A stretch of 64,000 bases of DNA, from NCBI GenBank assembly GCA_012519655.1, contig JAAYPS010000043.1, positions 1 through 64,000 of the forward strand, in the 5' to 3' direction. The notes beneath the pieces were generated by a model. The model was not told where the DNA came from, did no database searches, and saw nothing but the letters and a program-made list of their open reading frames with translations. Position numbers and translations under genes: made by a program. This document shows, one piece after another, positions 1 to 64,000 of this stretch (its first letter is position 1; each line of letters starts with the position of its first letter). Source of the stretch: Clostridiaceae bacterium. GTDB lineage: Bacteria > Bacillota > Clostridia > DSM-8532.

Positions 1-39
1 CCCAACTACAACATAAGGATACGGAAGGTGGTACAAAAT

Positions 40-342
40 ATGGATATTACGGATATCCGCATTAGAAGGATTGACTCTGAAGGAAAAATGAAAGCTGTTG
101 TGTCAGTAACTTTTGACAATGAATTTGTGGTTCACGATATTAAAATTATCGAAAGCCAAAATGGACTCTTCATTGCAATGCCAAGTAGAAAGACACCAAG
201 CGGAGAATTTAGGGATATTGCACATCCCATACATTCTGAAGCTCGTGCCAATATTCAGTCTGCAATCCTTGAAAGATACCAGACTATGCTGGTAGAGGAA
301 GAAACAGTAGGAGCAATTGACTCCGATACGGAAGAAGAGTAA
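40..342 (+). CDS. spoVG: Septation/sporulation regulator SpoVG
   Basis: SpoVG is a small nucleic-acid-binding regulator that affects asymmetric septation and many stationary-phase genes in Firmicutes. The product is 100 aa and opens with the family signature ITDIRIRRI, followed by the conserved core [16 protein letters not shown] and the FIAMPSRKT segment that marks the family. The track starts at an upstream GTG (28), but that codon lies inside the ribosome binding site GGAAGGTGG. ATG 40, eight bases downstream of it, is the better start. The tail (about residues 85-100) is acidic and low-complexity, as usual in this family. It is followed by a strong terminator and then glmU, the arrangement also found in Bacillus and other clostridia. 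Identification is secure. Confidence 0.95.
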
Positions 343-359
343 TAGTAAACACAGCAGAG

Positions 360-395
360 AGGCACTTACTATGTTTAAGTGCCTGATTTTTTTTT
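360..395 (+). terminator. Rho-independent terminator of spoVG
   Basis: Perfect 9-bp stem AGGCACTTA/TAAGTGCCT with a 7-nt loop, followed by a run of nine T. It lies 18 bases after the spoVG stop. Confidence 0.9.
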
Positions 396-712
396 AGGCA
401 ATAAACAAGCATAAGGGTATAAAAATGCTGACTGTGCAAATCGCATCTTCTTATCTGTATAGTTTTAGTGTACCCTTATTTTGGCTATTTATTCTTATAT
501 AAAAAAGTTTATTTGTTTTCTATTCTAATTATTGCTCTGAATCAGAGTATTACTGACCAGATTGGACTAATCGCTCTTAAATTTAGCAGAGCAACCTTAA
601 ACAGAACAAAAAAAATAAAACTTTTGTCTATTTTGTATGTTGAAAAAATACATTAAACATGAGAAAATGCATATATAAGTAATAATTTTCAATAACTTTT
701 TGCTGCTATGAC
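396..712. other. Intergenic region spoVG-glmU
   Basis: About 320 bases without a convincing gene. It holds a 9-bp perfect inverted repeat, ATAAGGGTA at 411-419 and TACCCTTAT at 471-479, and a small CTCTG/CAGAG hairpin near 534-547. The track's 62-aa ORF here has no ribosome binding site and a low-complexity hydrophobic translation. I found no clear promoter with good spacing, although glmU must be transcribed from here or by readthrough. Confidence 0.5.
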
Positions 713-730
713 GGAAGGAGCAATTTCCAA

Positions 731-2122
731 ATGGAATCTTTTTATGCTATTGTATTGGCTGCAGGCGCTGGGACGCGAATGAAGTCCAACAAAGCCAAGG
801 TCATTCATGAAATTTGTGGGAAACCTATGGTAAATTGGGTTATTCAAGCTGTAAAAGCGTCAGACGTTGACAATATAATAGTTGTAACCGGCCATCAGGA
901 AGAACAAGTGAGGCCTTGTATAGTAGAAGAAGTAGAATTTGTCTCCCAACGTGAACAACTCGGTACAGGACACGCAGTAATGCAAGTAATACCCTACATT
1001 GAAGGGGAAAAGGGAAATTGTCTGGTATTATGCGGCGATACACCGCTAATTACCTCAGAAACAATAAAGCAGCTTATTCAGGAGCATACTGAAAATAAAA
1101 GAGCAATGACTGTTTTAACAGCGATCTTTGAAGAGCCTAAAGGATACGGAAGGATAATTAGAGATTATAACCAAAATGTGGCAGGCATTGTTGAACATAG
1201 AGATGCTAATGCAGAGCAACTCCAGATTAAAGAGATTAACACAGGCATGTATTGTTTTGATATAGAATATCTACTTGATTCCTTGTCTAAACTATCAAAT
1301 CAAAATGATCAAAAAGAATATTATTTAACAGATACAGTATCAATAATTCGTGACAGTGGTGGGAAAGTTGGTGCCACTATTTTGAGTAATGTCGACGAGA
1401 TGATGGGAATTAACGATCGCATACAGTTATCTTGTGCTCAAAAAATAATGAACAGACGAATTATTGAAAGGCATATGAGCAATGGAGTTACTTTTTTGGA
1501 TCCAGATAGTTGTATTATTGAAGATAATGTTACTATAGAAAATGATACCATAGTTTATCCATCAACAATACTGGAAGGGAACACGAAAATCGGTCAAAAC
1601 TGTACAATTGGTCCAAATTCTAAAATTACCGATACGGTTATTGGGAATAATGTTACCATCATTAATTCCGTTACTATTGATAGCAAGATCGATGACAAGT
1701 CGAAGGTGGGTCCTTTTGCATACCTGAGACCTGGCAGTCAAGTGGGTAAAAATGTTAAGATTGGTGATTTTGTTGAGATAAAGAATTCAGTTGTTGGTGA
1801 CGACACAAAAATATCACATTTAACCTATGTAGGCGATGCTGAAATAGGGGAGAATGTAAATCTGGGATGTGGTGTTGTTGTTGTCAACTATGATGGGCAA
1901 AAGAAACAAAAAACAATTGTAGGAGATAATAGTTTTATAGGTTGTAATGTAAATTTGGTCTCTCCTGTTGAAGTTAAAGCAAATGCATTTGTAGCAGCAG
2001 GCTCAACAATAACAGAGGAAGTTCCGGAAAATTCTCTTGCAATAGCTAGAAGTCGTCAAACAATCATTAAGGATTGGGTTATTAATAAAGGAAGGTTAAG
2101 AGGAAAAAAGCCTGAAGTATAA
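731..2122 (+). CDS. glmU: Bifunctional UDP-GlcNAc pyrophosphorylase / glucosamine-1-phosphate acetyltransferase
   Basis: GlmU acetylates glucosamine-1-phosphate and then joins it to UTP, giving the UDP-GlcNAc used for peptidoglycan and surface polymers. The N-terminal uridylyltransferase half shows the nucleotide-binding loop [11 protein letters not shown] (residues 9-19), QLGTGHA (76-82) and the metal-binding CGDTPL (101-106). The C-terminal half is a left-handed beta-helix of hexapeptide repeats with the acetyltransferase signature [11 protein letters not shown] near residue 362, then NYDG. At 463 aa it is full length for the family. The start has the site GGAAGGAG ten bases upstream. The prs gene follows after 20 bases, so the two are probably co-transcribed. 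Confidence 0.97.
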
Positions 2123-2142
2123 TTTGCGGAGGTTGTTATAAA

Positions 2143-3102
2143 ATGAACTTACATGGTAAGGACATAAAAGTATTTGCAGGCAATTCAAATACTGAGCTTG
2201 CAGAAGAAATTGCAGCTAAAATTGGTTTGCCACTTGGAGCTTCTAATGTTGGGCGTTTTAGCGATGGAGAAATCGCAATAACCATCAACGAAGTGGTTAG
2301 AGGTTCTGATGTTTTTATTATTCAATCCACTTGTACACCAGTAAATGATAATCTCGTCGAGCTTTTAATTCTTATCGATGCGATAAGGAGAGCGTCGGCG
2401 GGTAGGATTACGGCCGTTATACCATATTTCGGCTATGCCAGACAGGACAGAAAGGCGAAAGCGAGAGATCCTATTTCAGCAAAGCTTGTAGCCAACCTTA
2501 TTACAACTGCTGGAGCAAACAGAGTTTTAACTATGGACCTGCATGCACCACAGCTTCAAGGCTTCTTTGATATACCTCTTGATCACCTTTTTGGGGCACC
2601 GCGCATTGCTCAATATATGCAGGAGAAGTTTGGTAGCGCTGAAGACATAGTAGTTGTTTCTCCGGATGTAGGTAGTGTATCAAGGTCAAGAAAGTTCGCC
2701 GAAAAACTTGATGCACCCTTGGCGATTATTGATAAGAGGCGACCTAAAGCTAATGTCTGTGAGATTATGAACATTATTGGAGATGTGCGTGGAAAACGGG
2801 CAATACTTGTTGATGATATTATTGACACTGCAGGTACAATAGTTAGTGCATCAAATGCATTAATGGATATAGGTGCGAAGGAAGTATATGCATGTTGTAC
2901 TCATGGTGTATTATCAGGACCGGCCATTGAACGCATACAGAAATCAGCTATAAAAGAACTTGTTACACTAAATACCATACCTCTTACTAAGGAAAAGAAA
3001 ATAGATAAGATTACGGTTCTATCGGTTGCAGAAGTTTTTGCTGAGGCTATTGAACGCATTTACGGAGATATGTCCATATCAACACTGTTTACACAACAAT
3101 AA
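2143..3102 (+). CDS. prs: Ribose-phosphate pyrophosphokinase (PRPP synthetase)
   Basis: It makes phosphoribosyl pyrophosphate from ribose-5-phosphate and ATP, feeding purine, pyrimidine, histidine and NAD synthesis, so it also supplies the his operon later in this window. The 319-aa product is the usual class I length. Visible signatures are the flexible-loop region [17 protein letters not shown], the motif [14 protein letters not shown] around residue 130, and the PRPP-binding loop [10 protein letters not shown] near residue 225. It has a GGAGG-type ribosome binding site and sits 20 bases after glmU, an arrangement widespread in Firmicutes. A hairpin terminator follows. Confidence 0.97.
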
Positions 3103-3129
3103 TTTTTATGTGGATAGTGGAAACTAATA

Positions 3130-3167
3130 AACATCAACGGGTTGTTAGACCTGTTGATGTTTTGTTT
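3130..3167 (+). terminator. Terminator after prs
   Basis: Twelve-pair stem AACATCAACGGG/CCTGTTGATGTT with one G-T pair and an 8-nt loop, followed by TTTTGTTT. Confidence 0.85.
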
Positions 3168-3217
3168 AAATAGGGATAAACCTGTGATATACTTCTAGTG
3201 AATGAGGAGGATGAGGG

Positions 3218-3796
3218 ATGTTTGTTTTTGTTGGCCTCGGTAATCCTGGGAGACAATATGCAAAAACCAGGCACAATATAGGATTTGAATGTATCGATTA
3301 TATATCATATATGTATAAAATACCCATCATGAAGACAAAGTTTAAAGCTCATTTAGGTGAAGGATTTATTCAAGGTGAGAAGGTTCTACTTGTTAAACCG
3401 CAGACATATATGAACAATAGCGGTGAATCTTTACGGGAAATAGTTGAATATTATAAATTGGATGTTGATAAATTAGTAGTAATATATGATGATGTTGATC
3501 TGGATTTAGGAATAATTAGAATACGGCCACATGGAAGTTCTGGCACGCATAATGGTATGCGCTCCATTATTTATCAATTAAGATCGGACGAATTTCCTCG
3601 CATACGTATTGGGATCGGCAGACCTGAGCATCCGCAGGATTTAGTTTCATTTGTTCTGGGTAAATTAACAACAGATGAGCAACAGATTATGGCCAAGGCA
3701 ATAGAAAAAGTTGGACAATCAGTTGCTGAGATAGTTGCCTCAGGGATTGACATGGCTATGAGTAAATATAATGGAAAAGCCAGTGATTCTATTTAG
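3218..3796 (+). CDS. pth: Peptidyl-tRNA hydrolase
   Basis: It cleaves the ester bond of peptidyl-tRNAs that drop off ribosomes and so recycles tRNA. The 192-aa protein has the family core VGLGNPG at residues 5-11, the catalytic histidine in TRHNIGFE (His19), the substrate loop MNNSGES (about 66-72), YDDVDLDLG and GSSGTHNGMRSI. The ribosome binding site GAGGATGAGGG precedes ATG 3218. Pth lying directly before mfd is a common Firmicute order. Length and motifs are complete. Confidence 0.97.
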   Translation: MFVFVGLGNPGRQYAKTRHNIGFECIDYISYMYKIPIMKTKFKAHLGEGFIQGEKVLLVKPQTYMNNSGESLREIVEYYKLDVDKLVVIYDDVDLDLGIIRIRPHGSSGTHNGMRSIIYQLRSDEFPRIRIGIGRPEHPQDLVSFVLGKLTTDEQQIMAKAIEKVGQSVAEIVASGIDMAMSKYNGKASDSI

Positions 3797-3856
3797 TTTT
3801 TTAGATAGTGCAACAATAAACAAGGATTAATTAAAGAGTGAAACTTGGGGACACTG

Positions 3857-6800
3857 ATGAATATTGATAGGTTTAACAATTGGGGAAAAATCCAAGAAAT
3901 AAAAGAAGATATATCCAAAGATTTCTGTATTTCTGTTAATGGCCTTTCTGATACACAAAGGCATCATTTTGCATATTCACTTATAAAGCAAACAGGTAAA
4001 AAAACTTTATATATAACCTCTAATGATCTTCAAGCACGAAGGGTGTTTAAGACTTTTCAAAATATTTTTGAAGATGGAATACTATATTTCCCGTTTAGAG
4101 AAAAAATGCTTTATGATATAGAAGCAAAGAGCAACGACCAGGCCCATGAGAGAATCGGAGACCTGGCACGCATTCTTGACAAAGAATTTGATGTTATAGT
4201 TCTATCTTGTGAATGTATATTAGATATTTTTATGGCCCCTAAAGATTTTTTATCCTATCGCTTATCTATAAAAACTGGAGATACAGTTGATTTAGAGCAA
4301 TTTATATCTCAACTGGTAAAGTTGGGATATGAAAGAGAAGAGCAAGTTGAAGGTCGCGGACAATTTGCAGTAAGGGGCGGCATTTTAGACATATTTCCCA
4401 TACAGCTTGAAAATCCTGTAAGAATTGAATTATTTGATATTGAAGTTGACTCCATACGGGTATTTGATATCGAAAACCAAAGGTCGGTTCAATCAATTGA
4501 ACAAGTTGATATCCTCAGTGCAAAAGAGTTTATTTTTACAAGAGACGAGGCGAATGAAATAGCTCAAAGGGTGCAGTCTGAGCTTAGCCAGTTTGTTTCT
4601 CATACGAAGGATAAAGTATTCGCCAGTTTACTTAAAGAAAACTTTGGACTTTATATTGAAAAATTAAGAAACGCTGAATATTTTGCAGGTATTGATAAGT
4701 TTATTCCATACTTTTATAAAGAAAAGCATACCATATTGGACTATATCGATGAGGGCACAATGTTATTTGTTGAAGATGTGTCCAGACTAAAGCAGAAACT
4801 GGAGAATGTAATCGAACAGTACCATACTCAATGCGAAGTCCTTTTAGAAAAAGGTATGCTTCTACCGGGTTCTTTCTTAATGTATCCTGAGCCGGAAAAT
4901 GTATATCGCCAACTTAGAGATAGGCAAGTGGTCTATCTAAATACTCTTGATGACGGTCAGGTATTGACGGATATAAGAAGACAGTATTCTTTGCGTGGGA
5001 ATAATATAGAGCCCTATGACGGTCAAATTAGAGAGCTAAAAAAAGACATAGAGTCTTGGCTTGATAAAGGTTTTCAAATAACAATCTTGGCGAAAACAGA
5101 ACAAAGAGCCAAAGGTCTAAAAACTCTTCTGGAAGACGATGGAGTTGTCGTATATGAAAAACATCCAAAAGAAGATATACCATGCGTTGTAATAGAGTTA
5201 GGTAATTTACAAAATGGTTTTATTTACCCTGATATTAAATGGGTAGTCTTATGTGAAAGTGATTTTACTGCTCCAAAGAAATCCAGAGTAAGTCCTCAGT
5301 TTAGTAGTGGAAAGAGGATAAAAGTCTTTACGGATCTAAAGGTTGGAGATTTTGTAGTTCATCATACTCATGGTATAGGTCTTTACAAAGGAATAGAGTC
5401 GCTTGTGGCCGATGGGGCAAAAAAAGAATATATCAAGATTGAGTATCGTGATGGAGGCTTATTATATATTCCTACAACTCAGATGGATTTGATCCAGAAG
5501 TATATTGGTACTGAAGGCAAGGACCCTAAATTAAATAAACTTGGTGGAACTGAATGGACTAAACAAAAAAGTAGAGTAAAGGAATCCTTAAAGCAACTGG
5601 CCGAGGGCTTGATACGATTAGAAGCTGAGCGTGCTACTAAGAAAGGTTTTGCGTTTTCTCCAGACAGTGTCTGGCAGAAGCAGTTTGAAGAGGCATTTCC
5701 TTATGAAGAGACTAAAGATCAGCTAAGATGTACTGAAGAAGTAAAGCAGGATATGGAGTCGCAAAGGCCCATGAATCGCTTACTTTGTGGTGATGTCGGA
5801 TATGGAAAAACAGAGGTGGCATTGCGTGCTGTATTCAAAGCTGCGATGGACGGAAAACAATCAGCATTTTTAGTGCCAACCACTGTACTTGCATCTCAAC
5901 ATTTTGAAAATTTCAAAAAACGCTTTGAACAGTTTCCAATTACCGTTGAAATGCTAAGTCGTTTTCGCACTGCAGGGGAGCAGAAGAAAATAATTAAAGA
6001 TTTAAAAACAGGGCATATTGATCTGATTGTGGGTACACATAAGCTTTTTAACAAAGAAGTGCGTTTTAAGGACCTTGGTCTGTTAGTTATTGATGAAGAG
6101 CAAAAGTTTGGGGTTGAGCATAAAGAGAAGATAAAAAGTATGTATCCAACGGTGGATATTCTGTCGTTATCCGCCACTCCTATTCCCAGGACTTTGCATA
6201 TGTCCATGACAGGCATTAGAGATATAAGCACAATTGAGCAGCCTCCTGAGCACAGGTACCCGGTCCAAACGTATGTGCTTGAGTATCGTGATGATGTGGT
6301 ACAGGATGCAATTATTAGAGAGTTAGCAAGGCAAGGACAGGTATTTTATCTATTTAACCGGGTAAAGGGAATTCAGGCAAAAGCTTCAAGATTACAACAG
6401 TTAATTCCAGAGGCAAAGATTGGGTATGCTCACGGCCAAATGAGCGAAAGACAACTTGAAAAAATAATAACATCCTTTATAAACAAAGAGTTTGACGTTT
6501 TAGTCTGTACGACAATAATAGAATCGGGTATTGATATGCCTAATGTAAATACAATAATAGTTGAAGATGCGGACAGGTTAGGACTTGCACAGATGTATCA
6601 GCTAAGGGGTAGAGTAGGACGTTCTAACCGCTTGGCTTATGCTTATTTGACCTATACTAAGAATAAGGTATTAAATGAAATTGCAGAAAAAAGACTTAAA
6701 GCTATACGGGAATTTACTGAATTCGGCTCAGGTTTTAAAATTGCTATGCGTGATTTACAAATTAGAGGAGCTGGGAATCTTTTAGGACCTGAACAGCATG

Positions 6801-7348
6801 GACATATGGAATCTGTGGGTTATGACACTTATGTAAGGCTTTTAGACGAAACTATTAAGGAGTTAAAAGGTGAATATGTTCCAGAGCCTGATAATGAAAT
6901 ATTCATTGACATAACTCTTGATGCGTATTTGGACTCGGAGTATATCCCTGATGAACAATCAAGAATTGATATGTACAAGACAATTGCTGTAGTTGAAACA
7001 CAAGAAGATGTCAGCGATATATATGATGAACTGATAGATAGGTATGGAGATATTCCAGAGGCAGCTTCAGCACTGGTGGAGACTGTTTACGTACGAAAGC
7101 TAGCTGGCAAATGTGGTTTTAATTTAATAAAGCAAAAGGGAAATATGGTGTTATTGTACTTCAAGGGAAAAACTGCAATGCCCTTGCACCTATTGTCTCA
7201 ACTTATGCAGGAGCATAAAGGGAGGCTGATGTTTTCGGCTGGTAAAACCCCTTATCTGTCATATAAGGTACAGGGACTTACTCCTCGACAAATACTTGAA
7301 AATATTAAGATTCTGTTACAGTGCATTCATAAATTGCAGACCGGGTAA
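3857..7348 (+). CDS. mfd: Transcription-repair coupling factor Mfd
   Basis: Mfd removes RNA polymerase stalled at DNA lesions and recruits UvrA. Domains in order: a UvrB-like N-terminal part (to about residue 340, with RGQFAVRGGILDIFP), an RNA-polymerase-interacting CarD/RID-like region (KVGDFVVHHTHGIGLYKGIE, about 490-560), then a superfamily 2 translocase with Walker A GDVGYGKTE (about 643), the DEEQ box (DEEQKFGVEH), motif VI region QLRGRVGRS, the translocation motif GAGNLLGPEQHGH, and a C-terminal D7 domain. The track begins at a TTG (3845). ATG 3857, preceded by TTGGGGAC, seems more likely but the site is weak, so the start is the least certain part. The product of about 1163 aa is full length. 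Confidence 0.96.
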   Translation: MNIDRFNNWGKIQEIKEDISKDFCISVNGLSDTQRHHFAYSLIKQTGKKTLYITSNDLQARRVFKTFQNIFEDGILYFPFREKMLYDIEAKSNDQAHERIGDLARILDKEFDVIVLSCECILDIFMAPKDFLSYRLSIKTGDTVDLEQFISQLVKLGYEREEQVEGRGQFAVRGGILDIFPIQLENPVRIELFDIEVDSIRVFDIENQRSVQSIEQVDILSAKEFIFTRDEANEIAQRVQSELSQFVSHTKDKVFASLLKENFGLYIEKLRNAEYFAGIDKFIPYFYKEKHTILDYIDEGTMLFVEDVSRLKQKLENVIEQYHTQCEVLLEKGMLLPGSFLMYPEPENVYRQLRDRQVVYLNTLDDGQVLTDIRRQYSLRGNNIEPYDGQIRELKKDIESWLDKGFQITILAKTEQRAKGLKTLLEDDGVVVYEKHPKEDIPCVVIELGNLQNGFIYPDIKWVVLCESDFTAPKKSRVSPQFSSGKRIKVFTDLKVGDFVVHHTHGIGLYKGIESLVADGAKKEYIKIEYRDGGLLYIPTTQMDLIQKYIGTEGKDPKLNKLGGTEWTKQKSRVKESLKQLAEGLIRLEAERATKKGFAFSPDSVWQKQFEEAFPYEETKDQLRCTEEVKQDMESQRPMNRLLCGDVGYGKTEVALRAVFKAAMDGKQSAFLVPTTVLASQHFENFKKRFEQFPITVEMLSRFRTAGEQKKIIKDLKTGHIDLIVGTHKLFNKEVRFKDLGLLVIDEEQKFGVEHKEKIKSMYPTVDILSLSATPIPRTLHMSMTGIRDISTIEQPPEHRYPVQTYVLEYRDDVVQDAIIRELARQGQVFYLFNRVKGIQAKASRLQQLIPEAKIGYAHGQMSERQLEKIITSFINKEFDVLVCTTIIESGIDMPNVNTIIVEDADRLGLAQMYQLRGRVGRSNRLAYAYLTYTKNKVLNEIAEKRLKAIREFTEFGSGFKIAMRDLQIRGAGNLLGPEQHGHMESVGYDTYVRLLDETIKELKGEYVPEPDNEIFIDITLDAYLDSEYIPDEQSRIDMYKTIAVVETQEDVSDIYDELIDRYGDIPEAASALVETVYVRKLAGKCGFNLIKQKGNMVLLYFKGKTAMPLHLLSQLMQEHKGRLMFSAGKTPYLSYKVQGLTPRQILENIKILLQCIHKLQTG

Positions 7349-7478
7349 AAATTGAATATAATTAAATAGTATTTATATGCTTACGATTACTCTTTACATC
7401 AGACCCATAATTTATATAGCATAATTATTGGGATGGGAAAGAATTATTAGTATTAGCCACATGAAGGTGGAACAGATA

Positions 7479-8510
7479 ATGAAGAAAATAGTGGCAATTA
7501 TATCTATAGTAGCGCTAATCTTGGTTGGCGTACTTTGTTATATATTAGAATCGGGGAGTTATGTAGCTAAGGTTCATAATCAAAAAATTAAGAAATATGA
7601 GTATCTTTTTTTTCTTAGTGCTCAAAAACATGCGACAGAATCCGAAGCTGGTATTGTCGACGAGCTAGATAGAAAAAAGCTTTGGGGAACGCCGTTCAAT
7701 GGTGAAGATCCTACAGTAATTGTTATGAACCAAGCCCTCGAAAATGTAAAGGAATTTAAAGTCCAGTTAATTAAAGCCGAAGAATCTGGTTTCAGTATGT
7801 CTGATTCAGAACGCAGGGAAATAATCAAAAATTTGGATAAATGGCTTGAAGATGCGGGAAATAAAAGTTATATAACAAATGATCTGGGCTTAAAACCAGC
7901 ACAGTTTAAGGATATGATGCTCAAGTCAGAATTAGTAATCCGGTTTGCTGATGATTTTATGCAAAAAGAGAGAGATTCCATATCTGTATCTGAGAAAGAG
8001 GCAGAGGAATACTATTATGAAAATAGAAACTATATTGATGATGTAACAGTGATGCATATTCTGCTTTCAATAGATGAGAATATGACAAAGGATCAAAAAC
8101 TTGAAAAAAGGCAACTTGCAGACAGTCTTTTACAAAGAGTTGAGCAAGGGGAAAATATGCTGGACCTGGTTAAAGAATATTCCGATGATGAAGTATCCAA
8201 AGATGGAGATGGTCTATATACATTTTCTTATTCTGGACAATATGCGCGGGAGTTGAAAGAGTGGGCTTTTAATGCTCAAATTGGTGATTTAGATATCGTT
8301 GAAACCCAATTTGGGTATCATGTCATACGCCTTGAAAACAGAAGCACATTTGAAAATAAAAAGGAACATGCAATAAATGCTGTAAAAGACTATAAACTCA
8401 ACTTATATTATCAAAATTCCGTGAAAGAATGGGTAAAAGATCCTGCCTTCAATCTGAAAAAAAATGAGGATGTTTTAAATAGAATAACAAAGAAGACCTT
8501 TGAAAATTAG
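7479..8510 (+). CDS. Membrane-anchored parvulin-type peptidyl-prolyl isomerase (PrsA/SurA-like foldase)
   Basis: The protein is predicted to sit outside the membrane and help exported proteins fold. From ATG 7479 it has a short basic start and one hydrophobic segment (about residues 4-22, IVAIISIVALILVGVLCYI), then a helical SurA_N-like region. A parvulin domain (about 195-290) follows, including VMHILLS, FGYHVIRLE and the GDGLYTFSYSGQ stretch. There is no lipobox cysteine, so it is anchored by a transmembrane helix, not by lipid as in Bacillus PrsA. The track start at 7428 is rejected because GAAGGTGG lies eight bases before ATG 7479. It sits between mfd and spoVT, the common clostridial order. 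The client proteins cannot be told from sequence. Confidence 0.88.
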   Translation: MKKIVAIISIVALILVGVLCYILESGSYVAKVHNQKIKKYEYLFFLSAQKHATESEAGIVDELDRKKLWGTPFNGEDPTVIVMNQALENVKEFKVQLIKAEESGFSMSDSERREIIKNLDKWLEDAGNKSYITNDLGLKPAQFKDMMLKSELVIRFADDFMQKERDSISVSEKEAEEYYYENRNYIDDVTVMHILLSIDENMTKDQKLEKRQLADSLLQRVEQGENMLDLVKEYSDDEVSKDGDGLYTFSYSGQYARELKEWAFNAQIGDLDIVETQFGYHVIRLENRSTFENKKEHAINAVKDYKLNLYYQNSVKEWVKDPAFNLKKNEDVLNRITKKTFEN

Positions 8511-8584
8511 TAATTAAAAGCCTTTAATCAAATAGAGAATGAAAGCTATTTTATGAATGAAAACTTTTTATATTTGGTATGTTT

Positions 8585-8614
8585 GCATAAAAACGACAGA
8601 ATCTATTCATAATA
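8585..8614 (+). promoter_or_regulatory. Sigma-G-type promoter of spoVT
   Basis: GCATA, an 18-base spacer, then CATAATA. This matches the known forespore consensus GHATR-N18-CATNHTA. It lies about 40 bases before the spoVT start, and spoVT is a sigma-G gene in Bacillus. Confidence 0.75.
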
Positions 8615-8654
8615 AGAGCGTAAGATTTCTTTAGGTTGAAAGGAGGCATAGACC

Positions 8655-9206
8655 TTGAAAGCAACAGGCATCGTTAGAAGAATAGATGATTTGGGACGTG
8701 TAGTAATTCCAAAGGAAATCAGACGGACTTTAAGAATTCGAGAAGGTGATCCATTAGAAATATTTACAGATCGCGAAGGTGAAGTTATTCTAAAAAAATA
8801 CTCTCCGATCGGGGAGTTGGGAGATTTTGCAACCGAGTATGCTGAATCGTTACACAATACTAGTGGGCATATTATATGTGTATCTGACAGGGATTCAATT
8901 ATCGCAGTATCAGGTGCATCAAAGAAGGAATTCCTTGAAAAACAATTGAGTGGCGAGATGGAAAAAATTATGGAGTCAAAAAACACATTCGTAGCGCCTT
9001 CTCCTGATTCCGCAAAGATTACAATTCTGAATGACGAAACAGGTGATAAATATTCATCCCAAGTTATTACACCTATTATATCAGAAGGCGATCCTATTGG
9101 GGCTGTAATGTTTTTGTCAACAGACCCTACATCGAAAATGGGTGATGTAGAAACAAAACTTGCTCAGTCGGCTGCAACTTTTTTAGGAAAGCATATGGAA
9201 CAATAA
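8655..9206 (+). CDS. spoVT: Stage V sporulation transcription factor SpoVT
   Basis: SpoVT is a forespore transcription factor that tunes sigma-G-dependent genes, spore coat/cortex maturation and germination. The 183-aa product has an N-terminal AbrB swapped-hairpin DNA-binding domain (residues 1-50: GIVRRIDDLGRVVIPKEIRR) and a C-terminal GAF-like domain (about 55-183), exactly the known SpoVT build. The start codon is TTG, fixed by AGGAGG eight bases upstream and by the conserved N-terminus MKATGIVRRID. A sigma-G-type promoter precedes it and a hairpin terminator follows. It should be expressed late in the forespore. Confidence 0.96.
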   Translation: MKATGIVRRIDDLGRVVIPKEIRRTLRIREGDPLEIFTDREGEVILKKYSPIGELGDFATEYAESLHNTSGHIICVSDRDSIIAVSGASKKEFLEKQLSGEMEKIMESKNTFVAPSPDSAKITILNDETGDKYSSQVITPIISEGDPIGAVMFLSTDPTSKMGDVETKLAQSAATFLGKHMEQ

Positions 9207-9208
9207 TA

Positions 9209-9236
9209 AAAGAGAGCCTTCAAGGGCTCTCTTTGA
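9209..9236 (+). terminator. Terminator after spoVT
   Basis: Ten-pair perfect stem AAAGAGAGCC/GGCTCTCTTT with a 6-nt loop, but only a short T tract. Confidence 0.75.
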
Positions 9237-9500
9237 AAATGCATAATAAGTATCGTGAAGCTATTTATTACTTTCTATTATATTGAAACACATTTCCATG
9301 AAACACCAACAAGCAAATCTAAATTGTTTTCAAAAAGATTATATGGTATAAGGCTAAAAGATGTTCAGTGTTTAGAAAAAATAGCAATGGCTAAAAGCAT
9401 AGATAATGCAGCCTTATATGGTGCATTTAAAGCCATTCCCCAATAAATAATTACATTACTACAGTAGATGGAAAATAATATGATTACCATAACAAACCGC

Positions 9501-9529
9501 TTGCAAGTTGCTCAAAAGTTAAGTATAAT
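9501..9529 (+). promoter_or_regulatory. Sigma-A promoter of the SRP RNA
   Basis: TTGCAA, a 17-base spacer and a consensus TATAAT. It ends about seven bases before the expected 5' end of the SRP RNA. Confidence 0.85.
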
Positions 9530-9535
9530 TAACTT

Positions 9536-9803
9536 TGTCGTGCTAGACGGGGAGGTAGCGGTGCCCTGTACCTGCAACCCGCTATAGCAGGGTTGAACTC
9601 CTGCCCAAGGCATGTAATTGTGAAGCCAGGGCTATAATTTAAAGGCGATGAAGATTGGGTCTTGCGCAATTCAAGGCTGTGAACCCCGTCAGGTCTGGAA
9701 GGAAGCAGCGGTAAGCGGTTATCTGGATGTGCCGCGAGGGTGCCTGATCAGAGTCTTTGGTTATGGTACCGTTTGTAATTGCATGTCGACGGCAGGTGCA
9801 CGA
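9536..9803 (+). ncRNA. ffs: Signal recognition particle RNA, large bacterial type
   Basis: This is the RNA scaffold of the signal recognition particle, which with Ffh delivers nascent membrane and secreted proteins to FtsY and the translocon. The diagnostic helix 8 is present: GTCAGGTCTGGAAGGAAGCA (symmetric and asymmetric loops with the GGAA tetraloop) near 9690-9709. The 5' Alu-like part GGGGAGGTAGCGGTGCCCTG and the GGCAGGTGCACGA 3' end resemble the Bacillus large (about 270-nt) form. Boundaries are by analogy and uncertain by several bases. The track's 75-aa ORF at 9648-9875 lies on this RNA and is not a gene. I see no T-tract terminator directly after it. Confidence 0.93.
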
Positions 9804-9889
9804 TATTTCATTTTATCAAGCGAATTTCACCTATTCATCAGACATGCAAAAACCATGAAAAGCGAGGATATATGATGTCTCACTTTTTA

Positions 9890-9918
9890 TTGGCAATATT
9901 ATATTTGTGTGATATAAT
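9890..9918 (+). promoter_or_regulatory. Sigma-A promoter of tig
   Basis: TTGGCA, 17-base spacer, TATAAT. It implies a 5' leader of about 175 bases before tig. No known riboswitch motif was recognised in that leader. Confidence 0.7.
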
Positions 9919-10099
9919 TCATAAAGGTTTTTAACCATTATGAATTTTTTATTGAGAAAATAATAAATCTGCTTTGTTTCCTATAGTGTAAATTCATATG
10001 ATACTGAGGATGTAGAACTCAACTTGTGCATCAAATGGTATGGAAATTAAGCGATTTGCTCATTAATAAATATATATTAAACTTAGGAGGCTTACCTTA

Positions 10100-11371
10100 A
10101 TGAAATCAAAAATAGAAAATGTGGACAAGAATGTTGTAAAATTAACAATCGAAGAGGATGCGCAACTGTTTAATGAAAGCCTTAAGAAAGCTTATGCTAA
10201 AACAAGAGGACGCTTTTCAATCCCTGGATTTAGAAAGGGAAAAGCTCCAATGAATATCATTGAAAGATATTATGGAGACAGCGTATTTTATGAAGAAGCT
10301 TTTAATATCATTTGCCCAGACTTGTATGATGAAGCGGTGAAAGAAAATAACATTATTCCAGTGGATGCACCTGAGCTGGATATAGAACAAATAGGCAGGG
10401 ACAAGGATTTAATTTTTACTGCAAAAGTTACTGTAAAGCCAGAGGTTGAGTTGGGAGAATATAAAGGTTTGTCAGTAGAAAAAGACCAGGTTAATATAAC
10501 TGATGAAGATGTTCAGAAGAAACTTGAAGAAGTTCAGGAGCAAAATGCAAGACTTATTTCGGTAGAAGATAGACCTGTACAGGACAAAGATAGCGTAAAC
10601 ATCGATTTTGAAGGATTGCTTGACGGAGTACCTTTCGAGGGCGGTACATCAAAAGGATATACATTAGTTGTGGGTTCGAACACCTTTATACCAGGATTCG
10701 AAGATCAGTTAATTGGTGCTACTCTTGGTCAGGAGTTAGACGTAAACGTTACATTCCCTGAGGAATATCATAGCGAAGAACTGAAGGGAAAGCCAGTAGT
10801 ATTTAAAGTTCGCATCAATGAAATAAAATACAAGGAACTACCTGTATTAGATGATGAGTTTGTTAAAGATGTGAGTGAGTTTGATACTTTGGAAGAGTAT
10901 AAAGCCGATATCAGAAAGAAATTAGAAGAAGAAGAAGAGAAAAAAATTGAGCAAAAATATGAAAATGATATCATAAAAAAGGCAGTTGAAAATGCTAAAG
11001 TTGACATTCCCGATGTTATGGTGGAGCGTCAACTGGACAATACTTTGCAAAGAATAAATATGTCACTAGCGTATCAAGGCATGAATTTACAGACATATTT
11101 AAACATGATGGGGATTGACGAAAGAACAATGAGAGACGATTATAGGGAAAGAGCACTTGAGGAAGTAAAAACACAACTAGTTCTTGAAAAAATTTCCCTA
11201 ACAGAAAACATTGAAGTTTCCGATGAAGAAATAGAGAATGAAATTTCTCAGATGGCGGAAAATTACAACCAAAAAGCAGATGAATTTAAGAAACATTTAC
11301 AAGATAGCGATATAGAATATATTAAAGATACCATTATTACAAAGAAAACTATTGATTTAATGAAGGAATAA
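10100..11371 (+). CDS. tig: Trigger factor, ribosome-associated chaperone
   Basis: Trigger factor binds ribosomal protein L23 at the exit tunnel and shields nascent chains. The 423-aa product has the ribosome-docking loop GFRKGKAP (about residues 43-50) in the N-terminal domain, an FKBP-type prolyl isomerase domain (about 150-235, including VNIDFEGLLDGVPFEGG), and a helical C-terminal chaperone domain. TTAGGAGG precedes ATG 10100. It stands upstream of clpP and clpX, the widespread tig-clpP-clpX order linking folding and degradation. The 230-base gap before clpP suggests a separate promoter for clpPX. Confidence 0.96.
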   Translation: MKSKIENVDKNVVKLTIEEDAQLFNESLKKAYAKTRGRFSIPGFRKGKAPMNIIERYYGDSVFYEEAFNIICPDLYDEAVKENNIIPVDAPELDIEQIGRDKDLIFTAKVTVKPEVELGEYKGLSVEKDQVNITDEDVQKKLEEVQEQNARLISVEDRPVQDKDSVNIDFEGLLDGVPFEGGTSKGYTLVVGSNTFIPGFEDQLIGATLGQELDVNVTFPEEYHSEELKGKPVVFKVRINEIKYKELPVLDDEFVKDVSEFDTLEEYKADIRKKLEEEEEKKIEQKYENDIIKKAVENAKVDIPDVMVERQLDNTLQRINMSLAYQGMNLQTYLNMMGIDERTMRDDYRERALEEVKTQLVLEKISLTENIEVSDEEIENEISQMAENYNQKADEFKKHLQDSDIEYIKDTIITKKTIDLMKE

Positions 11372-11604
11372 AAAACACAAACATCTGAGGAATAATACAG
11401 AAAATACCTGCTATTATAATGGGTAATTTGTTTATAAAGAATATAATAGGGGAAATTTATATAATAATGTTGTATAATATATTATGTACGTTTTGCGTAG
11501 GTAAAATATCGAATGATTATATATTTGTACAAACAAATAAACCATTGTGTTTTTTGTTCAAGTAACAAATTGACATTAAATTCTAAGAAAAAGGGGGATG
11601 CGAT

Positions 11605-12189
11605 ATGGCACTTGTACCGTATGTAATAGAACAAACAAACAGAGGGGAACGTTCATATGATATATACTCCCGCTTGTTGGAGGATAGGATTATATTTTTG
11701 AGCGATGAAGTGAATGATATAACTGCAAGCTTAATAGTCGCACAAATGCTATTTCTTGATGCAAAGGATCCAGATAAGGACATACAATTCTATATAAACA
11801 GCCCAGGTGGCTCTGTAACAGCCGGCTATGCAATTTACGATACAATGCAGCATGTTAAATCAGATGTATCTACTATATGTGTAGGAATGGCTGCAAGCAT
11901 GGGAGCTTTTTTACTCACCGCTGGCACAAAGGGTAAACGTTTCGCGTTACCAAATAGTACCATTATGATTCATCAGCCTCTTGGTGGAGCTAAAGGTCAG
12001 GCAACAGATATTAAGATTCACGCCGAGTGGATACTTAAGACAAAAGATAACTTAAATCGTATTTTAAGTGAAAGAACGGGGCAACCTTTAGAGAAGATAC
12101 AGCGTGACGTAGAAAGAGATTATTTCATGACTTCTTGGGAGGCAAAAGATTACGGCATTGTCGACCAGGTTATGGAACGAAAACGATGA
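11605..12189 (+). CDS. clpP: ATP-dependent Clp protease proteolytic subunit
   Basis: ClpP forms the tetradecameric chamber in which ClpX or ClpC feeds unfolded proteins. The 194-aa product has the catalytic triad Ser98 (GMAASMGA), His123 (MIHQPLGG) and Asp172 (DVERDYF), and the oxyanion motif SPGGSVTAG. The N-terminal propeptide-like stretch is short ([10 protein letters not shown]), so mature and precursor forms differ little. AGGGGGATGCGAT gives the ribosome binding site. The stop is 11 bases before the clpX GTG, so the two are co-translated from one mRNA. No CtsR-type tandem heptad box was recognised upstream. Confidence 0.97.
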
Positions 12190-12200
12190 GGTGAAGTCTA

Positions 12201-13502
12201 GTGTCAAGATATGAAGAGAAGAAACAGCTAAAATGCTCTTTTTGTGGAAAGACTCAGGATCAGGTTAAAAGACTGGTTGCAGGGCCCGGAGTTTATATTT
12301 GTGATGAATGTATAGAGCTTTGCTCAGAAATAATCGGTGAAGAATTTGAAGAAGCAAGTGTGGACCTATATTTAGAGGAAATACCCAAACCGATCGAAAT
12401 AAAAGCTACGCTTGACCAATATGTCATTGGACAGGAAAGAGCAAAAAGGTCCATGGCTGTTGCGGTATACAATCACTATAAAAGAATTAATGCTGAATTT
12501 ACGACAAGTGATGTTGAACTTCAAAAAAGTAATATACTGATGATAGGACCGACTGGTTCAGGAAAAACATTAATTGCTCAAACTTTAGCAAAAATATTAA
12601 ATGTACCTTTTGCAATAGCTGACGCTACATCATTGACAGAAGCTGGTTATGTTGGAGAGGATGTTGAAAACATACTTCTGAAACTTATCCAAGCAGCTGA
12701 TTATGATATTGAGCGTGCTGAGAAGGGCATAATTTATGTGGACGAAATTGATAAGATCGCCAGAAAATCTGACAATCCATCAATTACACGTGATGTAAGT
12801 GGTGAGGGTGTGCAGCAGGCTCTTTTAAAGATACTTGAAGGCACCGTTGCATCTGTACCGCCTCAGGGAGGAAGAAAGCACCCACATCAGGAGTTTATAC
12901 AAATAGATACTTCAAATATCCTGTTTATTTGTGGAGGCGCATTTGATGGCCTTGATAAAATAATAGAAAATAGAATTGGCAAGAAAACAATAGGATTCGG
13001 TGCAATCAACGAAAGTGGCTTAGAGAGAAGCAAAGAGATCAGCGAATTATTCCAATTAGTAACTCCACAGGATTTGCTGAAATATGGCCTGATACCCGAG
13101 TTTATTGGCAGATTGCCCATCATAGCATCGCTGCATTCACTTGACCGTGATGCTCTGATAGAAATTCTAACAACACCACGCAATGCTCTTGTGAAGCAGT
13201 ATAAGAGATTGTTTGAAATTGACAATGTTGAGCTTACTTTTGAAGAAGAGGCCTTACATGCCATAGCAGATAAAGCTCTTGAGAGAAAGACAGGAGCAAG
13301 AGGTCTTCGTTCGATAATTGAAGAAGCATTAACAGATGTTATGTATGAAATTCCATCCAAAAAGAATGTTGAAAAATGCATAGTTGATAAGGAAGTTATT
13401 CTTACTGGTAGAGAGCCAACACTTGTTTTTAATGATACAAGGAAGGCAATAAGTTCCTCAAAAAAGAAAAAGCAGACAGAAAATATTGACTCAGCATCAT
13501 AA
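12201..13502 (+). CDS. clpX: ATP-dependent Clp protease ATP-binding subunit ClpX
   Basis: ClpX is the AAA+ unfoldase that delivers substrates to ClpP. Domains: an N-terminal C4 zinc-binding dimer domain (Cys12, Cys15, Cys34, Cys37), then the AAA+ module with Walker A GPTGSGKT (about residue 115), the pore loop GYVGEDVE, Walker [12 protein letters not shown], and sensor region GARGLRSI near 375. The 433-aa length is normal. The start is GTG 12201, preceded by GAGGTGAAG, and corresponds to the usual MSRYEEKK N-terminus. The last 25 residues are lysine/serine-rich and not conserved. A strong hairpin terminator follows directly. Confidence 0.97.
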
Positions 13503-13503
13503 A

Positions 13504-13530
13504 AAAATCCGGCATAAGCCGGATTTTTCT
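13504..13530 (+). terminator. Terminator of clpPX
   Basis: Perfect 10-bp stem AAAATCCGGC/GCCGGATTTT with an ATAA loop and a T run, immediately after the clpX stop. Confidence 0.92.
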
Positions 13531-13689
13531 TGTGATAGCATAAAGAACAAATGGGGATGTTATATCACAAAAGTCTTATATACCATAGGTATTTGAAAAC
13601 TAAGCCAATATGTTGTATTATAGAACATAGGTTCGGTATATGGTGACAATATGAAGAGCGGAACAATGATTGCAAGCTGCGTGTTGCAA

Positions 13690-13718
13690 TTGCAAACAAC
13701 TATTTCTGTTGTTATAAT
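13690..13718 (+). promoter_or_regulatory. Sigma-A promoter of the topoisomerase pair
   Basis: TTGCAA, 17-base spacer, consensus TATAAT, about 95 bases upstream of the GyrB-like start. Confidence 0.7.
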
Positions 13719-13812
13719 GAAAAAAGATAAGCATAGAAAAGTCCAATGAAATGATGGAAAAGTAAAATGATAGATAGCACTATCCGATGAATTATTAAAG
13801 TGGGGTGTACGA

Positions 13813-15786
13813 ATGAAAAAGAACCATAATTACGGAAATGAAAGTATAACGTCTCTAAAAGGAGCAGATCGTGTCAGATTGCGCCCCGGAGTTATTTTTG
13901 GATCCGATGGGCTGGAAGGCTGTCAACACTCATTTTTCGAAATTCTTTCAAACTCTATAGATGAAGCAAGAGAAGGTTTCGGTAAAGAAATAACCATAAT
14001 AAGACATAGTGATTTTTCTATTACTGTCGAAGATAAAGGGCGTGGTGTTCCTATTGATTATAACCCGGTGGAGCAGCGCTACAATTGGGAATTGGTATAC
14101 TGTGAGTTGTATGCAGGTGGGAAATATGACAACAACAGTGGTGAAAATTATGAATTTAGCCTTGGACTTAATGGTCTTGGAGCCTGTGCAACCCAGTACA
14201 GTTCAGAGTTTATGTTTGTTACGGTGTTTCGTGATGGTTATAAATACTCATTAGAGTTTTCAAAGGGAGAAAATGTCGGAGGGCTAAAAAAAGAAAAAGC
14301 GAAGTATGAGCATACGGGCACAAAAACATATTGGAAGCCTGATCTTGACGTATTTACCGACATTGCTATTCCAATAGAATACTACAGAGAAACATTGAAA
14401 AGACAGGCTGTGGTAAATCCCGGTTTGCGTTTTATATTAATTGACGAAGCATCTGGGAATACAGAAGAGTTTTATTATGAAAAAGGTATTGAGGATTATG
14501 TTAAGGAATTAGCTCGAGACACAGGTTTTACTTCGCCTCAATATTACGAAGCAACAGCAAAAGGGAGCGATAGAAAGGATAAACCTGAGTATAAAGTAAT
14601 CATGCATGTTGCATTTTTATTTAGCAATGAAGTAAATGTACTGGAGTATTATCACAATTCCAGCTTTTTAGAATACGGCGGTGCGCCTGATAGAGCTGTA
14701 AAAAGTGCATTTGTCTATGAACTCGATAATTACATGAAAAACAACAATAAATACAATAAGAATGAATCAAAGATAACCTTTGCTGACATACAGGATAGTC
14801 TAATTTTTATCAGTAGCTCATTTTCAACAATTACCAGCTATGAAAATCAGACCAAAAAATCAATTACCAATAAGTTTATTCAAGAGGCCATGACCGACTT
14901 TCTGAAAGAGCAACTTGAAATTTTCCTTATTGAAAATAAGGAAGAAGCTGAGAAGATTGTGAATCAGGTATTGGTAAATAAAAGAAGCCGGGAATCAGCG
15001 GAAAGAACACGTATTGATATAAGGAAAAAACTTGGTGGCAAAGTAGATTTTGCAAACCGAGTGAAGAAATTTGTTGACTGTAGAACGAAAGATGTTTCTA
15101 GAAGAGAGCTTTATATAGTGGAAGGAGATTCGGCGCTTGGATCGTGTAAGATGGGCCGAGATGCTGAGTTCCAGGCCATAATGCCCGTACGCGGGAAAAT
15201 ACTCAATTGCCTGAAAGCAGAATACAGCAGCATTTTTAGAAGTGAGATTATTGTAGATTTACTAAAGGTTTTAGGTTGCGGTGTAGAGATAAAAACAAGG
15301 CATAATAAAAATCTGTCTACATTTGATATGGATAACCTCAGATGGGACAAAATAATAATATGCACCGATGCGGATGTGGATGGATTCCAGATACGCACAT
15401 TAATTCTGGCAATGATATATAGACTTATACCCACACTTATAAAAGAAGGAAAAGTTTTTATTGCAGAGTCACCTTTGTTTGAGATTAACGCAAAGAATAA
15501 AACCTATTTCGCTTATAGCGAAAAAGAAAAGAATGATATTCTGACAAAAATAAAGGATAAGAAAGTTACAATACACCGCTCTAAAGGCTTAGGTGAGAAC
15601 AATCCCGATATGATGTGGGAGACCACTATGAATCCTGAAACACGAAGATTGATAAAAGTTCTTCCAGATGATGTTGAGCAAACACAGCAGTTTTTTGATA
15701 TTTTGCTTGGAGATGATCTGCAAGGCAGGAAGGATTATATTAGCGAGCATGGGCATAAGTATTTGGATATGCTTGACGTAAGCTGA
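13813..15786 (+). CDS. Divergent type IIA topoisomerase, ATPase/Toprim subunit (GyrB/ParE-like)
   Basis: This is the ATPase and metal-binding subunit of a type IIA DNA topoisomerase. It shows a GHKL ATPase (ILSNSIDEAREG, DKGRGVP, LGLNGLGA, about residues 45-125), a transducer domain, and a Toprim domain with EGDSALGS (about 436) and TDADVDGFQ (about 518). Active residues are kept, but the text differs much from ordinary gyrase: RLRPGVIFGSDG replaces the usual RKRPGMYIG, and EGDSALGSCKMGRD replaces EGDSAGGSAKQGRD. Length is 657 aa. ATG 13813 has the site AAGTGGGG. The GyrA-like partner follows after 89 bases. Since gyrBA normally sits near oriC and this does not, I infer a second enzyme of topoisomerase IV type. 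Confidence 0.88.
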   Translation: MKKNHNYGNESITSLKGADRVRLRPGVIFGSDGLEGCQHSFFEILSNSIDEAREGFGKEITIIRHSDFSITVEDKGRGVPIDYNPVEQRYNWELVYCELYAGGKYDNNSGENYEFSLGLNGLGACATQYSSEFMFVTVFRDGYKYSLEFSKGENVGGLKKEKAKYEHTGTKTYWKPDLDVFTDIAIPIEYYRETLKRQAVVNPGLRFILIDEASGNTEEFYYEKGIEDYVKELARDTGFTSPQYYEATAKGSDRKDKPEYKVIMHVAFLFSNEVNVLEYYHNSSFLEYGGAPDRAVKSAFVYELDNYMKNNNKYNKNESKITFADIQDSLIFISSSFSTITSYENQTKKSITNKFIQEAMTDFLKEQLEIFLIENKEEAEKIVNQVLVNKRSRESAERTRIDIRKKLGGKVDFANRVKKFVDCRTKDVSRRELYIVEGDSALGSCKMGRDAEFQAIMPVRGKILNCLKAEYSSIFRSEIIVDLLKVLGCGVEIKTRHNKNLSTFDMDNLRWDKIIICTDADVDGFQIRTLILAMIYRLIPTLIKEGKVFIAESPLFEINAKNKTYFAYSEKEKNDILTKIKDKKVTIHRSKGLGENNPDMMWETTMNPETRRLIKVLPDDVEQTQQFFDILLGDDLQGRKDYISEHGHKYLDMLDVS

Positions 15787-15875
15787 TTATGTTGAATTAA
15801 AGCAATAGTCTGTGCTCAATTACTATTCGAGATACATGACATAAGCGATGTTGTATTAAAGTGAGGATATTATTT

Positions 15876-18047
15876 ATGAAGTTTACCGAACAAAAGATAG
15901 TTGAAACATTAAAAGTAAACTATATGCCATATGCAATGAGTGTTATAGTTTCCCGTGCAATTCCCGAGATTGACGGATTAAAGCCTTCACATAGAAAGTT
16001 GCTATATACAATGTATAAAATGGGTTTGCTAAATGGGCCAAAAACAAAATCTGCTAATGTTGTAGGTCAAACAATGAAATTGAATCCACATGGTGATATG
16101 GCAATTTACGAAACAATGGTTAGGCTTACAACGGGAAATGGTTCGCTGCTCCACCCTCTTGTGGAATCAAAGGGTAATTTAGGGCGTGTTTATTCACGTG
16201 ACATGAAATTCGCAGCCCCCAGGTATACAGAGGTTAAGCTTGCTGAAATCAGTTCGGAATTGTTCAAAGACATTGATAAAGATACCGTTGATTTCATAGA
16301 CAATTATGACGGTACAATGAAGGAACCTGTATTATTACCGTCGGTTTTTCCGAACATACTTGTTAATCCTAATCAGGGCATTGCTGTAGGTATGGCGAGT
16401 AACATTTGTAGCTTTAATCTCAAAGAGGTATGCGATGCCACAATTGCATATATAAAAAATGATAATATAAACCTTTTAGATTATTTAAAAGCTCCAGATT
16501 TCTCGACTGGTGGAGAGTTAATTTTTAATGAAAACGACCTAAAAAAAATATATGAAACAGGTAGAGGAAGCTTCAAGCTTCGTGCAAGATACCGGTATGA
16601 CGAATCAAATCAATGCATTGAAGTATATGAAATTCCATACACCACTACATCCGAAGCAATTATCGACTCTGTTGCAAGTCTGGTAAAGAGCGGGAAAGTA
16701 AAAGAAATCACAGACATCCGTGATGAGACAGACTTAAGTGGTTTAAAGGTTACAATGGATATAAAACGTTCAACCGACACTGATACCCTTATGGATAAGC
16801 TGTATAAGCTTACACCACTTGAAGATAGCTTTGGCTGTAACTTCAATATCCTTGTTGATGGTAAACCGATGGTTTTAGGCATTAAGGGAATTCTCGATGC
16901 ATGGATCGAATTTCGCATGAAATGCATTAGAAGGCAAACTGCTTTTGACATTAAAAAGAAGTCAGAAAAGTTACATTTGCTAAAGGGCCTATCTAAGATT
17001 ATTCTTGATATCGATAAAGCCATAAAGATAATTCGTGGTACCGAGAAAGATGCACAGGTTATACCTAACCTTATGAAGGGGTTTGATATTGATCAAGTTC
17101 AAGCTGAATTCGTAGCAGAAATAAGATTGCGAAATCTGAACAGAGAGTATATACTTAGGCAAACATCTGATATTGAATCATTAAAGGCTGAAATAGACGA
17201 TCTTAATGATATATATCGTAAAGAATCCAGAGTTCTTGAAATTATATGTAAGCAGCTAAAAGAAATCGCAAAAAAGTACGGAAAACCTCGTAGTACAGGC
17301 ATGATACACGAGAAGCATATAAATGTGATTACCGAAGAAGTAATGATTGAAGATTATAATCTTAAACTTTTTCTTACAAAGCAGGGGTATTTGAAAAAGA
17401 TAGCTCTAACCTCACTTAGAGCTGCTGGCGAGCATAAGCTTAAAGATGATGATGAGATAGTTCAGGAGATCGAAACCCGTAACAAAACTGAATTGATTTT
17501 GTTTTCTGATCAATATGTTGCGTATAAGCTTAAAGTCCACGAAATTAATGATTGTAAAGCATCTAGCTTGGGTGAATACTTAGAGAACCTTCTTGAGTTA
17601 GAGCCCGATGAAAGAATACTATATATGGTTTCCACAGAGGATTATTCAGGCCATATGCTATTTTCTTTCGAAAATGGAAAGTCAGCAAAAATCCCTTTGT
17701 CAAGTTATGAAACAAAAACAAACCGTAAAAAGCTAGCTAATGCTTATTATGCGTCATCCCCTCTATGTGACATACGTTTTTTGGAGGAAGACATAGAATT
17801 AGTTGCTTTTTCGAATATCGACAAAGTTTTGGTATTCGATACATCAAGCATTAATCCGAAAGCAACAAGAAGTTCAGCTGGTGTGCAGGTTCTAAAATCA
17901 AAGAAAGGAAGCTTCATGAGCAAAATAAGACAATTAGATGAAGTAAGCTTCCAAGACATAGATTACTATAGGACAAAGAACATCCCGGCAGTAGGACGCT
18001 ATTTGAAGGAAGATGACAAAGAAGAAAAACAAGTCACAATGTTCTAA
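15876..18047 (+). CDS. Divergent type IIA topoisomerase, DNA-cleaving subunit (GyrA/ParC-like)
   Basis: This is the breakage-reunion partner of the preceding subunit. The 5Y-CAP region is clear: YAMSVIVSRAIPEIDGLKPSHRK (about residues 17-40), LNPHGDMAIYE, GNLGRV and the catalytic tyrosine in APRYTEVKL (about residue 115). A tower/coiled-coil region and a shortened beta-pinwheel (about 475-700) follow. I see no GyrA box (QRRGGKG), the element that lets gyrase wrap DNA, so decatenation or relaxation is more likely than negative supercoiling; this is inference. The track's GTG 15861 lies in the ribosome binding site AAGTGAGGAT; ATG 15876 is the start. A bidirectional terminator follows. Confidence 0.88.
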   Translation: MKFTEQKIVETLKVNYMPYAMSVIVSRAIPEIDGLKPSHRKLLYTMYKMGLLNGPKTKSANVVGQTMKLNPHGDMAIYETMVRLTTGNGSLLHPLVESKGNLGRVYSRDMKFAAPRYTEVKLAEISSELFKDIDKDTVDFIDNYDGTMKEPVLLPSVFPNILVNPNQGIAVGMASNICSFNLKEVCDATIAYIKNDNINLLDYLKAPDFSTGGELIFNENDLKKIYETGRGSFKLRARYRYDESNQCIEVYEIPYTTTSEAIIDSVASLVKSGKVKEITDIRDETDLSGLKVTMDIKRSTDTDTLMDKLYKLTPLEDSFGCNFNILVDGKPMVLGIKGILDAWIEFRMKCIRRQTAFDIKKKSEKLHLLKGLSKIILDIDKAIKIIRGTEKDAQVIPNLMKGFDIDQVQAEFVAEIRLRNLNREYILRQTSDIESLKAEIDDLNDIYRKESRVLEIICKQLKEIAKKYGKPRSTGMIHEKHINVITEEVMIEDYNLKLFLTKQGYLKKIALTSLRAAGEHKLKDDDEIVQEIETRNKTELILFSDQYVAYKLKVHEINDCKASSLGEYLENLLELEPDERILYMVSTEDYSGHMLFSFENGKSAKIPLSSYETKTNRKKLANAYYASSPLCDIRFLEEDIELVAFSNIDKVLVFDTSSINPKATRSSAGVQVLKSKKGSFMSKIRQLDEVSFQDIDYYRTKNIPAVGRYLKEDDKEEKQVTMF

Positions 18048-18100
18048 TATATCAATGATACGTATTACGAAAGATTATCAAGATGGCTGCGCAATACTAA

Positions 18101-18130
18101 AAAAGCACTCTGCTTATGCAAAGTGCTTTT
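18101..18130. terminator. Bidirectional terminator between convergent genes
   Basis: Nine-bp stem AAAAGCACT/AGTGCTTTT around an 11-nt loop, with A's before and T's after, between the GyrA-like gene (+) and the chemoreceptor gene (-). It can serve both strands. Confidence 0.8.
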
Positions 18131-18152
18131 ATTTGTTAAATCGGTTACTAAT

Positions 18153-19604
18153 TTATGCTGTTATGAGATTTTGTATTTCCTGAACCGAGTCATTTAGCTC
18201 CAATAAACGATTGTGTTCATTTTCTAAAGTTGCCAGAACCTCTTGAATGGAGGCTGAGTTCTCTTCTGATATGCTAGCCACATTTTCAATCTGATGCTGT
18301 ACTGATTCAAGCTCTGTTGTAATTTTTGTGTTTTTAGACAATCCATCTTCTATGGCTATATTAGTCTTCTGGGAAGTATTCCTGATATCTTCAAAAATAT
18401 TCGATATGTAGTCTGCAAGGGTTTTCCCCTCTAATGCAGCCGAATCACCCTGTTTAACTGTCACTAATGCTTCATTTGACATCTCAAATATTTTTGTTGT
18501 TATTGCAGTGATATCTTTTGTTATTTTGTCGGTCTGCTCAGCCAACTTTCGAACTTCTCCAGCAACCACTGCAAAGCCCTTACCTTGTTCACCTGCACGG
18601 GCTGATTCTATTGCAGCGTTTAGTGCTAACAGATTTGTCTGATTTGATATTTGAGAAATACCCTCAAGCAGGGAATTGATTTTTTCCATATTTGCTATTA
18701 GATCAGTTACCGTTGTTACGCTTGCGCCGATAGCATGGGTGATTATATTTATCTGATTATTTATCATGTTAACCCTATCATATCCTGTATCAACTTGATC
18801 TAACATGAGAAGGGAATTATCCGATATATTTTTGAAAGTGTCGTTTGAATCATGAACAATGTTTAAAATTGATCCCATAGCGCTATTAACCTCATTAACG
18901 CTAACAGCTTCTTCCTGAACAGCTTTTGCCATTTCCTGTGCTGATGCGGTAAGGGTATAACTTCCTTCACTCATATCTTTTATATGTGTTTTAAAAGTAG
19001 CAACGCTTGAATCAAGTACTCTCGTTGAATTTTCTATAGTTGTTAAACTTGCATTAAGCTCTTCAAGGAGCTTATTTGCCTGATTTTTTTCGCGGTTAGT
19101 CCCGTCTAAAAGTTCTCTGCCCCACTTTGTGAGGAAGAAAAGACAAGTTAATGCTCCATTTAGCATGATTATTACTGAAATAAAAACTGATGAATCTTGT
19201 CCTAATCCAAGAGTGTTTTCAGGTCTGAAAATGTAAGCTGCTATCATAGATATATTAACAACTAATGAGTAGCTTACTAGGAGTTTTTTATTGAAATACA
19301 AAGCTGCCATGGCTGAGACAGCCATAAGAAGGTAATGCTTATCAAGGGTAAATCCCTCAAGATAAAATAGAGAAACCACCACAAATGTGGGTATTAAAGT
19401 GAAAATAAATCCCTTTACATATTTATTTATTGGAAGAAAAAAGTTAATAACTGCAAGGCCTATTATAATAAGTCCATGAATGGCTGTTTCGTAACCATCA
19501 GAACCGTGTGCTATTAGTGTTTGGGTAACAATTAGTACTACTAGGACTGCGATTATGGCTAAACTTACCTTATGAACTCGTTTAATATTATAGATTTCAT
19601 TCAT
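18153..19604 (-). CDS. Methyl-accepting chemotaxis protein with six-helix membrane domain
   Basis: A chemoreceptor that would signal through CheW/CheA. From the ATG at 19604 (after AGGAGGGAGC) it is 483 aa. Residues about 10-170 form six hydrophobic segments with very short loops and no Cache or other extracellular sensor domain. The rest is a cytoplasmic signalling coiled coil with no recognisable HAMP. The hairpin tip is the canonical [26 protein letters not shown] (quoted in part), and RKLAEQT follows. Such receptors may sense the membrane or an intracellular cue; this is inference. The track start (19646) adds 14 residues without a proper site. A sigma-D promoter and a folded leader precede it, tying it to the motility regulon. 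Confidence 0.92.
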
Positions 19605-19689
19605 AATATTTGCTCCCTCCTGATGATTTTGATTCATCGTTAACATACCTTATTTACTTAAAATTCTATAATATAAAATGCTCATAGAC

Positions 19690-19790
19690 CTTCTGCCTTA
19701 GAGCATGTTTCTAGCTCATTGGGAGCCAAAATTGCAAATATGCCCTAGCGGTGTGATGCGCTCCCGCTTTAGGATGCCTTGATGATACCA
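19690..19790 (-). promoter_or_regulatory. Structured 5' leader of the chemoreceptor mRNA
   Basis: Read on the minus strand, the leader between the sigma-D start site and the gene contains GGGAGC...GCTCCC arms about 32 bases apart, AGCGG...CCGCT arms that would overlap them, and a GAGC-loop-GCTC hairpin. The first two sets either compete or form a pseudoknot-like fold. I could not match it to the c-di-GMP-I or -II riboswitch consensus. Whether it is a riboswitch is unknown. Confidence 0.4.
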
Positions 19791-19797
19791 AATACTA

Positions 19798-19823
19798 TAT
19801 CGGCAGCACATTATAAAGGTTTA
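19798..19823 (-). promoter_or_regulatory. Sigma-D (motility) promoter of the chemoreceptor
   Basis: On the minus strand: TAAA, exactly 15 bases, then GCCGATA. This equals the known sigma-D/FliA consensus TAAA-N15-GCCGATAW. The transcript would start near 19790, about 185 bases before the ATG. Confidence 0.85.
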
Positions 19824-19876
19824 ATAATAATTATGTTATGCTTGAAATTTATGTAAGTAAAGCGTTGTATGCCCAG

Positions 19877-19905
19877 TTGTAATGGATAGTTCATTTAGGT
19901 ACAAT
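19877..19905 (+). promoter_or_regulatory. Sigma-A promoter of the glycosidase-like gene
   Basis: TTGTAA, 17-base spacer, TACAAT, about 50 bases before the start. It is divergent from the sigma-D chemoreceptor promoter. Confidence 0.65.
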
Positions 19906-19952
19906 TATCATTATAGAGGCAAAGCATTTTTTATAAAAATGAGGGGAGCAAA

Positions 19953-22418
19953 GTGAACATGTTGAAAAATAGTTTCTTAAATCCAGATAATGAGTTTACA
20001 CCCATTCCTTTTTGGTTTTGGAATGATACCTTAGATAAGGCTGAGATCAAAAGACAGATAATGGATTTTTACGATAAAGGTGTTATGGGCTTTATTATTC
20101 ATCCAAGAATTGGAATACCGGAAGATATTGAATACCTGTCAGATAGGTTCATGGACTATGTAAAATATGCAGTGGAACTTGCTGCTGACCTAGGTATGCT
20201 TGTTATACTATATGATGAGGGGATGTATCCATCGGGCTCTGCACATGGGATGGTGGTGGATGGTAATCCTGAATATGCTTCTAGGGGACTTAAAGTGATA
20301 GAGTACCCCTATAACAAAGGGGAGAGCATAAATATAGAATTACAAGATGGGGAAAGTATAGTTTCTGTGCAATTAATGCGCCAAACAGATAATAAGCCTT
20401 TAGGGATTATTACTGATAAAATTGATTGTTCTAACCGGATAGTAAACTTTGGGCAGCCTCACCATGACGATGTATCCATACTCGTTTTTATTAAAACATA
20501 TTCAAAAGGTACCATTAGAGGAATACACTTTGGTGAAGATGATGGTGAACCTGGTGCCCCCGCCTCAACTGACCTATTAAATGAAAAAGCCATAAAGAAA
20601 TTCATTTCTTTAACCCATGAAAGATATTATGAAGTTTTAAAACAATACTTTGGTAGTACTATAATTGCAATGTTTACAGACGAACCAGGAATATTAGGCA
20701 GAAATCACTTAGAAAGTCTGATTCCCTGGACAGAAGGTTTTTTAGAATATTTTATTGATTGCGGAAATGAAGAGAAAGATTTACCGGCTTTATTTTTGGA
20801 TATGGGTGAACTATCTAAGACAGTAAGAAGAAATTATAAAAAAGCCGTAAATAGGAAATTAGAACAATCATATTATATGCTCCTATCAAAGTGGTGTGAA
20901 GAACATGGAATTTGTTTAACTGGTCACCCCGAAAAAAGTGATGAAATTGGACTTCTAAAGCATTTCCAAATTCCAGGTCAAGATGTAGTGTGGCGTTGGG
21001 TTTCTCCAGAGGGTGGCAGAGCTATTCAGGGTGAGCACAGCACTATGGGCAAATGTTCGTCCGATGCTGCCAGGCATTATGGTAGACGAAGAAACTCAAA
21101 TGAATGCTTTGGATGCTGCGGCCCTAATAACGTACATTGGTCATTTTCTGCAGATGATATGAAATGGTATTTGGATTGGTTATTTGTAAGAGGAGTAAAC
21201 CTTATATATCCTCACGCTTTCTTCTATTCAGTGGATGGAGAAGGAAGGTATGGAGAAAGACCCCCAGATGTCGGGCCAAATAATATCTGGTGGAAATATT
21301 ATAAAAATGTATCAAGTTACATAAAAAGAATGAGTTATATTATGACTGATAGCGTAAACCAGGCAAGAATAGCTGTTTTGTGTCAAGAGGATCATCTGCC
21401 ATGGAGGATAGTTGAACCACTTTATGAAAATCAAATAGAATTTAACTATCTTGAAGCAAACCTTCTTGTATCCCCCAAATGCGAAATACATGGTGGATAC
21501 ATATCTATAGAAAAACAAAAATACAGTGTTTTACTAATCGAAGACGAAAGTCTATATTCAGGTTCAGCTAAAGAAAAGATTAACTCATTTTTAGATAGCG
21601 GCGGCGAAGTAATAATATTTAGCAAGAACTACTCTCAAAACTATAAAAACATGAAAAGCATCACCAATTATGAGCAGGTTTTAAAGCATCTTAGAGATAA
21701 AGAGGTTGGAAATATATCAATAAGACCAAATAATGCCGACCTAAGAGTAAGTCACGTTGTAAAAGAGGGAATGGATTTTTATTTACTGGTGAACGAAGGT
21801 GAAAAGACCATTGAAGGTGAGCTCTATATAAAAAACAAGGGTAAAGTAGAGGCATGGGATGCTTGGAAAGGAACAACTGAAGAGCTGGGAGTGCAGTTAT
21901 CCAATCATGGTGAAATGATTGTGAATATTAGCATTCAACGACGTGAAAGTATAATAATTTTTGTAGATAGGCAAGCAGGCCCTTTATTAGAGAAAGATAA
22001 AATCCAAGAAATAAAAGTAACTTTACTAGCAGAACAGTTTAATTGGTCTGTCACAAAACAGGGTTGTAGACCACTTATCACAGATAAATTGCAATCTTGG
22101 CACGACTGGGATGCATTTACGGGATATCAAGGTGAGGTTATATATGAAACAACTTTCGAAATAAACTTAGTCAAAGATATAAAGAGTGTAGAATGTGATC
22201 TCGGGGCAGTTCATGAAATAGCTCATGTTTATGTAAATGATAAGAATGTGGGTTTTAAAATGTGGGCTCCATATGTTTTTGACATAACTGATGAGGTTGT
22301 TCAGGGTAAAAATAATCTGAAAATAATAGTTACAAATAGTATGGCAAATAAATATGAGAATAAGAATTTTACGTCTGGCTTAATAGGGAATGTTTCGATT
22401 AATGTCAAAACTAAATAA
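19953..22418 (+). CDS. Glycoside hydrolase-like protein (GH106/alpha-L-rhamnosidase-related)
   Basis: A large 821-aa cytoplasmic-looking protein with no signal peptide. The N-terminus carries PFWFWND and a TIM-barrel start; YDEGMYPSGSAHG near residue 88 and FTDEPG near 246 are typical of the rhamnosidase-like GH106 group and its relatives. The C-terminal 110 residues look like a galactose-binding-type jelly roll (VYVNDKNVG, NNLKIIVTN). Substrate is not decidable; plant or surface polysaccharide fragments are plausible. GTG 19953 lies five bases after GAGGGGAG; ATG 19959 is an alternative. It has its own promoter and no linked transporter, so it is a single-gene unit. Confidence 0.7.
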   Translation: MNMLKNSFLNPDNEFTPIPFWFWNDTLDKAEIKRQIMDFYDKGVMGFIIHPRIGIPEDIEYLSDRFMDYVKYAVELAADLGMLVILYDEGMYPSGSAHGMVVDGNPEYASRGLKVIEYPYNKGESINIELQDGESIVSVQLMRQTDNKPLGIITDKIDCSNRIVNFGQPHHDDVSILVFIKTYSKGTIRGIHFGEDDGEPGAPASTDLLNEKAIKKFISLTHERYYEVLKQYFGSTIIAMFTDEPGILGRNHLESLIPWTEGFLEYFIDCGNEEKDLPALFLDMGELSKTVRRNYKKAVNRKLEQSYYMLLSKWCEEHGICLTGHPEKSDEIGLLKHFQIPGQDVVWRWVSPEGGRAIQGEHSTMGKCSSDAARHYGRRRNSNECFGCCGPNNVHWSFSADDMKWYLDWLFVRGVNLIYPHAFFYSVDGEGRYGERPPDVGPNNIWWKYYKNVSSYIKRMSYIMTDSVNQARIAVLCQEDHLPWRIVEPLYENQIEFNYLEANLLVSPKCEIHGGYISIEKQKYSVLLIEDESLYSGSAKEKINSFLDSGGEVIIFSKNYSQNYKNMKSITNYEQVLKHLRDKEVGNISIRPNNADLRVSHVVKEGMDFYLLVNEGEKTIEGELYIKNKGKVEAWDAWKGTTEELGVQLSNHGEMIVNISIQRRESIIIFVDRQAGPLLEKDKIQEIKVTLLAEQFNWSVTKQGCRPLITDKLQSWHDWDAFTGYQGEVIYETTFEINLVKDIKSVECDLGAVHEIAHVYVNDKNVGFKMWAPYVFDITDEVVQGKNNLKIIVTNSMANKYENKNFTSGLIGNVSINVKTK

Positions 22419-22498
22419 TACTTAAAGAAACTTGTGAAATGCACATAGGACAGCATAGTGTTTAATTCCTTTGTGTACTGACTTTTCTAGAACCTTGT

Positions 22499-22574
22499 AG
22501 GGACTGTTATATTGCTAAGATTCTGACCTCATAATAGAATGAAAAACAGTAGGTGTTAGCAATAATACAGCCCT
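22499..22574. repeat. Long imperfect inverted repeat upstream of the his operon
   Basis: Arm AGGGACTGTTATATTGCTAA (22499-22518) and an arm whose reverse complement is AGGGCTGTATTATTGCTAA (22556-22574) match except for small indels. The 37-base interior contains a second ATTCT/AGAAT hairpin. There is no T tract, so a simple terminator is unlikely, and it lies before the promoter, so it is not a leader attenuator. Confidence 0.7.
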
Positions 22575-22615
22575 GGTAGTTTATTTAGGGATTAAATATA
22601 ATATAAAACTAATTA

Positions 22616-22644
22616 TTGACAGGGAATATAAAAGGATATATAAT
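22616..22644 (+). promoter_or_regulatory. Consensus sigma-A promoter of the his operon
   Basis: TTGACA, 17-base spacer, TATAAT: a perfect match to the vegetative consensus, so the operon is strong unless repressed. Confidence 0.9.
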
Positions 22645-22653
22645 TAGTCAAAC

Positions 22654-22671
22654 ACTATAGCTCGCTATAGT
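22654..22671 (+). promoter_or_regulatory. Palindromic operator candidate of the his operon
   Basis: ACTATAG-CTCG-CTATAGT, a perfect 7-bp inverted repeat placed from about +3 to +20 of the predicted transcript and just before the hisZ ribosome binding site. A repressor bound here would block initiation or early elongation. The regulator is not identified; a TrpR-fold HisR/YerC-type protein is one possibility (inference). Confidence 0.6.
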
Positions 22672-22689
22672 AATAAAGAGGTGAAGCAA

Positions 22690-23892
22690 ATGAGGCGATG
22701 GAGTATATATACACCCGAGGGAATGCAGGATATTCTTTTTGAGCATTGTTATTTTAAAAGGAGCTTAGAAAATGATATAAGGCAGCTTTTTATACATAGC
22801 GGTTATAAGGAGATTGAAACGCCAACTGTTGAATTTTATGATGTTTTTTCTGGCGAGCAAAATCTTATCCCTCAAGAAGATATGTTTAAGTTTACAGATT
22901 CTCAAGGAAGGATTCTTGTCTTAAAACCTGATATGACAATACCCATTGCAAGGGTTGCTGCTACAAAGTTAAAAGAAAACGTATGGCCGGCTAAAATCTT
23001 TTACGTTGGCAATACATTTTCCTTCAGTGAACTGGGCGGTGGCAAGCAGAAAGAATATACACAAGCTGGTGTTGAAGTGTTGGGGGTGAACAGCCCAGAA
23101 GCCGATGCCGAATTAATAGCTCTTGCTATTCAGGCTCTGAAACTAGCAGGTATTGAGGAATTTCAGATTGATATAGGTCAAGTTGACTTTTTCAGAGGGC
23201 TAATGGAACAATCAGGGCTTCCGTCAATTGAAGCAGAGCAAATAAGGGAATTGATAGATACAAAAGATTTTGTTGGGGTGGAGCAGCTTGTTAATAAGCA
23301 CAATATTCCAGATGAACTGAAGGAACTAATATTAAATCTTCCAAGTTACTTTGGCTCAATCGATGTAATAGATGAGTTATCAAAGAAAAATGTTAGCGGC
23401 AAAGCTCTAAGAGCATTGGAATATTTAAAAAATGTAATCGCGATACTCGAAGACTGGGGGGTTGGGGATCATATTTCGATAGATCTCGGTATGGTACAAA
23501 GCCTAAATTATTATACAGGTATTGTGTTCAGAGGTTTTACACATTCTGTTGGATATCCTGTTCTAAGTGGGGGAAGATATGATAACCTCGTTCAGAGGTT
23601 TGGAAAGGATTGTCCAGCTACAGGGTTCTCATTAGGAATTAATATGATTATGACAGCCCTTGAGAGGCAGGGGAAGCTACAAGTGCCCATTCAAGGCGGT
23701 TATTATATTGTTTATCATAAGGATGCCAGAAAAAAGGCATTTTCATTACTCAGTGAGTTAAAGGCTGGAGGAGCAATAGCAGAATTAGATATTGCATCAA
23801 TGGATATTGACAGTGCTAAGTCCTATGCTAAGAGTAGAGGAATTGACAAAATAGTGGTTATAGATAAAGACAGTAACATTGAAATAATATAA
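22690..23892 (+). CDS. hisZ: ATP phosphoribosyltransferase regulatory subunit
   Basis: HisZ is a catalytically inert relative of histidyl-tRNA synthetase that activates the short form of HisG and carries histidine feedback. The 400-aa product has class II synthetase-like motifs: [22 protein letters not shown] (motif 2 region) and [10 protein letters not shown], with [12 protein letters not shown]. There is no full anticodon-binding domain. The track's GTG 22681 is inside the site AGAGGTGA; ATG 22690 is the start. It is the first gene of the operon, and the short HisG directly after it confirms the pairing. Confidence 0.94.
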
Positions 23893-23938
23893 AGACCTAA
23901 CATATTCTGTAGTTGAATTATTAGAAAGAAGGAATAGT

Positions 23939-24574
23939 ATGAGATATTTAACAATAGCTCTTTCAAAAGGGCGGTTAACCGAACTTTCAATAGATCTTCT
24001 TGAAAACGCTGGTGTGGATTGTACCGAGTTAAAAGAAAAAAGCAGGAAACTTATTCTAACCGATGAGAAAAATAAAATACGTTTTTTCCTCGCGAAACCT
24101 GCAGATGTTCCTACATATGTTGAATATGGCGCTGCGGATATTGGCATTGTGGGCAAGGATACTTTGCTTGAAGAGGGAAGAGACTTATATGAGGTTTTAA
24201 ATCTTAAGTTCGCTGCATGTAAGATGTGTGTAGCAGGTCCTAGAGAACTTGAAGGTAAGATGGATAGCATGACTATTACAAGGGTTGCGACAAAATATCC
24301 TGAGATTGCAAAAGAATATTTCAGATATAAACGTAGAGAATCGGTTGAGATAATAAAACTCAGTGGTTCTATAGAGTTGGCTCCCCTTGTTGGTCTCTCG
24401 GAAGTTATAGTGGATCTTGTAGAGACAGGTAAAACACTAAAAGAAAATGGCCTTGTAGTTCTGGACACAATTGCCGATATAAGTGCAAGACTAATAGTTA
24501 ACCGAGTAAGCATGAAAATGGAAAGCCAAAGAATTAACCATCTAATTTTGAAATTAAGAGAGCAGATTGAGTAA
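23939..24574 (+). CDS. hisG: ATP phosphoribosyltransferase catalytic subunit, short form
   Basis: It catalyses the first step of histidine synthesis, PRPP plus ATP to phosphoribosyl-ATP. At 211 aa it is the short form lacking the C-terminal regulatory domain, so it depends on HisZ encoded just upstream. Visible features are the N-terminal ALSKGRLTE, the [10 protein letters not shown] loop (about residues 65-74), and the PRPP-binding stretch [20 protein letters not shown] near 145-162. AGAAGGAAT precedes ATG 23939. It is followed after 76 bases by hisD. Confidence 0.95.
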
Positions 24575-24650
24575 ATCGAAAACTATTTTACCTAAATGAA
24601 AGTTTTTTCAACAAGAATAATGAGTGACGCCGTGAAAGAAGGGTTGAAGA

Positions 24651-25937
24651 ATGAAGGTTTTTTCATCAACAGAATACGATATAGAGCAACTAATAAAAAT
24701 GCTGAGGAAAAGAAGTAGCGATGAGCAAACAGATGTTACCGAAGCAGTAAGAGAAATATTAACTGAAGTACGAGTTAAGGGTGATGAAGCTGTTTCGTAT
24801 TATACTGAAAAGTTTGATAGAGCCAAGTTAGCAAACTTTGAAATTGGCAAAGATGTTATTAAGCAGGCTTATGATTCTCTTAGTATTGGAATGACTTCCA
24901 CGATTGAAAAGGCTGCTGAAAATATTAGGAAATTTCACCAGATGCAATCTGAAAACTCCTGGTTCGAAAGCAGTGAGGAAGGTGTTTTACTTGGTCAAAA
25001 AATAACTCCTCTTGAGCGTGTTGGAGTCTATGTACCAGGGGGAACTGCTCCGCTCCCATCTTCAGTGCTAATGAATGTCATACCTGCGAAAGTTGCGGGT
25101 GTAAAAGAGATCATAATGTGTACACCGCCTTATAATGGTGGTTATCCAGATCCAGTGATTCTTGCTTGCGCATATATTGCGGGGGTGGACAGGGTTTTTA
25201 GTATTGGAGGTGCTCAGGCAATAGCTGCAATGGCATACGGTACACAAACAATACCTAAGGTTGATAAGGTAACAGGACCTGGAAATATTTTTGTTGCTAC
25301 TGCAAAGAAGATGGTATACGGAGTCTGTGATATAGACATGATTGCAGGTCCGAGCGAAATACTTATAATAGCAGATAAGACAGCAAGACCTGAGTACGTT
25401 GCGGCTGATTTACTATCTCAGGCGGAACACGATGTATTGGCGTCTTCAATACTTATTTCTGATAGCAATGGTTTAATTGAAGATGTTATTTCCCAGATAG
25501 ATAAGCAAAAACAAAAGCTTCCACGTAAGGATTTTATCGATAAATCACTTAAAAATTATGGAGCTGCTATTTTAGTAAGCTCACTCAAGGAGGCAGTTGA
25601 GCTCTCAAATATGATAGCTCCTGAGCATTTGGAGTTAATTGTTCAAGAACCGTTTTCTCTTTTAGGCAATGTTAAGAATGCTGGGGCAATATTTCTTGGA
25701 GAGTATTCCCCTGAACCTTTGGGCGATTATATGGCAGGACCTAACCATATTTTACCTACAAATGGAACGGCCAGGTTTTTCTCTCCTTTATCAGTTAATG
25801 ATTTCACCAAGAAATCCAGTATAATATCTTATTCAAAGGATGCGCTAAGGGGTTTATCCAAGGATTTAGTAAGGTTTGCTCAAACAGAAGGTCTTGACGC
25901 CCATGCAAACTCAATAAAGATAAGGTTTGAGGACTAA
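24651..25937 (+). CDS. hisD: Histidinol dehydrogenase
   Basis: A zinc enzyme that oxidises L-histidinol to L-histidine in two NAD-dependent steps. The 428-aa product carries the family signature [14 protein letters not shown], the metal/substrate segment [11 protein letters not shown], the catalytic Glu-His pair in APEHLEL (about residues 323-329) and the final [12 protein letters not shown]. It is full length. The start ATG 24651 has AGAAGGGTTG upstream. It lies in the usual HisG-HisD-HisC order. Confidence 0.96.
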
Positions 25938-26000
25938 AAAAGAACGGGTGATGAAAAAGATTCGACCCCAAGCCATTTCATAGTTTGAGAGGTAAAGAAA

Positions 26001-27059
26001 ATGAGTAGATTTTGGAGTAATACTGTAAGAGATATCTCTCCATACATACCTGGAGAGCAACCAAAGGATAAAAAATATATAAAGCTAAACACAAACGAGA
26101 ACCCATATCCTCCATCACAAAAAGTTTTAGATGCAATAAACAAGGCAACAAACTACGATTTAAGGTTATATCCCGACCCCGAAGCCTCTTTGTTGATATC
26201 TACTTTAGCAAGATATTACAATGTTGCAGATGGTGAAGTCTTTGCTGGTAATGGCTCAGATGAAATTTTAGCTTTTTGTTTTCCTGCTTTTTTTAATACC
26301 GGGGATGTAATTTCGTTTCCAGAGATTACATATAGCTTTTATCCTGTATACTCTGATTTGTTTGGTTTAAAATATGAAACAATACCCTTAAATGAGGATT
26401 ATACTGTTAATATTGATGGGTTTCCCATGAACGCAAAGGGGATATTGCTTGCAAATCCGAATGCTCCAACAGGTATTGCATTAGAACTGAGGCAAATTGA
26501 AAATCTTTTGCAAAAACACAGCGATAAACTTGTTATTGTTGATGAAGCATATGTGGATTTTGGGGCAGAATCGGCTATACCCTTAATCAAAGATTATGAG
26601 AACCTTTTAGTTGTTCAAACATTTTCCAAGTCCAGATCCTTAGCGGGATTAAGAATAGGATATGCATTGGGCAATAAAGATCTAATTGAAGGTTTAAACA
26701 GGGTTAAAAACTCATTTAACTCCTATACATTGGATAGAGTAGCACAACAAGCAGCTATTGCTGCAGTAAATGACGACAAGTACTTTAAAACAAGTTGTGA
26801 GAAAATAATAAAAACAAGACATACAACGGCGCAAAAGCTTGTGGAGCTGGGATTTAAGGTTCTCCCTTCAAAGGCTAATTTTTTGTTTGTATCACATAAT
26901 AAAATCTGTGCCAAGGAGTTTTTTTTACGGTTAAGAGAAGACGGGATTTTGGTAAGGTATTTCCAAATAAAGGGGATTGACAATTTCCTGAGAATATCCA
27001 TAGGGACAGATGAGGAAATGAATATTTTGGTACATAGACTAAAAGTTTACGTTGATTGA
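26001..27059 (+). CDS. hisC: Histidinol-phosphate aminotransferase
   Basis: A PLP-dependent fold type I aminotransferase that converts imidazole-acetol phosphate to histidinol phosphate. The 352-aa protein shows NTNENPYPPS (about residues 32-41), NGSDEIL, NPNAPTG, DEAYVDF and the PLP-lysine segment FSKSRSLAGLRIGYALG (about 208-224). GAGAGGTAAAG gives the ribosome binding site. It is probably co-transcribed with hisD, 63 bases before it; a 216-base gap with its own promoter separates it from hisB. Confidence 0.95.
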   Translation: MSRFWSNTVRDISPYIPGEQPKDKKYIKLNTNENPYPPSQKVLDAINKATNYDLRLYPDPEASLLISTLARYYNVADGEVFAGNGSDEILAFCFPAFFNTGDVISFPEITYSFYPVYSDLFGLKYETIPLNEDYTVNIDGFPMNAKGILLANPNAPTGIALELRQIENLLQKHSDKLVIVDEAYVDFGAESAIPLIKDYENLLVVQTFSKSRSLAGLRIGYALGNKDLIEGLNRVKNSFNSYTLDRVAQQAAIAAVNDDKYFKTSCEKIIKTRHTTAQKLVELGFKVLPSKANFLFVSHNKICAKEFFLRLREDGILVRYFQIKGIDNFLRISIGTDEEMNILVHRLKVYVD

Positions 27060-27212
27060 TATCATGTTATTGTTCAGAGGTATCTGATGAGAGATAGATG
27101 TGCAAATGAAGCGTAGTTTCCGTTATGCACAGCTATGTCTCAAGTATAAAGAGTTTGAACAGTAATATTTTGTTATTTTGTTATATCGCAAAAGCTCTAA
27201 GTATAGACGGCA

Positions 27213-27242
27213 TTGCTTATAACACTAATTACGTTATATAAT
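27213..27242 (+). promoter_or_regulatory. Internal promoter before hisB
   Basis: TTGCTT, 18-base spacer, consensus TATAAT, 33 bases before the hisB start, in the only large gap of the operon. Confidence 0.6.
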
Positions 27243-27275
27243 GTTTAAATAAATGTATTGGAAGGAGAGGACAAA

Positions 27276-27863
27276 ATGCTCAGAGAAGCTGAGGTGACGC
27301 GAAAAACCCTTGAAACTGAAGTCAATGTAAAGATTGATATTGACGGATCTGGTATCTCAAAAATAGAGACGGGGATTGGATTTTTTGATCATATGCTGAC
27401 TTTATTTGCTAAACATGCATTAATTGATCTCGAAGTTTTCTCAAAGGGAGATCTCCAAGTAGATTCCCACCATACTATTGAGGATATAGGAATTGTAATG
27501 GGGCAAGCCATTGCAAAAGCCCTTGGCAGTAAAGAATGTTTAGCCAGATATGGGACTGCATTTGTGCCGATGGATGAAGCATTATCAATGGTTTCTCTTG
27601 ACCTTTCGTCCAGACCATATTTATATTATGATATTGATTTCTCAGCTGCGCAGATTGGGCAAATGGAAACCGAAATGGTTGAGGAATTCTTTAGAGCAGT
27701 ATCAGTCCATGGTGGGATTACTTTACATATTAAACTTATGCATGGAAAAAATAATCATCATATAGCTGAAGCTACTTTTAAAGCATTTGGACAGGCATTT
27801 AGAAAAGCGTGTGAGATAGACAATAAAATCACAGGTGTACTTTCAACTAAAGGCACACTTTAA
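27276..27863 (+). CDS. hisB: Imidazoleglycerol-phosphate dehydratase
   Basis: A manganese enzyme that dehydrates imidazole-glycerol phosphate. The 195-aa product is the monofunctional form, with no histidinol-phosphatase domain. Metal ligands lie in the duplicated motifs GFFDHMLTLFAKHA, DSHHTIEDIGI and the second-half GGITLHIKLMHGKNNHHIAEA (quoted in part). The track's TTG 27258 is upstream of the site GGAAGGAGAGG; ATG 27276 is the correct start. The phosphatase activity for histidinol phosphate must come from a gene outside the window. Confidence 0.95.
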   Translation: MLREAEVTRKTLETEVNVKIDIDGSGISKIETGIGFFDHMLTLFAKHALIDLEVFSKGDLQVDSHHTIEDIGIVMGQAIAKALGSKECLARYGTAFVPMDEALSMVSLDLSSRPYLYYDIDFSAAQIGQMETEMVEEFFRAVSVHGGITLHIKLMHGKNNHHIAEATFKAFGQAFRKACEIDNKITGVLSTKGTL

Positions 27864-27892
27864 ATAAAAACTTCGAAAAGGAATGAATATTT

Positions 27893-28780
27893 ATGTTGTT
27901 AAAAAATACAGATTTTATTGATTTACCTATTTTCGCAAAGGGGAAAGTACGGGATGTGTACGAAGTTGGTGACGATATGCTGTTAATGATTGTTACCGAC
28001 AGAATTTCTGCTTTCGACGTTGTATTTGAGGAGCTTATTCCGGATAAAGGAAGAATTCTCAACAAAATATCCGAATTCTGGTTTGATTACTCAAAAGATA
28101 TTATAGGTAACCATGTTGTTACATCAAATGTATCAGAATATCCAATGGGGCTTGATAAGTACCATGAACAGCTCAATGGGCGTTCAATGTTAGTAAAAAA
28201 GGTTAAGATGGAAAATGCAGAATGCATTGTTAGAGGGTATTTAGAAGGATCTGGTTTAAAAGATTATAAAGCTACCGGTAGTATATGTGGCATTAAACTG
28301 CCGGAAGGTTTGAAGCAAGCTGACAAGTTACCTGAGCCAATATTTACTCCTTCCACCAAGTCCAATGAGGGACATGATGAAAATATTACCTTTGAAGAAT
28401 TGGTGAATCTCATAGGGAGAGAACGGGCAAATAAGCTTAAGGATAAATCCATAGCTTTGTACCTCGCAGCAGCAGAATATGCTGAGAGCAAGGGCATTAT
28501 TATAGCCGATACAAAGTTTGAATTTGGATATTTAGATGGTGAGCTTGTTATAGCTGATGAGATGTTAACCCCCGACTCGTCTAGGTTCTGGCAGCTAGAC
28601 AGCTATGAGCCGGGGCGTGCACAGCTAAGCTTTGACAAACAGTTCTTGAGAGAATACCTTGAAGGTATTGAGTGGGATAAAAACCCTCCAGCTCCAAAGC
28701 TTCCTGATGAGGTTGTACAAAAAACAAGAGCAAAATACATTGAAGCATACGAGAGGATTACTCAAAAAAAATTTATTTGA
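27893..28780 (+). CDS. purC: Phosphoribosylaminoimidazole-succinocarboxamide synthase
   Basis: SAICAR synthetase joins aspartate to CAIR in purine synthesis. The N-terminal signature [14 protein letters not shown] (about residues 16-29), [12 protein letters not shown], the SAICAR motif [19 protein letters not shown] and [13 protein letters not shown] are all present. At 295 aa it is of the longer, yeast/archaea-like type, not the 240-aa Bacillus type. It is placed inside the his operon, 29 bases after hisB. The two pathways share AICAR, a by-product of the HisF/HisH step and a purine intermediate, which may explain the link (inference). Confidence 0.94.
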
Positions 28781-28833
28781 CTTTGAGTACTCATTAAAGC
28801 TTTTTGAAAATGATTAAAGGCGGTTTATAGGAT

Positions 28834-29541
28834 ATGATTGTTTACCCTGCAATAGATATTAAAGATGGTCGTTGCGTAAGGCTCTTACAAGGACGGTTTG
28901 ACGATGTTACTGTTTACGGTGATGACCCTGTTCAAATGGCGTCAAAATGGGTGTCGTTAGGGGCCAAATGGCTCCATATTGTAGACTTAGATGGCGCTCG
29001 TGGTGAATATTCAAATAATAGAAAAATAATCTTGGACATAATAAAAAAACATTCTGTTTCAGTTCAAACAGGCGGTGGAATTCGTACAATGGAAGATATT
29101 GAACAAATACTCAGTGCAGGTGCTTCCCGTGCTATATTGGGGACATCTGCAGTAAGAAAGCCTGAACTTGTTAAAGAAGCTCTGTCAAAGTATCCAGACA
29201 AGATAGTAGTTGGTATTGATGCAAAGGACGGAATGGTTGCTATTGAAGGATGGGAACAGGTAAGTAGTTACACAGCAGTTGATTTTGCAAAAAGCATGGA
29301 GCAACTTGGCTGCCGTGTAATTATTTATACTGATATTGATACTGACGGAATGTTAACTGGACCAAACCTTAAGGCAATGGAGGAAATGGTAAACAGCGTG
29401 AGCATGGAAGTGATTGCTTCGGGCGGTGTAAGTTCATTACAGGACTTAAAAGATTTGAAAGAAATAGGCGCTTCAGGTGCTATAACAGGTAAAGCAATAT
29501 ACACTGGAGCTATAGACCTTGCTGAAGCTCTTAAGTTATAG
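28834..29541 (+). CDS. hisA: ProFAR isomerase (HisA)
   Basis: It isomerises ProFAR to PRFAR by an Amadori rearrangement. The 235-aa (beta/alpha)8 barrel has the general base in YPAIDIKDGRCVRL (Asp8), the first phosphate loop VQTGGGIRT, the general acid region YTDIDTDGML (about residues 168-177) and the second phosphate loop ASGGVSS. AAAGGCGG precedes the ATG. It is the last his gene here; hisH, hisF and hisI(E), which usually flank hisA, are absent, and an inverted-repeat element follows. Confidence 0.95.
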   Translation: MIVYPAIDIKDGRCVRLLQGRFDDVTVYGDDPVQMASKWVSLGAKWLHIVDLDGARGEYSNNRKIILDIIKKHSVSVQTGGGIRTMEDIEQILSAGASRAILGTSAVRKPELVKEALSKYPDKIVVGIDAKDGMVAIEGWEQVSSYTAVDFAKSMEQLGCRVIIYTDIDTDGMLTGPNLKAMEEMVNSVSMEVIASGGVSSLQDLKDLKEIGASGAITGKAIYTGAIDLAEALKL

Positions 29542-29575
29542 AGTAATGTTATAATTGAAGCGCGCCATCACACTC

Positions 29576-29700
29576 TTATAAAGGCATTTGCGATGTGACC
29601 GTAATATTTTGTAGCGCAATATGTGACTAACTACATATATAACCACGAAATACCGTGCAGCGAAGCTCGAATATGTAACATCGCAAAATGACCCTTATAA
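29576..29700. repeat. MITE-like element with 21/23-bp terminal inverted repeats
   Basis: The left arm TTATAAAGGCATTTGCGATGT and the reverse complement of the right arm, TTATAAGGGTCATTTTGCGATGT, agree except for two short indels and one substitution. They enclose about 80 bases with no ORF. The element fills the gap between convergent hisA and the acyl-CoA synthetase gene. A shorter relative with the same TCGCAAAATG end occurs near 61226-61280. It could also fold as a long bidirectional terminator-like hairpin. Confidence 0.55.
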
Positions 29701-29714
29701 TGAAGTTTATATTT

Positions 29715-31373
29715 TTAATTTATATCCTTATCTCTTATTTCAACTCTGCGGATTTTTCCACTTATTGTTTTAGGCAATTCATCCACAAATTCGATTACTC
29801 TTGGATATTTATATGGAGCAGTTACATTTTTAACATGTTCCTGCAATGTTTTAATCAGTTCATCCGAAGGTGTATAACCTTTTGTGAGCACAACAGTAGC
29901 TTTTACAATTTGACCGCGGATTTCATCTGGAACTGCTGTAATTGCACACTCTAATACTGCTGGATGCTCTAAAAGCGCACTTTCTACCTCAAATGGACCA
30001 ATTCTATATCCCGAGCTTTTAATAACATCATCGGCACGACCCACAAACCAGAAGTACCCATCTTCATCCTGCCATGCCATATCACCAGTATAGTAAATAT
30101 CATCGTGCCAGACAGAATGGGTTAACTCTTCATCGCGATAATATCCATCGAAAAGTCCCACAGGCCTTTTCCTGTCGGTACGAATGACTATTTGTCCCTC
30201 TTCACCTGGTTCGCAAATATTACCCTCATCGTCATGAAGTTCAACATCATATCCTGCAACTGGCCTTCCCATAGAGCCGGGTTTTGCTTTTATCCACGGC
30301 AACGTTGCAATGGCTACTGTCATTTCGGTTTGACCAAACCCTTCCATTAACCTTAAGCCAGTTGCATCATAGAATTGTTTAAATACTTCAGGATTTAAAG
30401 GCTCTCCAGCTACCACACAGTATTTAAGGCTACTGAAATCAATGGATTTAAGATCTGCCTTTATGAAAAAGCGATATATTGTTGGTGGGGCACAAAATGT
30501 GGTAATTTTATACTTTTCAATCATATGCATAAGTTCAGTCGGCTCAAATCTGTGATTGAAGTCATATACAAAAACAGCACTACCGCATATCCATTGCCCA
30601 TAGATTTTACCCCAGACGGCTTTTGCCCACCCAGTATCGGAAAATGTAAAATGAAGTCCATTATCCTCAACATTTTGCCAGTACTTAGCTGTAATAATGT
30701 GACCTAATGGGTAAGCAAAATTATGCTGTACCATTTTGGGCATACCTGTTGTACCGGATGTAAAATAAATGAGCATCGTATCTTTTGTAGTGACATCTTC
30801 ACTTCCTGTTGGCCTTTCAAAGACGTCGGAAAATGATTCAAACTCATCATGGAAAGTTCGCCACCCTTCGCGTTTGCCGAACAAGCATACCTTGGTTTTA
30901 AGTGTTGGTGAATCAGCATGTGCATCATCCACATGTTGCATGACTTCTTCGTCGTCGGTAGATACTATCATTTTAATGCTTGCAGCATTATTTCGATATT
31001 CAATATCTTTCTTGGTCAATAAGTGAGTTGCAGGTATTCCCACCGCTCCAAGCCGATGTAAAGCTAGTATACAAAACCAAAATTCATATCGTCTTTTTAG
31101 TATCAGCATAACGGGATCGCCCTTTTTAATGCCGAGGGATTTGAAATAATTTGCAGTTTTATTGCTGTAATGCTTGATGTCAGCAAAGGTGAAAGTTCTC
31201 TCCTCACCAAATTCATTGCTCCACACTATTGCCTTTTTCTCGGGATCATTTTTCGCATATTCATCAACAACATCAAAAGCGAAATTAAAGTTTTCGGGTA
31301 CATTTACAGAGTAATTGTTAATAAAATCCTCGTAGGAAGTAAACTCTGTTTTACTAAGAAATTTTTCGACCAT
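29715..31373 (-). CDS. AMP-forming acyl-CoA synthetase (acetyl/medium-chain type)
   Basis: It activates a carboxylic acid to acyl-CoA via an acyl-adenylate. The 552-aa ANL-superfamily protein has the P-loop-like motif [12 protein letters not shown] (about residues 202-213), GEPLNPE, the A5 motif EGFGQTEMT, the hinge [14 protein letters not shown], and the C-terminal catalytic lysine in [10 protein letters not shown]. The [14 protein letters not shown] region is intact. The closest named groups are the ATP-forming acetyl-CoA/medium-chain ligases; the acid is not decidable. AAAGGAGATTAGCAG precedes the ATG. It follows the XRE-cupin gene by 25 bases in one operon. Confidence 0.9.
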
Positions 31374-31398
31374 CTGCTAATCTCCTTTGAGTAAATTA

Positions 31399-31950
31399 TT
31401 ATAGGATAACCGCCAAAAACTCAGCGGTTTGGTTATCAAGTGCCTTCATACCATGGGGTAAGCTAGAATCAAAGTACAAGGAATCGCCTTCTTTAAGAAT
31501 AAACTCCTTGCCGTCAATGACAATCATAAGTGTTCCCTTCACTACATAGTTAAATTCTTGCCCAGGGTGTGAGCTGGTTGAGACTGTAGTGTTATTATTT
31601 GGAGGGACGGTTACCAAAAAAGGTTCTGCTTTTTTATTCACAAAGTTGTATGCAAGGTTTTGGTATTTATATGGAGATCTCCTTTGTACACTTATACCCT
31701 TACCATTCCTTACTAATGCATAACGAGTAAGTTTCGGTGACTTACCGGTAAGAAGCTCGGTTAAGTCTACATCAAAACGATTCGCAAACTCATTTAAGAA
31801 ACCTATTGGTATATCTTGGGTTGCGTTTTCATATGACTCATAAACTTCCTTGTCAACTTTTAAGTTTGAAGCTACTTCTTCAACTGAATATCCTGCAATT
31901 TCACGTAGCTCTCTCATTCGTGCAGCAATCATTTTAATCTGTTCTGACAA
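31399..31950 (-). CDS. XRE-family regulator with C-terminal cupin domain
   Basis: A one-component repressor: N-terminal helix-turn-helix (about residues 8-62: MRELREIAGYSVEEVASNL) and C-terminal cupin_2 ligand-binding barrel (about 105-183: HPGQEFNYVVKGTL, LKEGDSLYFDSSLPHG). It probably controls its own operon with the acyl-CoA synthetase, sensing an acid or CoA-pathway metabolite; that is inference from the gene pair. The track start is ATG 31974, but AGGGGTG lies seven bases before TTG 31950, whose product MSEQIKMIAARM looks like the conserved beginning. Both starts are in frame, so this remains open. Confidence 0.88.
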   Translation of the reverse strand: MSEQIKMIAARMRELREIAGYSVEEVASNLKVDKEVYESYENATQDIPIGFLNEFANRFDVDLTELLTGKSPKLTRYALVRNGKGISVQRRSPYKYQNLAYNFVNKKAEPFLVTVPPNNNTTVSTSSHPGQEFNYVVKGTLMIVIDGKEFILKEGDSLYFDSSLPHGMKALDNQTAEFLAVIL

Positions 31951-32122
31951 ATTTAACACCCCTAATCCATTCATTTAATAACAAGGTTATCACCTCATAA
32001 TTAGTACTTTTAATTATGTAGTCTAGTAATTATACAAAAATTTATACAAAACACCACCATAATATTAAACTAAATTTACAGGTATTACAAGCTAAAATCA
32101 AGTGTTTTTTGCTCTAAATCAG

Positions 32123-32151
32123 TTGAGAAGTTAATGATTTGGTGTTATAAT
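32123..32151 (+). promoter_or_regulatory. Sigma-A promoter of the 6S-like RNA
   Basis: TTGAGA, 17-base spacer, consensus TATAAT. Transcription would begin near 32158. Confidence 0.8.
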
Positions 32152-32157
32152 TGTGAC

Positions 32158-32386
32158 AGAAAGCAGTCAATGTTCCTGAAATGTTCGAATAACCTATTAT
32201 TTTGAACCTACAGTAGACATACGGGAGCTCGGTTGTTTTTATTAGGAATACAGGCCCCAAGATAATTCCGACATCGGCAAAAGTCGCATGCAACGGCGGG
32301 GGACGTGTGAATAATAAAGCAGGGCACCCACCTAGCAGGTTAGCTAGGTGTCAAAATATAGGGAAACGGCATTTTGGGGGCATGAA
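32158..32386 (+). ncRNA. ssrS: Probable 6S RNA
   Basis: A non-coding transcript with its own promoter and a terminator, in a gap of over 500 bases. Its 3' half carries GGGCACCCACCTAG, a CTAGGTG-containing hairpin partner, TCAAAATATAGGGAAACGGC and TTTTGGGGG, which I recognise from Firmicute 6S RNAs. 6S RNA mimics an open promoter and sequesters sigma-A RNA polymerase in stationary phase. The start is set from the promoter; the true mature ends are not visible, and the transcript may extend to the terminator at about 32446. Assignment rests on remembered motif likeness, not on a covariance model. Confidence 0.68.
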
Positions 32387-32411
32387 ATAATTTGCTAATA
32401 TTTAAAATAAT

Positions 32412-32446
32412 AAACCTAAACCAATTAGTGGTTTGGGTTTTTCTTT
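32412..32446 (+). terminator. Terminator of the 6S-like RNA
   Basis: Eleven-pair stem AAACCTAAACC/GGTTTGGGTTT with one T-G pair and a 7-nt loop, running into TTTTTCTTTTTT. Confidence 0.9.
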
Positions 32447-32450
32447 TTTA

Positions 32451-32479
32451 TTCATATTCAACACTGATAACCATATAAT
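32451..32479 (+). promoter_or_regulatory. Sigma-E-like promoter of the spoIVF pair
   Basis: TTCATATT, 13 bases, CATATAAT, close to the mother-cell consensus (KMATATT, then CATACAHT). It lies about 30 bases before the first gene. In Bacillus spoIVF is a sigma-E operon. Confidence 0.6.
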
Positions 32480-32509
32480 TATTTAGAACATGCCTTTTAG
32501 GTGATTATA

Positions 32510-32821
32510 TTGAGTCACGCAATAAAAGCAAGCCCATACTCAAGGAGTACTCCGAACTATTCATCATATACAAGAGTGAAAAAGAGTAATAACAGTAGTT
32601 CAGTCATCGCCAAGAAAATTATCATTCAATCAATTATTTGTATTGTGATTATAATTTGTGTTGTATTTCTTCAAAGCCGCACCGAGGAATTGCCTCAAAA
32701 CATAGTATTGAAAATGAGATTGCTTGTAATAGAAAGACATATTTCAGTAGAGGATATATATACAAAAGTTGTAGATAACTATCAGGAGTGTGTAGCATAT
32801 ATACAGGGCAGTCGTGAATGA
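32510..32821 (+). CDS. Single-pass membrane protein in SpoIVFA position
   Basis: A 103-aa protein with a polar, serine-rich N-terminal 35 residues, one strong transmembrane segment (IIIQSIICIVIIICVVFL, about residues 38-55) and a 48-residue outer tail. In Bacillus, SpoIVFA anchors and inhibits the SpoIVFB protease and ends in a LytM-like domain. Here the same position, overlap and topology are kept, but the LytM domain is missing. I call it a mini-SpoIVFA candidate by context only. TTG 32510 is five bases after AGGTGAT; the track's GTG 32501 lies in that site. It overlaps the protease gene by 8 bases. Confidence 0.7.
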   Translation: MSHAIKASPYSRSTPNYSSYTRVKKSNNSSSVIAKKIIIQSIICIVIIICVVFLQSRTEELPQNIVLKMRLLVIERHISVEDIYTKVVDNYQECVAYIQGSRE

Positions 32822-33602
32822 AAATATACTTTTATACCTAGCAGCAATTTTGTTACACGAGATATTTCACATTATTGCAGCCAGAGTACTTTTTCGTGAA
32901 AAGCTGGGTATTGTATTTTTACCCACAGGTTTTGTAGGCAGATGGAAAAATTTTCAGCCAGAAAAGTGGAAGCAGTGTATAATATTTGCTTTTGGTCCTT
33001 TTGGAAATTTTCTTAGTGCCGCATTTATAGCAGTCATTCCTCTACAGTGGAATGATAAGGTTGAATTGGTGAGAGCTAACCTTATTATCGGTGCATTTAA
33101 TCTAATTCCACTCTATCCTATGGATGGGGGGAGTATATTGCTAGTTTTATTATATAATAGAGTTGGTTCAAACAGAGCATATAAAATAATGAAAAAGATT
33201 AGTGGCACAGTAAAAATCATTTTGCAAATAATGGGACTTTATATTTTGATTTTTCATAATAATTTTAGCATGGTCGCATGTATAATCCTTCTACCAGGAA
33301 TTGCATCAATAAAAAAGGCGGTGGAAAGTTTGAACTTAAACTCATTAATAAGACGTAAGCAAAGATTCTTAAAAAGAAAATTCTACGAAATGAGAAGCAT
33401 ATTAATATATAAAAATGTAAGCCTTGGTGATGCTCTGCTCCTTTTAGATTATGACAGATATCATATTATACATATTGCGGATGATAACCTAAATATACTG
33501 TGTCAAGTATCGGAGCAACAGGTGATAAATGCTATGTTAGAGCATAATGTTGGTACAACTCTGGACGAGGTATTTATTAAAAATCAAAAAGAGAGTGTTT
33601 AA
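32814..33602 (+). CDS. spoIVFB: Site-2 (M50) intramembrane metalloprotease, SpoIVFB-like
   Basis: SpoIVFB cleaves pro-sigma-K in the mother cell. This 262-aa protein has the zinc motif HEIFH (about residues 14-18) in the first membrane segment, the second metal motif NLIPLYPMDGG (about 96-106), four to six membrane segments, and a C-terminal CBS-like domain (about 195-250: VSLGDALLLLDYDRYHIIHI). That is the family architecture, in which the CBS domain senses ATP. The GTG start overlaps the preceding gene by 8 bases, implying translational coupling. The pro-sigma-K substrate gene is not in this window. Confidence 0.9.
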   Translation: MNENILLYLAAILLHEIFHIIAARVLFREKLGIVFLPTGFVGRWKNFQPEKWKQCIIFAFGPFGNFLSAAFIAVIPLQWNDKVELVRANLIIGAFNLIPLYPMDGGSILLVLLYNRVGSNRAYKIMKKISGTVKIILQIMGLYILIFHNNFSMVACIILLPGIASIKKAVESLNLNSLIRRKQRFLKRKFYEMRSILIYKNVSLGDALLLLDYDRYHIIHIADDNLNILCQVSEQQVINAMLEHNVGTTLDEVFIKNQKESV

Positions 33603-33631
33603 ATAGCTCCACTCCCTAAAAAGTGCTGAGT

Positions 33632-34495
33632 TTATAGTTTCCCAATATTTTGCATGATTGTCTGTGTTGCATCTACACGATTCATTGTATTGATATGAAC
33701 TCCATCAACACCATTATCCAATAAATCCTTTAGCTGTTCTGAGGCATATTCAATGCCTGCCTTTTGCATATCATCGGTACCACCATATTTATCAAGTAGA
33801 AGAACTAACTTAGCGGGCATGGAAGCACCGCACATTGAAGCTATTCTTTTAATTTGGTCAGCCTTGAAAACCGGCATAATACTTGGTAACACTGGGCAGG
33901 TTATATTGTATGTTATTAGCTTGTCTAAAAAGTCGTAAAAAATCCTGTTATCAAAAAATAGTTGTGTTATAAGAAAATCAACGCCTTGGTCAACTTTTAA
34001 CTTTAAGTAATGTAAGTCGTGCTTAATTCTGGTTGAATCTACATGACCTTCGGGATAACATGCAGCGCCTATACAGAAATTTTCCTTACTTCTTATATGT
34101 TTTATCAGTTCTGATGCATGTGCAAATACATTTTTTGAAAAATCAAAATCGGGATTATCTGCGGGAGGATCGCCCCGTAGTGCTAAAAGATTATCAATAT
34201 TCTCATCTTTCATTTCCTTAATCAGAGCATTTATTTCCTCAATAGAGTGCCCTACACAAGTAAAATGAGCAAGACTTTCAATCCCATATTCTCCTTTTAT
34301 TTTCGAAGCAATTTCCACCGTTCTTCCTTTTTTTGAGCCGCCAGCCCCGTATGTCACACTGATAAAATCAGGTTTCATTGAAGCAAAATCCCCAAGTTTA
34401 TCAAAAATAGTTTCAATTGGAGTTGTAAGCTTTGGAGGAAAAATTTCAAAGGAGACTGTTTGCTTATTATTTTTAAACATATCACTAATTTTCAT
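33632..34495 (-). CDS. metF: 5,10-methylenetetrahydrofolate reductase
   Basis: It reduces methylene-THF to methyl-THF, for methionine synthesis and, in acetogens, the Wood-Ljungdahl pathway. The 287-aa TIM-barrel flavoprotein has FEIFPPK near the N-terminus (catalytic Glu in the family), ISVTYGAGGS, the ALRGDPP loop (about residues 103-109), YPEGH and QLFFDN. AAAGGATAATCAAT precedes the ATG. It stands alone, without metE/H or metV partner genes, and has its own promoter; I saw no S-box riboswitch in its short leader. Confidence 0.94.
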   Translation of the reverse strand: MKISDMFKNNKQTVSFEIFPPKLTTPIETIFDKLGDFASMKPDFISVTYGAGGSKKGRTVEIASKIKGEYGIESLAHFTCVGHSIEEINALIKEMKDENIDNLLALRGDPPADNPDFDFSKNVFAHASELIKHIRSKENFCIGAACYPEGHVDSTRIKHDLHYLKLKVDQGVDFLITQLFFDNRIFYDFLDKLITYNITCPVLPSIMPVFKADQIKRIASMCGASMPAKLVLLLDKYGGTDDMQKAGIEYASEQLKDLLDNGVDGVHINTMNRVDATQTIMQNIGKL

Positions 34496-34577
34496 ATTGA
34501 TTATCCTTTACACTCTATATTCATAATCTAATTAATTACTTTAAAAGTCTTTGCTAAACTGAAAATACAATGGTTTT

Positions 34578-34606
34578 ATAGTAATACAAATAATTAATAA
34601 GGTCAA
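34578..34606 (-). promoter_or_regulatory. Promoter of metF
   Basis: On the minus strand TTGACC, 17-base spacer, TACTAT. A TATAAT on the plus strand at 34633-34638 probably belongs to an adjacent divergent promoter for the next gene, with a poor -35. Confidence 0.6.
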
Positions 34607-34761
34607 GTTGTGTATTTATAGGCTTTTTGCGCTATAATCAAGAGAGTATATATGACACAAAACGAAAGATTTACAAATTGTTTAAAGACCTACGTGTCAG
34701 TTTATTGCAAAAGACATAATAACTATGATAGAATTCAATAAGGATTGACAGGAGGTTTAAC

Positions 34762-35262
34762 ATGGATATATTTATAGAAAAAATTGTTCAAAAACGAAAA
34801 GATATGAAGGACTACTTGATAATTGTTGGAATAGCATTAGCAGCGCTGATTTTAATGTTGCTTGTTTTAAACTATATACCCGGAATGACTTTCATTTTTA
34901 TTATAGTTATTGGTTATGTAGGATATCTGCTTATTACGAGTAGAAACATTGAATATGAATACGCCGTAACAAATGGTGATTTGGATATTGATAAAATTAT
35001 TGCCCAGCGCAAACGTAAGAGAATATTTAGTGCAAATTGTAAAGAGTTTGAAATAGTTGCAAAGTTAAAGAGCTCTCATTATTCTAACCATTATAAAAGT
35101 TACAAGAATCAGTTGAATTGCGCTAGCTCCCTGGACAATGAAAATGTTTATTTCGCTGTATTGAACTATAACAAGGAGCAAACTGTACTATACTTTGAAC
35201 CTAGTGAAAGGATGTTAAACAATTTTAAAACATTCATACCTCGAAAAGTATTTAATGATTAA
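34762..35262 (+). CDS. Small membrane protein of unknown function (DUF6106-like)
   Basis: The 166-aa protein has two hydrophobic segments (about residues 18-36 and 41-58) separated by a short turn, and a soluble C-terminal part of about 105 residues with EYEYAVTNGDLDIDKIIAQRKRKRI. This layout, including the ITSRNIEYEYAVTNGDLDIDKI stretch (quoted in part), recalls a widespread clostridial family of unknown role that I remember as DUF6106; the label is from memory. AGGAGG precedes ATG 34762. A terminator follows, so it is a single-gene unit. Confidence 0.75.
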   Translation: MDIFIEKIVQKRKDMKDYLIIVGIALAALILMLLVLNYIPGMTFIFIIVIGYVGYLLITSRNIEYEYAVTNGDLDIDKIIAQRKRKRIFSANCKEFEIVAKLKSSHYSNHYKSYKNQLNCASSLDNENVYFAVLNYNKEQTVLYFEPSERMLNNFKTFIPRKVFND

Positions 35263-35315
35263 TATAATTGACCACCATTAGGGATTAATTGAATTGAAAG
35301 TAAAACTTATGAGTG

Positions 35316-35341
35316 AAAAAGGCGCTTTGCGTCTTTTTTTG
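35316..35341 (+). terminator. Terminator after the small membrane protein
   Basis: Stem AAAAAGGCGC/GCGTCTTTTT with one G-T pair, TTT loop and a seven-T tract. It lies inside the 5' part of the track's 647-aa ORF and is evidence against that long start. Confidence 0.8.
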
Positions 35342-35486
35342 TTGCATAATATTATTTTTCTTGATTTTTCTAAGGACTTTTGTCGAAATAAAAGGTATAA
35401 TAATATACAAGTTTATTACAATTCAACTTATGTATTTAGTGTTGACAGCATATCTATGGAATATAGCTTGTCTCCAGGGGGAAAAA

Positions 35487-37256
35487 ATGAAAAAGGATAT
35501 AATAATATTTTTAGTAATATTAATATTGGTAACGGGGTGTGCTGTAGGTACGGCGCTGATTTACAATCGCTATTTTAAGGCAAATGAGGCTGTTGTAAAT
35601 TGTTATGATGGCACAGACACAATACTTGTTATTGAAGGACAAGAGGTTTTAAGTAAAAATCCACCTCGGATTGTTGAAGGACAAATTCTTCTACCATTTG
35701 ATACAGTCAAAGCTCATTTTGATCCTTATATTTGGTGGGATGAAACTCTAAATAAGGTTACAGTTACCACTTATGATAAAGTGATAAAGATGGAAACAGA
35801 TAAACTGGATGCCTTTATTAATGAAGAACCTCTGGAATTAAAATTTCCAGCCACTGAGATTGATGGTGTGCTGTATCTTCCCATTGAATTTTTATCATCA
35901 TATTATAAAATCAACATTAGGTATGCAAACAATTCAAATGTTGTTATTGTTGACCGTGAAGACGTAATTCATAGAATTGGATATCCTGTGAGTACTGGGG
36001 CCATTGTAAGAAAGGGCAGGAGTATAAGGTATCCCATTATAAAGATATTTGAAAACTACGCTCTCCATACTGAAGAATCGAAAATGTTCATTTTTGAAGA
36101 GTACGACAAATGGTATAAGGTAAGAACAGATGAAGGCTACCTGGGTTACATTAAAAAAGAAGATGTTGTAATAAAATCAATTGAGATAGGAATAATCCCT
36201 GATAAAGTTAAAAATAAACCAGAATTACCAGAGGGCAAAATTAATTTGGTTTGGGACCAGATGTATAGTCCTACAAAATCATACCTTGAAAGAGTAAACG
36301 AGGATGGCATTGACGTTATGTCACCTACATGGTTTCAAGTTGCAAACAGTAAAGGCGATTTGATTAACCGAGTAGATCCCCAATATGTACAATGGGCACA
36401 TGAGAATGGTTACCAAGTGTGGGCACTTGTGGCTAATGACTTTGGAAATATAGATGATACAAGTGAAATATTGAATAATGGATTAAAAAGAGAATATATC
36501 ATTAAGCAGTTACTTGCTTTTGCGTCGCTATATGAGCTCGACGGAATAAACTTAGATTTTGAAAATATTTATAAACATGATAAGGACGCTTACACTCAGT
36601 TCGTTAGGGAGATAACGCCTTTACTAAGAGAACAAGGTCTTATTGTATCTGTAGACGTTACTATTCCTGATGGTAGTGATACATGGTCAAAATGCTACGA
36701 CAGAAAAGCTCTTGCTGAAACTGTGGATTATGTATGCCTCATGACTTATGATCAAACATGGGCTGGGAGTAGAGTTGCTGGCTCCACTGCACAAATTGTA
36801 TGGGTTGAAGAAAATTTGAAAAAGACATTAAAAGAAGTTCCTGCTGAAAAACTTTTATTGGGAATTCCACTGTATACACGCCTTTGGGAGGAAACTACTG
36901 ACGAGAACAGCGGAAAGGTAACAGCTAAAACAGGTAAAGCTTTGACCATTCAAGCAGCAGAGCGCTTAATAGAAGAAAACAACGCTATACCTGTATGGGA
37001 CGAGGAGAGTGGTCAATACAAAGTCACTTATGAAAAAGAAAATGTAACATATAAAATGTGGCTTGAAAACCATCATTCTGTAAATTTGAAATCGTCTTTA
37101 GTTCATAAATACAATCTTGCAGGAACCTCTTCATGGAGTCATAATTTCGCAAATGAAGAGGTTTGGACAGTTCTTGCCCAAAATTTGAAAAATACCACCC
37201 ATTATAATGAGTGGCACAGTCAATATGCGCTAAACCAAGCAGATAACCAGGAGTGA
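35487..37256 (+). CDS. Membrane-anchored GH18-family glycosidase with copper-amine-oxidase-like and SH3 domains
   Basis: A surface or spore-associated cell-wall hydrolase candidate. From ATG 35487 (after CCAGGGGG) it is 589 aa. Residues 4-16 are hydrophobic and end in LVTGC, a possible lipobox, so it may be a lipoprotein; a plain transmembrane anchor is the alternative. A copper-amine-oxidase N-terminal-like repeat follows (about 50-155), then a bacterial SH3 domain (about 175-230), then a GH18 barrel (about 250-570) with the catalytic motif DGINLDFE, complete with the acid glutamate. Relatives include the clostridial/Bacillus YaaH/YdhD-type spore and wall GH18 proteins. The track start 35313 adds 58 residues over a terminator and is rejected. 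Confidence 0.88.
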   Translation: MKKDIIIFLVILILVTGCAVGTALIYNRYFKANEAVVNCYDGTDTILVIEGQEVLSKNPPRIVEGQILLPFDTVKAHFDPYIWWDETLNKVTVTTYDKVIKMETDKLDAFINEEPLELKFPATEIDGVLYLPIEFLSSYYKINIRYANNSNVVIVDREDVIHRIGYPVSTGAIVRKGRSIRYPIIKIFENYALHTEESKMFIFEEYDKWYKVRTDEGYLGYIKKEDVVIKSIEIGIIPDKVKNKPELPEGKINLVWDQMYSPTKSYLERVNEDGIDVMSPTWFQVANSKGDLINRVDPQYVQWAHENGYQVWALVANDFGNIDDTSEILNNGLKREYIIKQLLAFASLYELDGINLDFENIYKHDKDAYTQFVREITPLLREQGLIVSVDVTIPDGSDTWSKCYDRKALAETVDYVCLMTYDQTWAGSRVAGSTAQIVWVEENLKKTLKEVPAEKLLLGIPLYTRLWEETTDENSGKVTAKTGKALTIQAAERLIEENNAIPVWDEESGQYKVTYEKENVTYKMWLENHHSVNLKSSLVHKYNLAGTSSWSHNFANEEVWTVLAQNLKNTTHYNEWHSQYALNQADNQE

Positions 37257-37295
37257 AATACCCACCACATAAGAGACGGAAAAATATCAGCTGAT

Positions 37296-37853
37296 CTATT
37301 TAATAAATGTAACTTTTGAATGATCCCTCTCATGGGGTTCTTTTTCCATAGCAGCATACCCGACAGCTACAGCGAGACCATATTCATGACCTTCGGGAAA
37401 TTGTAATTTGTTTTTCCAGTTTTCTGCAATTTCACCTTCAAAAACAACTCTGGGTAAACCAAGAATTACACTATCTAGTCCCATGGATTTGGCAGCTACA
37501 GCAATGTTTTGTGCGGCAATACCCACGTCTATCTGATACATTCCCTCAGGCTTTGCAGAAATGACAATAACACAAGGGGCATCATAGAAAACTTTGTTAT
37601 TTCTTGACTCTAGACGTTGTATTATATTCTCGTCGCCTATATTCTTAAAATATGCTACCACGCCTTGTCCCAATTCATTAACAATAGATTGATTTTGCAC
37701 AACAATAAAATGCCATGGCTGAAGATTCATAGCGCTTGGAGATGCCAATGCCGCCTCCACAAGAGCGTTTATCTGCTCCTTATTTAATTGTTTTTTTTGA
37801 TATGCACGAATACTTCTCCTTGCTTTAATGGTTTCAAGAACTTTGTTATCCAC
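37296..37853 (-). CDS. Nitroreductase-family flavoprotein
   Basis: A 185-aa FMN-binding oxidoreductase with RRSIRAYQ near the N-terminus (the FMN-phosphate motif), ASPSAMNLQPWHFIVV (about residues 38-53) and GLPRVVFEGE before a C-terminal GYAAMEKEPHERD. It uses NAD(P)H to reduce quinones, nitro compounds or related acceptors; the physiological substrate is unknown. The start is GTG 37853, with GGGAGG seven bases upstream. It is convergent with the GH18 gene (39-base gap) and has no operon partner. Confidence 0.9.
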   Translation of the reverse strand: MDNKVLETIKARRSIRAYQKKQLNKEQINALVEAALASPSAMNLQPWHFIVVQNQSIVNELGQGVVAYFKNIGDENIIQRLESRNNKVFYDAPCVIVISAKPEGMYQIDVGIAAQNIAVAAKSMGLDSVILGLPRVVFEGEIAENWKNKLQFPEGHEYGLAVAVGYAAMEKEPHERDHSKVTFIK

Positions 37854-38038
37854 CGTAATCCTCCCTTATAAAAATATTACTTAATAGTATGCTCTTTAGA
37901 TATGAATTACATTTATCCCAATAAATACACTAACTATGATTGTAACACAATTTGCCTTAAGGGCAAACAGGAGGCAATTTTTATCGTCGAAATCAAATTG
38001 ACTTACCCGAGCATGCAAATATATTCTGTCTGAGATTA

Positions 38039-38059
38039 TTTGTGCCAATAATGACGAAA
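38039..38059 (+). repeat. Direct repeat copy 1 flanking the accessory patch
   Basis: TTTGTGCCAATAATGACGAAA. It matches the copy at 40719-40739 at 19 of 21 positions, in the same orientation. The rest of 37854-38182 is AT-rich with no other gene and holds the promoter listed next. Confidence 0.5.
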
Positions 38060-38133
38060 AATATGACTTTAGGTATAAGAAGTAGAAATAATGAAATAAT
38101 TAACGAGAAGTCATAAATTTGTAACAATAAGCA

Positions 38134-38162
38134 TTGTAGATGAGCATAAAATGTTATATAAT
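38134..38162 (+). promoter_or_regulatory. Sigma-A promoter of the HTH-ImmA-PIN operon
   Basis: TTGTAG, 17-base spacer, consensus TATAAT, 20 bases before the HTH start. Confidence 0.7.
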
Positions 38163-38182
38163 GATTACAAGGAGGGTTTTAT

Positions 38183-38536
38183 ATGAGCTATGCTTTGGGC
38201 AGTAGAATTAAAGAATTGCGTACAAATCGTAAAATTAGTCAAGAACAAATGGCGGATGTTTTGGGGACATCAAGGCAAAGATACTCACGTATAGAAAATG
38301 GTCAAATAGACATTTCTTTCGTTATGATTAAAAGAATAGCTGAATATCTTGGTGTTCCAACATCAGAGATAACCTGTGCAGAAGAGGAAAAAAAGAAACT
38401 TACTACTTATTTCAGAGAGAAGTCCAGTAATAAAAATGTTATGGACTCTGTCGCCAAAATAGAAGAAATGTTAGAAGTTTTTAATGCTCATGAAAAATTG
38501 TATTATCAGATGAGGGTTCGTAATGATGGTAATTGA
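38183..38536 (+). CDS. XRE-family HTH regulator paired with ImmA
   Basis: The 117-aa protein has a classic Cro/C1 helix-turn-helix at residues 5-60 (RIKELRTNRKISQEQMADVL, SRQRYSRIENGQ), then a charged helical tail of about 55 residues that could dimerise or contact the peptidase. It is the first gene of a three-gene overlapping set. In ImmR/ImmA-type modules the regulator represses its own operon until the ImmA peptidase inactivates it; that role is inferred from the pairing. ACAAGGAGG precedes the ATG. The gene overlaps the next by 14 bases. Confidence 0.88.
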   Translation: MSYALGSRIKELRTNRKISQEQMADVLGTSRQRYSRIENGQIDISFVMIKRIAEYLGVPTSEITCAEEEKKKLTTYFREKSSNKNVMDSVAKIEEMLEVFNAHEKLYYQMRVRNDGN

Positions 38537-39329
38537 TAAAATAGATATTGAAGATAAGGCATTAAAATTTAGACAAGCTCATAATATTCAGACTTGTGGT
38601 ATAAAAGATATTTTTAGTATGATAGAACAAAGAAATATTGATTTAATTCGTTATCCGTTTGGTAAAGATGAATTATTGGGGTTTTGCACTGTATTTAAAG
38701 GTAAAAAAATTATTGTTTCAAATTCATCTGAAATTCTATCAAGGGAGATATTTACTATAGCTCATGAATTAGGTCATATATTATATGACTTTAATAATAG
38801 CAATCAAAATATAAATATAGATCTTGAGCTAAATGAGGAAACACAAGATATTTCTGAAGCTAGAGCTTTCTATTTTGCAAATTGCCTTTTAATGCCTGAA
38901 GAGCAAATGGTTAAATTTATTAAGTATGTATTGAAGAAGAAAAACAAGGAATTAAATGCTCTAGATATAGTTAGAATGCAGTTAGAATTTCAGGTAAGTT
39001 ATGCAGCAGCTGTAAAAAGGCTTTATGACATTGGGTTTATAACCTTTAATCACAAAAGTGAGCTATTTAACGAGAGAAATTCTATTACATCGAAATCTTT
39101 GTTTAGAATGCTCCAAGCAGACGAAAGGTTGTTAAAGTCGGCAGATATTGTTCAAATTCCATCTAGATATTATGAGTATGTAATCAGTAATTATAATAAT
39201 GGCTATATACCTTATGCAAGTTTGGAAAAAGCTCTTGCTCTCATAGGTATAGATGCTAAAGTTTTGAAAAAAGAAGAGAAAAATGATGATGAACTAAACA
39301 TAGATGATATATTTGAGGAGTTTGAATGA
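38523..39329 (+). CDS. ImmA/IrrE-family metallopeptidase
   Basis: The 268-aa protein has the zinc-peptidase motif HELGH (His81, Glu82, His85) in TIAHELGHILYDF, and the third-ligand region ISEARAFYFANCLLMPEE near residue 120, typical of ImmA/IrrE. The family cleaves or binds partner XRE regulators, as in ICEBs1 ImmA. A helical C-terminal half of about 140 residues follows. It overlaps both neighbours, by 14 bases upstream and 4 downstream, so the three products are made together. An antitoxin-like function for the downstream PIN protein is possible but unproven. Confidence 0.9.
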   Translation: MMVIDKIDIEDKALKFRQAHNIQTCGIKDIFSMIEQRNIDLIRYPFGKDELLGFCTVFKGKKIIVSNSSEILSREIFTIAHELGHILYDFNNSNQNINIDLELNEETQDISEARAFYFANCLLMPEEQMVKFIKYVLKKKNKELNALDIVRMQLEFQVSYAAAVKRLYDIGFITFNHKSELFNERNSITSKSLFRMLQADERLLKSADIVQIPSRYYEYVISNYNNGYIPYASLEKALALIGIDAKVLKKEEKNDDELNIDDIFEEFE

Positions 39330-39712
39330 TGGACGCATCATTGGACACAGATATTATAATACATTTGTATAAAAGCAATAAGAAGGAGCTATTGTTTTCT
39401 TCCTTTGATAAGCTTTACATACATGAATATTTATTAAGAAATGAAATACAAAGAAAATCAAATCTAGTATATGAAGAAGTTCTCTTTGATGTAGATAATA
39501 GTAGGATTGAAATCATAGGAAACAAAGAATTGATCAAAATGGGAATCAAATCATTATTTGAGAATTATAAGAGTGAATACTATTATCTGTTTGATATGGG
39601 TGAATTATATGCCATAGCTTTAGCTAAAGCCATGGGTATTGCAGCATTCACCTCTGACGATACAAAAGATTTTGGACCCCATGATACACTAGTAATTCTG
39701 CAATTCTGTTGA
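39326..39712 (+). CDS. PIN-domain-like protein, probably truncated at the C-terminus
   Basis: The 128-aa product begins ASLDTDIIIHLYKS, with PIN-type N-terminal acidic residues (Asp7, Asp9), and continues to MGELYAIALAKAMGIAAFTSDDTKDFGPHDT (quoted in part), the region of the conserved Glu and SDD acids. Family relatives I know continue for about 30-50 more residues; here the frame ends five residues after GPHDTLV. The opposite strand at that point is the broken end of an AraC gene. I infer a deletion fused the two 3' ends. If active it would be an RNase toxin. Start ATG 39326 overlaps the ImmA stop; ATG 39329 is equally possible. Confidence 0.7.
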   Translation: MMDASLDTDIIIHLYKSNKKELLFSSFDKLYIHEYLLRNEIQRKSNLVYEEVLFDVDNSRIEIIGNKELIKMGIKSLFENYKSEYYYLFDMGELYAIALAKAMGIAAFTSDDTKDFGPHDTLVILQFC

Positions 39713-40381
39713 TGCTTAACTTGGGGTTTTTAAGTAAATTCTTTGCCTTGGATATGCGTATTTTGTTTATGTAGTCCAGCAAGTTTTCTCCTGTCTGCTC
39801 TTTAAATTTTCTGGAAAGATATGTGGGATTCATGTCCAAATACTCGGCTATATTTGAAATATTCAAATTGTAATTCATATAATTCTGAACTATATAATTT
39901 TCAATATTTTCAATGAATTTATCCTTTTGAATTTCACCAATTAGCGTAAGTTCATGTTCTATTGAATGGAATATGTCATCAAGAACATTTTTCATTTCTG
40001 AAATATTCTGACACTTCAAAAGCCTTTCTACAAAGTCGTCACAGTTTAGAAGGTTATGGCCTACGGAATTACTCAGCTCGTATAATGCCTGCGTAATTGT
40101 GTTCATCATAGAAAACATAACGCATTTTCCCATGCCTAATGATATATCTGATTCATTCTGGAGTTTGGAAATTACATCATTCATTATTTCATTGGCTTTT
40201 CTAACGTCGGTTCCTTTAATACAATTACTAATTCTCTGTTGTATTTCAAGGGGGAGAATATAACTTTATTTGAAATAGTAGAAAGGAAAATACTAAGAAT
40301 AATTGGTATTAGCATCATAAATATATAAGAAAACAACCATGTTTTAAAAATACTTCTTTTGCTCTTAAATGCTATTCTCAT
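39690..40381 (-). pseudogene. Remnant of an AraC-family (YesN-like) sensor-regulator
   Basis: Read on the minus strand, the gene opens with one membrane segment (KTWLFSYIFMMLIPIILSIF) as in membrane AraC regulators of about 750 aa. It then lacks almost all of the extracellular domain and second membrane helix. A frameshift near 40240 moves reading to KANEIMNDVISKLQ, followed by the AraC core (NISNIAEYLDMNPTYLSRKFKEQ). The second HTH stops at NRIAEL, where homology ends against the PIN gene. So there is an internal deletion, a frameshift and a missing C-terminus. The two track ORFs (39648-40184 and 40184-40381) are its pieces. Not functional as a regulator. Confidence 0.85.
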
Positions 40382-40718
40382 TTAACTCTCCTCGAACAAT
40401 AGTATTTGCTAATGCATTTCTATTCAATTTCCAGTTGGGTTTCATTCTACGATATATTATGGCTACATAAAATAAGCCTTAGTTAAATTATATCATGAAT
40501 TTGTATGAAATTGATGGTATAATCCTAATATATAGAACTTCTTACAGGCACAAAAGATAACTAGTTTCATCTACAGGACAGTATGATTACTAGTTCTATA
40601 AAAGTAGCCGAATTTTCACCAGTTGTTACTCCAAAGTAGGTTTCTCATCTTTAACAGATAAAGGCTGGATTAGTGGGACTTTATAATATAAGCCTTTGAA
40701 GGTAAACTTAAGAATGGT
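40382..40718. other. Intergenic region between the AraC remnant and the aldo/keto reductase
   Basis: No gene seen. It contains a 7-bp inverted repeat AACTAGT/ACTAGTT (about 40559-40595) and an isolated TATAAT near 40520 without a well-spaced -35. The right copy of the direct repeat follows. Confidence 0.4.
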
Positions 40719-40739
40719 TTTGTGCCAATAATTTCGAAA
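40719..40739 (+). repeat. Direct repeat copy 2 flanking the accessory patch
   Basis: TTTGTGCCAATAATTTCGAAA, 19/21 identical to 38039-38059. It ends 11 bases before the aldo/keto reductase ATG. Confidence 0.5.
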
Positions 40740-40750
40740 GAGTGATTAAA

Positions 40751-41722
40751 ATGAAAAAAGTTTTACTTAACAATACACAGTTATGTGTTTCTCAATTAAG
40801 TCTAGGTACAGTGAATTTTGGTACAGTTATGGATTCTAAAGCATCAAAACACCAGCTTGATATCTTTTTTGAGTTAGGAGGCAATTTTATAGATACAGCT
40901 CATGTATATGGTGATTGGGTGCCCGGACCAAAGGGAAGAAGCGAGAAGATAATTGGAGAATGGCTTAAAGAAACCGGGCATAGACATGATGTTATTATAA
41001 GTACAAAAGGCGCTCATCCAGTTCTTTCTGACATGAGTTCAAGAATTAATCCTGTAGAGATAAAAAAAGACATAAATGAAAGTTTAGAGTATTTGAATAC
41101 AGATTATATAGACCTATATTTTTTGCATCGCGATGATTCAGATAAGCCAGTATCAGAGATTTTAGATGTTTTAGAGCAGGCACGGCAACAGGGGAAGATT
41201 CGATATTATGGTTGCTCTAACTGGGCTTTGTCTAGAATTATTGAAGCAAATACTTATGCTAAAGAACATGGCTATTCAGGATTTGTGTGCAACCAACTTA
41301 TGTGGAGCTTGGCAGATATTAAAGAAAATGCGATAACAGATAAAACACTGGTTTTAATGGATGAGGAAACATTTAATTACCATGAAAATACCAACATGAG
41401 TGTAATGGCGTATACTTCAGCAGCAAAAGGATATTTCACTAAATTATTTACAAACAAGGATTTATCCGACAAAATATCATCCAGATATGATACGCTATCA
41501 AATAAGCTCATATTTGATGAGTTGATTAAAGTAGCAAAAGAAGTTGGTGCCAGCTTAATTGAAGTTGAACTAGCATACATTATGCATCAGAAATTTGCAT
41601 CTGTTCCCATTGTGTCATTTAGTAATGATGAACAGTTGAAACAAGGAATAAAAAGCTGCAAATTAATGCTTGATGATGAAATGATAAAGACATTTAGAGA
41701 ATTAAAGAAATATGTGGTATAA
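40751..41722 (+). CDS. Aldo/keto reductase
   Basis: An NAD(P)H-dependent carbonyl reductase of the (beta/alpha)8 AKR fold. The catalytic tetrad is visible: Asp and Tyr in FIDTAHVYGDW, Lys in IISTKGAH and His in YFLHRDDS. Cofactor-binding segments GKIRYYGCSNW and VPIVSFSNDEQL follow. From ATG 40751 the product is 323 aa, of normal length; the track's GTG 40742 lies in the weak site AAAGAGTGAT. Substrate unknown; single gene with no partner. Confidence 0.9.
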   Translation: MKKVLLNNTQLCVSQLSLGTVNFGTVMDSKASKHQLDIFFELGGNFIDTAHVYGDWVPGPKGRSEKIIGEWLKETGHRHDVIISTKGAHPVLSDMSSRINPVEIKKDINESLEYLNTDYIDLYFLHRDDSDKPVSEILDVLEQARQQGKIRYYGCSNWALSRIIEANTYAKEHGYSGFVCNQLMWSLADIKENAITDKTLVLMDEETFNYHENTNMSVMAYTSAAKGYFTKLFTNKDLSDKISSRYDTLSNKLIFDELIKVAKEVGASLIEVELAYIMHQKFASVPIVSFSNDEQLKQGIKSCKLMLDDEMIKTFRELKKYVV

Positions 41723-41860
41723 GAACATAATGAGTAAAAGCAATTTCATTCCTATAAGCTGTGCAATTGCTTCAATTTGCGCTAATTATGTAAGCACATT
41801 ATAATATATATTATTAATTGCTTTTTGATGACTACCTAATGCATGCTAAGGAGAACAGAT

Positions 41861-42991
41861 ATGCCACCACTAAATCTACTGATAAAGCCTTCCTCTGGCA
41901 ACTGCAATCTGAGTTGCAAATATTGTTTTTATCAATCCATTACTGAAAATAGAAATGTAAAGTCCTACGGTATGATGAGTATTGACTTACTTGAGGAGCT
42001 TGTAATAGAAAGCCTTAAATACGCTGATAAATACTGTACTTTTGCATTTCAGGGTGGGGAACCTACACTGGTAGGACTTGATTTTTATGAAAAACTAATT
42101 AAGTTTCAAAAAAAGCACAACTCTAAAAACATACAAATTACTAACTCTATTCAGACAAACGGAATGGTTATTGATAATAACTGGTCAAAATTCTTTGCTC
42201 AGAACAATTTTCTTGTCGGGATTTCTTTGGATGGTCCTAAGGATATCCATGACGTTAATAGGGTTGATGCCAAAAATTCTGGCTCCTTTTCTAAAGTGAT
42301 GCAAGCAATAGATACATTTAACAAGTATAATGTAGAATACAATATTTTAACTGTGGTAAATTCATTAACTTCAAGACATATCCAAAAGATATACAATTTC
42401 TTTAAAAAAGAGGGTTTTAAATATCTGCAGTTCATCCCATGCCTTGACCCATTAAATGAAGCACCAGGAAAACACGACTATTCCCTTACTCCAAGAAGGT
42501 ATACATTTTTCTTAAATACTCTTTTTGATTTATGGTACGCTGATATAAGACAAGGGAATCCAGTTAGCATCCGTTATTTTGATAATTTAGTAAGTATGTT
42601 AATGGGATATCCACCAGAATCATGTGGGATGAGTGGTGTGTGTTCTTGCTACTTTGTCATAGAAGCCGATGGTAGTACTTTTCCGTGCGATTTTTATGTC
42701 ATTGATGAATGGAAACTTGGCAACATAAAAAATGAAACCTTTGATGAGATGTATAACTCTGAAAATGCTACAAAGTTTGTTGAGGTCTCTAAAAATATAG
42801 ATCCTAATTGCAATAAATGCCCATATCTTGTGCTATGCCGTAGTGGTTGTAGGAGATATAGAGAGCCCTTTGAAAATGGCTTGCCAGTGTTAAACTATTT
42901 TTGTTCCTCATATAAGGAGTTTTTCGGCTATGCTGGAAAAAGGCTTGAAGAGATAGCTAGAAGACTTTCACAACGGAATTCACTACGCTAA
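41861..42991 (+). CDS. Radical SAM/SPASM enzyme, anaerobic sulfatase-maturating type
   Basis: AnSMEs convert an active-site Cys or Ser of sulfatases to formylglycine under anaerobic conditions. The 376-aa product begins PPLNLLIKPSSGNCNLSCKYCFY (quoted in part), with the SAM-cluster cysteines Cys15, Cys19 and Cys22. FQGGEPTL and ISLDGP follow as in the family, and the C-terminal SPASM domain holds seven or more cysteines for two auxiliary clusters (CSCYFVIEADGSTFPCDFY, CNKCPYLVLCRSGCRR). The track start 41843 overlaps AAGGAG; ATG 41861 is correct. No sulfatase gene lies nearby, so the target is elsewhere or another peptide. Confidence 0.88.
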   Translation: MPPLNLLIKPSSGNCNLSCKYCFYQSITENRNVKSYGMMSIDLLEELVIESLKYADKYCTFAFQGGEPTLVGLDFYEKLIKFQKKHNSKNIQITNSIQTNGMVIDNNWSKFFAQNNFLVGISLDGPKDIHDVNRVDAKNSGSFSKVMQAIDTFNKYNVEYNILTVVNSLTSRHIQKIYNFFKKEGFKYLQFIPCLDPLNEAPGKHDYSLTPRRYTFFLNTLFDLWYADIRQGNPVSIRYFDNLVSMLMGYPPESCGMSGVCSCYFVIEADGSTFPCDFYVIDEWKLGNIKNETFDEMYNSENATKFVEVSKNIDPNCNKCPYLVLCRSGCRRYREPFENGLPVLNYFCSSYKEFFGYAGKRLEEIARRLSQRNSLR

Positions 42992-43100
42992 TAATAATAC
43001 TGTTAAATAAAGAATTGTGTAAGAACTAAATTGTTTTGAAAAGAAATTAACCATGAGTGAGAAACAAGATATTAGTTAGATTAAATTCGGGAGGTTTAAT

Positions 43101-43424
43101 ATGTTTGTTAAAAATGAAAATACAAAATCACAGAATGCGGGAAATGGTGTTACTCGCAAGATATTAGGAAGAGGCGGATCTTTGATGATGGTAGAGGTTA
43201 AGTTTGATAAAAATGCAATAGGAGATCCCCATACCCATCCTCACGAACAAGTAAGCTATATAGCAAGCGGTTCTTTTGAGTTTACTCTCGAGGGTGAAAA
43301 GCAGATCTTAAAAAAGGGTGACAGTGTTTATATTCCTGCAAACGCAATTCATGAAACAGTAGCTCTAGAGGATGACTCAATTATTTTAGATGTGTTCACC
43401 CCACAGCGCGAAGACTTTTTATAA
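43101..43424 (+). CDS. Small single-domain cupin protein
   Basis: The 107-aa protein is one cupin_2 barrel. The metal motif is HTHPHEQVSYIASGSFEF (about residues 47-64, three His and one Glu), and the second motif is PANAIHETVAL. It may bind a metal and a small ligand, as isomerase, dioxygenase or sensor; nothing decides. GGGAGG precedes ATG 43101. It lies 109 bases after the radical SAM gene, same strand, but no shared role can be shown. Confidence 0.85.
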   Translation: MFVKNENTKSQNAGNGVTRKILGRGGSLMMVEVKFDKNAIGDPHTHPHEQVSYIASGSFEFTLEGEKQILKKGDSVYIPANAIHETVALEDDSIILDVFTPQREDFL

Positions 43425-43558
43425 GATTGGTGGATGAGGGTAATTGATCTAAAGTATCTGAGTATTGAACTTAAATTTTAAGGTTGTTTTATCGAGTTCG
43501 ATTGTTATAGAATACTTATGAGATGGCTGGTAATAAATAGCTCTCTGGTATTATATTT

Positions 43559-43680
43559 GTCATAGTTATTGATTACCTCTCTGATTTCATGATGGGAGTT
43601 ATTACTCTGTGATATTTTAGGTCGTCATAGCCTTTGATTACTGCTCCTATTTTTATGGTGGGAGATAATAATAATGTGAA
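43559..43680 (+). repeat. Imperfect tandem repeat of about 65 and 57 bases before the O-antigen ligase-like gene
   Basis: Copy 1 (43559-43623) and copy 2 (43624-about 43680) share GTCATAG, TTGATTAC, ATG-TGGGAG and GTGA at matching places. Each copy can form a small CTC(C)/GGGAG hairpin. No gene is present. Confidence 0.5.
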
Positions 43681-43699
43681 ATTGTAAGTGGGGTTTGCG

Positions 43700-45448
43700 T
43701 TGATAAAGTTATTTCGTCAAAGATACAAAACAGGCTTATTAAGAAATACCGATAAGCTATGTATACCTGCGTTCATAATTTCTATTGTTATACCCGTAAT
43801 AGTACTGCGTATTACTGTTTTTCATAATGAAGAGATGGCACAAGTTCTGCTGAACACCCAAAGTTATGACGATTATTATAGCTTAATTAAAATGCTCTGC
43901 CTTTTGCTTGCAACTATACTGCTCTTTATAATATTTGCACATAAAAGAGACACTGAAAAACAAATTCATAAAAGTCTGTTACTGCTGATTCCCTATGTGG
44001 CTTGTATATTATTATCAGTTATTTATTCTGATTATAAAATCTCTAGTGCATTCGGAATAGTGGATCATTACGAGGGTGCACTGACCCAGCTATGTTATTG
44101 TTTTGTTTTAGTGTTCTTCTATTACTTAGTGGATAATACATCAATAGTTATTACCATTTTCAAAATGCTTTGTATTGGCTCCTTCATTGTTGCATTCATA
44201 GGTTTGTTACAGTTTATAGGGATATTGTACACAGAAAGACCATATGAAATCTCTTCGACTATAGGAAATTCAAACTATGTTGGAACATATGCTGCTTTGT
44301 TAGTGCCAATTACATTTGCATTAATACTTATAGAAACAGACAAAATAAAGAAAGTGCTAAATATTATCATATATTTCGGTGCTGCTTTTTTTCTATTAGT
44401 GGGCTCGCAATCAAGAGCAGGATATATTGCATTTGCTGTAACTACTTTATTATTTCTTATTCTTATGTGGGGCGAGTTAAAGAAACAATTGAAATGGTTT
44501 TTTGCTACAGTTTTTTATGGTGTAATAATATTTATACTAATGAGCACGTATTCGAATGGTGTAATATGGAATGAAGTTCAAAGTCTAAACCCCTTAAAAC
44601 AAGAAGTACACAAAGGAAAACTCATTTTTGAAGATGTCATAATATATGGCACCAATGTAGAGGTCAAAACTAACAAATGGATATTAAATCTGGAATACAC
44701 AAACGAAGGTTTTATTTTCTACAATGAGGACATGCAGCATATCCCACATAAAAAAGATAACAATGCAATAGATATACATTTTTTGCAGGAACCATATCAA
44801 GAAATAAGTGTACGTGAAATAAAGAATGAAGATTATACATGGATAATGCTGGAGGTAGAAGGTAAGGATATTGAGTTCGTATATGTCAACGACAAGCTTA
44901 AAGTAGTTGGTTTTAATGGAAAAGTAACTGATATAGAGGCGGCGGAATCTTTTGGGTTTACCGGTAAAGAATCATTTGCATCGGGTAGGGGTTATATATG
45001 GTCAAGATCAATACCATTACTGAAAAAAGCAATATTTATTGGATATGGCCCTGATACATTCATATACATTTTTCCACAAAACGATATAGTAGGTAAGCTC
45101 AATTATGGGGCGATATGGGCGATTATTTCAAAGCCTCATAATTGGTATTTACAAATAGCTTTAGGTTATGGTGTGCTCTCACTTATATGTATATTGGCTT
45201 TGATTATTTGGCTTTTAGTAAATGCATTAATGTTTATTTATAGAAATGTAAAAACGCTAACTCCATCAGCCAAAGTTGAAGGAGTTAGCGTTAAATATTC
45301 AGATAGAAGAATTATTGTATCTGCTATTATTCTTTCTGTTGCCGGTTATTGTATAACTGGCGTATTTAATGATAGTATTGTGGCTGTTTCGCCAATTTTC
45401 TGGATGCTATTAGGCATGGGCATAAGACAGTCTAGCCTAAAGCTTTAA
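43700..45448 (+). CDS. O-antigen ligase/polymerase-like membrane protein (Wzy_C family)
   Basis: A polytopic membrane protein of about 582 aa with about 11-12 hydrophobic segments. The family core is visible: GNSNYVGTYAALLVPI (about residues 190-205), SQSRAGYIAF, a large outer loop of about 150 residues (about 290-440), then GYGPDTFIY and SKPHNWYLQIALGYGVLSL. Such proteins transfer or polymerise lipid-linked glycans, or glycosylate proteins. The track's GTG 43688 lies in AAGTGGGG; TTG 43700 fits the spacing better. The gene ends one base before the end of the convergent glycosidase gene. A surface glycan role fits the neighbours. Confidence 0.82.
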   Translation: MIKLFRQRYKTGLLRNTDKLCIPAFIISIVIPVIVLRITVFHNEEMAQVLLNTQSYDDYYSLIKMLCLLLATILLFIIFAHKRDTEKQIHKSLLLLIPYVACILLSVIYSDYKISSAFGIVDHYEGALTQLCYCFVLVFFYYLVDNTSIVITIFKMLCIGSFIVAFIGLLQFIGILYTERPYEISSTIGNSNYVGTYAALLVPITFALILIETDKIKKVLNIIIYFGAAFFLLVGSQSRAGYIAFAVTTLLFLILMWGELKKQLKWFFATVFYGVIIFILMSTYSNGVIWNEVQSLNPLKQEVHKGKLIFEDVIIYGTNVEVKTNKWILNLEYTNEGFIFYNEDMQHIPHKKDNNAIDIHFLQEPYQEISVREIKNEDYTWIMLEVEGKDIEFVYVNDKLKVVGFNGKVTDIEAAESFGFTGKESFASGRGYIWSRSIPLLKKAIFIGYGPDTFIYIFPQNDIVGKLNYGAIWAIISKPHNWYLQIALGYGVLSLICILALIIWLLVNALMFIYRNVKTLTPSAKVEGVSVKYSDRRIIVSAIILSVAGYCITGVFNDSIVAVSPIFWMLLGMGIRQSSLKL

Positions 45449-45449
45449 T

Positions 45450-47351
45450 TTAGTTACCAAGTTTTCTTTGGATCCTGGCTTTCTGGCTCTCGCTAGGATT
45501 ACATGTTAGAGCTTTGTTATAGCAGTCTTTTGCAGCTTCATAATCCTGCATTTGGTAATGTGAGTACATATCACCTAACGCAATCCAATACTCAGCGGTA
45601 TCTGGCATTTGATTTGTTAAATCCTTAAATATGCCCAGAGCCTTAGGAATATCACCCAACTCTGCATATGTCCAACCAAGAGAATTCCATACTGAATAAT
45701 CCTTTGGTTGGAGCGTCAAGAACTGTTCATAATATATTGCAGATTTTGCCTTGTCGGTTGATGAATAGTGTTTTGCAAGCTTTAACATCGCACCAGCGTG
45801 GGAAGGCTCAATCTCTAATACCTTCAAAAACAAGTTTTCTGCTTCTAGAGTGTTTCCTTTGTCATATTCGCTAATGGCTTTATCATAAACTTCTGTAGGG
45901 TTTGTATTCTCCATTTTAATAGTAACCATATTGCTATCGCGTAGGAAATCCACTTCTGCACCGAATATTTCTGTCATAAATCTAACAGGAACGTGAGTCC
46001 TATTGTATCGTACCTGTACCGAAACATCCAATTGATGCTCTATCCCATTTACTAGTACGATATCGCTGTCATTCCACATTTCCACCTTGGTATCACCTTT
46101 TGATGCAAAAATTGCACCAGTTGCTGAATCCCAACCTACATCAGCACCGACGGACTCCATTACACCTCTTAGTGGTACCATAGTTCTGCTATTTGAGAAA
46201 TAGGGATCTGTGTCGAAAAACATTTCTTTACCGTTAAGCTGTAGGCGTATAGGTGTATCTTTTTTTGCGGTAATTACTATGGAATTACTTAATTCTCTAG
46301 TGGGGGTTGTGATTATTTTACCTTCGAACATTAATGCTGATGATGCACCACCATCTAAATTGATTGCATTTATAAGACCTATATCTTTTAAAATAGTAGC
46401 AAGCTCAACAAGAGTTACATTGTTTACTGTGCCCATTACAAGAAAGGAATTTTTATCTTCACCAATAAAGCTTCTTTGAGCACGTCCTGTAAACTTCACA
46501 TCTGTGAAGCCTTCTTTAGCAGCATTGTCTAGAGCTTCTCCTTTTTTCACTAGCATAGGACCTGCTCCAATAGTTGTTCGTACATCTGACCAGTCAATTG
46601 TATTTCCCTTTTTCATGCCTTGAGAAAAGTCAGTTTGATTGTAATTTACTTTATAATCTACGCCATCTCCAATTTTAAATAAGGCGGAATATACTTCAGC
46701 TCCGAAAACCAGTGTATAGCCATCACTATGTATAGGAGCCAATCCCTTTTTGATTTCCACAACCTTATTATTTCTAATAACGATGGCGGTTTTATTACCA
46801 GCATCAACTTCATTACCAAAGTCCGGAGTGTAAAGGATATTGGCATTGTCAGTGTAGAAAACTTGATTTATACCCCAAACCGACCAGTTGTAAGGGTATT
46901 CCCAGTTACCATTTATCGACCCTGAAATAGTTGTATAAAGCCAGTCGGTTTTTATTTTATTATCGGCGGTAAAACCAATAGATGACCCACTGTTACTTAT
47001 AAATACATTCCTTCCCTGAACCTGTATGTTTCCAATAGGCTGAAGATCAGAATGTACGTTGAAAAACGTACCATTTATCGCTGCAATTATTTCAGTATTT
47101 TCATCTTTAGCGCTATTGTAAATGTTTTGGAATGTGTCAACCTCACCAACACTACCCTTTGCTAATACCGCTTCAACCCTTATATTAGGATTTTTCATAT
47201 CGATCCATACGGTATTAACGTCCCTGACGCCATCTTTAAGCTGAACTCTTATAGTCTTAGTATACGTTTGCTCTGCAGCGTATACATTGTTTTGCAGAAG
47301 AATACAGAACATTAAAGCAAATACAAATAGTAATAATTTCTGTGTTTTCAT
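45450..47351 (-). CDS. Secreted phosphodiester glycosidase (NAGPA-like) with copper-amine-oxidase-like and TPR domains
   Basis: The 633-aa exported protein has a signal peptide (residues 1-25, cleavage after VYA). A phosphodiester glycosidase domain (about 60-345) with the signature INLDGGASSALM follows; this family removes GlcNAc from phosphodiesters in wall or exopolysaccharide. Next comes a copper-amine-oxidase N-terminal-like domain (about 352-470, VPLRGVMESVGADVGWD, HVPVRFMTEIFG), then about four TPR repeats (about 480-625). AAAGGGTGATGTA precedes the ATG and an extended -10 (TGGTATAAT) lies about 50 bases upstream. The three-domain fusion suggests a wall-bound enzyme that binds partners by TPR. 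It is convergent with the Wzy_C gene. Confidence 0.88.
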   Translation of the reverse strand: MKTQKLLLFVFALMFCILLQNNVYAAEQTYTKTIRVQLKDGVRDVNTVWIDMKNPNIRVEAVLAKGSVGEVDTFQNIYNSAKDENTEIIAAINGTFFNVHSDLQPIGNIQVQGRNVFISNSGSSIGFTADNKIKTDWLYTTISGSINGNWEYPYNWSVWGINQVFYTDNANILYTPDFGNEVDAGNKTAIVIRNNKVVEIKKGLAPIHSDGYTLVFGAEVYSALFKIGDGVDYKVNYNQTDFSQGMKKGNTIDWSDVRTTIGAGPMLVKKGEALDNAAKEGFTDVKFTGRAQRSFIGEDKNSFLVMGTVNNVTLVELATILKDIGLINAINLDGGASSALMFEGKIITTPTRELSNSIVITAKKDTPIRLQLNGKEMFFDTDPYFSNSRTMVPLRGVMESVGADVGWDSATGAIFASKGDTKVEMWNDSDIVLVNGIEHQLDVSVQVRYNRTHVPVRFMTEIFGAEVDFLRDSNMVTIKMENTNPTEVYDKAISEYDKGNTLEAENLFLKVLEIEPSHAGAMLKLAKHYSSTDKAKSAIYYEQFLTLQPKDYSVWNSLGWTYAELGDIPKALGIFKDLTNQMPDTAEYWIALGDMYSHYQMQDYEAAKDCYNKALTCNPSESQKARIQRKLGN

Positions 47352-47530
47352 TACATCACCCTTTCAGTAAAAATCCGTGTAAACTTATCACAAAGGATTA
47401 TACCATGTATTAGTTTTTTTAGATATGTTAATAGAGTCAATTCACCTCTTTGTTTAGATGACCCGACAATAATCATTCCATATTTCTTTTTTGAAACTTT
47501 TTACTTGACAACCTTTTAAAGTTTGCACAT

Positions 47531-47547
47531 ATTCGATATAATCGAAT
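47531..47547 (+). promoter_or_regulatory. Palindrome overlapping the -10 of the nucleotide-sugar dehydrogenase promoter
   Basis: ATTCGAT-ATA-ATCGAAT, a perfect 7-bp inverted repeat, contains a TATAAT at 47537-47542 with TTTAAA 16 bases upstream. It looks like an operator over a promoter. The rest of 47352-47675 holds only the divergent glycosidase promoter. Confidence 0.5.
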
Positions 47548-47675
47548 ACATAAGCTAGGAAAAAATACTTTAGTATACTACTCAGCTCGGATTAAGTATA
47601 GCAATCTAACAGGCTGAATAATTAACATACAATAAGATTAGGCGTTAAAATACATAATAAAAAAGGAGCAGATTT

Positions 47676-48986
47676 ATGAATATATGTGAAAAACTTTTGA
47701 ACAAGACATCTACATTAGCTGTTATTGGTCTGGGCTATGTGGGCATGCCTCTTGCTATAGAGTTCGCTAAAAAAGTAAATGTTATTGGTTATGATAAAGA
47801 TGCACGAAAAATAAGCAGTTATAAAGAAGGATTTGACGTAACAGGCGAGGTTGGTAATGAGGCGCTAAAAAGTGCAAACATCATATTTTCCGATGATGAA
47901 AATATTCTTGACAAAGCTTCTTTCTACATTGTGGCGGTGCCCACTCCCATTGCTAGTGACAAAACTCCCGACCTAAATCCGCTAATTAGTGCAAGCTGTT
48001 CTATTGGGAAACATCTTAAAAAAGGTGATATTGTAGTATATGAATCCACAGTTTATCCCGGAGTTACAGAGGAGATTTGTGTGCCAATACTTGAAAAGGA
48101 GTCCGGCCTTAAACTGGGCGTGGACTTCAAGGTTGGATACTCGCCTGAAAGAATTAATCCTGGTGACAAGGTTCATACTGTGACAAAAGTATTGAAAATT
48201 GTGTCGGGTATTGACGACGAGGCTCTTGATGAAATAGCAGATGTTTACAGTATAATAGTAGAAGCGGGTATTTATAAGGCTGAAAGCATAAAAGTTGCAG
48301 AAGCGGCAAAGGTTATTGAAAATACACAAAGGGATATTAATATTGCCTTTATGAATGAATTGTCCATCATTTTTAACAAGATGAACATAAATACAAATGC
48401 TGTTCTTAGAGCTGCCGGGACAAAGTGGAATTTTCTTAAGTTTACCCCCGGTCTTGTAGGTGGACACTGTATTGGTGTGGACCCTTACTATTTGTCATAT
48501 AAAGCTCAACAGATGGGTTATCACCCAGACGTTATACTTGCTGGCAGGAGAATTAACGACACAATGGGCAAGTATGTAGCAGAAAATACCGTAAAACAGC
48601 TAATTAAAGCCGATAAACAGATTAAGGGCGCCAGAGTTTATATTATGGGATTAACTTTTAAAGAAGATGTGCCTGATACAAGGAATACAAAAGTATTGGA
48701 TGTTATAAGTGAGTTGCAAGAATATGGTATTGATGTGTTAGTGTCGGATAATGTAGCAGATGAAGATGAAGTTCTTGCTCAGCACGGCATTAGCCTACTT
48801 GAATATGATGAAGTAAAAAATGTGGATGCTGTTGTGTTAGCTGTTTGCCATAGCGAATACAAGAAAATATCTCTTGATATGCTAAAAGATAAATACTCGG
48901 ATGGCATGAAGGTATTAGTTGATGTAAAATCCATGTATTCGCAAAAAGATGCAGAGGAAAAAGGTTATCTGTACTGGAGCTTATAG
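47676..48986 (+). CDS. UDP-N-acetylhexosamine-type nucleotide-sugar 6-dehydrogenase
   Basis: It oxidises a UDP-sugar at C6 to the uronic acid with two NAD, for capsule or exopolysaccharide. The 436-aa protein has the Rossmann start VIGLGYVGMPLAIEF (about residues 17-31), VAVPTPI, YESTVYPGVTEE, the active-site cysteine in GGHCIGVDPYY (about 268-278) and the C-terminal UDP-binding GLTFKEDVPDTRNTK. The GGHCIGVDPYYL form is typical of the WbpO/TviB (UDP-GlcNAc/GalNAc/ManNAc) group. AAAAGGAG precedes the ATG. The promoter palindrome suggests specific control. Confidence 0.88.
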   Translation: MNICEKLLNKTSTLAVIGLGYVGMPLAIEFAKKVNVIGYDKDARKISSYKEGFDVTGEVGNEALKSANIIFSDDENILDKASFYIVAVPTPIASDKTPDLNPLISASCSIGKHLKKGDIVVYESTVYPGVTEEICVPILEKESGLKLGVDFKVGYSPERINPGDKVHTVTKVLKIVSGIDDEALDEIADVYSIIVEAGIYKAESIKVAEAAKVIENTQRDINIAFMNELSIIFNKMNINTNAVLRAAGTKWNFLKFTPGLVGGHCIGVDPYYLSYKAQQMGYHPDVILAGRRINDTMGKYVAENTVKQLIKADKQIKGARVYIMGLTFKEDVPDTRNTKVLDVISELQEYGIDVLVSDNVADEDEVLAQHGISLLEYDEVKNVDAVVLAVCHSEYKKISLDMLKDKYSDGMKVLVDVKSMYSQKDAEEKGYLYWSL

Positions 48987-49173
48987 TACCTTAGGTATTT
49001 TGCCATATAAATATTTTTTGGTAGCAGTATGATATATTAGGATTAGATAGATAGAAAGAGCTTTTGCTTACACTGATGTCCGGATAACTTATATTCATGT
49101 TACCCAAGCAACTTTAGTTGCTATTAAAAAAATAAAAGGAACGTACCCGCGCGGTTCGTAGAAGAGGTGCATC

Positions 49174-49608
49174 ATGTTAAAAGAATTTAAAAAGTTTGCA
49201 TTAAAGGGCAATGTAGTTGACATGGCGGTTGGTGTTATTATAGGAACTGCTTTTGGAAAAATTGTGACTTCATTGGTAAATGATATAATAATGCCATTGT
49301 TGGGTATCGTTTTGGGACAAATAAACTTAAAACATTTGAAGCTTGTAATAAAGCCTGCAGAAGGAGATATTGCAGAACTAGCAGTTTTATACGGGCAGTT
49401 TCTTCAAAATGTACTTGATTTTTTAATTATTGCATCTTCGATCTTCTTAGTTGTAAAAATGCTCACATCATTAAAAACCAGGGCTGAGAAATTGGCGAAG
49501 AAAGAAGAAGAAGAAAAGCCACAAGAACCTCCGAAACCATCGAACGAAGAAGTATTATTAACGGAAATTAGAGATTTACTTAAAGAGCAGAAAACTATTG
49601 AAGGATAA
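49174..49608 (+). CDS. mscL: Large-conductance mechanosensitive channel
   Basis: MscL opens at extreme membrane tension and protects against osmotic downshock. The 144-aa product has the N-terminal signature FALKGNVVDMAVGVIIGTAFGKI (quoted in part), TM1 (about 15-45) with the hydrophobic gate, a periplasmic-type loop, TM2 (about 72-95), and a highly charged C-terminal helix (KKEEEEKPQEP). GAAGAGGTG precedes the ATG. It stands alone in a 187-base upstream gap that includes an AGCAACT/AGTTGCT hairpin. Confidence 0.94.
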   Translation: MLKEFKKFALKGNVVDMAVGVIIGTAFGKIVTSLVNDIIMPLLGIVLGQINLKHLKLVIKPAEGDIAELAVLYGQFLQNVLDFLIIASSIFLVVKMLTSLKTRAEKLAKKEEEEKPQEPPKPSNEEVLLTEIRDLLKEQKTIEG

Positions 49609-49744
49609 TTGTATTGTAAAGGTTATAACGCTAAAGTCGTACATAAAGATTTTCACCACATACTGTACAGCTAATCTTTATTAAGGTTACATTAAAAGCT
49701 ATTGATAATTTAGGTAATTCATAAGTTAAAGAAGGACTAATTAA

Positions 49745-50263
49745 ATGAACAAAGACTCTGCCTGGTATGCGGTTTTTGTGAAAACAGGTGAAGAAGATAA
49801 AGTTAAAGCACGCCTGGATTACCGTTTTGACGGTAGTCTTGTTGTTGTGACTCCAAAAAAAGTAATTAAGGAAAGAAAAGGTGGAAAGTGGTACCAGAGA
49901 ATACGGAATTTGTTTCCGGGCTACATATTTATCTATGGTATTCTTGACGAGAAAAATTATAAACAGCTATGGGATGTTCCGGGTCTTTTTAAGTTATTGT
50001 GTACTGACAGGGAGCCTGTTCCAATTCCCGCTCAAGAGATAGAGGTTTTTGCCAGTTTGTTTGATGATGAAGGCACAATACAAGAGTCTGAGATTTTTAT
50101 GGAAGGCGATGAAATTACAATAATAAGTGGTCCATTAACTTCGCTACAAGGGAAGATACAAAGAATTGACAGGAGGAAAGGAAGAGCACGTGTGCTCTTG
50201 GATTTTCTTGGTGAGGAAAGAGTTATTGACTTGGGTGTAAATATAATTGAAGCTATCAAATGA
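49745..50263 (+). CDS. loaP: NusG paralogue, LoaP-type antiterminator
   Basis: Specialised NusG proteins bind RNA polymerase and help it read through terminators in particular long operons. The 172-aa product has an N-terminal NGN domain (about residues 1-105: WYAVFVKTGEEDKVK, LFPGYIFIY) and a KOW domain (about 118-165: GDEITIISGPLTSLQGKI). The length and the NLFPGYIF element match LoaP, the Firmicute group tied to polyketide or exopolysaccharide operons. AGAAGG precedes the ATG. It precedes moxR, but its actual target is not shown; I did not find a clear dfn-type hairpin in the 120-base gap downstream. Confidence 0.85.
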   Translation: MNKDSAWYAVFVKTGEEDKVKARLDYRFDGSLVVVTPKKVIKERKGGKWYQRIRNLFPGYIFIYGILDEKNYKQLWDVPGLFKLLCTDREPVPIPAQEIEVFASLFDDEGTIQESEIFMEGDEITIISGPLTSLQGKIQRIDRRKGRARVLLDFLGEERVIDLGVNIIEAIK

Positions 50264-50383
50264 ATAGTAGTTACCCACAAGTTACAATGATTTAAGTGAA
50301 TATTATATGAAATTCAGCTATAGTAAAACTTACCTCAATTCGAGTATTTAAGTAAATGTAGTTGGATAGAAAGGTTTGAAAAT

Positions 50384-51358
50384 ATGAATAACAAGCAATT
50401 AAAAGCACTGGCTGATAGCGTAATTGAAAGCATTAGCAAGATTATTGTGGGAAAAGAAGATGTTATCCGAAAGCTTTTCATATGTCTAATCTGTGGGGGG
50501 CATGTATTATTAGAGGACGTACCCGGAACGGGAAAGACACTTCTTGCAAAAACACTAAGTCGTTCTCTTGATTTACAGTTCAGCAGAGTTCAGTTTACCC
50601 CAGATTTGTTACCAACTGATATTACAGGCATTCACTATTACAATCAAAAACAGGGTGACTTTGTTTTTAGAAAGGGTCCTGTGTTTACAAACATTTTGTT
50701 GGCTGATGAAATAAATAGGGCCACGCCAAGAACTCAATCCAGTCTTTTAGAATGTATGGAAGAAAAACAGGTTTCCATAGACGGTAAAACCTACATTTTA
50801 AATCCGCCTTTTATGGTTATAGCAACTCAAAATCCAGTAGAAACCCTTGGTACATTTCCACTGCCCGAAGCTCAGTTGGACCGTTTTCTAATGAAATTGT
50901 ATATGGGTTATCCGAGGACAGAGGAAGGTATTGAAATAATGAAGAGGTTCCGATTTGAAAACCCATTACCACATATAACCCCAGTTGCATGCGAAAAAGA
51001 CTTTGAAGGGGTATCGGAGATATTTAAAAACACTTTTGTTAGTGAGGACATGTATTCATATATTATTCAAATTGTTGAAGCAACAAGAAGGCATGCCGAT
51101 GTTTTGCTTGGAGCAAGTCCGAGAGCGAGTCAGGCATTACTAAAAACAAGTCAGGTGCTCTCTGCAATAAATGGTAGGGATTATGTTACCCCTGATGATG
51201 TTAAGGAAATGGCAATACCCGTTTTGGCACATAGAATTGTAGCAAGACATTCAGGGAATGAAATAGGAAAGCCTGTAACTCATTCTATATTAGAGCAGAT
51301 AATACAAAGAGTTCATGTTCCAACCGAAGAAAGTCTTAAAGAGAAGTCGGGAGTATAG
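50384..51358 (+). CDS. MoxR-family AAA+ ATPase
   Basis: A chaperone-like ATPase of 324 aa. Walker A VPGTGKT (about residues 46-52), Walker B LADEINRA (about 107-114), sensor-1 IATQNPVE and ARG-finger region PLPEAQLDRF are present, with a C-terminal lid (GASPRASQALLK). MoxR proteins usually act with a von Willebrand-type DUF58 protein, encoded three bases downstream. AGAAAGG precedes the ATG. The pair and the following membrane protein form a typical MoxR-DUF58-DUF4129 operon that in many bacteria handles envelope-related maturation; the substrate is unknown. Confidence 0.93.
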   Translation: MNNKQLKALADSVIESISKIIVGKEDVIRKLFICLICGGHVLLEDVPGTGKTLLAKTLSRSLDLQFSRVQFTPDLLPTDITGIHYYNQKQGDFVFRKGPVFTNILLADEINRATPRTQSSLLECMEEKQVSIDGKTYILNPPFMVIATQNPVETLGTFPLPEAQLDRFLMKLYMGYPRTEEGIEIMKRFRFENPLPHITPVACEKDFEGVSEIFKNTFVSEDMYSYIIQIVEATRRHADVLLGASPRASQALLKTSQVLSAINGRDYVTPDDVKEMAIPVLAHRIVARHSGNEIGKPVTHSILEQIIQRVHVPTEESLKEKSGV

Positions 51359-51361
51359 TAA

Positions 51362-52423
51362 ATGTGGGTATATAAGCTGCTTCTTGCAGCTATTGTTGTG
51401 CTTTTAATTGAATCATATTTAGTATTGAAGTATGGTCTTTCTAAAGTCAGTATTGAAAGAGGCTTTGACACTTTGCATGCAAATTTTGGGCAGAGTGTTC
51501 ATTTAATCGAGAAAATCAGCAATAAAAAAATAATCCCTGTTCCGTGGTTAAAGGTGGAATCGAGAATTGATAGTGGTCTTCAGTTTGGTCGTCAGGAAGA
51601 TTTGAACATTTTGCAAGATGAATTCCATATAAGCATTTTTTCAATGCTCCCATATACGCGGATTATTAGAACTCATGATGTAAAATGTGTGAAACGTGGT
51701 TTCTATCATCTGAAATCAGCGGCATTAACAGCTCGTTCAATTACCGGATCTATATCGGCAGGCAAAGACGAAACGACTGATGCAAAGCTATATGTTTTTC
51801 CAAGAACATTGGCCATGTTAGAAATGAATTTCCCATCACATAGCTGGCAAGGAGATAGTGTAGTAAGACGCTGGATTCTTGAGGATCCTTTTATTCATGC
51901 AGGAATACGGGAATATACATTGTCTGATCCAATGAAGAATATTAATTGGAAAGCATCGGCACGTTTTGGAACTCTTCAGGTAAATCAGTATGATCCTACT
52001 GCACAGCACAGGCTTATGATTCTTCTAAATGTTGACACAAAATTGAATCAATGGACAGTTACAGATGAACCAGAGCGGATAGAATATGGAATTTCAGTGG
52101 CTGCTACGCTTTTTGAATATGCCTTTAAAAATGTAATCGAGGCAGGATTTGGCTCAAACGGCTTTCTAAAGGATATGGAAAAGCAACCAATTAGGATTGA
52201 GCCTGCCATAGGTAAGCATCACCAAATAAAAATAATGGAGAATCTTGCACGTTTAGTAATATTAAGAAGTGTTAGTTTCAATACATTGCTTGATAGAGAA
52301 TTGGACAAAAGTCCGAATAATATTGATTATCTTCTAATAACAGCTGTTATTGACAATGACACAGAGGAAAAAATTCGTCGTTTAAGGGGAAAAGGTAATT
52401 CAGTTGAGATTCTGAAAATCTAA
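51362..52423 (+). CDS. DUF58 protein
   Basis: The 353-aa protein has one short N-terminal membrane segment (about residues 3-20) and a DUF58/vWA-like core with the signature DPMKNINWKASARFGTLQVNQYD (quoted in part, about 180-202). It is the standard partner of MoxR. The stop-to-start gap to moxR is three bases. I see no MIDAS motif in full. Its likely role is at the cytoplasmic face of the membrane; function remains unassigned in the family at large. Confidence 0.88.
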   Translation: MWVYKLLLAAIVVLLIESYLVLKYGLSKVSIERGFDTLHANFGQSVHLIEKISNKKIIPVPWLKVESRIDSGLQFGRQEDLNILQDEFHISIFSMLPYTRIIRTHDVKCVKRGFYHLKSAALTARSITGSISAGKDETTDAKLYVFPRTLAMLEMNFPSHSWQGDSVVRRWILEDPFIHAGIREYTLSDPMKNINWKASARFGTLQVNQYDPTAQHRLMILLNVDTKLNQWTVTDEPERIEYGISVAATLFEYAFKNVIEAGFGSNGFLKDMEKQPIRIEPAIGKHHQIKIMENLARLVILRSVSFNTLLDRELDKSPNNIDYLLITAVIDNDTEEKIRRLRGKGNSVEILKI

Positions 52424-52523
52424 GCAGGTATTGTTTACAAAATTGCATCTTGAGATGCTAAAGGAAAGTGAACTATGTCAATGCCTTGATGTTAAATTTC
52501 AAAAAGCTTGATAGGATGGAAAA

Positions 52524-53804
52524 ATGAAAAAACAAGTTTTATTAAGATGGTTTTGGTGCACAATGGAATATTTAATGATATTTCCCGCGATTGTAATTCT
52601 AACAAGTTTTAGTCTATCTCACTATGCAACGGTTATTTTTGTGGCAACGCTCCCTTTGCATCTGTTTATTGGTATTCTTATAACTTATATCATGAAACGA
52701 TTTCGTAGAATAATTGCAGTTTTGGTAGGAGCAGCTTATGTAATAATTATTACTTTAGTTCTAATGCTAACCCTTTTAACCGGTAGAATCGGAGAAATCA
52801 TTATTGTAATAGCTGGAGTTTCATTTTTCTATTATTGGGGTGTTAGAGCAGGTATAGGCGATACTAAAACCATATTTTTCTATTCAATAGGTCTTATTAT
52901 ACATGCGGTGTCTTTGTTTATTATCAGTCAATTAGAAAGTCTTCGGACTATTTTGCCAATTGTAATAATGATTTCAATAATTTATTGTATTATTGGTCTT
53001 CCGTTGGCAAACAGGCGTTTCTTAATAAATGAAACCCATGAAAAAAATAGTCTTAAAATTGTACCTGGAACGGTTCTAAGAGGTAATAAGATTATTGTAA
53101 CTATTGCACTTGCAGGTATTATCATTTTATCTTTTTGGAATACATTGATGGAAGTCTTTCTTTATATTGCAGAATCAATATCATGGATTATTGGCAAAAT
53201 TTTTGAGTTTTTAGGTTCAGTATTTTCGTCCTCTGAGGGTAATGGTGCTCCTGGAGGGGGAGGAATGGACCAGTTGCCACCAGCAGAGGAAAATCCAATA
53301 GTAAGCACTATTCTGGATATAATTGCTTTACTTTTATTTGCATTAATATTGTTTTTTATCATCCGTTATCTTATTAAAAACTATAAGAGGATATATAAGT
53401 CTTTGTATAATCTATTATCCGCCTTGTTCAATCGACTTTATAGGTGGAGTTCTACCGAGCAAGGGTACTTTGATAGTGAAGAATCATTGTTAAAGAGTGA
53501 AATACCTAAAAGACAATCCTTTATAAAAAGACTATTTAAACGAGAGCCAAGATGGCGTGACATGAAGGATAATAGCAGTAGGGTGCGTTTTATATATTCA
53601 AGATTTGTTATTGACCATATAAGAAAAGGGTTTAGGTTCAAACTTTCAGACACGCCTTCTGAAGTAGTGGAACAGATCCAAACTTATGACAAGCATGAAG
53701 AAAACGAACATACAGTGTTAGGAAATGTGTATAATGAAGTACGGTATGGAGCAAAAACTGTAGACGATGAAACGGTGAGCACTTTAAAGAAGAAGTACTT
53801 ATGA
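52524..53804 (+). CDS. Membrane protein with C-terminal DUF4129-like domain
   Basis: The 426-aa protein has about seven hydrophobic segments (residues about 15-200), a glycine-rich loop GNGAPGGGGMDQ (about 240-251), one more membrane helix (about 263-283), and a soluble C-terminus of about 120 residues ending with the DUF4129-like GFRFKLSDTPSEV...VYNEVRYGAKTVDDE (parts). In many relatives a transglutaminase domain precedes DUF4129; here it is absent, either lost or encoded separately. GATAGGATGG precedes the ATG. It is 100 bases after the DUF58 gene and probably in the same operon. Confidence 0.75.
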   Translation: MKKQVLLRWFWCTMEYLMIFPAIVILTSFSLSHYATVIFVATLPLHLFIGILITYIMKRFRRIIAVLVGAAYVIIITLVLMLTLLTGRIGEIIIVIAGVSFFYYWGVRAGIGDTKTIFFYSIGLIIHAVSLFIISQLESLRTILPIVIMISIIYCIIGLPLANRRFLINETHEKNSLKIVPGTVLRGNKIIVTIALAGIIILSFWNTLMEVFLYIAESISWIIGKIFEFLGSVFSSSEGNGAPGGGGMDQLPPAEENPIVSTILDIIALLLFALILFFIIRYLIKNYKRIYKSLYNLLSALFNRLYRWSSTEQGYFDSEESLLKSEIPKRQSFIKRLFKREPRWRDMKDNSSRVRFIYSRFVIDHIRKGFRFKLSDTPSEVVEQIQTYDKHEENEHTVLGNVYNEVRYGAKTVDDETVSTLKKKYL

Positions 53805-53818
53805 TATGTTAAAGAATC

Positions 53819-53851
53819 GGGAACCACAGCGTACTACTCGTTGCAGTTCCC
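53819..53851 (+). other. Hairpin after the MoxR operon
   Basis: GGGAAC/GTTCCC with an inner CAGCG/CGTTG stem, 15 bases after the stop. There is no T tract in either direction, so it is either a weak terminator or an mRNA 3' stabiliser. Confidence 0.4.
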
Positions 53852-53984
53852 AAAAACTCATATTATAGTTTGTGATTAAATATCTTTTTTTCATTTGTAT
53901 TTACTACTCATTCTTACTTTTCCAAGTCTTTGTATTTACTAATTTCTATGGGGTTATAAAATAATCCTTATTTAGATACCAAAA

Positions 53985-54389
53985 TTAGAAACACACAAAG
54001 CTGCTGATATTTTCCAGATCAGTTCCGAAATACACCCAATTAAAGCCATTCCAGCGCCATCCTGCTACTGAGCGTGGACCTACGAACACAAGCCATGCCC
54101 AGAATTGTCTGCCATTTTCAAGCCATATATATACGAACCGGAACAAGCATGGTCGTATTGCGCCAGGATCAACCGCAAGGATGGATATACCTTCATCTCT
54201 TTGAGCGGGAATAAATGAGGGAGGTGGCCCCTGTGGTGGTCCTTGTTGTCCAGGTGCCCCTAAAGGTGGTCCAAATGGTGGAGTATCCGGTCTGCCAGGT
54301 GGACTAAAAGGCGGAAAAAACCGTCTTGGTGCTCTAGGTCTGAAAAATCTTTCTATTGGTAGTTGTGCTTGATATCTGTCATCAGGCAT
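53985..54389 (-). CDS. Proline/glycine-rich protein with conserved aromatic C-terminal domain
   Basis: The 134-aa protein has a proline/arginine-rich half (residues about 15-60, with PPFSPPGRP, GPPLGAPG, GPPQGPPP) and a compact C-terminal half (about 70-134) with VDPGAIRPCLFRFVYIW, QFWAWLVFVGPRSVAGWRW and YFGTDLENISSFVCF. I remember similar short proteins in spore-formers, without known function. No signal peptide or membrane helix is seen. ATG 54389 follows AAGGTGGTG; the track's 54401 GTG lies in that site. A coat-like or surface-coating role is possible, no more. Confidence 0.65.
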   Translation of the reverse strand: MPDDRYQAQLPIERFFRPRAPRRFFPPFSPPGRPDTPPFGPPLGAPGQQGPPQGPPPSFIPAQRDEGISILAVDPGAIRPCLFRFVYIWLENGRQFWAWLVFVGPRSVAGWRWNGFNWVYFGTDLENISSFVCF

Positions 54390-54728
54390 ATTTATCACCA
54401 CCTTATTCTAACTTGTATTATATATTATGGTTGTTAGACATATTTGGACACTATTATGTAAAGTAAATTAAAATCAATGTGCAAAACACTTTTCTTGTTT
54501 TATATCCATCGTTAATCCATTCAATATAAAGTAAATTAATGATTTGCAAACCAATGTGAGCATCTATTATGAGTTCGCAATTGTTATATATAGTATTATT
54601 TTCAATATTTAAAAATATTGTTTTCCAATTTGAAAATAAGGTGGAAATTCTATTTATGCTATGATACAATTATTATATAGTTAAAAAATTAACAAAGATT
54701 AGTTTTGCTTGTAAAGGAGTGAAAATAC
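54390..54728. other. Intergenic region upstream of two divergent small genes
   Basis: About 340 AT-rich bases. I see no further gene. The 71-aa minus ORF in the track has no ribosome binding site. Near 54629 is TTGAAA, but no well-spaced -10; no promoter is called. Confidence 0.4.
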
Positions 54729-55046
54729 ATGAAAAAATATTTGAGAGTACAAATGTCCGATGGTGCTATATATGATATTCCTGCTGATATTATAGCAGAG
54801 CATAGGGCTGGATACTTTGATAATAATTCTGCTGAAAAACTTACATACCACGCAAGTTCAATTCAGCCAAGGCTTTATAGCACAGAAAAGGAATTTGCAC
54901 TGAGTAATGATGAAATCTTAATAGAATGGGCTACAACAAAAATGAAATGGAAAGAAATTGAGCCCTATGCTAAAAAGGTGGAATCTGAAGACGACAATTA
55001 TGAAAAAGAATGGGCTACTGCTGAAAAAAAGGTTATATCTGAGTAA
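54729..55046 (+). CDS. Small hypothetical protein
   Basis: I do not recognise this 105-aa protein. It begins MKKYLRVQMSDGAIYDIPADIIAEHRA, has no membrane helix or signal peptide, is strongly acidic in the last 50 residues, and contains three tryptophans. The site AAAGGAGTG nine bases before ATG 54729 supports real expression. It is monocistronic: a tRNA gene on the other strand follows. The N-terminal part has a short-beta-strand look, compatible with a small folded domain. Confidence 0.65.
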   Translation: MKKYLRVQMSDGAIYDIPADIIAEHRAGYFDNNSAEKLTYHASSIQPRLYSTEKEFALSNDEILIEWATTKMKWKEIEPYAKKVESEDDNYEKEWATAEKKVISE

Positions 55047-55107
55047 GAAAGTGGAGCCAATACAAATACCATTTTGGCCAACTTCTGGTCAACAGCTGAG
55101 AGATAGA

Positions 55108-55137
55108 AAAATCCCCAATGTAAAAACATTGAGGATT
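55108..55137 (-). terminator. Terminator of the tRNA-Arg gene (bidirectional hairpin)
   Basis: Stem AAATCC-CAATGT/ACATTG-GGATTT with one mismatch and a 4-base loop. On the minus strand it is followed by TTTTTCTATC; it can also end the preceding plus-strand gene. Confidence 0.75.
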
Positions 55138-55149
55138 TCTTTGTTTTAC

Positions 55150-55226
55150 TGGTACGCCCGACACGATTCGAACGTGCGACACCAAGTTTAGGAAACTTGT
55201 GCTCTATCCTACTGAGCTACGGGCGC
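55150..55226 (-). tRNA. tRNA-Arg(CCU)
   Basis: On the minus strand GCGCCCGTAGCTCAG begins the molecule and CGGGCGTACCA ends it. The acceptor stem pairs over seven positions with one G-U pair. The anticodon arm is CAAGT-TTCCTAA-ACTTG, giving anticodon CCT. TTCGAAT is the T-loop. The encoded 3' CCA is present. 77 bases in all. Confidence 0.96.
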
Positions 55227-55467
55227 ATATATAATCATTTCAATCAAGTAAATATTTTACTACACATCCTGGTATGTGTCAACGAGCTAAAGTGTTGATA
55301 TAATATGGTACAGAATTTGTAATTACATACAACTCTATGGTATTTGATAATACCATATGCATAAAGCTTTGCGCAGTTATACTAAGTCTATATCATTGTA
55401 AAGAACAGATATAATAAATATTTCATACCATGATAGAGGGTTAGTTTAGTGACAAGGGTGACAGAAT

Positions 55468-55734
55468 ATGGCAGATTGTTTAGCTGTATATGATTCCGGG
55501 AACTTTGCAATAAAAATCTCCAGACATTTTGAAAGGATGGGGTATGTTTTTGAAGTCATTTCGTTACCATGTAAAATTTCAACAACAGGTTGCGGTTACT
55601 GTTTGAAGTTCCCTGAAGAATATAAAGATATGGTTTTATGTGAAAGTAGAAAACTAAATATTCGGATTCGGGAATTATACAGAGTGATTAAGGGCAACTT
55701 AAAGAACACCTATGAGAAAATACCTCTGGTTTAG
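55468..55734 (+). CDS. DUF3343 protein (putative sulfur/selenium carrier-like)
   Basis: The 88-aa protein matches the DUF3343 family by length and by the central motif STTGCGYCLKFPEEY, with Cys residues that the family keeps. These proteins are thought to carry sulfur or selenium and often lie by cysteine desulfurase or selenium genes; the function is not proven. ATG 55468 follows AAGGGTGAC. It lies 229 bases before cysQ and the sulfate-activation genes on the same strand, which fits a sulfur role by context only. Confidence 0.82.
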   Translation: MADCLAVYDSGNFAIKISRHFERMGYVFEVISLPCKISTTGCGYCLKFPEEYKDMVLCESRKLNIRIRELYRVIKGNLKNTYEKIPLV

Positions 55735-55915
55735 TATGCCGCATTGCTAAACCATATTTACATTTAACTTTAATATTGTGAGAATGTGTACTATAATAAT
55801 GGGCGAGGTTTGTTGTAGGGTAGGAGTAAATTTCCGTGTATAAGTCTTAGCTACATTTGATAAACGCTTATGTTATGGATACAAGATTTAGCTATGGAAT
55901 ACTTATGAAAATGTA

Positions 55916-55951
55916 AGGAGGAATGTATGATATAGTTATTCTCTATATCAT
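55916..55951 (+). promoter_or_regulatory. cysQ leader: strong ribosome binding site, two-codon ORF and hairpin
   Basis: AGGAGG is followed after five bases by ATG-ATA-TAG, then the perfect 9-bp inverted repeat ATGATATAG/CTATATCAT (loop 7), 11 bases, and the cysQ ATG. An alternative ATG at 55923 gives a 16-codon peptide overlapping cysQ. Confidence 0.45.
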
Positions 55952-55962
55952 GCAGATTTACT

Positions 55963-56751
55963 ATGACAAATAATGAATTACCAAAGGTGCTTGAATTTGC
56001 AAAGGAACTAGCCAAACAAGCAGGGCGTATAATTTTAGATATTTATCAAAAGGATTTTTCGGTAGATTACAAAGATGATTCATCTCCTGTCACAGAAGCT
56101 GACAAAAAAGCCAACGATTACATTGTAAATAAGTTGAAGAAAAAATATCCAGAATGTGCTATACTAGCTGAAGAATCGAAAGATGATTCTGTAAGACTTA
56201 GTAATGATTGGTGTTTCATTGTAGATCCTTTAGATGGTACAAAGGAATTTATTAAGAAAAATGATGAGTTCACAGTAAATATTGCCCTATCATATAGAGG
56301 TAAGCCTGTTATGGGGGTTATTGGTATTCCTGTTACTGGAGAATTGTATTTTGCGGTAAAGGGGCTCGGGGCTTTCTATGAGAAGGATGGACATGTAGAA
56401 AAAATACATGTATCTACGCGGACAGAGGATATACGCCTTATGAAGAGCCGATCTCATCAATCGGATAAACTTATACAGCTTATAGAAAAAAACGAAATTA
56501 AGAATGTAATTGTAGCAGGAAGTGCCATAAAGGGATGTCTTATTGCAAAAGGCGAAGCTGAGGTTTACTACCGTTTCGGTTACACAATGGAATGGGATAC
56601 CGCTGCAATGCAATGTATAGTGGAGGAAGCTGGAGGCATATTCCGCCAGATGGATGACAGTGAAATGACATATAATCGAGTAAACAACCTGAACGAAAAG
56701 GGCTTTTATGTTATTAATCACCCAGAAAATAAATTAACTTTGAACTTTTAA
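55963..56751 (+). CDS. cysQ: 3'(2'),5'-bisphosphate nucleotidase CysQ
   Basis: CysQ removes the 3' phosphate from PAP (adenosine 3',5'-bisphosphate) made when PAPS is used. The 262-aa inositol-monophosphatase-fold protein has the metal motifs LAEESKDD (about residues 66-73), VDPLDGTKEFIKKNDEFTVNIA (about 87-108, quoted in part) and MEWDTAAMQ (about 211-219). No usable start exists upstream in frame, because a stop lies at 55933. So ATG 55963 is fixed although it lacks a close ribosome binding site; the leader is unusual. Together with cysD and cysN it forms a sulfate-activation group. Confidence 0.9.
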   Translation: MTNNELPKVLEFAKELAKQAGRIILDIYQKDFSVDYKDDSSPVTEADKKANDYIVNKLKKKYPECAILAEESKDDSVRLSNDWCFIVDPLDGTKEFIKKNDEFTVNIALSYRGKPVMGVIGIPVTGELYFAVKGLGAFYEKDGHVEKIHVSTRTEDIRLMKSRSHQSDKLIQLIEKNEIKNVIVAGSAIKGCLIAKGEAEVYYRFGYTMEWDTAAMQCIVEEAGGIFRQMDDSEMTYNRVNNLNEKGFYVINHPENKLTLNF

Positions 56752-56821
56752 ATTATCTAAATATGCACTGTATAATTGATATAAAATGTTTAACTATTGC
56801 AATTATATGAGGAGGTAGTCA

Positions 56822-57703
56822 ATGAATCGTCTCGACAAGCTTGAAAATAAGTCAGTACATATATTAAGAGAAGCTTATGCCAACTTTCAAAATATGTGCA
56901 TGCTTTGGTCAATAGGAAAGGATAGTACTGTTTTGCTCTGGTTGGCACGAAAAGCATTCTTTGGTCATGTACCGTTCCCATTGGTGCATATTGATACCCA
57001 TTATAAAATACCTGAAATGATTGAATATAGAGATAAGCTTGCACTTGAATGGGGCTTGGACATGGTATATGGAGAAAATAAGGATGCTTTGGATAACAAA
57101 CTCACATTTCCTGATGGAAATGCAACACATATTGAATGCTGTAAGCTATTAAAAACTGAGGCTTTACGGAATACATTGAACGGGAAATGGCCGAGATACC
57201 GGCTAAATCATACAAAAAAAGTCTACGAAATAGATAGTAACACTGAACCATATACCGGCGTAATCGTTGGAGTAAGAGCAGATGAAGAAGGAAGTCGATC
57301 GAAGGAAAGATATTTCTCGCCAAGAGATAGAAACAATGATTGGGATGTTGGTGATCAACCACCTGAATTTTGGGGACAGTTTAAAACAGATTTTGCTCCG
57401 GGGACACATCTTCGTATTCACCCACTGTTAGATTGGACAGAGTTAGATGTATGGGAGTATATCAAACGTGAAAACATTCCTACAGTATCATTGTATTATG
57501 ATCATGGTCAGGGAAAGAGATATCGTTCTCTTGGCTGCTACCCTTGCACTTTTCCAGTTGATTCAAATGCAAAAAATGTTGATGATATTATTGAGGAGCT
57601 TAAAACAGGAAAATTTGCAAATATCGCTGAACGCTCTGGAAGAGCTCAGGACAAGGAAGATGGTGGAGGTCTTGAGGAATTAAGAAAAGGTGGATACATG
57701 TAG
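56822..57703 (+). CDS. cysD: Sulfate adenylyltransferase subunit 2
   Basis: CysD is the PP-loop ATP sulfurylase subunit that joins sulfate and ATP into APS, driven by the GTPase CysN. The 293-aa protein has the PP-loop [18 protein letters not shown] (quoted in part; normally SGGKDS), [26 protein letters not shown] and the CysD-typical C-terminus [17 protein letters not shown] lies before ATG 56822. The cysN gene follows after 100 bases. No sulfate permease is seen in the window. Confidence 0.94.
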
Positions 57704-57803
57704 TTTTTGCTAGAGCAAAACTTGCTATTGTTATATCGCAGTAATGCAGTTAGAAGCAATATGATTTGGTTGTCAAAAAATCACAAAGAGGAAGGTATTT
57801 GGG

Positions 57804-59615
57804 ATGAGAAATGAGTTCTCTTTTAATAAGCTAGATTTAATGCGAAAACAAGATATGAATATAGTAATTGTGGGGCATGTGGATCACGGAAAGAGCACTG
57901 TAATAGGACGGCTTTTAGCCGATACACATTCATTACCAGATGGTAAGTTGGAGCAGGTAAAAGAAACCTGCAGACGTAATTCTAAACCATTCGAATATGC
58001 TTTTCTTTTGGATGCATTAAAAGACGAACAGTCTCAAGGTATCACTATTGATACAGCCCGTTGTTTTTTTAAGACAGAGCTAAGAAACTACATAATCATA
58101 GATGCTCCTGGCCATATAGAGTTTTTAAAGAATATGATTACAGGTGCCTCCCGAGCAGAAGCGGCACTTTTAGTCATAGATGCAAACGAAGGTGTTCAGG
58201 AAAACTCCCGACGCCACGGATATATGTTGTCCATGCTTGGTATAAAACAAGTATGTGTGCTTGTAAATAAAATGGACTTAACGGATTACAATGAAAAATC
58301 ATTTAGAAGAATTGAAAGACAATATAGACGATTTTTAAGAAGAATTGATGTTGAACCTAAATGCTTCATTCCAGTTAGTGCAATGCAAGGCGATAATATA
58401 GCAAACCATTCAAAAAATATGCCATGGTATGAGGGCATGAATGTTCTTGAGGTTTTGGACACTTTTGAGAATGAAGAATTACCTGAGGACAAGCCATTCC
58501 GTATGCCTGTTCAGGATGTATATAAGTTTACTAAAGGTGGAGATAACAGAAGAATTATTGCAGGAACAATTGAAACAGGCCAAATATCTGTTGGAGATGA
58601 AGTGGTATTCTATCCATCGGGCAAAATAACAACTATTAAATCAATAGAGGCTTTTAACCGTAATCCTCAAGAAAGTATAGGAGCAGGTTGGGCGTGTGGT
58701 TTCACCATGAGCAAACAGATTTATGTCAGGCGTGGGGAAATAATGTGTCTCACCAAAGAACTAAAACCAAAGACTACAGGTAGAATGCTTGTGAATTTAT
58801 TTTGGCTTGGTAAGAATCCTTTGGTTAAGGACAAAACCTATTATTTAAAACTAGGAACTGCTAAGGTAGCTATGCAACTTGAAGAGGTTCAAAGTGTAAT
58901 GGATGCATCTGAGCTTGTTGGAAAGAAAAAGGAACAAGTTGATCGCAATGAGGTGGCAGAGTGCATATTAACCTTGGATAAGCATATTGCATTTGACTTA
59001 ATGAGTGACATTGCAAAAACAAGCCGCTTTGTTATAGTAGACGATTATGAGATCTCCGGCGGTGGAATAGTCATGCAAGATATGGAGGATCAAACCAGTT
59101 GGGTACGTGATAAAGTTCTAATGCGTAACTACAAATGGATTGGTAGTGAAATCAGCTCAGAGATGAGAGCTTCAAAATATAAACATAGAGCTAAACTAAT
59201 ATTTATTACAGGATCGAAGGATAGTCCTAGAAAAGATTTAGGAAAAGCACTGGAAAAAGAGTTGTTTAGTGAAGGAAAGCTTGTATATTATCTAGGCATA
59301 GGAAGCGTTGTATATGGGGTTGATGCAGATTTAGTCGACAGCAAATTACTTGTACACAGCAGAAAAGAACATATTCGGAGATTGACCGAAGTTGCACATA
59401 TAATGCTTGATGCGGGGATGATATTTATCATGTCAGCAAGAGAACTTAATGCTGATGATTTTGATGTAATAAGGACAGGGATACATGATGAGAAGATTTC
59501 TGTTATCTGGGTGGGAGAAGAAAGAACCACAGATATTCCAGTAACATTGCATATTGAAGATCCTTATGATATGGAAGATTGTGTTAAGCTTATCAGAGAA
59601 CAGTTAGATGTATAA
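57804..59615 (+). CDS. cysN: Sulfate adenylyltransferase subunit 1 (CysN) fused to a degenerate APS-kinase domain
   Basis: CysN is the GTPase subunit. The G motifs are intact: GHVDHGKST (about residues 24-32), DAPGHIEF and NKMD, followed by EF-Tu-like beta-barrel domains to about 435. The last about 150 residues align with the APS kinase (CysC) core, for example [20 protein letters not shown]. But the P-loop reads [13 protein letters not shown] where TGLSGAGKST is expected, and the APS-binding LDGDNVR region is replaced by [10 protein letters not shown]. So the kinase half probably cannot bind ATP normally. Length is 603 aa. GAGGAAGG precedes the ATG. Confidence 0.9.
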
Positions 59616-59766
59616 AGCTTCAACATATTGTAGATTAGCCACTAAAAACAAGATAGCGATCTACAAGACTAAAATAATCTAATAAAATGGTTGGAACCTT
59701 AGAGTAGTGTTCTGAAAACTGTAAGAAGAATATTTAATGGATATGTACTTTGTAGGAGGGGATATT

Positions 59767-60171
59767 TTGAGACTGTCACGGAAAAGCGAATATGCATTAT
59801 TGGCTCTGGTGGATCTTTCGAGACAGTATGGTAAAGAGCCTGCTAAAATTATGGATGTGTCAATAAGAAATGATATTCCAAAAAAATATTTGGAGCAAAT
59901 ATTTCTTCAGCTCAAAGGTGCAGGCTATGTAAGAAGTTTTCGTGGTGCAAATGGTGGATACTCGTTAGCTAAACCACCAGAAGAAATAACCCTTGCACAG
60001 ATTATTCGTCTAATTGATGGACCATTGGCATCGGTTGGTTCAGCAAGTCTTTATTATTTTGAACACACACCAATTGAAAAGAATAAAAAACTACTTCAGG
60101 TATTTAAGGAAATTCGGGATGAGGTATCAGAAAAGCTAGAAAGTATGAGCCTTTCTGATTTTGTAGACTGA
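59767..60171 (+). CDS. Rrf2-family transcriptional regulator (CymR-like)
   Basis: A winged-helix regulator of about 134 aa with LSRKSEYALLALVDLSRQYG at the N-terminus and the recognition wing RGANGGYSLAKPPEEITL (about residues 59-76). It lacks the three cysteines that bind an iron-sulfur cluster in IscR/NsrR, like CymR, the sulfur-control repressor that partners with CysK. Between cysN and a sulfonate/sulfite-type exporter this fits a sulfur regulator. The track ATG 59737 is upstream of the site GTAGGAGGGG; TTG 59767 is the better start. Operator candidates lie in the next gap. Confidence 0.85.
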   Translation: MRLSRKSEYALLALVDLSRQYGKEPAKIMDVSIRNDIPKKYLEQIFLQLKGAGYVRSFRGANGGYSLAKPPEEITLAQIIRLIDGPLASVGSASLYYFEHTPIEKNKKLLQVFKEIRDEVSEKLESMSLSDFVD

Positions 60172-60213
60172 AGTCCAGCGGTTGATTGCTCTTGACAAGG
60201 CCAACATAAGTAG

Positions 60214-60262
60214 TCTTTTTTTGAAATTTAATAATGAATTTCAAAAAAGAGGAATTTATTCC
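60214..60262. promoter_or_regulatory. Inverted repeats between the Rrf2 regulator and the exporter
   Basis: A 14-bp inverted repeat, TCTTTTTTTGAAATT/AATTTCAAAAAAGA (60214-60250), is followed at once by the palindrome GGAAT-TT-ATTCC (60251-60262). The first may be a bidirectional terminator. The second contains the GGAATT core known from CymR sites and may be the regulator's operator. Confidence 0.5.
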
Positions 60263-60328
60263 TTGCCTTCTAGTAATAAATGTAGTATTTTAAGTCTATA
60301 AACAATATAGACATGAGGGAGTATAAAA

Positions 60329-61075
60329 ATGGATAAAACATTTTTTCTATTCTTGCTTGCTGGCTTCTTAGCGCAGACGATAGATGGTTGTATTGGCATG
60401 GCATACGGAGTAAGCTCTACTAGTCTCTTATTAAGCTTCGGCGTGCCACCTGCGGCAGCTAGTGCATCTGTACATACGGCAGAGATTTTTACTACATTTG
60501 TTTCTGGGATTTCTCATTATAAACTTAAAAATATTGATAAAAAACTATTCTCATCTTTGGTTATCCCAGGAGTAATAGGCGGGATTATAGGAGCATATGT
60601 ATTGACAAATATAGACACAACGATAATCGAGCCAATTATTAATATTTATCTTATCGTTATGGGATTGAGAATAATATACAAAGCCTTTGGTAAACCTGTA
60701 CAGAAAGCAATACAAAATATCAAAATACAGATACTTGCAGTGGTAGGAGGATTTCTTGATGCAATAGGCGGTGGTGGTTGGGGTCCTGTTGTTACAACAA
60801 CCCTTGTTGCAAATGGGACTACTCCAAGGTATGTTATTGGATCGGTGAACGCTTCTGAATTCTTTGTAACTCTCGCACAAGCAATAACTTTCGTGACCCT
60901 TATTGGATTAGGTGATTATTGGAAGATCATTATAGCATTGGCGATAGGCGGTGTGATTGCTGCTCCTTTTGCAGCATTACTTGTAAAGAAAATATCTGCT
61001 AAAGTCATGATGATTATTGTAGGTATTGTGGTAACAGCATTGAACATTCGCAACATAATTCTTTTGTTTATATAG
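60329..61075 (+). CDS. TauE/SafE-family sulfite/anion permease
   Basis: A 248-aa polytopic protein with about seven or eight membrane segments and two family repeats. The loops carry DGCIGMAYG near the N-terminus and GGGGWGPVVTT (about residues 146-156), the typical TauE signature. Members export sulfite, sulfoacetate or related anions, or import sulfur-containing anions. Here it follows the sulfur cluster, which makes a sulfur anion likely; the direction is unknown. GAGGGAG precedes the ATG. A terminator follows. Confidence 0.88.
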   Translation: MDKTFFLFLLAGFLAQTIDGCIGMAYGVSSTSLLLSFGVPPAAASASVHTAEIFTTFVSGISHYKLKNIDKKLFSSLVIPGVIGGIIGAYVLTNIDTTIIEPIINIYLIVMGLRIIYKAFGKPVQKAIQNIKIQILAVVGGFLDAIGGGGWGPVVTTTLVANGTTPRYVIGSVNASEFFVTLAQAITFVTLIGLGDYWKIIIALAIGGVIAAPFAALLVKKISAKVMMIIVGIVVTALNIRNIILLFI

Positions 61076-61150
61076 TGTTTATTTCAAATATTGTATGGTA
61101 TAAATCCAGTCTTCAGAAGAAAATAAGTAGATTTTATCGTCTTTTAATAC

Positions 61151-61190
61151 AAAAAAGGGGTGTTTGAGTATACACAGCCCCTTTTTTGTA
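61151..61190 (+). terminator. Terminator after the permease
   Basis: Ten-bp perfect stem AAAAAAGGGG/CCCCTTTTTT with inner GTGT/ACAC pairing and a T tract. It could act on both strands. Confidence 0.9.
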
Positions 61191-61225
61191 TGATATAATT
61201 TATATTTACCATTGATATACAAGAC

Positions 61226-61280
61226 TTTTGCGACTGAACTTTCTAAAATGACTAGCTAAAATCTGTAGAATCGCAAAATG
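61226..61280. repeat. Short TTTTGCGA/TCGCAAAA inverted repeat
   Basis: Eight-bp arms 37 bases apart. The right end TCGCAAAATG is identical to the right arm end of the element at 29576-29700, and AG[TC]GCAATAT follows in both neighbourhoods. It may be a decayed relative. Confidence 0.35.
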
Positions 61281-61338
61281 CCAATATGCAGTGCAATATA
61301 GTCAATGCTGCTAACAATGAATAACGATGAGGGATTTA

Positions 61339-64000
61339 GTGAACTATTTAAGACTGAATGAACGGGAAATAAGAAATCATATTGGTGACGCGAGAATATA
61401 TCATCGCGGGCGTATGTATTTTTTTAATAAATTTGTAGGAGATATTCAGTTTGATGAAATCAAAGGATATATTTCTGCAACGGTACGGGGCACACATAAC
61501 TACACTGTCAAGCTATTTACGAATTCTAATAATGATATCTATGCGGAAAATTGTACATGTGCGTACTATAAAGAGATGAGAAAACCCTGTAAACATATTG
61601 CCGCAGCGCTTTTTGAATTAAATCGGGTTGCAGAAAATCAAGCAATTAAATACAAAAACAGCTACAGAGCTGTTAATGCGATTTTTAACAGGATGGACTC
61701 GGAGAAAAGAGGTTTATTTGAGGGGCAAAAAGAACAGATACATTTATACCCTACACTTCATGTCTCTAAAAATAGTTCTACCATTGATGTGTATCTGGAG
61801 CTTAAAACAGGTGTGGGACGCTCATATGTTGTTAAAAGCATGGATGAGTTTTTAGATGCATGGATTACTGGGAAAAAGCTACGTTTTGGGAACCAGCTGA
61901 TTCTTGATAGTAGAAAACAGCATTACTCCGGATTAGATGCTCAAATAATGGAGCTACTAACAGATATTTACTTAACCAACCTCGAACTATTTTATTACGA
62001 TGTAGGTAGTCATAGAGGGCTGGTTAAGGGTAGGAATATTGTATTGACTCCCTCAAACTTTGAGAAATTTCTCAATATCATGTCGGGAAATAGTATTACT
62101 GCTTCGATGTTTTCCGATGATGTAAATACAGTACCCATTGTGGAGGAAGAGCTTCCTGTTACATTTGAGATTAGACAATTGGATGAGTGGCTGTCCATAA
62201 AGTTTAGTGATGGAAATATCCCGGAACAACTAATACCTGATTCGGTCTTCTATTATCTTAACGGAAAAATTTACAAAGTACCTGAAATGCAGCATAAATA
62301 TTTATCTATAGTTAATGAAGGATTTAAGCAAGCTGAAGCACATGAATTTATTGTGCCGGTGAACTACCACGATCGCTTTATATCCGAAGTTGTACCTATA
62401 ATGAAGAAGACGGGTATAGTCTTTGTAAGTCCATCTTTAAAGAAGCAAATAGTACAGGAGTCACTGAAAGCCGAAGTCTATCTTGATCAATATAAAAAAG
62501 GTATTAGTGCTAAAGTGGTGTTTGTTTATGGAAAACACAGAATAAACCCTGCTTCAGGGGATAGTTCACTTAGCTCAGATTCAGGCTTTATTCTCAGGGA
62601 TATTGAAAAAGAACTGCCAATCATTAACATTCTAAAAGAAAGTGGTTTCTACATTGATGATGACCAATACTGCCTGATGGATAAAGAGAGAATTTATCTG
62701 TTTGTTTTTGAAAGTCTTAAAGAACTCCAAGCGGTAGCCGATGTATATTACTCTGAAGATTTTAATAAAGTGACTGTTAAAAGGAGTATTCACATTACAG
62801 GCCGCGTGTCTTTGCTGGACGATATGCTTGAGATTACATTCGATACCGAGAATATTGATTCAGATGAATTAAAGGGTATTCTTCAATCGCTGAGAAGAAA
62901 GAAGAAATTTTATCGTCTGAAAGATGGTGGTATATTACCTTTAGAGCAGCATCCAGATTTAGATGCTTTGCTAAATATTGCAGACCAATTAGACATTAGC
63001 CCAATGGATCTGAACGATGGCAAGTTTTATGTGCCTAAGTATAGGGCTTTCTATATTGATAAGTATCTTGATGAAACAGATAACGGAATTATTGAAAAGA
63101 CACATGATTTCGAGCAGTATGTGGAAAGGCTTTCTCAAATAAAAAATGAGGTATATGAGATACCAAAATCACTTGAAAATGTTCTGAGAGGTTATCAAAA
63201 GGTTGGTTTTCAATGGTTTAAGTTTCTAACAAAAAGTGGACTTGGGGGGATTCTTGCAGATGACATGGGTATTGGTAAAACTTTACAGGTACTAACTCTT
63301 GTTCTGTCTGAAAAAGAAGAAAGTAAAGGACCTGCACTTGTTATTGCCCCTACCTCGCTTGTTTACAACTGGGTTTCTGAGGCAGAGAAGTTTACACCAG
63401 AGCTTAAAGTTTTGGCTGTAATAGGTAACCAAGTGCAAAGGCAGCCTCTTTTAGAGCAAATTGATGATTACGATTTAGTTATTACATCATACCCACTTAT
63501 AAGACGTGATATATCAGCATATTTGGGATACCGTTTTTCATTTTGCTTTATTGATGAAGCACAACATGTAAAAAATCACTATACTCAGTCAGCAAGGGCC
63601 ATAAGAAAAATCTCAGCACAGAACCGTTTTGCACTAACGGGTACTCCTATGGAAAACTCTTTGATGGAGTTATGGTCGATATTTGATTTTATTATGCCGG
63701 GCTATCTTTATACGCAGCAGACTTTTCAGGAAAGATTTGAAAAAGCCATAGTAAATGAGGCAAGCAAAGAAGCAAGTTCAGATTTGAGCCGTTATATACG
63801 TCCATTTATCCTTCGCAGGATGAAAAAAGATGTTCTGGCCGAACTGCCCGAAAAAATTGAATCTACCATTACATGTGATTTAACCGAGGAACAAAGGAAA
63901 ATTTACAGCGCTGTCTTAGCACAGGCAAGACATGAGATTGAGGATAACATAGAGCAAAGAGGTTTCGAAAGAAGCCATATACAAATTTTGGCGGCGTTAA
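61339..64000 (+). CDS. SNF2-family helicase with SWIM zinc finger (3' end beyond the window)
   Basis: The reading frame stays open to the window end (about 887 codons) and is missing from the ORF track. It begins with a SWIM zinc finger (CTCAYYKEMRKPCKH, about residues 73-87), followed by about 500 residues typical of bacterial SNF2-associated regions. The helicase core starts near 636 with ADDMGIGKT (Walker A, about 640) and PTSLVYNW, then the DEAH-type box FIDEAQH, TGTPMEN and RRMKKDVL. The C-terminal helicase domain lies outside. GTG 61339 after GAGGG is my start; ATG 61327 is in frame and also possible. These proteins move double-stranded DNA; the cellular role is unknown. Confidence 0.9.
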   Translation, partial: MNYLRLNEREIRNHIGDARIYHRGRMYFFNKFVGDIQFDEIKGYISATVRGTHNYTVKLFTNSNNDIYAENCTCAYYKEMRKPCKHIAAALFELNRVAENQAIKYKNSYRAVNAIFNRMDSEKRGLFEGQKEQIHLYPTLHVSKNSSTIDVYLELKTGVGRSYVVKSMDEFLDAWITGKKLRFGNQLILDSRKQHYSGLDAQIMELLTDIYLTNLELFYYDVGSHRGLVKGRNIVLTPSNFEKFLNIMSGNSITASMFSDDVNTVPIVEEELPVTFEIRQLDEWLSIKFSDGNIPEQLIPDSVFYYLNGKIYKVPEMQHKYLSIVNEGFKQAEAHEFIVPVNYHDRFISEVVPIMKKTGIVFVSPSLKKQIVQESLKAEVYLDQYKKGISAKVVFVYGKHRINPASGDSSLSSDSGFILRDIEKELPIINILKESGFYIDDDQYCLMDKERIYLFVFESLKELQAVADVYYSEDFNKVTVKRSIHITGRVSLLDDMLEITFDTENIDSDELKGILQSLRRKKKFYRLKDGGILPLEQHPDLDALLNIADQLDISPMDLNDGKFYVPKYRAFYIDKYLDETDNGIIEKTHDFEQYVERLSQIKNEVYEIPKSLENVLRGYQKVGFQWFKFLTKSGLGGILADDMGIGKTLQVLTLVLSEKEESKGPALVIAPTSLVYNWVSEAEKFTPELKVLAVIGNQVQRQPLLEQIDDYDLVITSYPLIRRDISAYLGYRFSFCFIDEAQHVKNHYTQSARAIRKISAQNRFALTGTPMENSLMELWSIFDFIMPGYLYTQQTFQERFEKAIVNEASKEASSDLSRYIRPFILRRMKKDVLAELPEKIESTITCDLTEEQRKIYSAVLAQARHEIEDNIEQRGFERSHIQILAAL

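What the first reader, a model, noticed from the sequence alone, without database searches (positions are those of the whole stretch)
38183..40381. HTH-ImmA-PIN operon cut into an AraC gene: two broken 3' ends share one junction
Seen: a PIN-like frame ends five residues after GPHDTLV, and on the opposite strand the AraC helix-turn-helix loses homology at NRIAEL at the same place (about 39685-39715). The AraC piece also has a frameshift and an internal loss. Known: PIN toxins and AraC second HTHs normally extend further. Inference: a deletion joined a mobile HTH/ImmA/PIN module to a resident AraC gene and trimmed both. The module is a candidate defence or addiction system that has lost its toxin end, or a new variant with a short toxin.
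Basis: partly seen in the sequence, partly recalled or inferred. Interest (0 to 1): 0.6.

Follow-up and report, generated by a model that had tools for sequence, protein, structure and literature searches.

The report
Truncated phage-type toxin operon abutting pseudogene
A three-gene stress or anti-phage operon of a type carried by Clostridium prophages has lost about 44% of its toxin gene (the 3' end) at the exact point where it abuts the broken 3' end of a dead regulator gene; this is ordinary gene decay, not a new short toxin.

Summary
The module is an Xre-type HTH (38183-38536), an ImmA/M78 peptidase (38523-39329) and a PIN-like nuclease (39326-39712); it matches PADLOC's candidate system PDC-M69A/B/C. 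Relatives of the PIN protein at 35% identity or more are about 220-228 aa. The window copy follows them to residue 122 (position 39694) and then lacks about 97 residues. DNA similarity starts at the promoter (38148) and ends at 39687-39695. At that point, on the other strand, an AraC-type gene (full relatives about 760 aa) loses its last 28-33 residues. That gene also lacks about 500 internal residues; one out-of-frame deletion explains both the 'frameshift' and the 'internal loss'. The missing PIN end is nowhere else in the assembly. Close relatives of the module lie in Clostridium prophages. This type of operon was predicted in 2009 as a three-part toxin-antitoxin system (PMC2701414). Best reading: a prophage-type operon with HTH and peptidase intact and its toxin truncated, probably dead, by a join to a decaying AraC gene. 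No empty site was found, and assembly error is not fully excluded.

The parts
38120..38158 (+). putative operator half-sites TGTAAC and GTTATA, 27 nt apart, around the promoter of the operon
   Evidence: same half-sites TATAAC..GTTATA, 26-27 nt apart, upstream of L006, L008 and L063; compact palindrome of the same half-sites in L003, L057, L059
38134..38162 (+). sigma-A-like promoter: TTGTAG (38134-38139), 17 nt, TATAAT (38157-38162); AGGAGGG ribosome-binding site at 38170-38176
   Evidence: read from the sequence; DNA similarity to relatives starts here, at 38148-38151
38183..38536 (+). Xre/Cro-type HTH protein, 117 aa (PDC-M69A / CapH-like)
   Evidence: HTH_3 1.3e-17; PDC-M69A 3e-10, capH 1.6e-9; 70-77% to close relatives
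38523..39329 (+). ImmA/IrrE-type M78 metallopeptidase, 268 aa, HELGH intact (PDC-M69B / CapP-like)
   Evidence: Peptidase_M78 3.7e-17; PDC-M69B 9.5e-34, capP 9.1e-19; H81, E82, H85, E112 invariant
39326..39694 (+). remaining N-terminal 122-123 residues of a PIN-like nuclease; relatives are 220-228 aa
   Evidence: fold matches to VapC-type PIN proteins, best E 0.05, prob 0.98
39693..39695 (.). junction: end of PIN homology (+) and end of AraC homology (-)
39694..40285 (-). C-terminal part of an AraC-type regulator, cut within its second HTH
   Evidence: 32% to residues 545-743 of the 763-aa G001 protein, of which the last few lie past the junction; HTH_18 positions 1-59 of 80; 28-33 residues lost at the end
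40262..40381 (-). N-terminal membrane segment of the same AraC gene, out of frame with the rest; about 500 residues lost between
38039..38059 (+). left copy of a 21-nt direct repeat (TTTGTGCCAATAATGACGAAA)
40719..40739 (+). right copy of the direct repeat (TTTGTGCCAATAATTTCGAAA), just before the aldo/keto reductase gene

Best explanation
This is a degenerate copy of a prophage-type HTH-ImmA-PIN operon. In intact copies the HTH protein most likely represses its own promoter; the ImmA-type peptidase, triggered by DNA damage or phage infection, cleaves the HTH protein; and the roughly 220-aa PIN nuclease is then made or freed and stops growth, probably by cutting RNA. Here a join to the 3' part of an already decaying AraC gene removed about 97 C-terminal residues of the PIN protein and about 30 of AraC. 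HTH, peptidase and the putative operator remain. The PIN stump keeps its conserved acidic residues but lacks everything after GPHDTLV and is most likely unstable or inactive. Shown: the anatomy, both truncations, the shared junction, the prophage relatives. Inferred: the regulatory circuit, the nuclease activity, the loss of function, and that a deletion made the join.
For: Full-length relatives 220-228 aa, window homology stops at residue 122. Sharp end of DNA similarity at 39687-39695. AraC homology ends at the same place and the gene is otherwise broken. PIN end not elsewhere in the genome. Module in prophages L063-L065 between replication genes and an HNH gene. HTH, ImmA and the PIN part all show low pN/pS, so the truncation is young. 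Operator half-sites conserved. PDC-M69A/B/C and capH/capP matches. Circuit: CapP cuts CapH on ssDNA binding (PMC13373217); VapBC52 combines HTH, IrrE-type peptidase and PIN toxin (PMC13273310); Xre-COG2856-PIN predicted as three-component system (PMC2701414).
Against: No empty or intact site in related genomes, so the event is not seen directly. No experiment. Pfam, NCBIfam and PHROGs do not name the third protein; its PIN identity rests on motif, weak fold matches and PDC-M69C. No Cys between H85 and E112 as in the cysteine switch described for VapB52, so triggering may differ.
Confidence: 0.82

Rival explanations
1. The junction is an assembly error that fuses two unrelated loci, and both genes are intact in the cell.
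For: Draft assembly of 198 contigs; no second assembly with the same junction could be tested; exact junction not in viral contigs.
Against: The junction lies inside a 68-kb contig. The PIN 3' end is not found anywhere else in a 97.6% complete assembly. The AraC gene is broken a second time, by an internal out-of-frame loss, so this is a decaying stretch.
Confidence: 0.08
2. The 128-aa PIN protein is a complete, working short toxin.
For: The conserved acidic residues (D6, E39, E92, D110 in family numbering) are all kept, the frame is open, and the pN/pS of the remaining part is low. Ordinary VapC toxins are only about 130 aa long (chain lengths).
Against: No relative at 35% identity or more is this short. 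The last five residues are AraC antisense. The conserved VIPFAFYE segment that follows in relatives is missing. The low pN/pS reflects history before the cut. Model confidence collapses from residue 103 on.
Confidence: 0.07
3. The whole block (module plus AraC remnant) came in as one unit between the 21-nt direct repeats, so PIN and AraC were joined before arrival and AraC was never the resident gene.
For: The repeat (2 mismatches) flanks exactly module plus AraC remnant, occurs nowhere else in the genome, and was not matched in 500 shuffles. G+C is 0.30 in both parts against 0.356 for the window.
Against: The repeat is imperfect, no recombinase or transposase lies between the copies, no empty site was found, and the chance test was made after the repeat had been seen. 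This rival changes the order of events, not the nature of the thing; its confidence is not exclusive of the best explanation.
Confidence: 0.25

Closest known systems
PDC-M69 (PADLOC phage defence candidate; genes A, B, C)
   Same: Same gene order and all three models match
   Different: Toxin gene cut at residue 122; the ~220-aa subfamily matches PDC-M69C only over its N-terminal ~110-120 residues, even when intact
Xre-COG2856-PIN three-component toxin-antitoxin systems (predicted, PMC2701414)
   Same: Xre HTH, Zn peptidase and PIN in one operon, common in phages and prophages
   Different: HTH and peptidase are separate proteins here; toxin truncated
CapH+CapP regulators of immune operons (PMC13373217)
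   Same: Small HTH plus ImmA-type peptidase upstream of an effector; capH and capP model matches
   Different: Effector is a PIN-like protein, not CBASS or another listed immune operon; ssDNA triggering not tested
VapBC52 of Mycobacterium tuberculosis (PMC13273310)
   Same: HTH, IrrE-like peptidase and PIN toxin combined
   Different: There HTH and peptidase lie in one antitoxin that cuts itself; the window peptidase has no Cys between H85 and E112 as in that cysteine switch

Membership tests
PDC-M69 | Adjacent genes matching models A, B and C | tested here: met
   3e-10, 9.5e-34 and 1.4e-10
PDC-M69 | Full-length third gene | tested here: not met
   Match stops at model position 125 of 188; relatives of the window protein are 220-228 aa against 128 here. 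The window copy is a broken member.
PDC-M69 | Protection against phage | not testable with these tools
   Candidate system; no paper naming it was found
Xre-COG2856-PIN toxin-antitoxin system | Xre HTH, HEXXH Zn peptidase and PIN nuclease in one operon | tested here: met
   the PIN identity from motif and fold only
Xre-COG2856-PIN toxin-antitoxin system | Toxicity and its neutralisation | not testable with these tools
   Needs expression assay
PIN domain | Conserved acidic residues and PIN topology | tested here: inconclusive
   Acidic residues conserved; fold hits almost all VapC/PIN but best E 0.05 on a model of pLDDT 60; no Pfam hit
CapH+CapP regulators | HTH plus M78 peptidase with intact zinc ligands | tested here: met
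   HELGH and downstream Glu invariant; capH 1.6e-9, capP 9.1e-19
CapH+CapP regulators | Repressor binds an operator of its own operon | tested here: inconclusive
   Conserved half-sites TATAACAT upstream in relatives; no binding data
CapH+CapP regulators | ssDNA-triggered cleavage of the HTH protein | not testable with these tools
   Needs biochemistry
AraC regulator with N-terminal membrane and sensor part | Complete AraC DNA-binding domain (two HTHs) | tested here: not met
   HTH_18 positions 1-59 of 80; 28-33 C-terminal and about 500 internal residues lost: pseudogene

The most novel reading that the evidence does not exclude
The HTH-peptidase pair is kept because it still does something without its toxin, for example as an immunity or anti-addiction remnant that cross-regulates intact prophage copies of the operon, or the shortened PIN protein acts as an interfering partner of full-length copies.
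Probability: 0.06. Interest if true: 0.5.

Novelty: new member of a known kind. Interest (0 to 1): 0.2.

Why it matters
It is a clear example of how such mobile operons decay on a chromosome: the toxin end is lost while the controller genes stay intact. It also adds a prophage-borne subfamily (220-aa PIN, conserved TATAACAT operator half-sites) to a candidate defence system for which no paper was found here. For the genome itself, the PIN and AraC frames should be annotated as pseudogenes.

Tried and rejected
Short-toxin variant: rejected by family lengths. The match of the final ILQFC to the relatives' ILEFC, which would suggest an in-frame internal loss of PIN: rejected because that DNA is AraC antisense. 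Remnants of the PIN end within 37000-42000: only chance-level hits. Missing PIN end elsewhere in the genome: none. Empty site in the genus: AKR found in G002 and G003 but with other neighbours, and no good ortholog of the nitroreductase there. 21-nt repeat upstream of AKR in G002 and G003: absent. Phage and plasmid collections for the PIN: no match. Structure of the full-length homologue: pLDDT 48, not used.

Full report
What is there. The window carries, on the + strand, three overlapping genes: an Xre-type HTH protein (38183-38536, 117 aa), an ImmA/IrrE-type M78 peptidase (38523-39329, 268 aa, HELGH motif intact) and a 128-aa PIN-like protein (39326-39712). On the minus strand follow two frames of an AraC-type regulator (39648-40184 and 40184-40381). 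PADLOC's models match the three genes as PDC-M69A (3e-10), PDC-M69B (9.5e-34) and PDC-M69C (1.4e-10); the first two also resemble capH and capP.

The PIN gene is truncated. Searches of species genomes, viral contigs and about 790 drawn genomes gave relatives of the whole module. Ten different PIN proteins at 35% identity or more align over nearly the whole of a 220-228 aa protein: L006, L008, L063, L050, L069, L070, L003, L059, L072, and L057, which has one stop near its start. The window copy follows the close group at about 66-69% identity to residue 122 and then has five residues that are antisense AraC. In the class-wide survey its open frame was the only uninterrupted one below 190 aa among the hits. 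In the phylum-wide survey the other short frames were stop-interrupted or distant pieces (G495 with a stop, G601 162 aa at 25%, G583 56 aa). The lost part, which includes VIPFAFYELLFL in relatives, is not found elsewhere in the assembly. At DNA level the module is 69-72% identical to L006, L008 and L063 from the promoter (38148-38151) to 39687-39695, and there similarity stops.

The AraC gene is a pseudogene. Its closest same-genus relative (G001, L040) has 763 aa. The window keeps about 40 N-terminal residues (membrane segment) and, in another frame, the part equivalent to residues 545 to about 735. One out-of-frame deletion of about 1.5 kb near 40260-40290 explains both the frame change and the internal loss. 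At the other end the AraC domain stops at NRIAEL/LVY, where relatives have another 28-33 residues. Both genes thus stop at the same place, about 39694.

How the join arose. A deletion between two convergent genes is the simplest account: at least about 400 bp by the lost coding parts, possibly much more. I could not prove it. The three same-genus genomes have no counterpart of the locus: two have the aldo/keto reductase with other neighbours, and none has a good ortholog of the nitroreductase. A 21-nt direct repeat with two mismatches flanks module plus AraC remnant (38039-38059 and 40719-40739). It occurs nowhere else in the genome, and none of 500 shuffles of the two flanks matched it. It is absent upstream of the reductase in the two relatives. 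It may mark insertion of the whole block, but no recombinase lies inside and no empty site is known. Assembly error is unlikely but not excluded.

Mobility. Close relatives of the module are in predicted proviruses (L063-L065), placed between replication genes and an HNH nuclease gene, and in Clostridium genomes. The PIN protein is identical over 220 residues in a C. liquoris contig and a Tepidanaerobacter metagenome bin, which fits recent transfer, or mis-binning of that bin. In L006 the module lies next to a large helicase-like gene. G+C of the module is 0.30 against 0.356 for the window. No phage genes remain next to the module in this window (by reading the translated frames).

Likely mechanism of the intact kind. 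Operator-like half-sites TATAACAT/ATGTTATA flank the promoter in the close group and form a compact palindrome upstream of the promoter in the distant group, which suggests self-repression by the HTH protein. CapP-type peptidases cut their HTH partner when they bind ssDNA (PMC13373217). VapBC52 uses the same parts with a PIN toxin (PMC13273310). Makarova and colleagues predicted Xre-COG2856-PIN operons as three-component toxin-antitoxin systems in 2009 (PMC2701414). I infer the same circuit here. The PIN identity rests on conserved acidic residues, on weak but consistent fold matches to VapC proteins and on the PDC-M69C match; curated libraries give no meaningful hit.

State of this copy. HTH and peptidase look intact, with low pN/pS against all relatives compared; so does the remaining PIN part, although synonymous sites are near saturation, so this is only a rough measure. 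It points to a truncation that is young compared with the divergence. Loss of the toxin end is an easy way for such an operon to decay. The PIN stump keeps its acidic residues but lacks about 44% of the protein, and the model loses confidence from residue 103 on. I judge it non-functional, by inference.

Verdict. The module is a degenerate member of a known kind.

Noticed in passing
38039-38059 and 40719-40739: A 21-nt direct repeat (2 mismatches), unique in the genome, flanks the module plus AraC remnant; it could mark the ends of an inserted block.
   Followed up: partly
38120-38158; upstream regions of L003, L006, L008, L057, L059, L063: Operator-like half-sites TATAACAT/ATGTTATA are shared by two subfamilies of the module whose HTH proteins are only about 40% identical, in two different spacings.
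   Followed up: partly
L004, L005 and L054 (G042 contig C400, about 3434-3798): Another decayed copy of the PIN gene, with two stop codons; no HTH or ImmA frame was detected in the stretch held around it.
   Followed up: no
L063 4852-6666, L008 3852-5666: Intact modules sit at the same prophage position, after a helicase and a small regulator-like gene and before an HNH gene, which looks like a cargo hotspot.
   Followed up: no
L006 2408-7615: In Clostridium sp. D43t1 the module is next to a 1061-aa phospholipase-D/helicase-like protein, perhaps a defence neighbourhood.
   Followed up: no
40742-47351: In same-genus G002 the aldo/keto reductase lies between the UDP-sugar dehydrogenase-like and phosphodiester glycosidase-like genes; in the window it lies about 4 kb away on the other side of the glycosidase-like gene, so this stretch has been rearranged.
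   Followed up: no

Follow-up and report, generated by a model that had tools for sequence, protein, structure and literature searches.

The cysN gene in the 64,000-nucleotide stretch of DNA analyzed here (hereafter the window) encodes the GTPase subunit of a CysDN ATP sulfurylase, to which is attached a C-terminal domain related to APS kinase and lacking its catalytic residues. Sequence comparison indicates that this dead domain is ancient and shared by bacteria from at least 16 phyla; it probably persists as a structural or regulatory component, without catalysis, of the GTP-driven ATP sulfurylase. The genes and CysN segments concerned are as follows.

55963-56751, + strand: cysQ, 3'(2'),5'-bisphosphate nucleotidase for PAP removal (TIGR01331, 249 bits, cut-off 229)
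56822-57703, + strand: cysD, ATP sulfurylase catalytic subunit, 293 aa, directly upstream of cysN
57804-59615, + strand: cysN, 603 aa, GTPase subunit of CysDN ATP sulfurylase plus C-terminal pseudo-APS-kinase domain (TIGR02034)
57846-59075, + strand: EF1A-like GTPase body, CysN aa 15-424; motifs [14 protein letters not shown] and NKMD intact (nearly or fully invariant in 59 relatives)
59109-59612, + strand: pseudo-APS-kinase domain, aa 436-603 (PF01583, E 2.3e-9, scan from aa 442; AlphaFold2; Foldseek)
59211-59237, + strand: rebuilt P-loop GSKDSPRKD, aa 470-478, with G-x5-[KR][KR] replacing GLSGSGKST (83/83 relatives; P-loop Ser/Thr in none)
59295-59306, + strand: GIGS, aa 498-501, at the DGDN motif position (both Asp and the next Arg in 0% of 83)
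59367-59417, + strand: helix alpha2, [17 protein letters not shown], aa 522-538 (E522, R525, R526 and E529 kept in 98-100%)
59544-59549, + strand: junction aa 581/582, site of the missing APS-kinase lid of about 30 residues (deletion in 83/83 relatives)
59737-60171, + strand: Rrf2-family regulator (CymR/IscR-like), adjoining cysN in 9-10 loci
60329-61075, + strand: TauE/SafE-family permease (PF01925, E 5e-39)

The window also carries a small Se_S_carrier protein (PF11823) near cysQ at 55468-55734, a Large SRP RNA (9538-9803), a 6S RNA (32170-32384) and a tRNA gene (55153-55226). The window CysD scores below the cut-offs of TIGR02039 and PRK12563 and above that of PRK05253, and is a member of a divergent CysD subfamily travelling with the dead-domain CysN.

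The assignment of CysN is supported by its TIGR02034 score (349.2 bits against a cut-off of 336.1), the EF1A-like GTPase and the adjoining cysD, while the protein falls outside the bifunctional CysNC family, with 434 bits against the PRK05506 cut-off of 715 and with the catalytic residues lost. The alignment of its C-terminus with CysC, noted in the original prediction, was borne out by a PF01583 match above the Pfam cut-off for the domain alone and by a match of the APS kinase structure 3uie to residues 1-117 of the domain query (E 3e-9), the tail staying below the TIGR00455 (CysC) cut-off (47 vs 138.7). The AlphaFold2 model of the domain has a pLDDT of 84.6 and a pTM of 0.81, the loop that replaces the APS-binding loop being at pLDDT <50; in a Foldseek search against PDB the top 50 matches were all APS kinases, with target-normalised TM of at most 0.75, and together with PF01583 this identifies the tail as an APS kinase homologue. 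In the full-length model (pLDDT 82.1) the body matches EF1A and P. syringae CysN (1zun). The APS-kinase fold is thus predicted to be kept in the CysN tail.

In M. tuberculosis CysC structures, ATP, Mg and APS are held by the P-loop, the Asp of DGD, the Arg of DGDNxR, the Phe of the APS loop and the lid (PMC4373884). In order to evaluate these elements, the pseudo-domains of 83 relatives, the window's own included, were aligned with a reference set of 42 intact APS kinases, made up of E. coli CysC, four fused copies and the stand-alone CysC of the same loci, and positions conserved to at least 90% in the intact set were scored in E. coli CysC numbering. Window CysN has [10 protein letters not shown] at aa 469-478, where APS kinases have TGLSGSGKST, so that the altered Walker A had been quoted correctly; GSKDSPRK stands against GLSGSGKS/T, and Ser or Thr after the Lys position is found in 0/83 relatives. 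P-loop Ser42 is retained in 0% (K/R in 83/83), as are Asp63, Asp65, Arg68 and Phe77, and the P-loop Lys position is kept in 61%. The claim that the domain has lost its P-loop holds for the Walker A motif itself, but an invariant G-x5-[KR][KR] stands in its place in 83/83; the DGDN region, described as gone, is present and substituted rather than deleted, window LGIGSVV replacing LDGDNxR with LGIGS at aa 497-501. Two losses had escaped the earlier description: a deletion has removed the lid, some 30 residues reading RDPKGLYKKA...FTGxxxPYExP in intact kinases, from the window protein and in 83/83 relatives, and the SPxR strand has neither SP nor R, with Ser109, Pro110 and Arg115 retained in 0-1%. 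Judging from these residues, catalysis by the CysN tail is very unlikely.

A scan of genome contigs gave at least 570 confirmed relatives, of which 80 from 16 named phyla were kept; every full-length copy read among them carries the dead domain. Since the loss, which was to be compared among relatives, is common to all 83 domains, recent loss, sequencing error and chance are ruled out as its origin. In the Bacillota sample, a CysN match was found in 48 of 399 genomes, and the C-termini are dead domains, further-decayed versions, an unrelated domain or intact CysC. In the tree of GTPase bodies, proteins with the dead domain cluster in a single well-supported group (48 rows, SH-aLRT 98) that includes two intact copies, the further-decayed copy L155 falling outside. 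One intact copy (L144, genome G429) has a CysC exactly where the pseudo-domain otherwise sits and is nested in the Halanaerobiales group of the pseudo-domain clade; its fused CysC shares 81% identity with the stand-alone one of a close relative, which suggests a secondary fusion in the same seat; in genome G429 other CysN pieces lie at contig ends, and the matched stretch covers the pseudo-domain. Another group of Bacillota CysN (L156-L157, L159-L164) has a different C-terminal domain, with FDE[YF]YY followed by a YPxxxD stretch and no Pfam match. The C-terminus of CysN looks like a slot for different domains.

The original prediction had offered that the cell stops at APS or that it uses a separate kinase. 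The former is contradicted and the latter supported: the same genome encodes an intact stand-alone CysC (C25:23030-23479, 222 bits) with GLSGSGKST, DGDNIR and a full lid, on a contig other than that of cysN, together with a PAPS-type sulfotransferase, and intact CysC was found in 49 of 50 other genomes with dead-domain CysN, the one without a detected copy being a Spirochaetales MAG (L095, genome G077). In the window's family, CysN, intact CysC and Sulfotransfer_3 are found together in 11 of 32 genomes, one of them a single-contig assembly (G026), and the other 21 have none of the three; the 11 genomes span 4 of 7 genera and hence do not represent 11 independent events. AprA-like proteins were found in only 2 of the 11 (G020, G021). 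Neither CysH nor AprA was found in the genome of the window, which is 97.6% complete, so that a reductase may have been missed. A weak AprA match at C128 looks by sequence like L-aspartate oxidase (NadB-like), and the second PAPS_reduct match, a 479-aa protein at C46, appears from its sequence and neighbours to be tRNA(Ile)-lysidine synthetase. With neither reductase found, PAPS of this organism most likely serves sulfation, which accounts for CysQ; the neighbourhood of cysQ, considered odd beforehand, fits a PAPS/sulfotransferase pathway. In Clostridium, Halanaerobium and Ilyobacter, dead-domain CysN lies beside AprA/ferredoxin genes, indicating that the domain goes with more than one fate of APS. 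In addition, an arylsulfotransferase gene (PF05935, ASST) lies near cysC and dead-domain cysN, usually two genes downstream of cysN, in 10 loci of Lachnospiraceae and other gut Clostridia (L062, L071, L074, L076, L080, L081, L084, L091, L092, L100).

As to the role of the dead domain, the original prediction of a scaffold or allosteric site would fit the conservation pattern. Asn7, Arg20, Glu49, Glu84, Arg87, Arg88, Glu91 and Gly100 (E. coli CysC numbering) are kept in 96-100% of the pseudo set. In M. tuberculosis CysC the dimer is formed by helices alpha2 and alpha3, alpha2 making up much of the interface; as the N-terminal arm and alpha2 are kept in the CysN tail, self-association is favoured. 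We propose that APS would be made by CysD and the intact CysN GTPase, and PAPS by the separate intact CysC rather than by the CysN tail, with a sulfotransferase probably consuming PAPS and CysQ presumably clearing PAP. The pseudo-domain most likely self-associates through the arm and the alpha2 surface retained from APS kinase, and in this state may hold or regulate the CysDN assembly, while the altered dibasic P-loop perhaps holds an anion. Against self-association, the conservation of alpha2 could reflect folding only; against a structural or regulatory role in general, E. coli CysN works without such a domain and other CysN carry an unrelated one.

A second reading, to be taken as tentative, is that the domain is an allosteric sensor, in which the dibasic G-x5-[KR][KR] loop and the conserved GIGN-x-L-Y-G-V-D-A-D loop would bind an anion, be it a nucleotide, a sulfonucleotide, PPi or sulfate, and tune CysDN activity, as PAPS does in the fungal enzyme. 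In support of this, 14 positions are newly conserved (pseudo-domains at least 88%, intact kinases at most 14%), including Lys477, Gly498, Tyr504, Ala508, Trp569, Gly571 and Asp577, and all 14 are present in the window; together with the G-x5-[KR][KR] in 83/83, this indicates that the former P-loop and active site were rebuilt and not merely lost, and given the invariant dibasic loop the domain may sense a ligand. There is also the fungal precedent of a kinase-inactive APS-kinase-like domain that confers regulation by PAPS, according to PMC3734648 and PMC13213808. On the other hand, the APS-holding residues (Asp and Arg of DGDNxR, Phe of the APS loop) survive in 0% of the relatives and no lid is left, so that PAPS is unlikely to bind as it does in the fungal enzyme; the aa 501-515 loop is modelled with low confidence; and among the far more decayed relatives (L145-L153, L155) several lack even the dibasic pair, which argues against a single ligand function for the whole clade.

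Docking of the separate CysC, with the pseudo-domain as platform or heterodimer partner for hand-over of APS, is less probable still and we regard it as unlikely. It would agree with the presence of cysC within 6 kb of dead-domain cysN, often directly downstream, in about half of the loci, with the kept alpha2 surface, and with the intact CysC that occupies the pseudo-domain seat in L144. In the partial Mantel test of 41 loci, however, divergence of the pseudo-domain went along with that of the GTPase body on the same protein (partial r 0.51) but not with that of the separate CysC (partial r -0.19, controlling for CysN body and CysD), giving no support to a CysN-CysC heterodimer, and in the window's own genome cysC lies on another contig.

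That the domain is a functionless, decaying relic of a CysNC fusion is highly improbable. All catalytic features are lost, decay has gone further in some Bacillota, and in the lineage of the window dN against the nearest relative is 0.185 for the domain and 0.078 for the GTPase body; but the domain is kept in all 83 relatives compared, which come from a set with 16 phyla, has gained conserved positions, and is under purifying selection, with a median dN/dS of 0.16 compared with 0.12 for the GTPase body (74 pairs). Least credible of all is an APS kinase still active with a shifted nucleotide site, for which the fold and the frequent P-loop Lys may be quoted, given that the lid, DGD, the Arg of DGDNxR and the P-loop Ser are gone and intact CysC is nearly always present.

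Returning to the preferred reading of a non-catalytic structural or regulatory part, if it is true, a large group of CysN, most of them listed under generic names, would be ATP sulfurylases that carry a dead kinase of their own and not PAPS synthases, and pathway calls based on PF01583 matches to CysN would change; the Ilyobacter plasmid copy, for instance, is annotated merely as 'GTP-binding protein'. In openly licensed papers we found no account of a CysN pseudokinase, of an APS-kinase-like domain on CysN or of an extension at its C-terminus. With regard to known systems, E. coli CysN likewise serves this heteromeric ATP sulfurylase as its GTPase subunit, beside a separate CysC, but is 475 aa long and has no C-terminal domain. 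CysNC/NodQ (M. tuberculosis CysN, rhizobial NodQ) shares the order of an EF1A-like GTPase followed by an APS-kinase fold, and the CysD partner, whereas the kinase domain of the window lacks P-loop, DGDN and lid and PAPS comes from a separate CysC. Stand-alone CysC (PF01583) has the homologous fold and the residues of the N-terminal arm and alpha2, while the CysN tail lacks the active site and the lid.

The fungal ATP sulfurylase (Penicillium chrysogenum, Met3-type) likewise combines an APS-kinase-like C-terminal domain without kinase activity with a separate APS kinase. The fungal enzyme is, however, a Sat-type (PF01747) sulfurylase unrelated to CysDN; the window domain is attached to CysN, for which Pfam gives GTPase-type domains and APS_kinase, and no PF01747. 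The fungal allosteric domain keeps the sulfonucleotide pocket; in the CysN set its Asp, Arg, Phe and Arg are retained in 0%, 0%, 0% and 53%, and the window tail lacks both the pocket residues and the lid. By this comparison the CysN pseudo-domain appears analogous to the PAPS-sensing domain found in the fungal enzyme but does not belong to it. It is conceivable, if rather doubtful, that bacteria evolved independently of fungi, on the unrelated GTP-driven sulfurylase, a widespread and as yet unnamed dead APS-kinase domain in which the rebuilt dibasic P-loop senses an anionic ligand and which controls sulfate activation. Under the preferred reading, the pseudo-domain of CysN would be a bacterial counterpart of the fungal regulatory domain, and the reason why sulfurylases retain dead APS kinases could then be tested in two unrelated enzymes.
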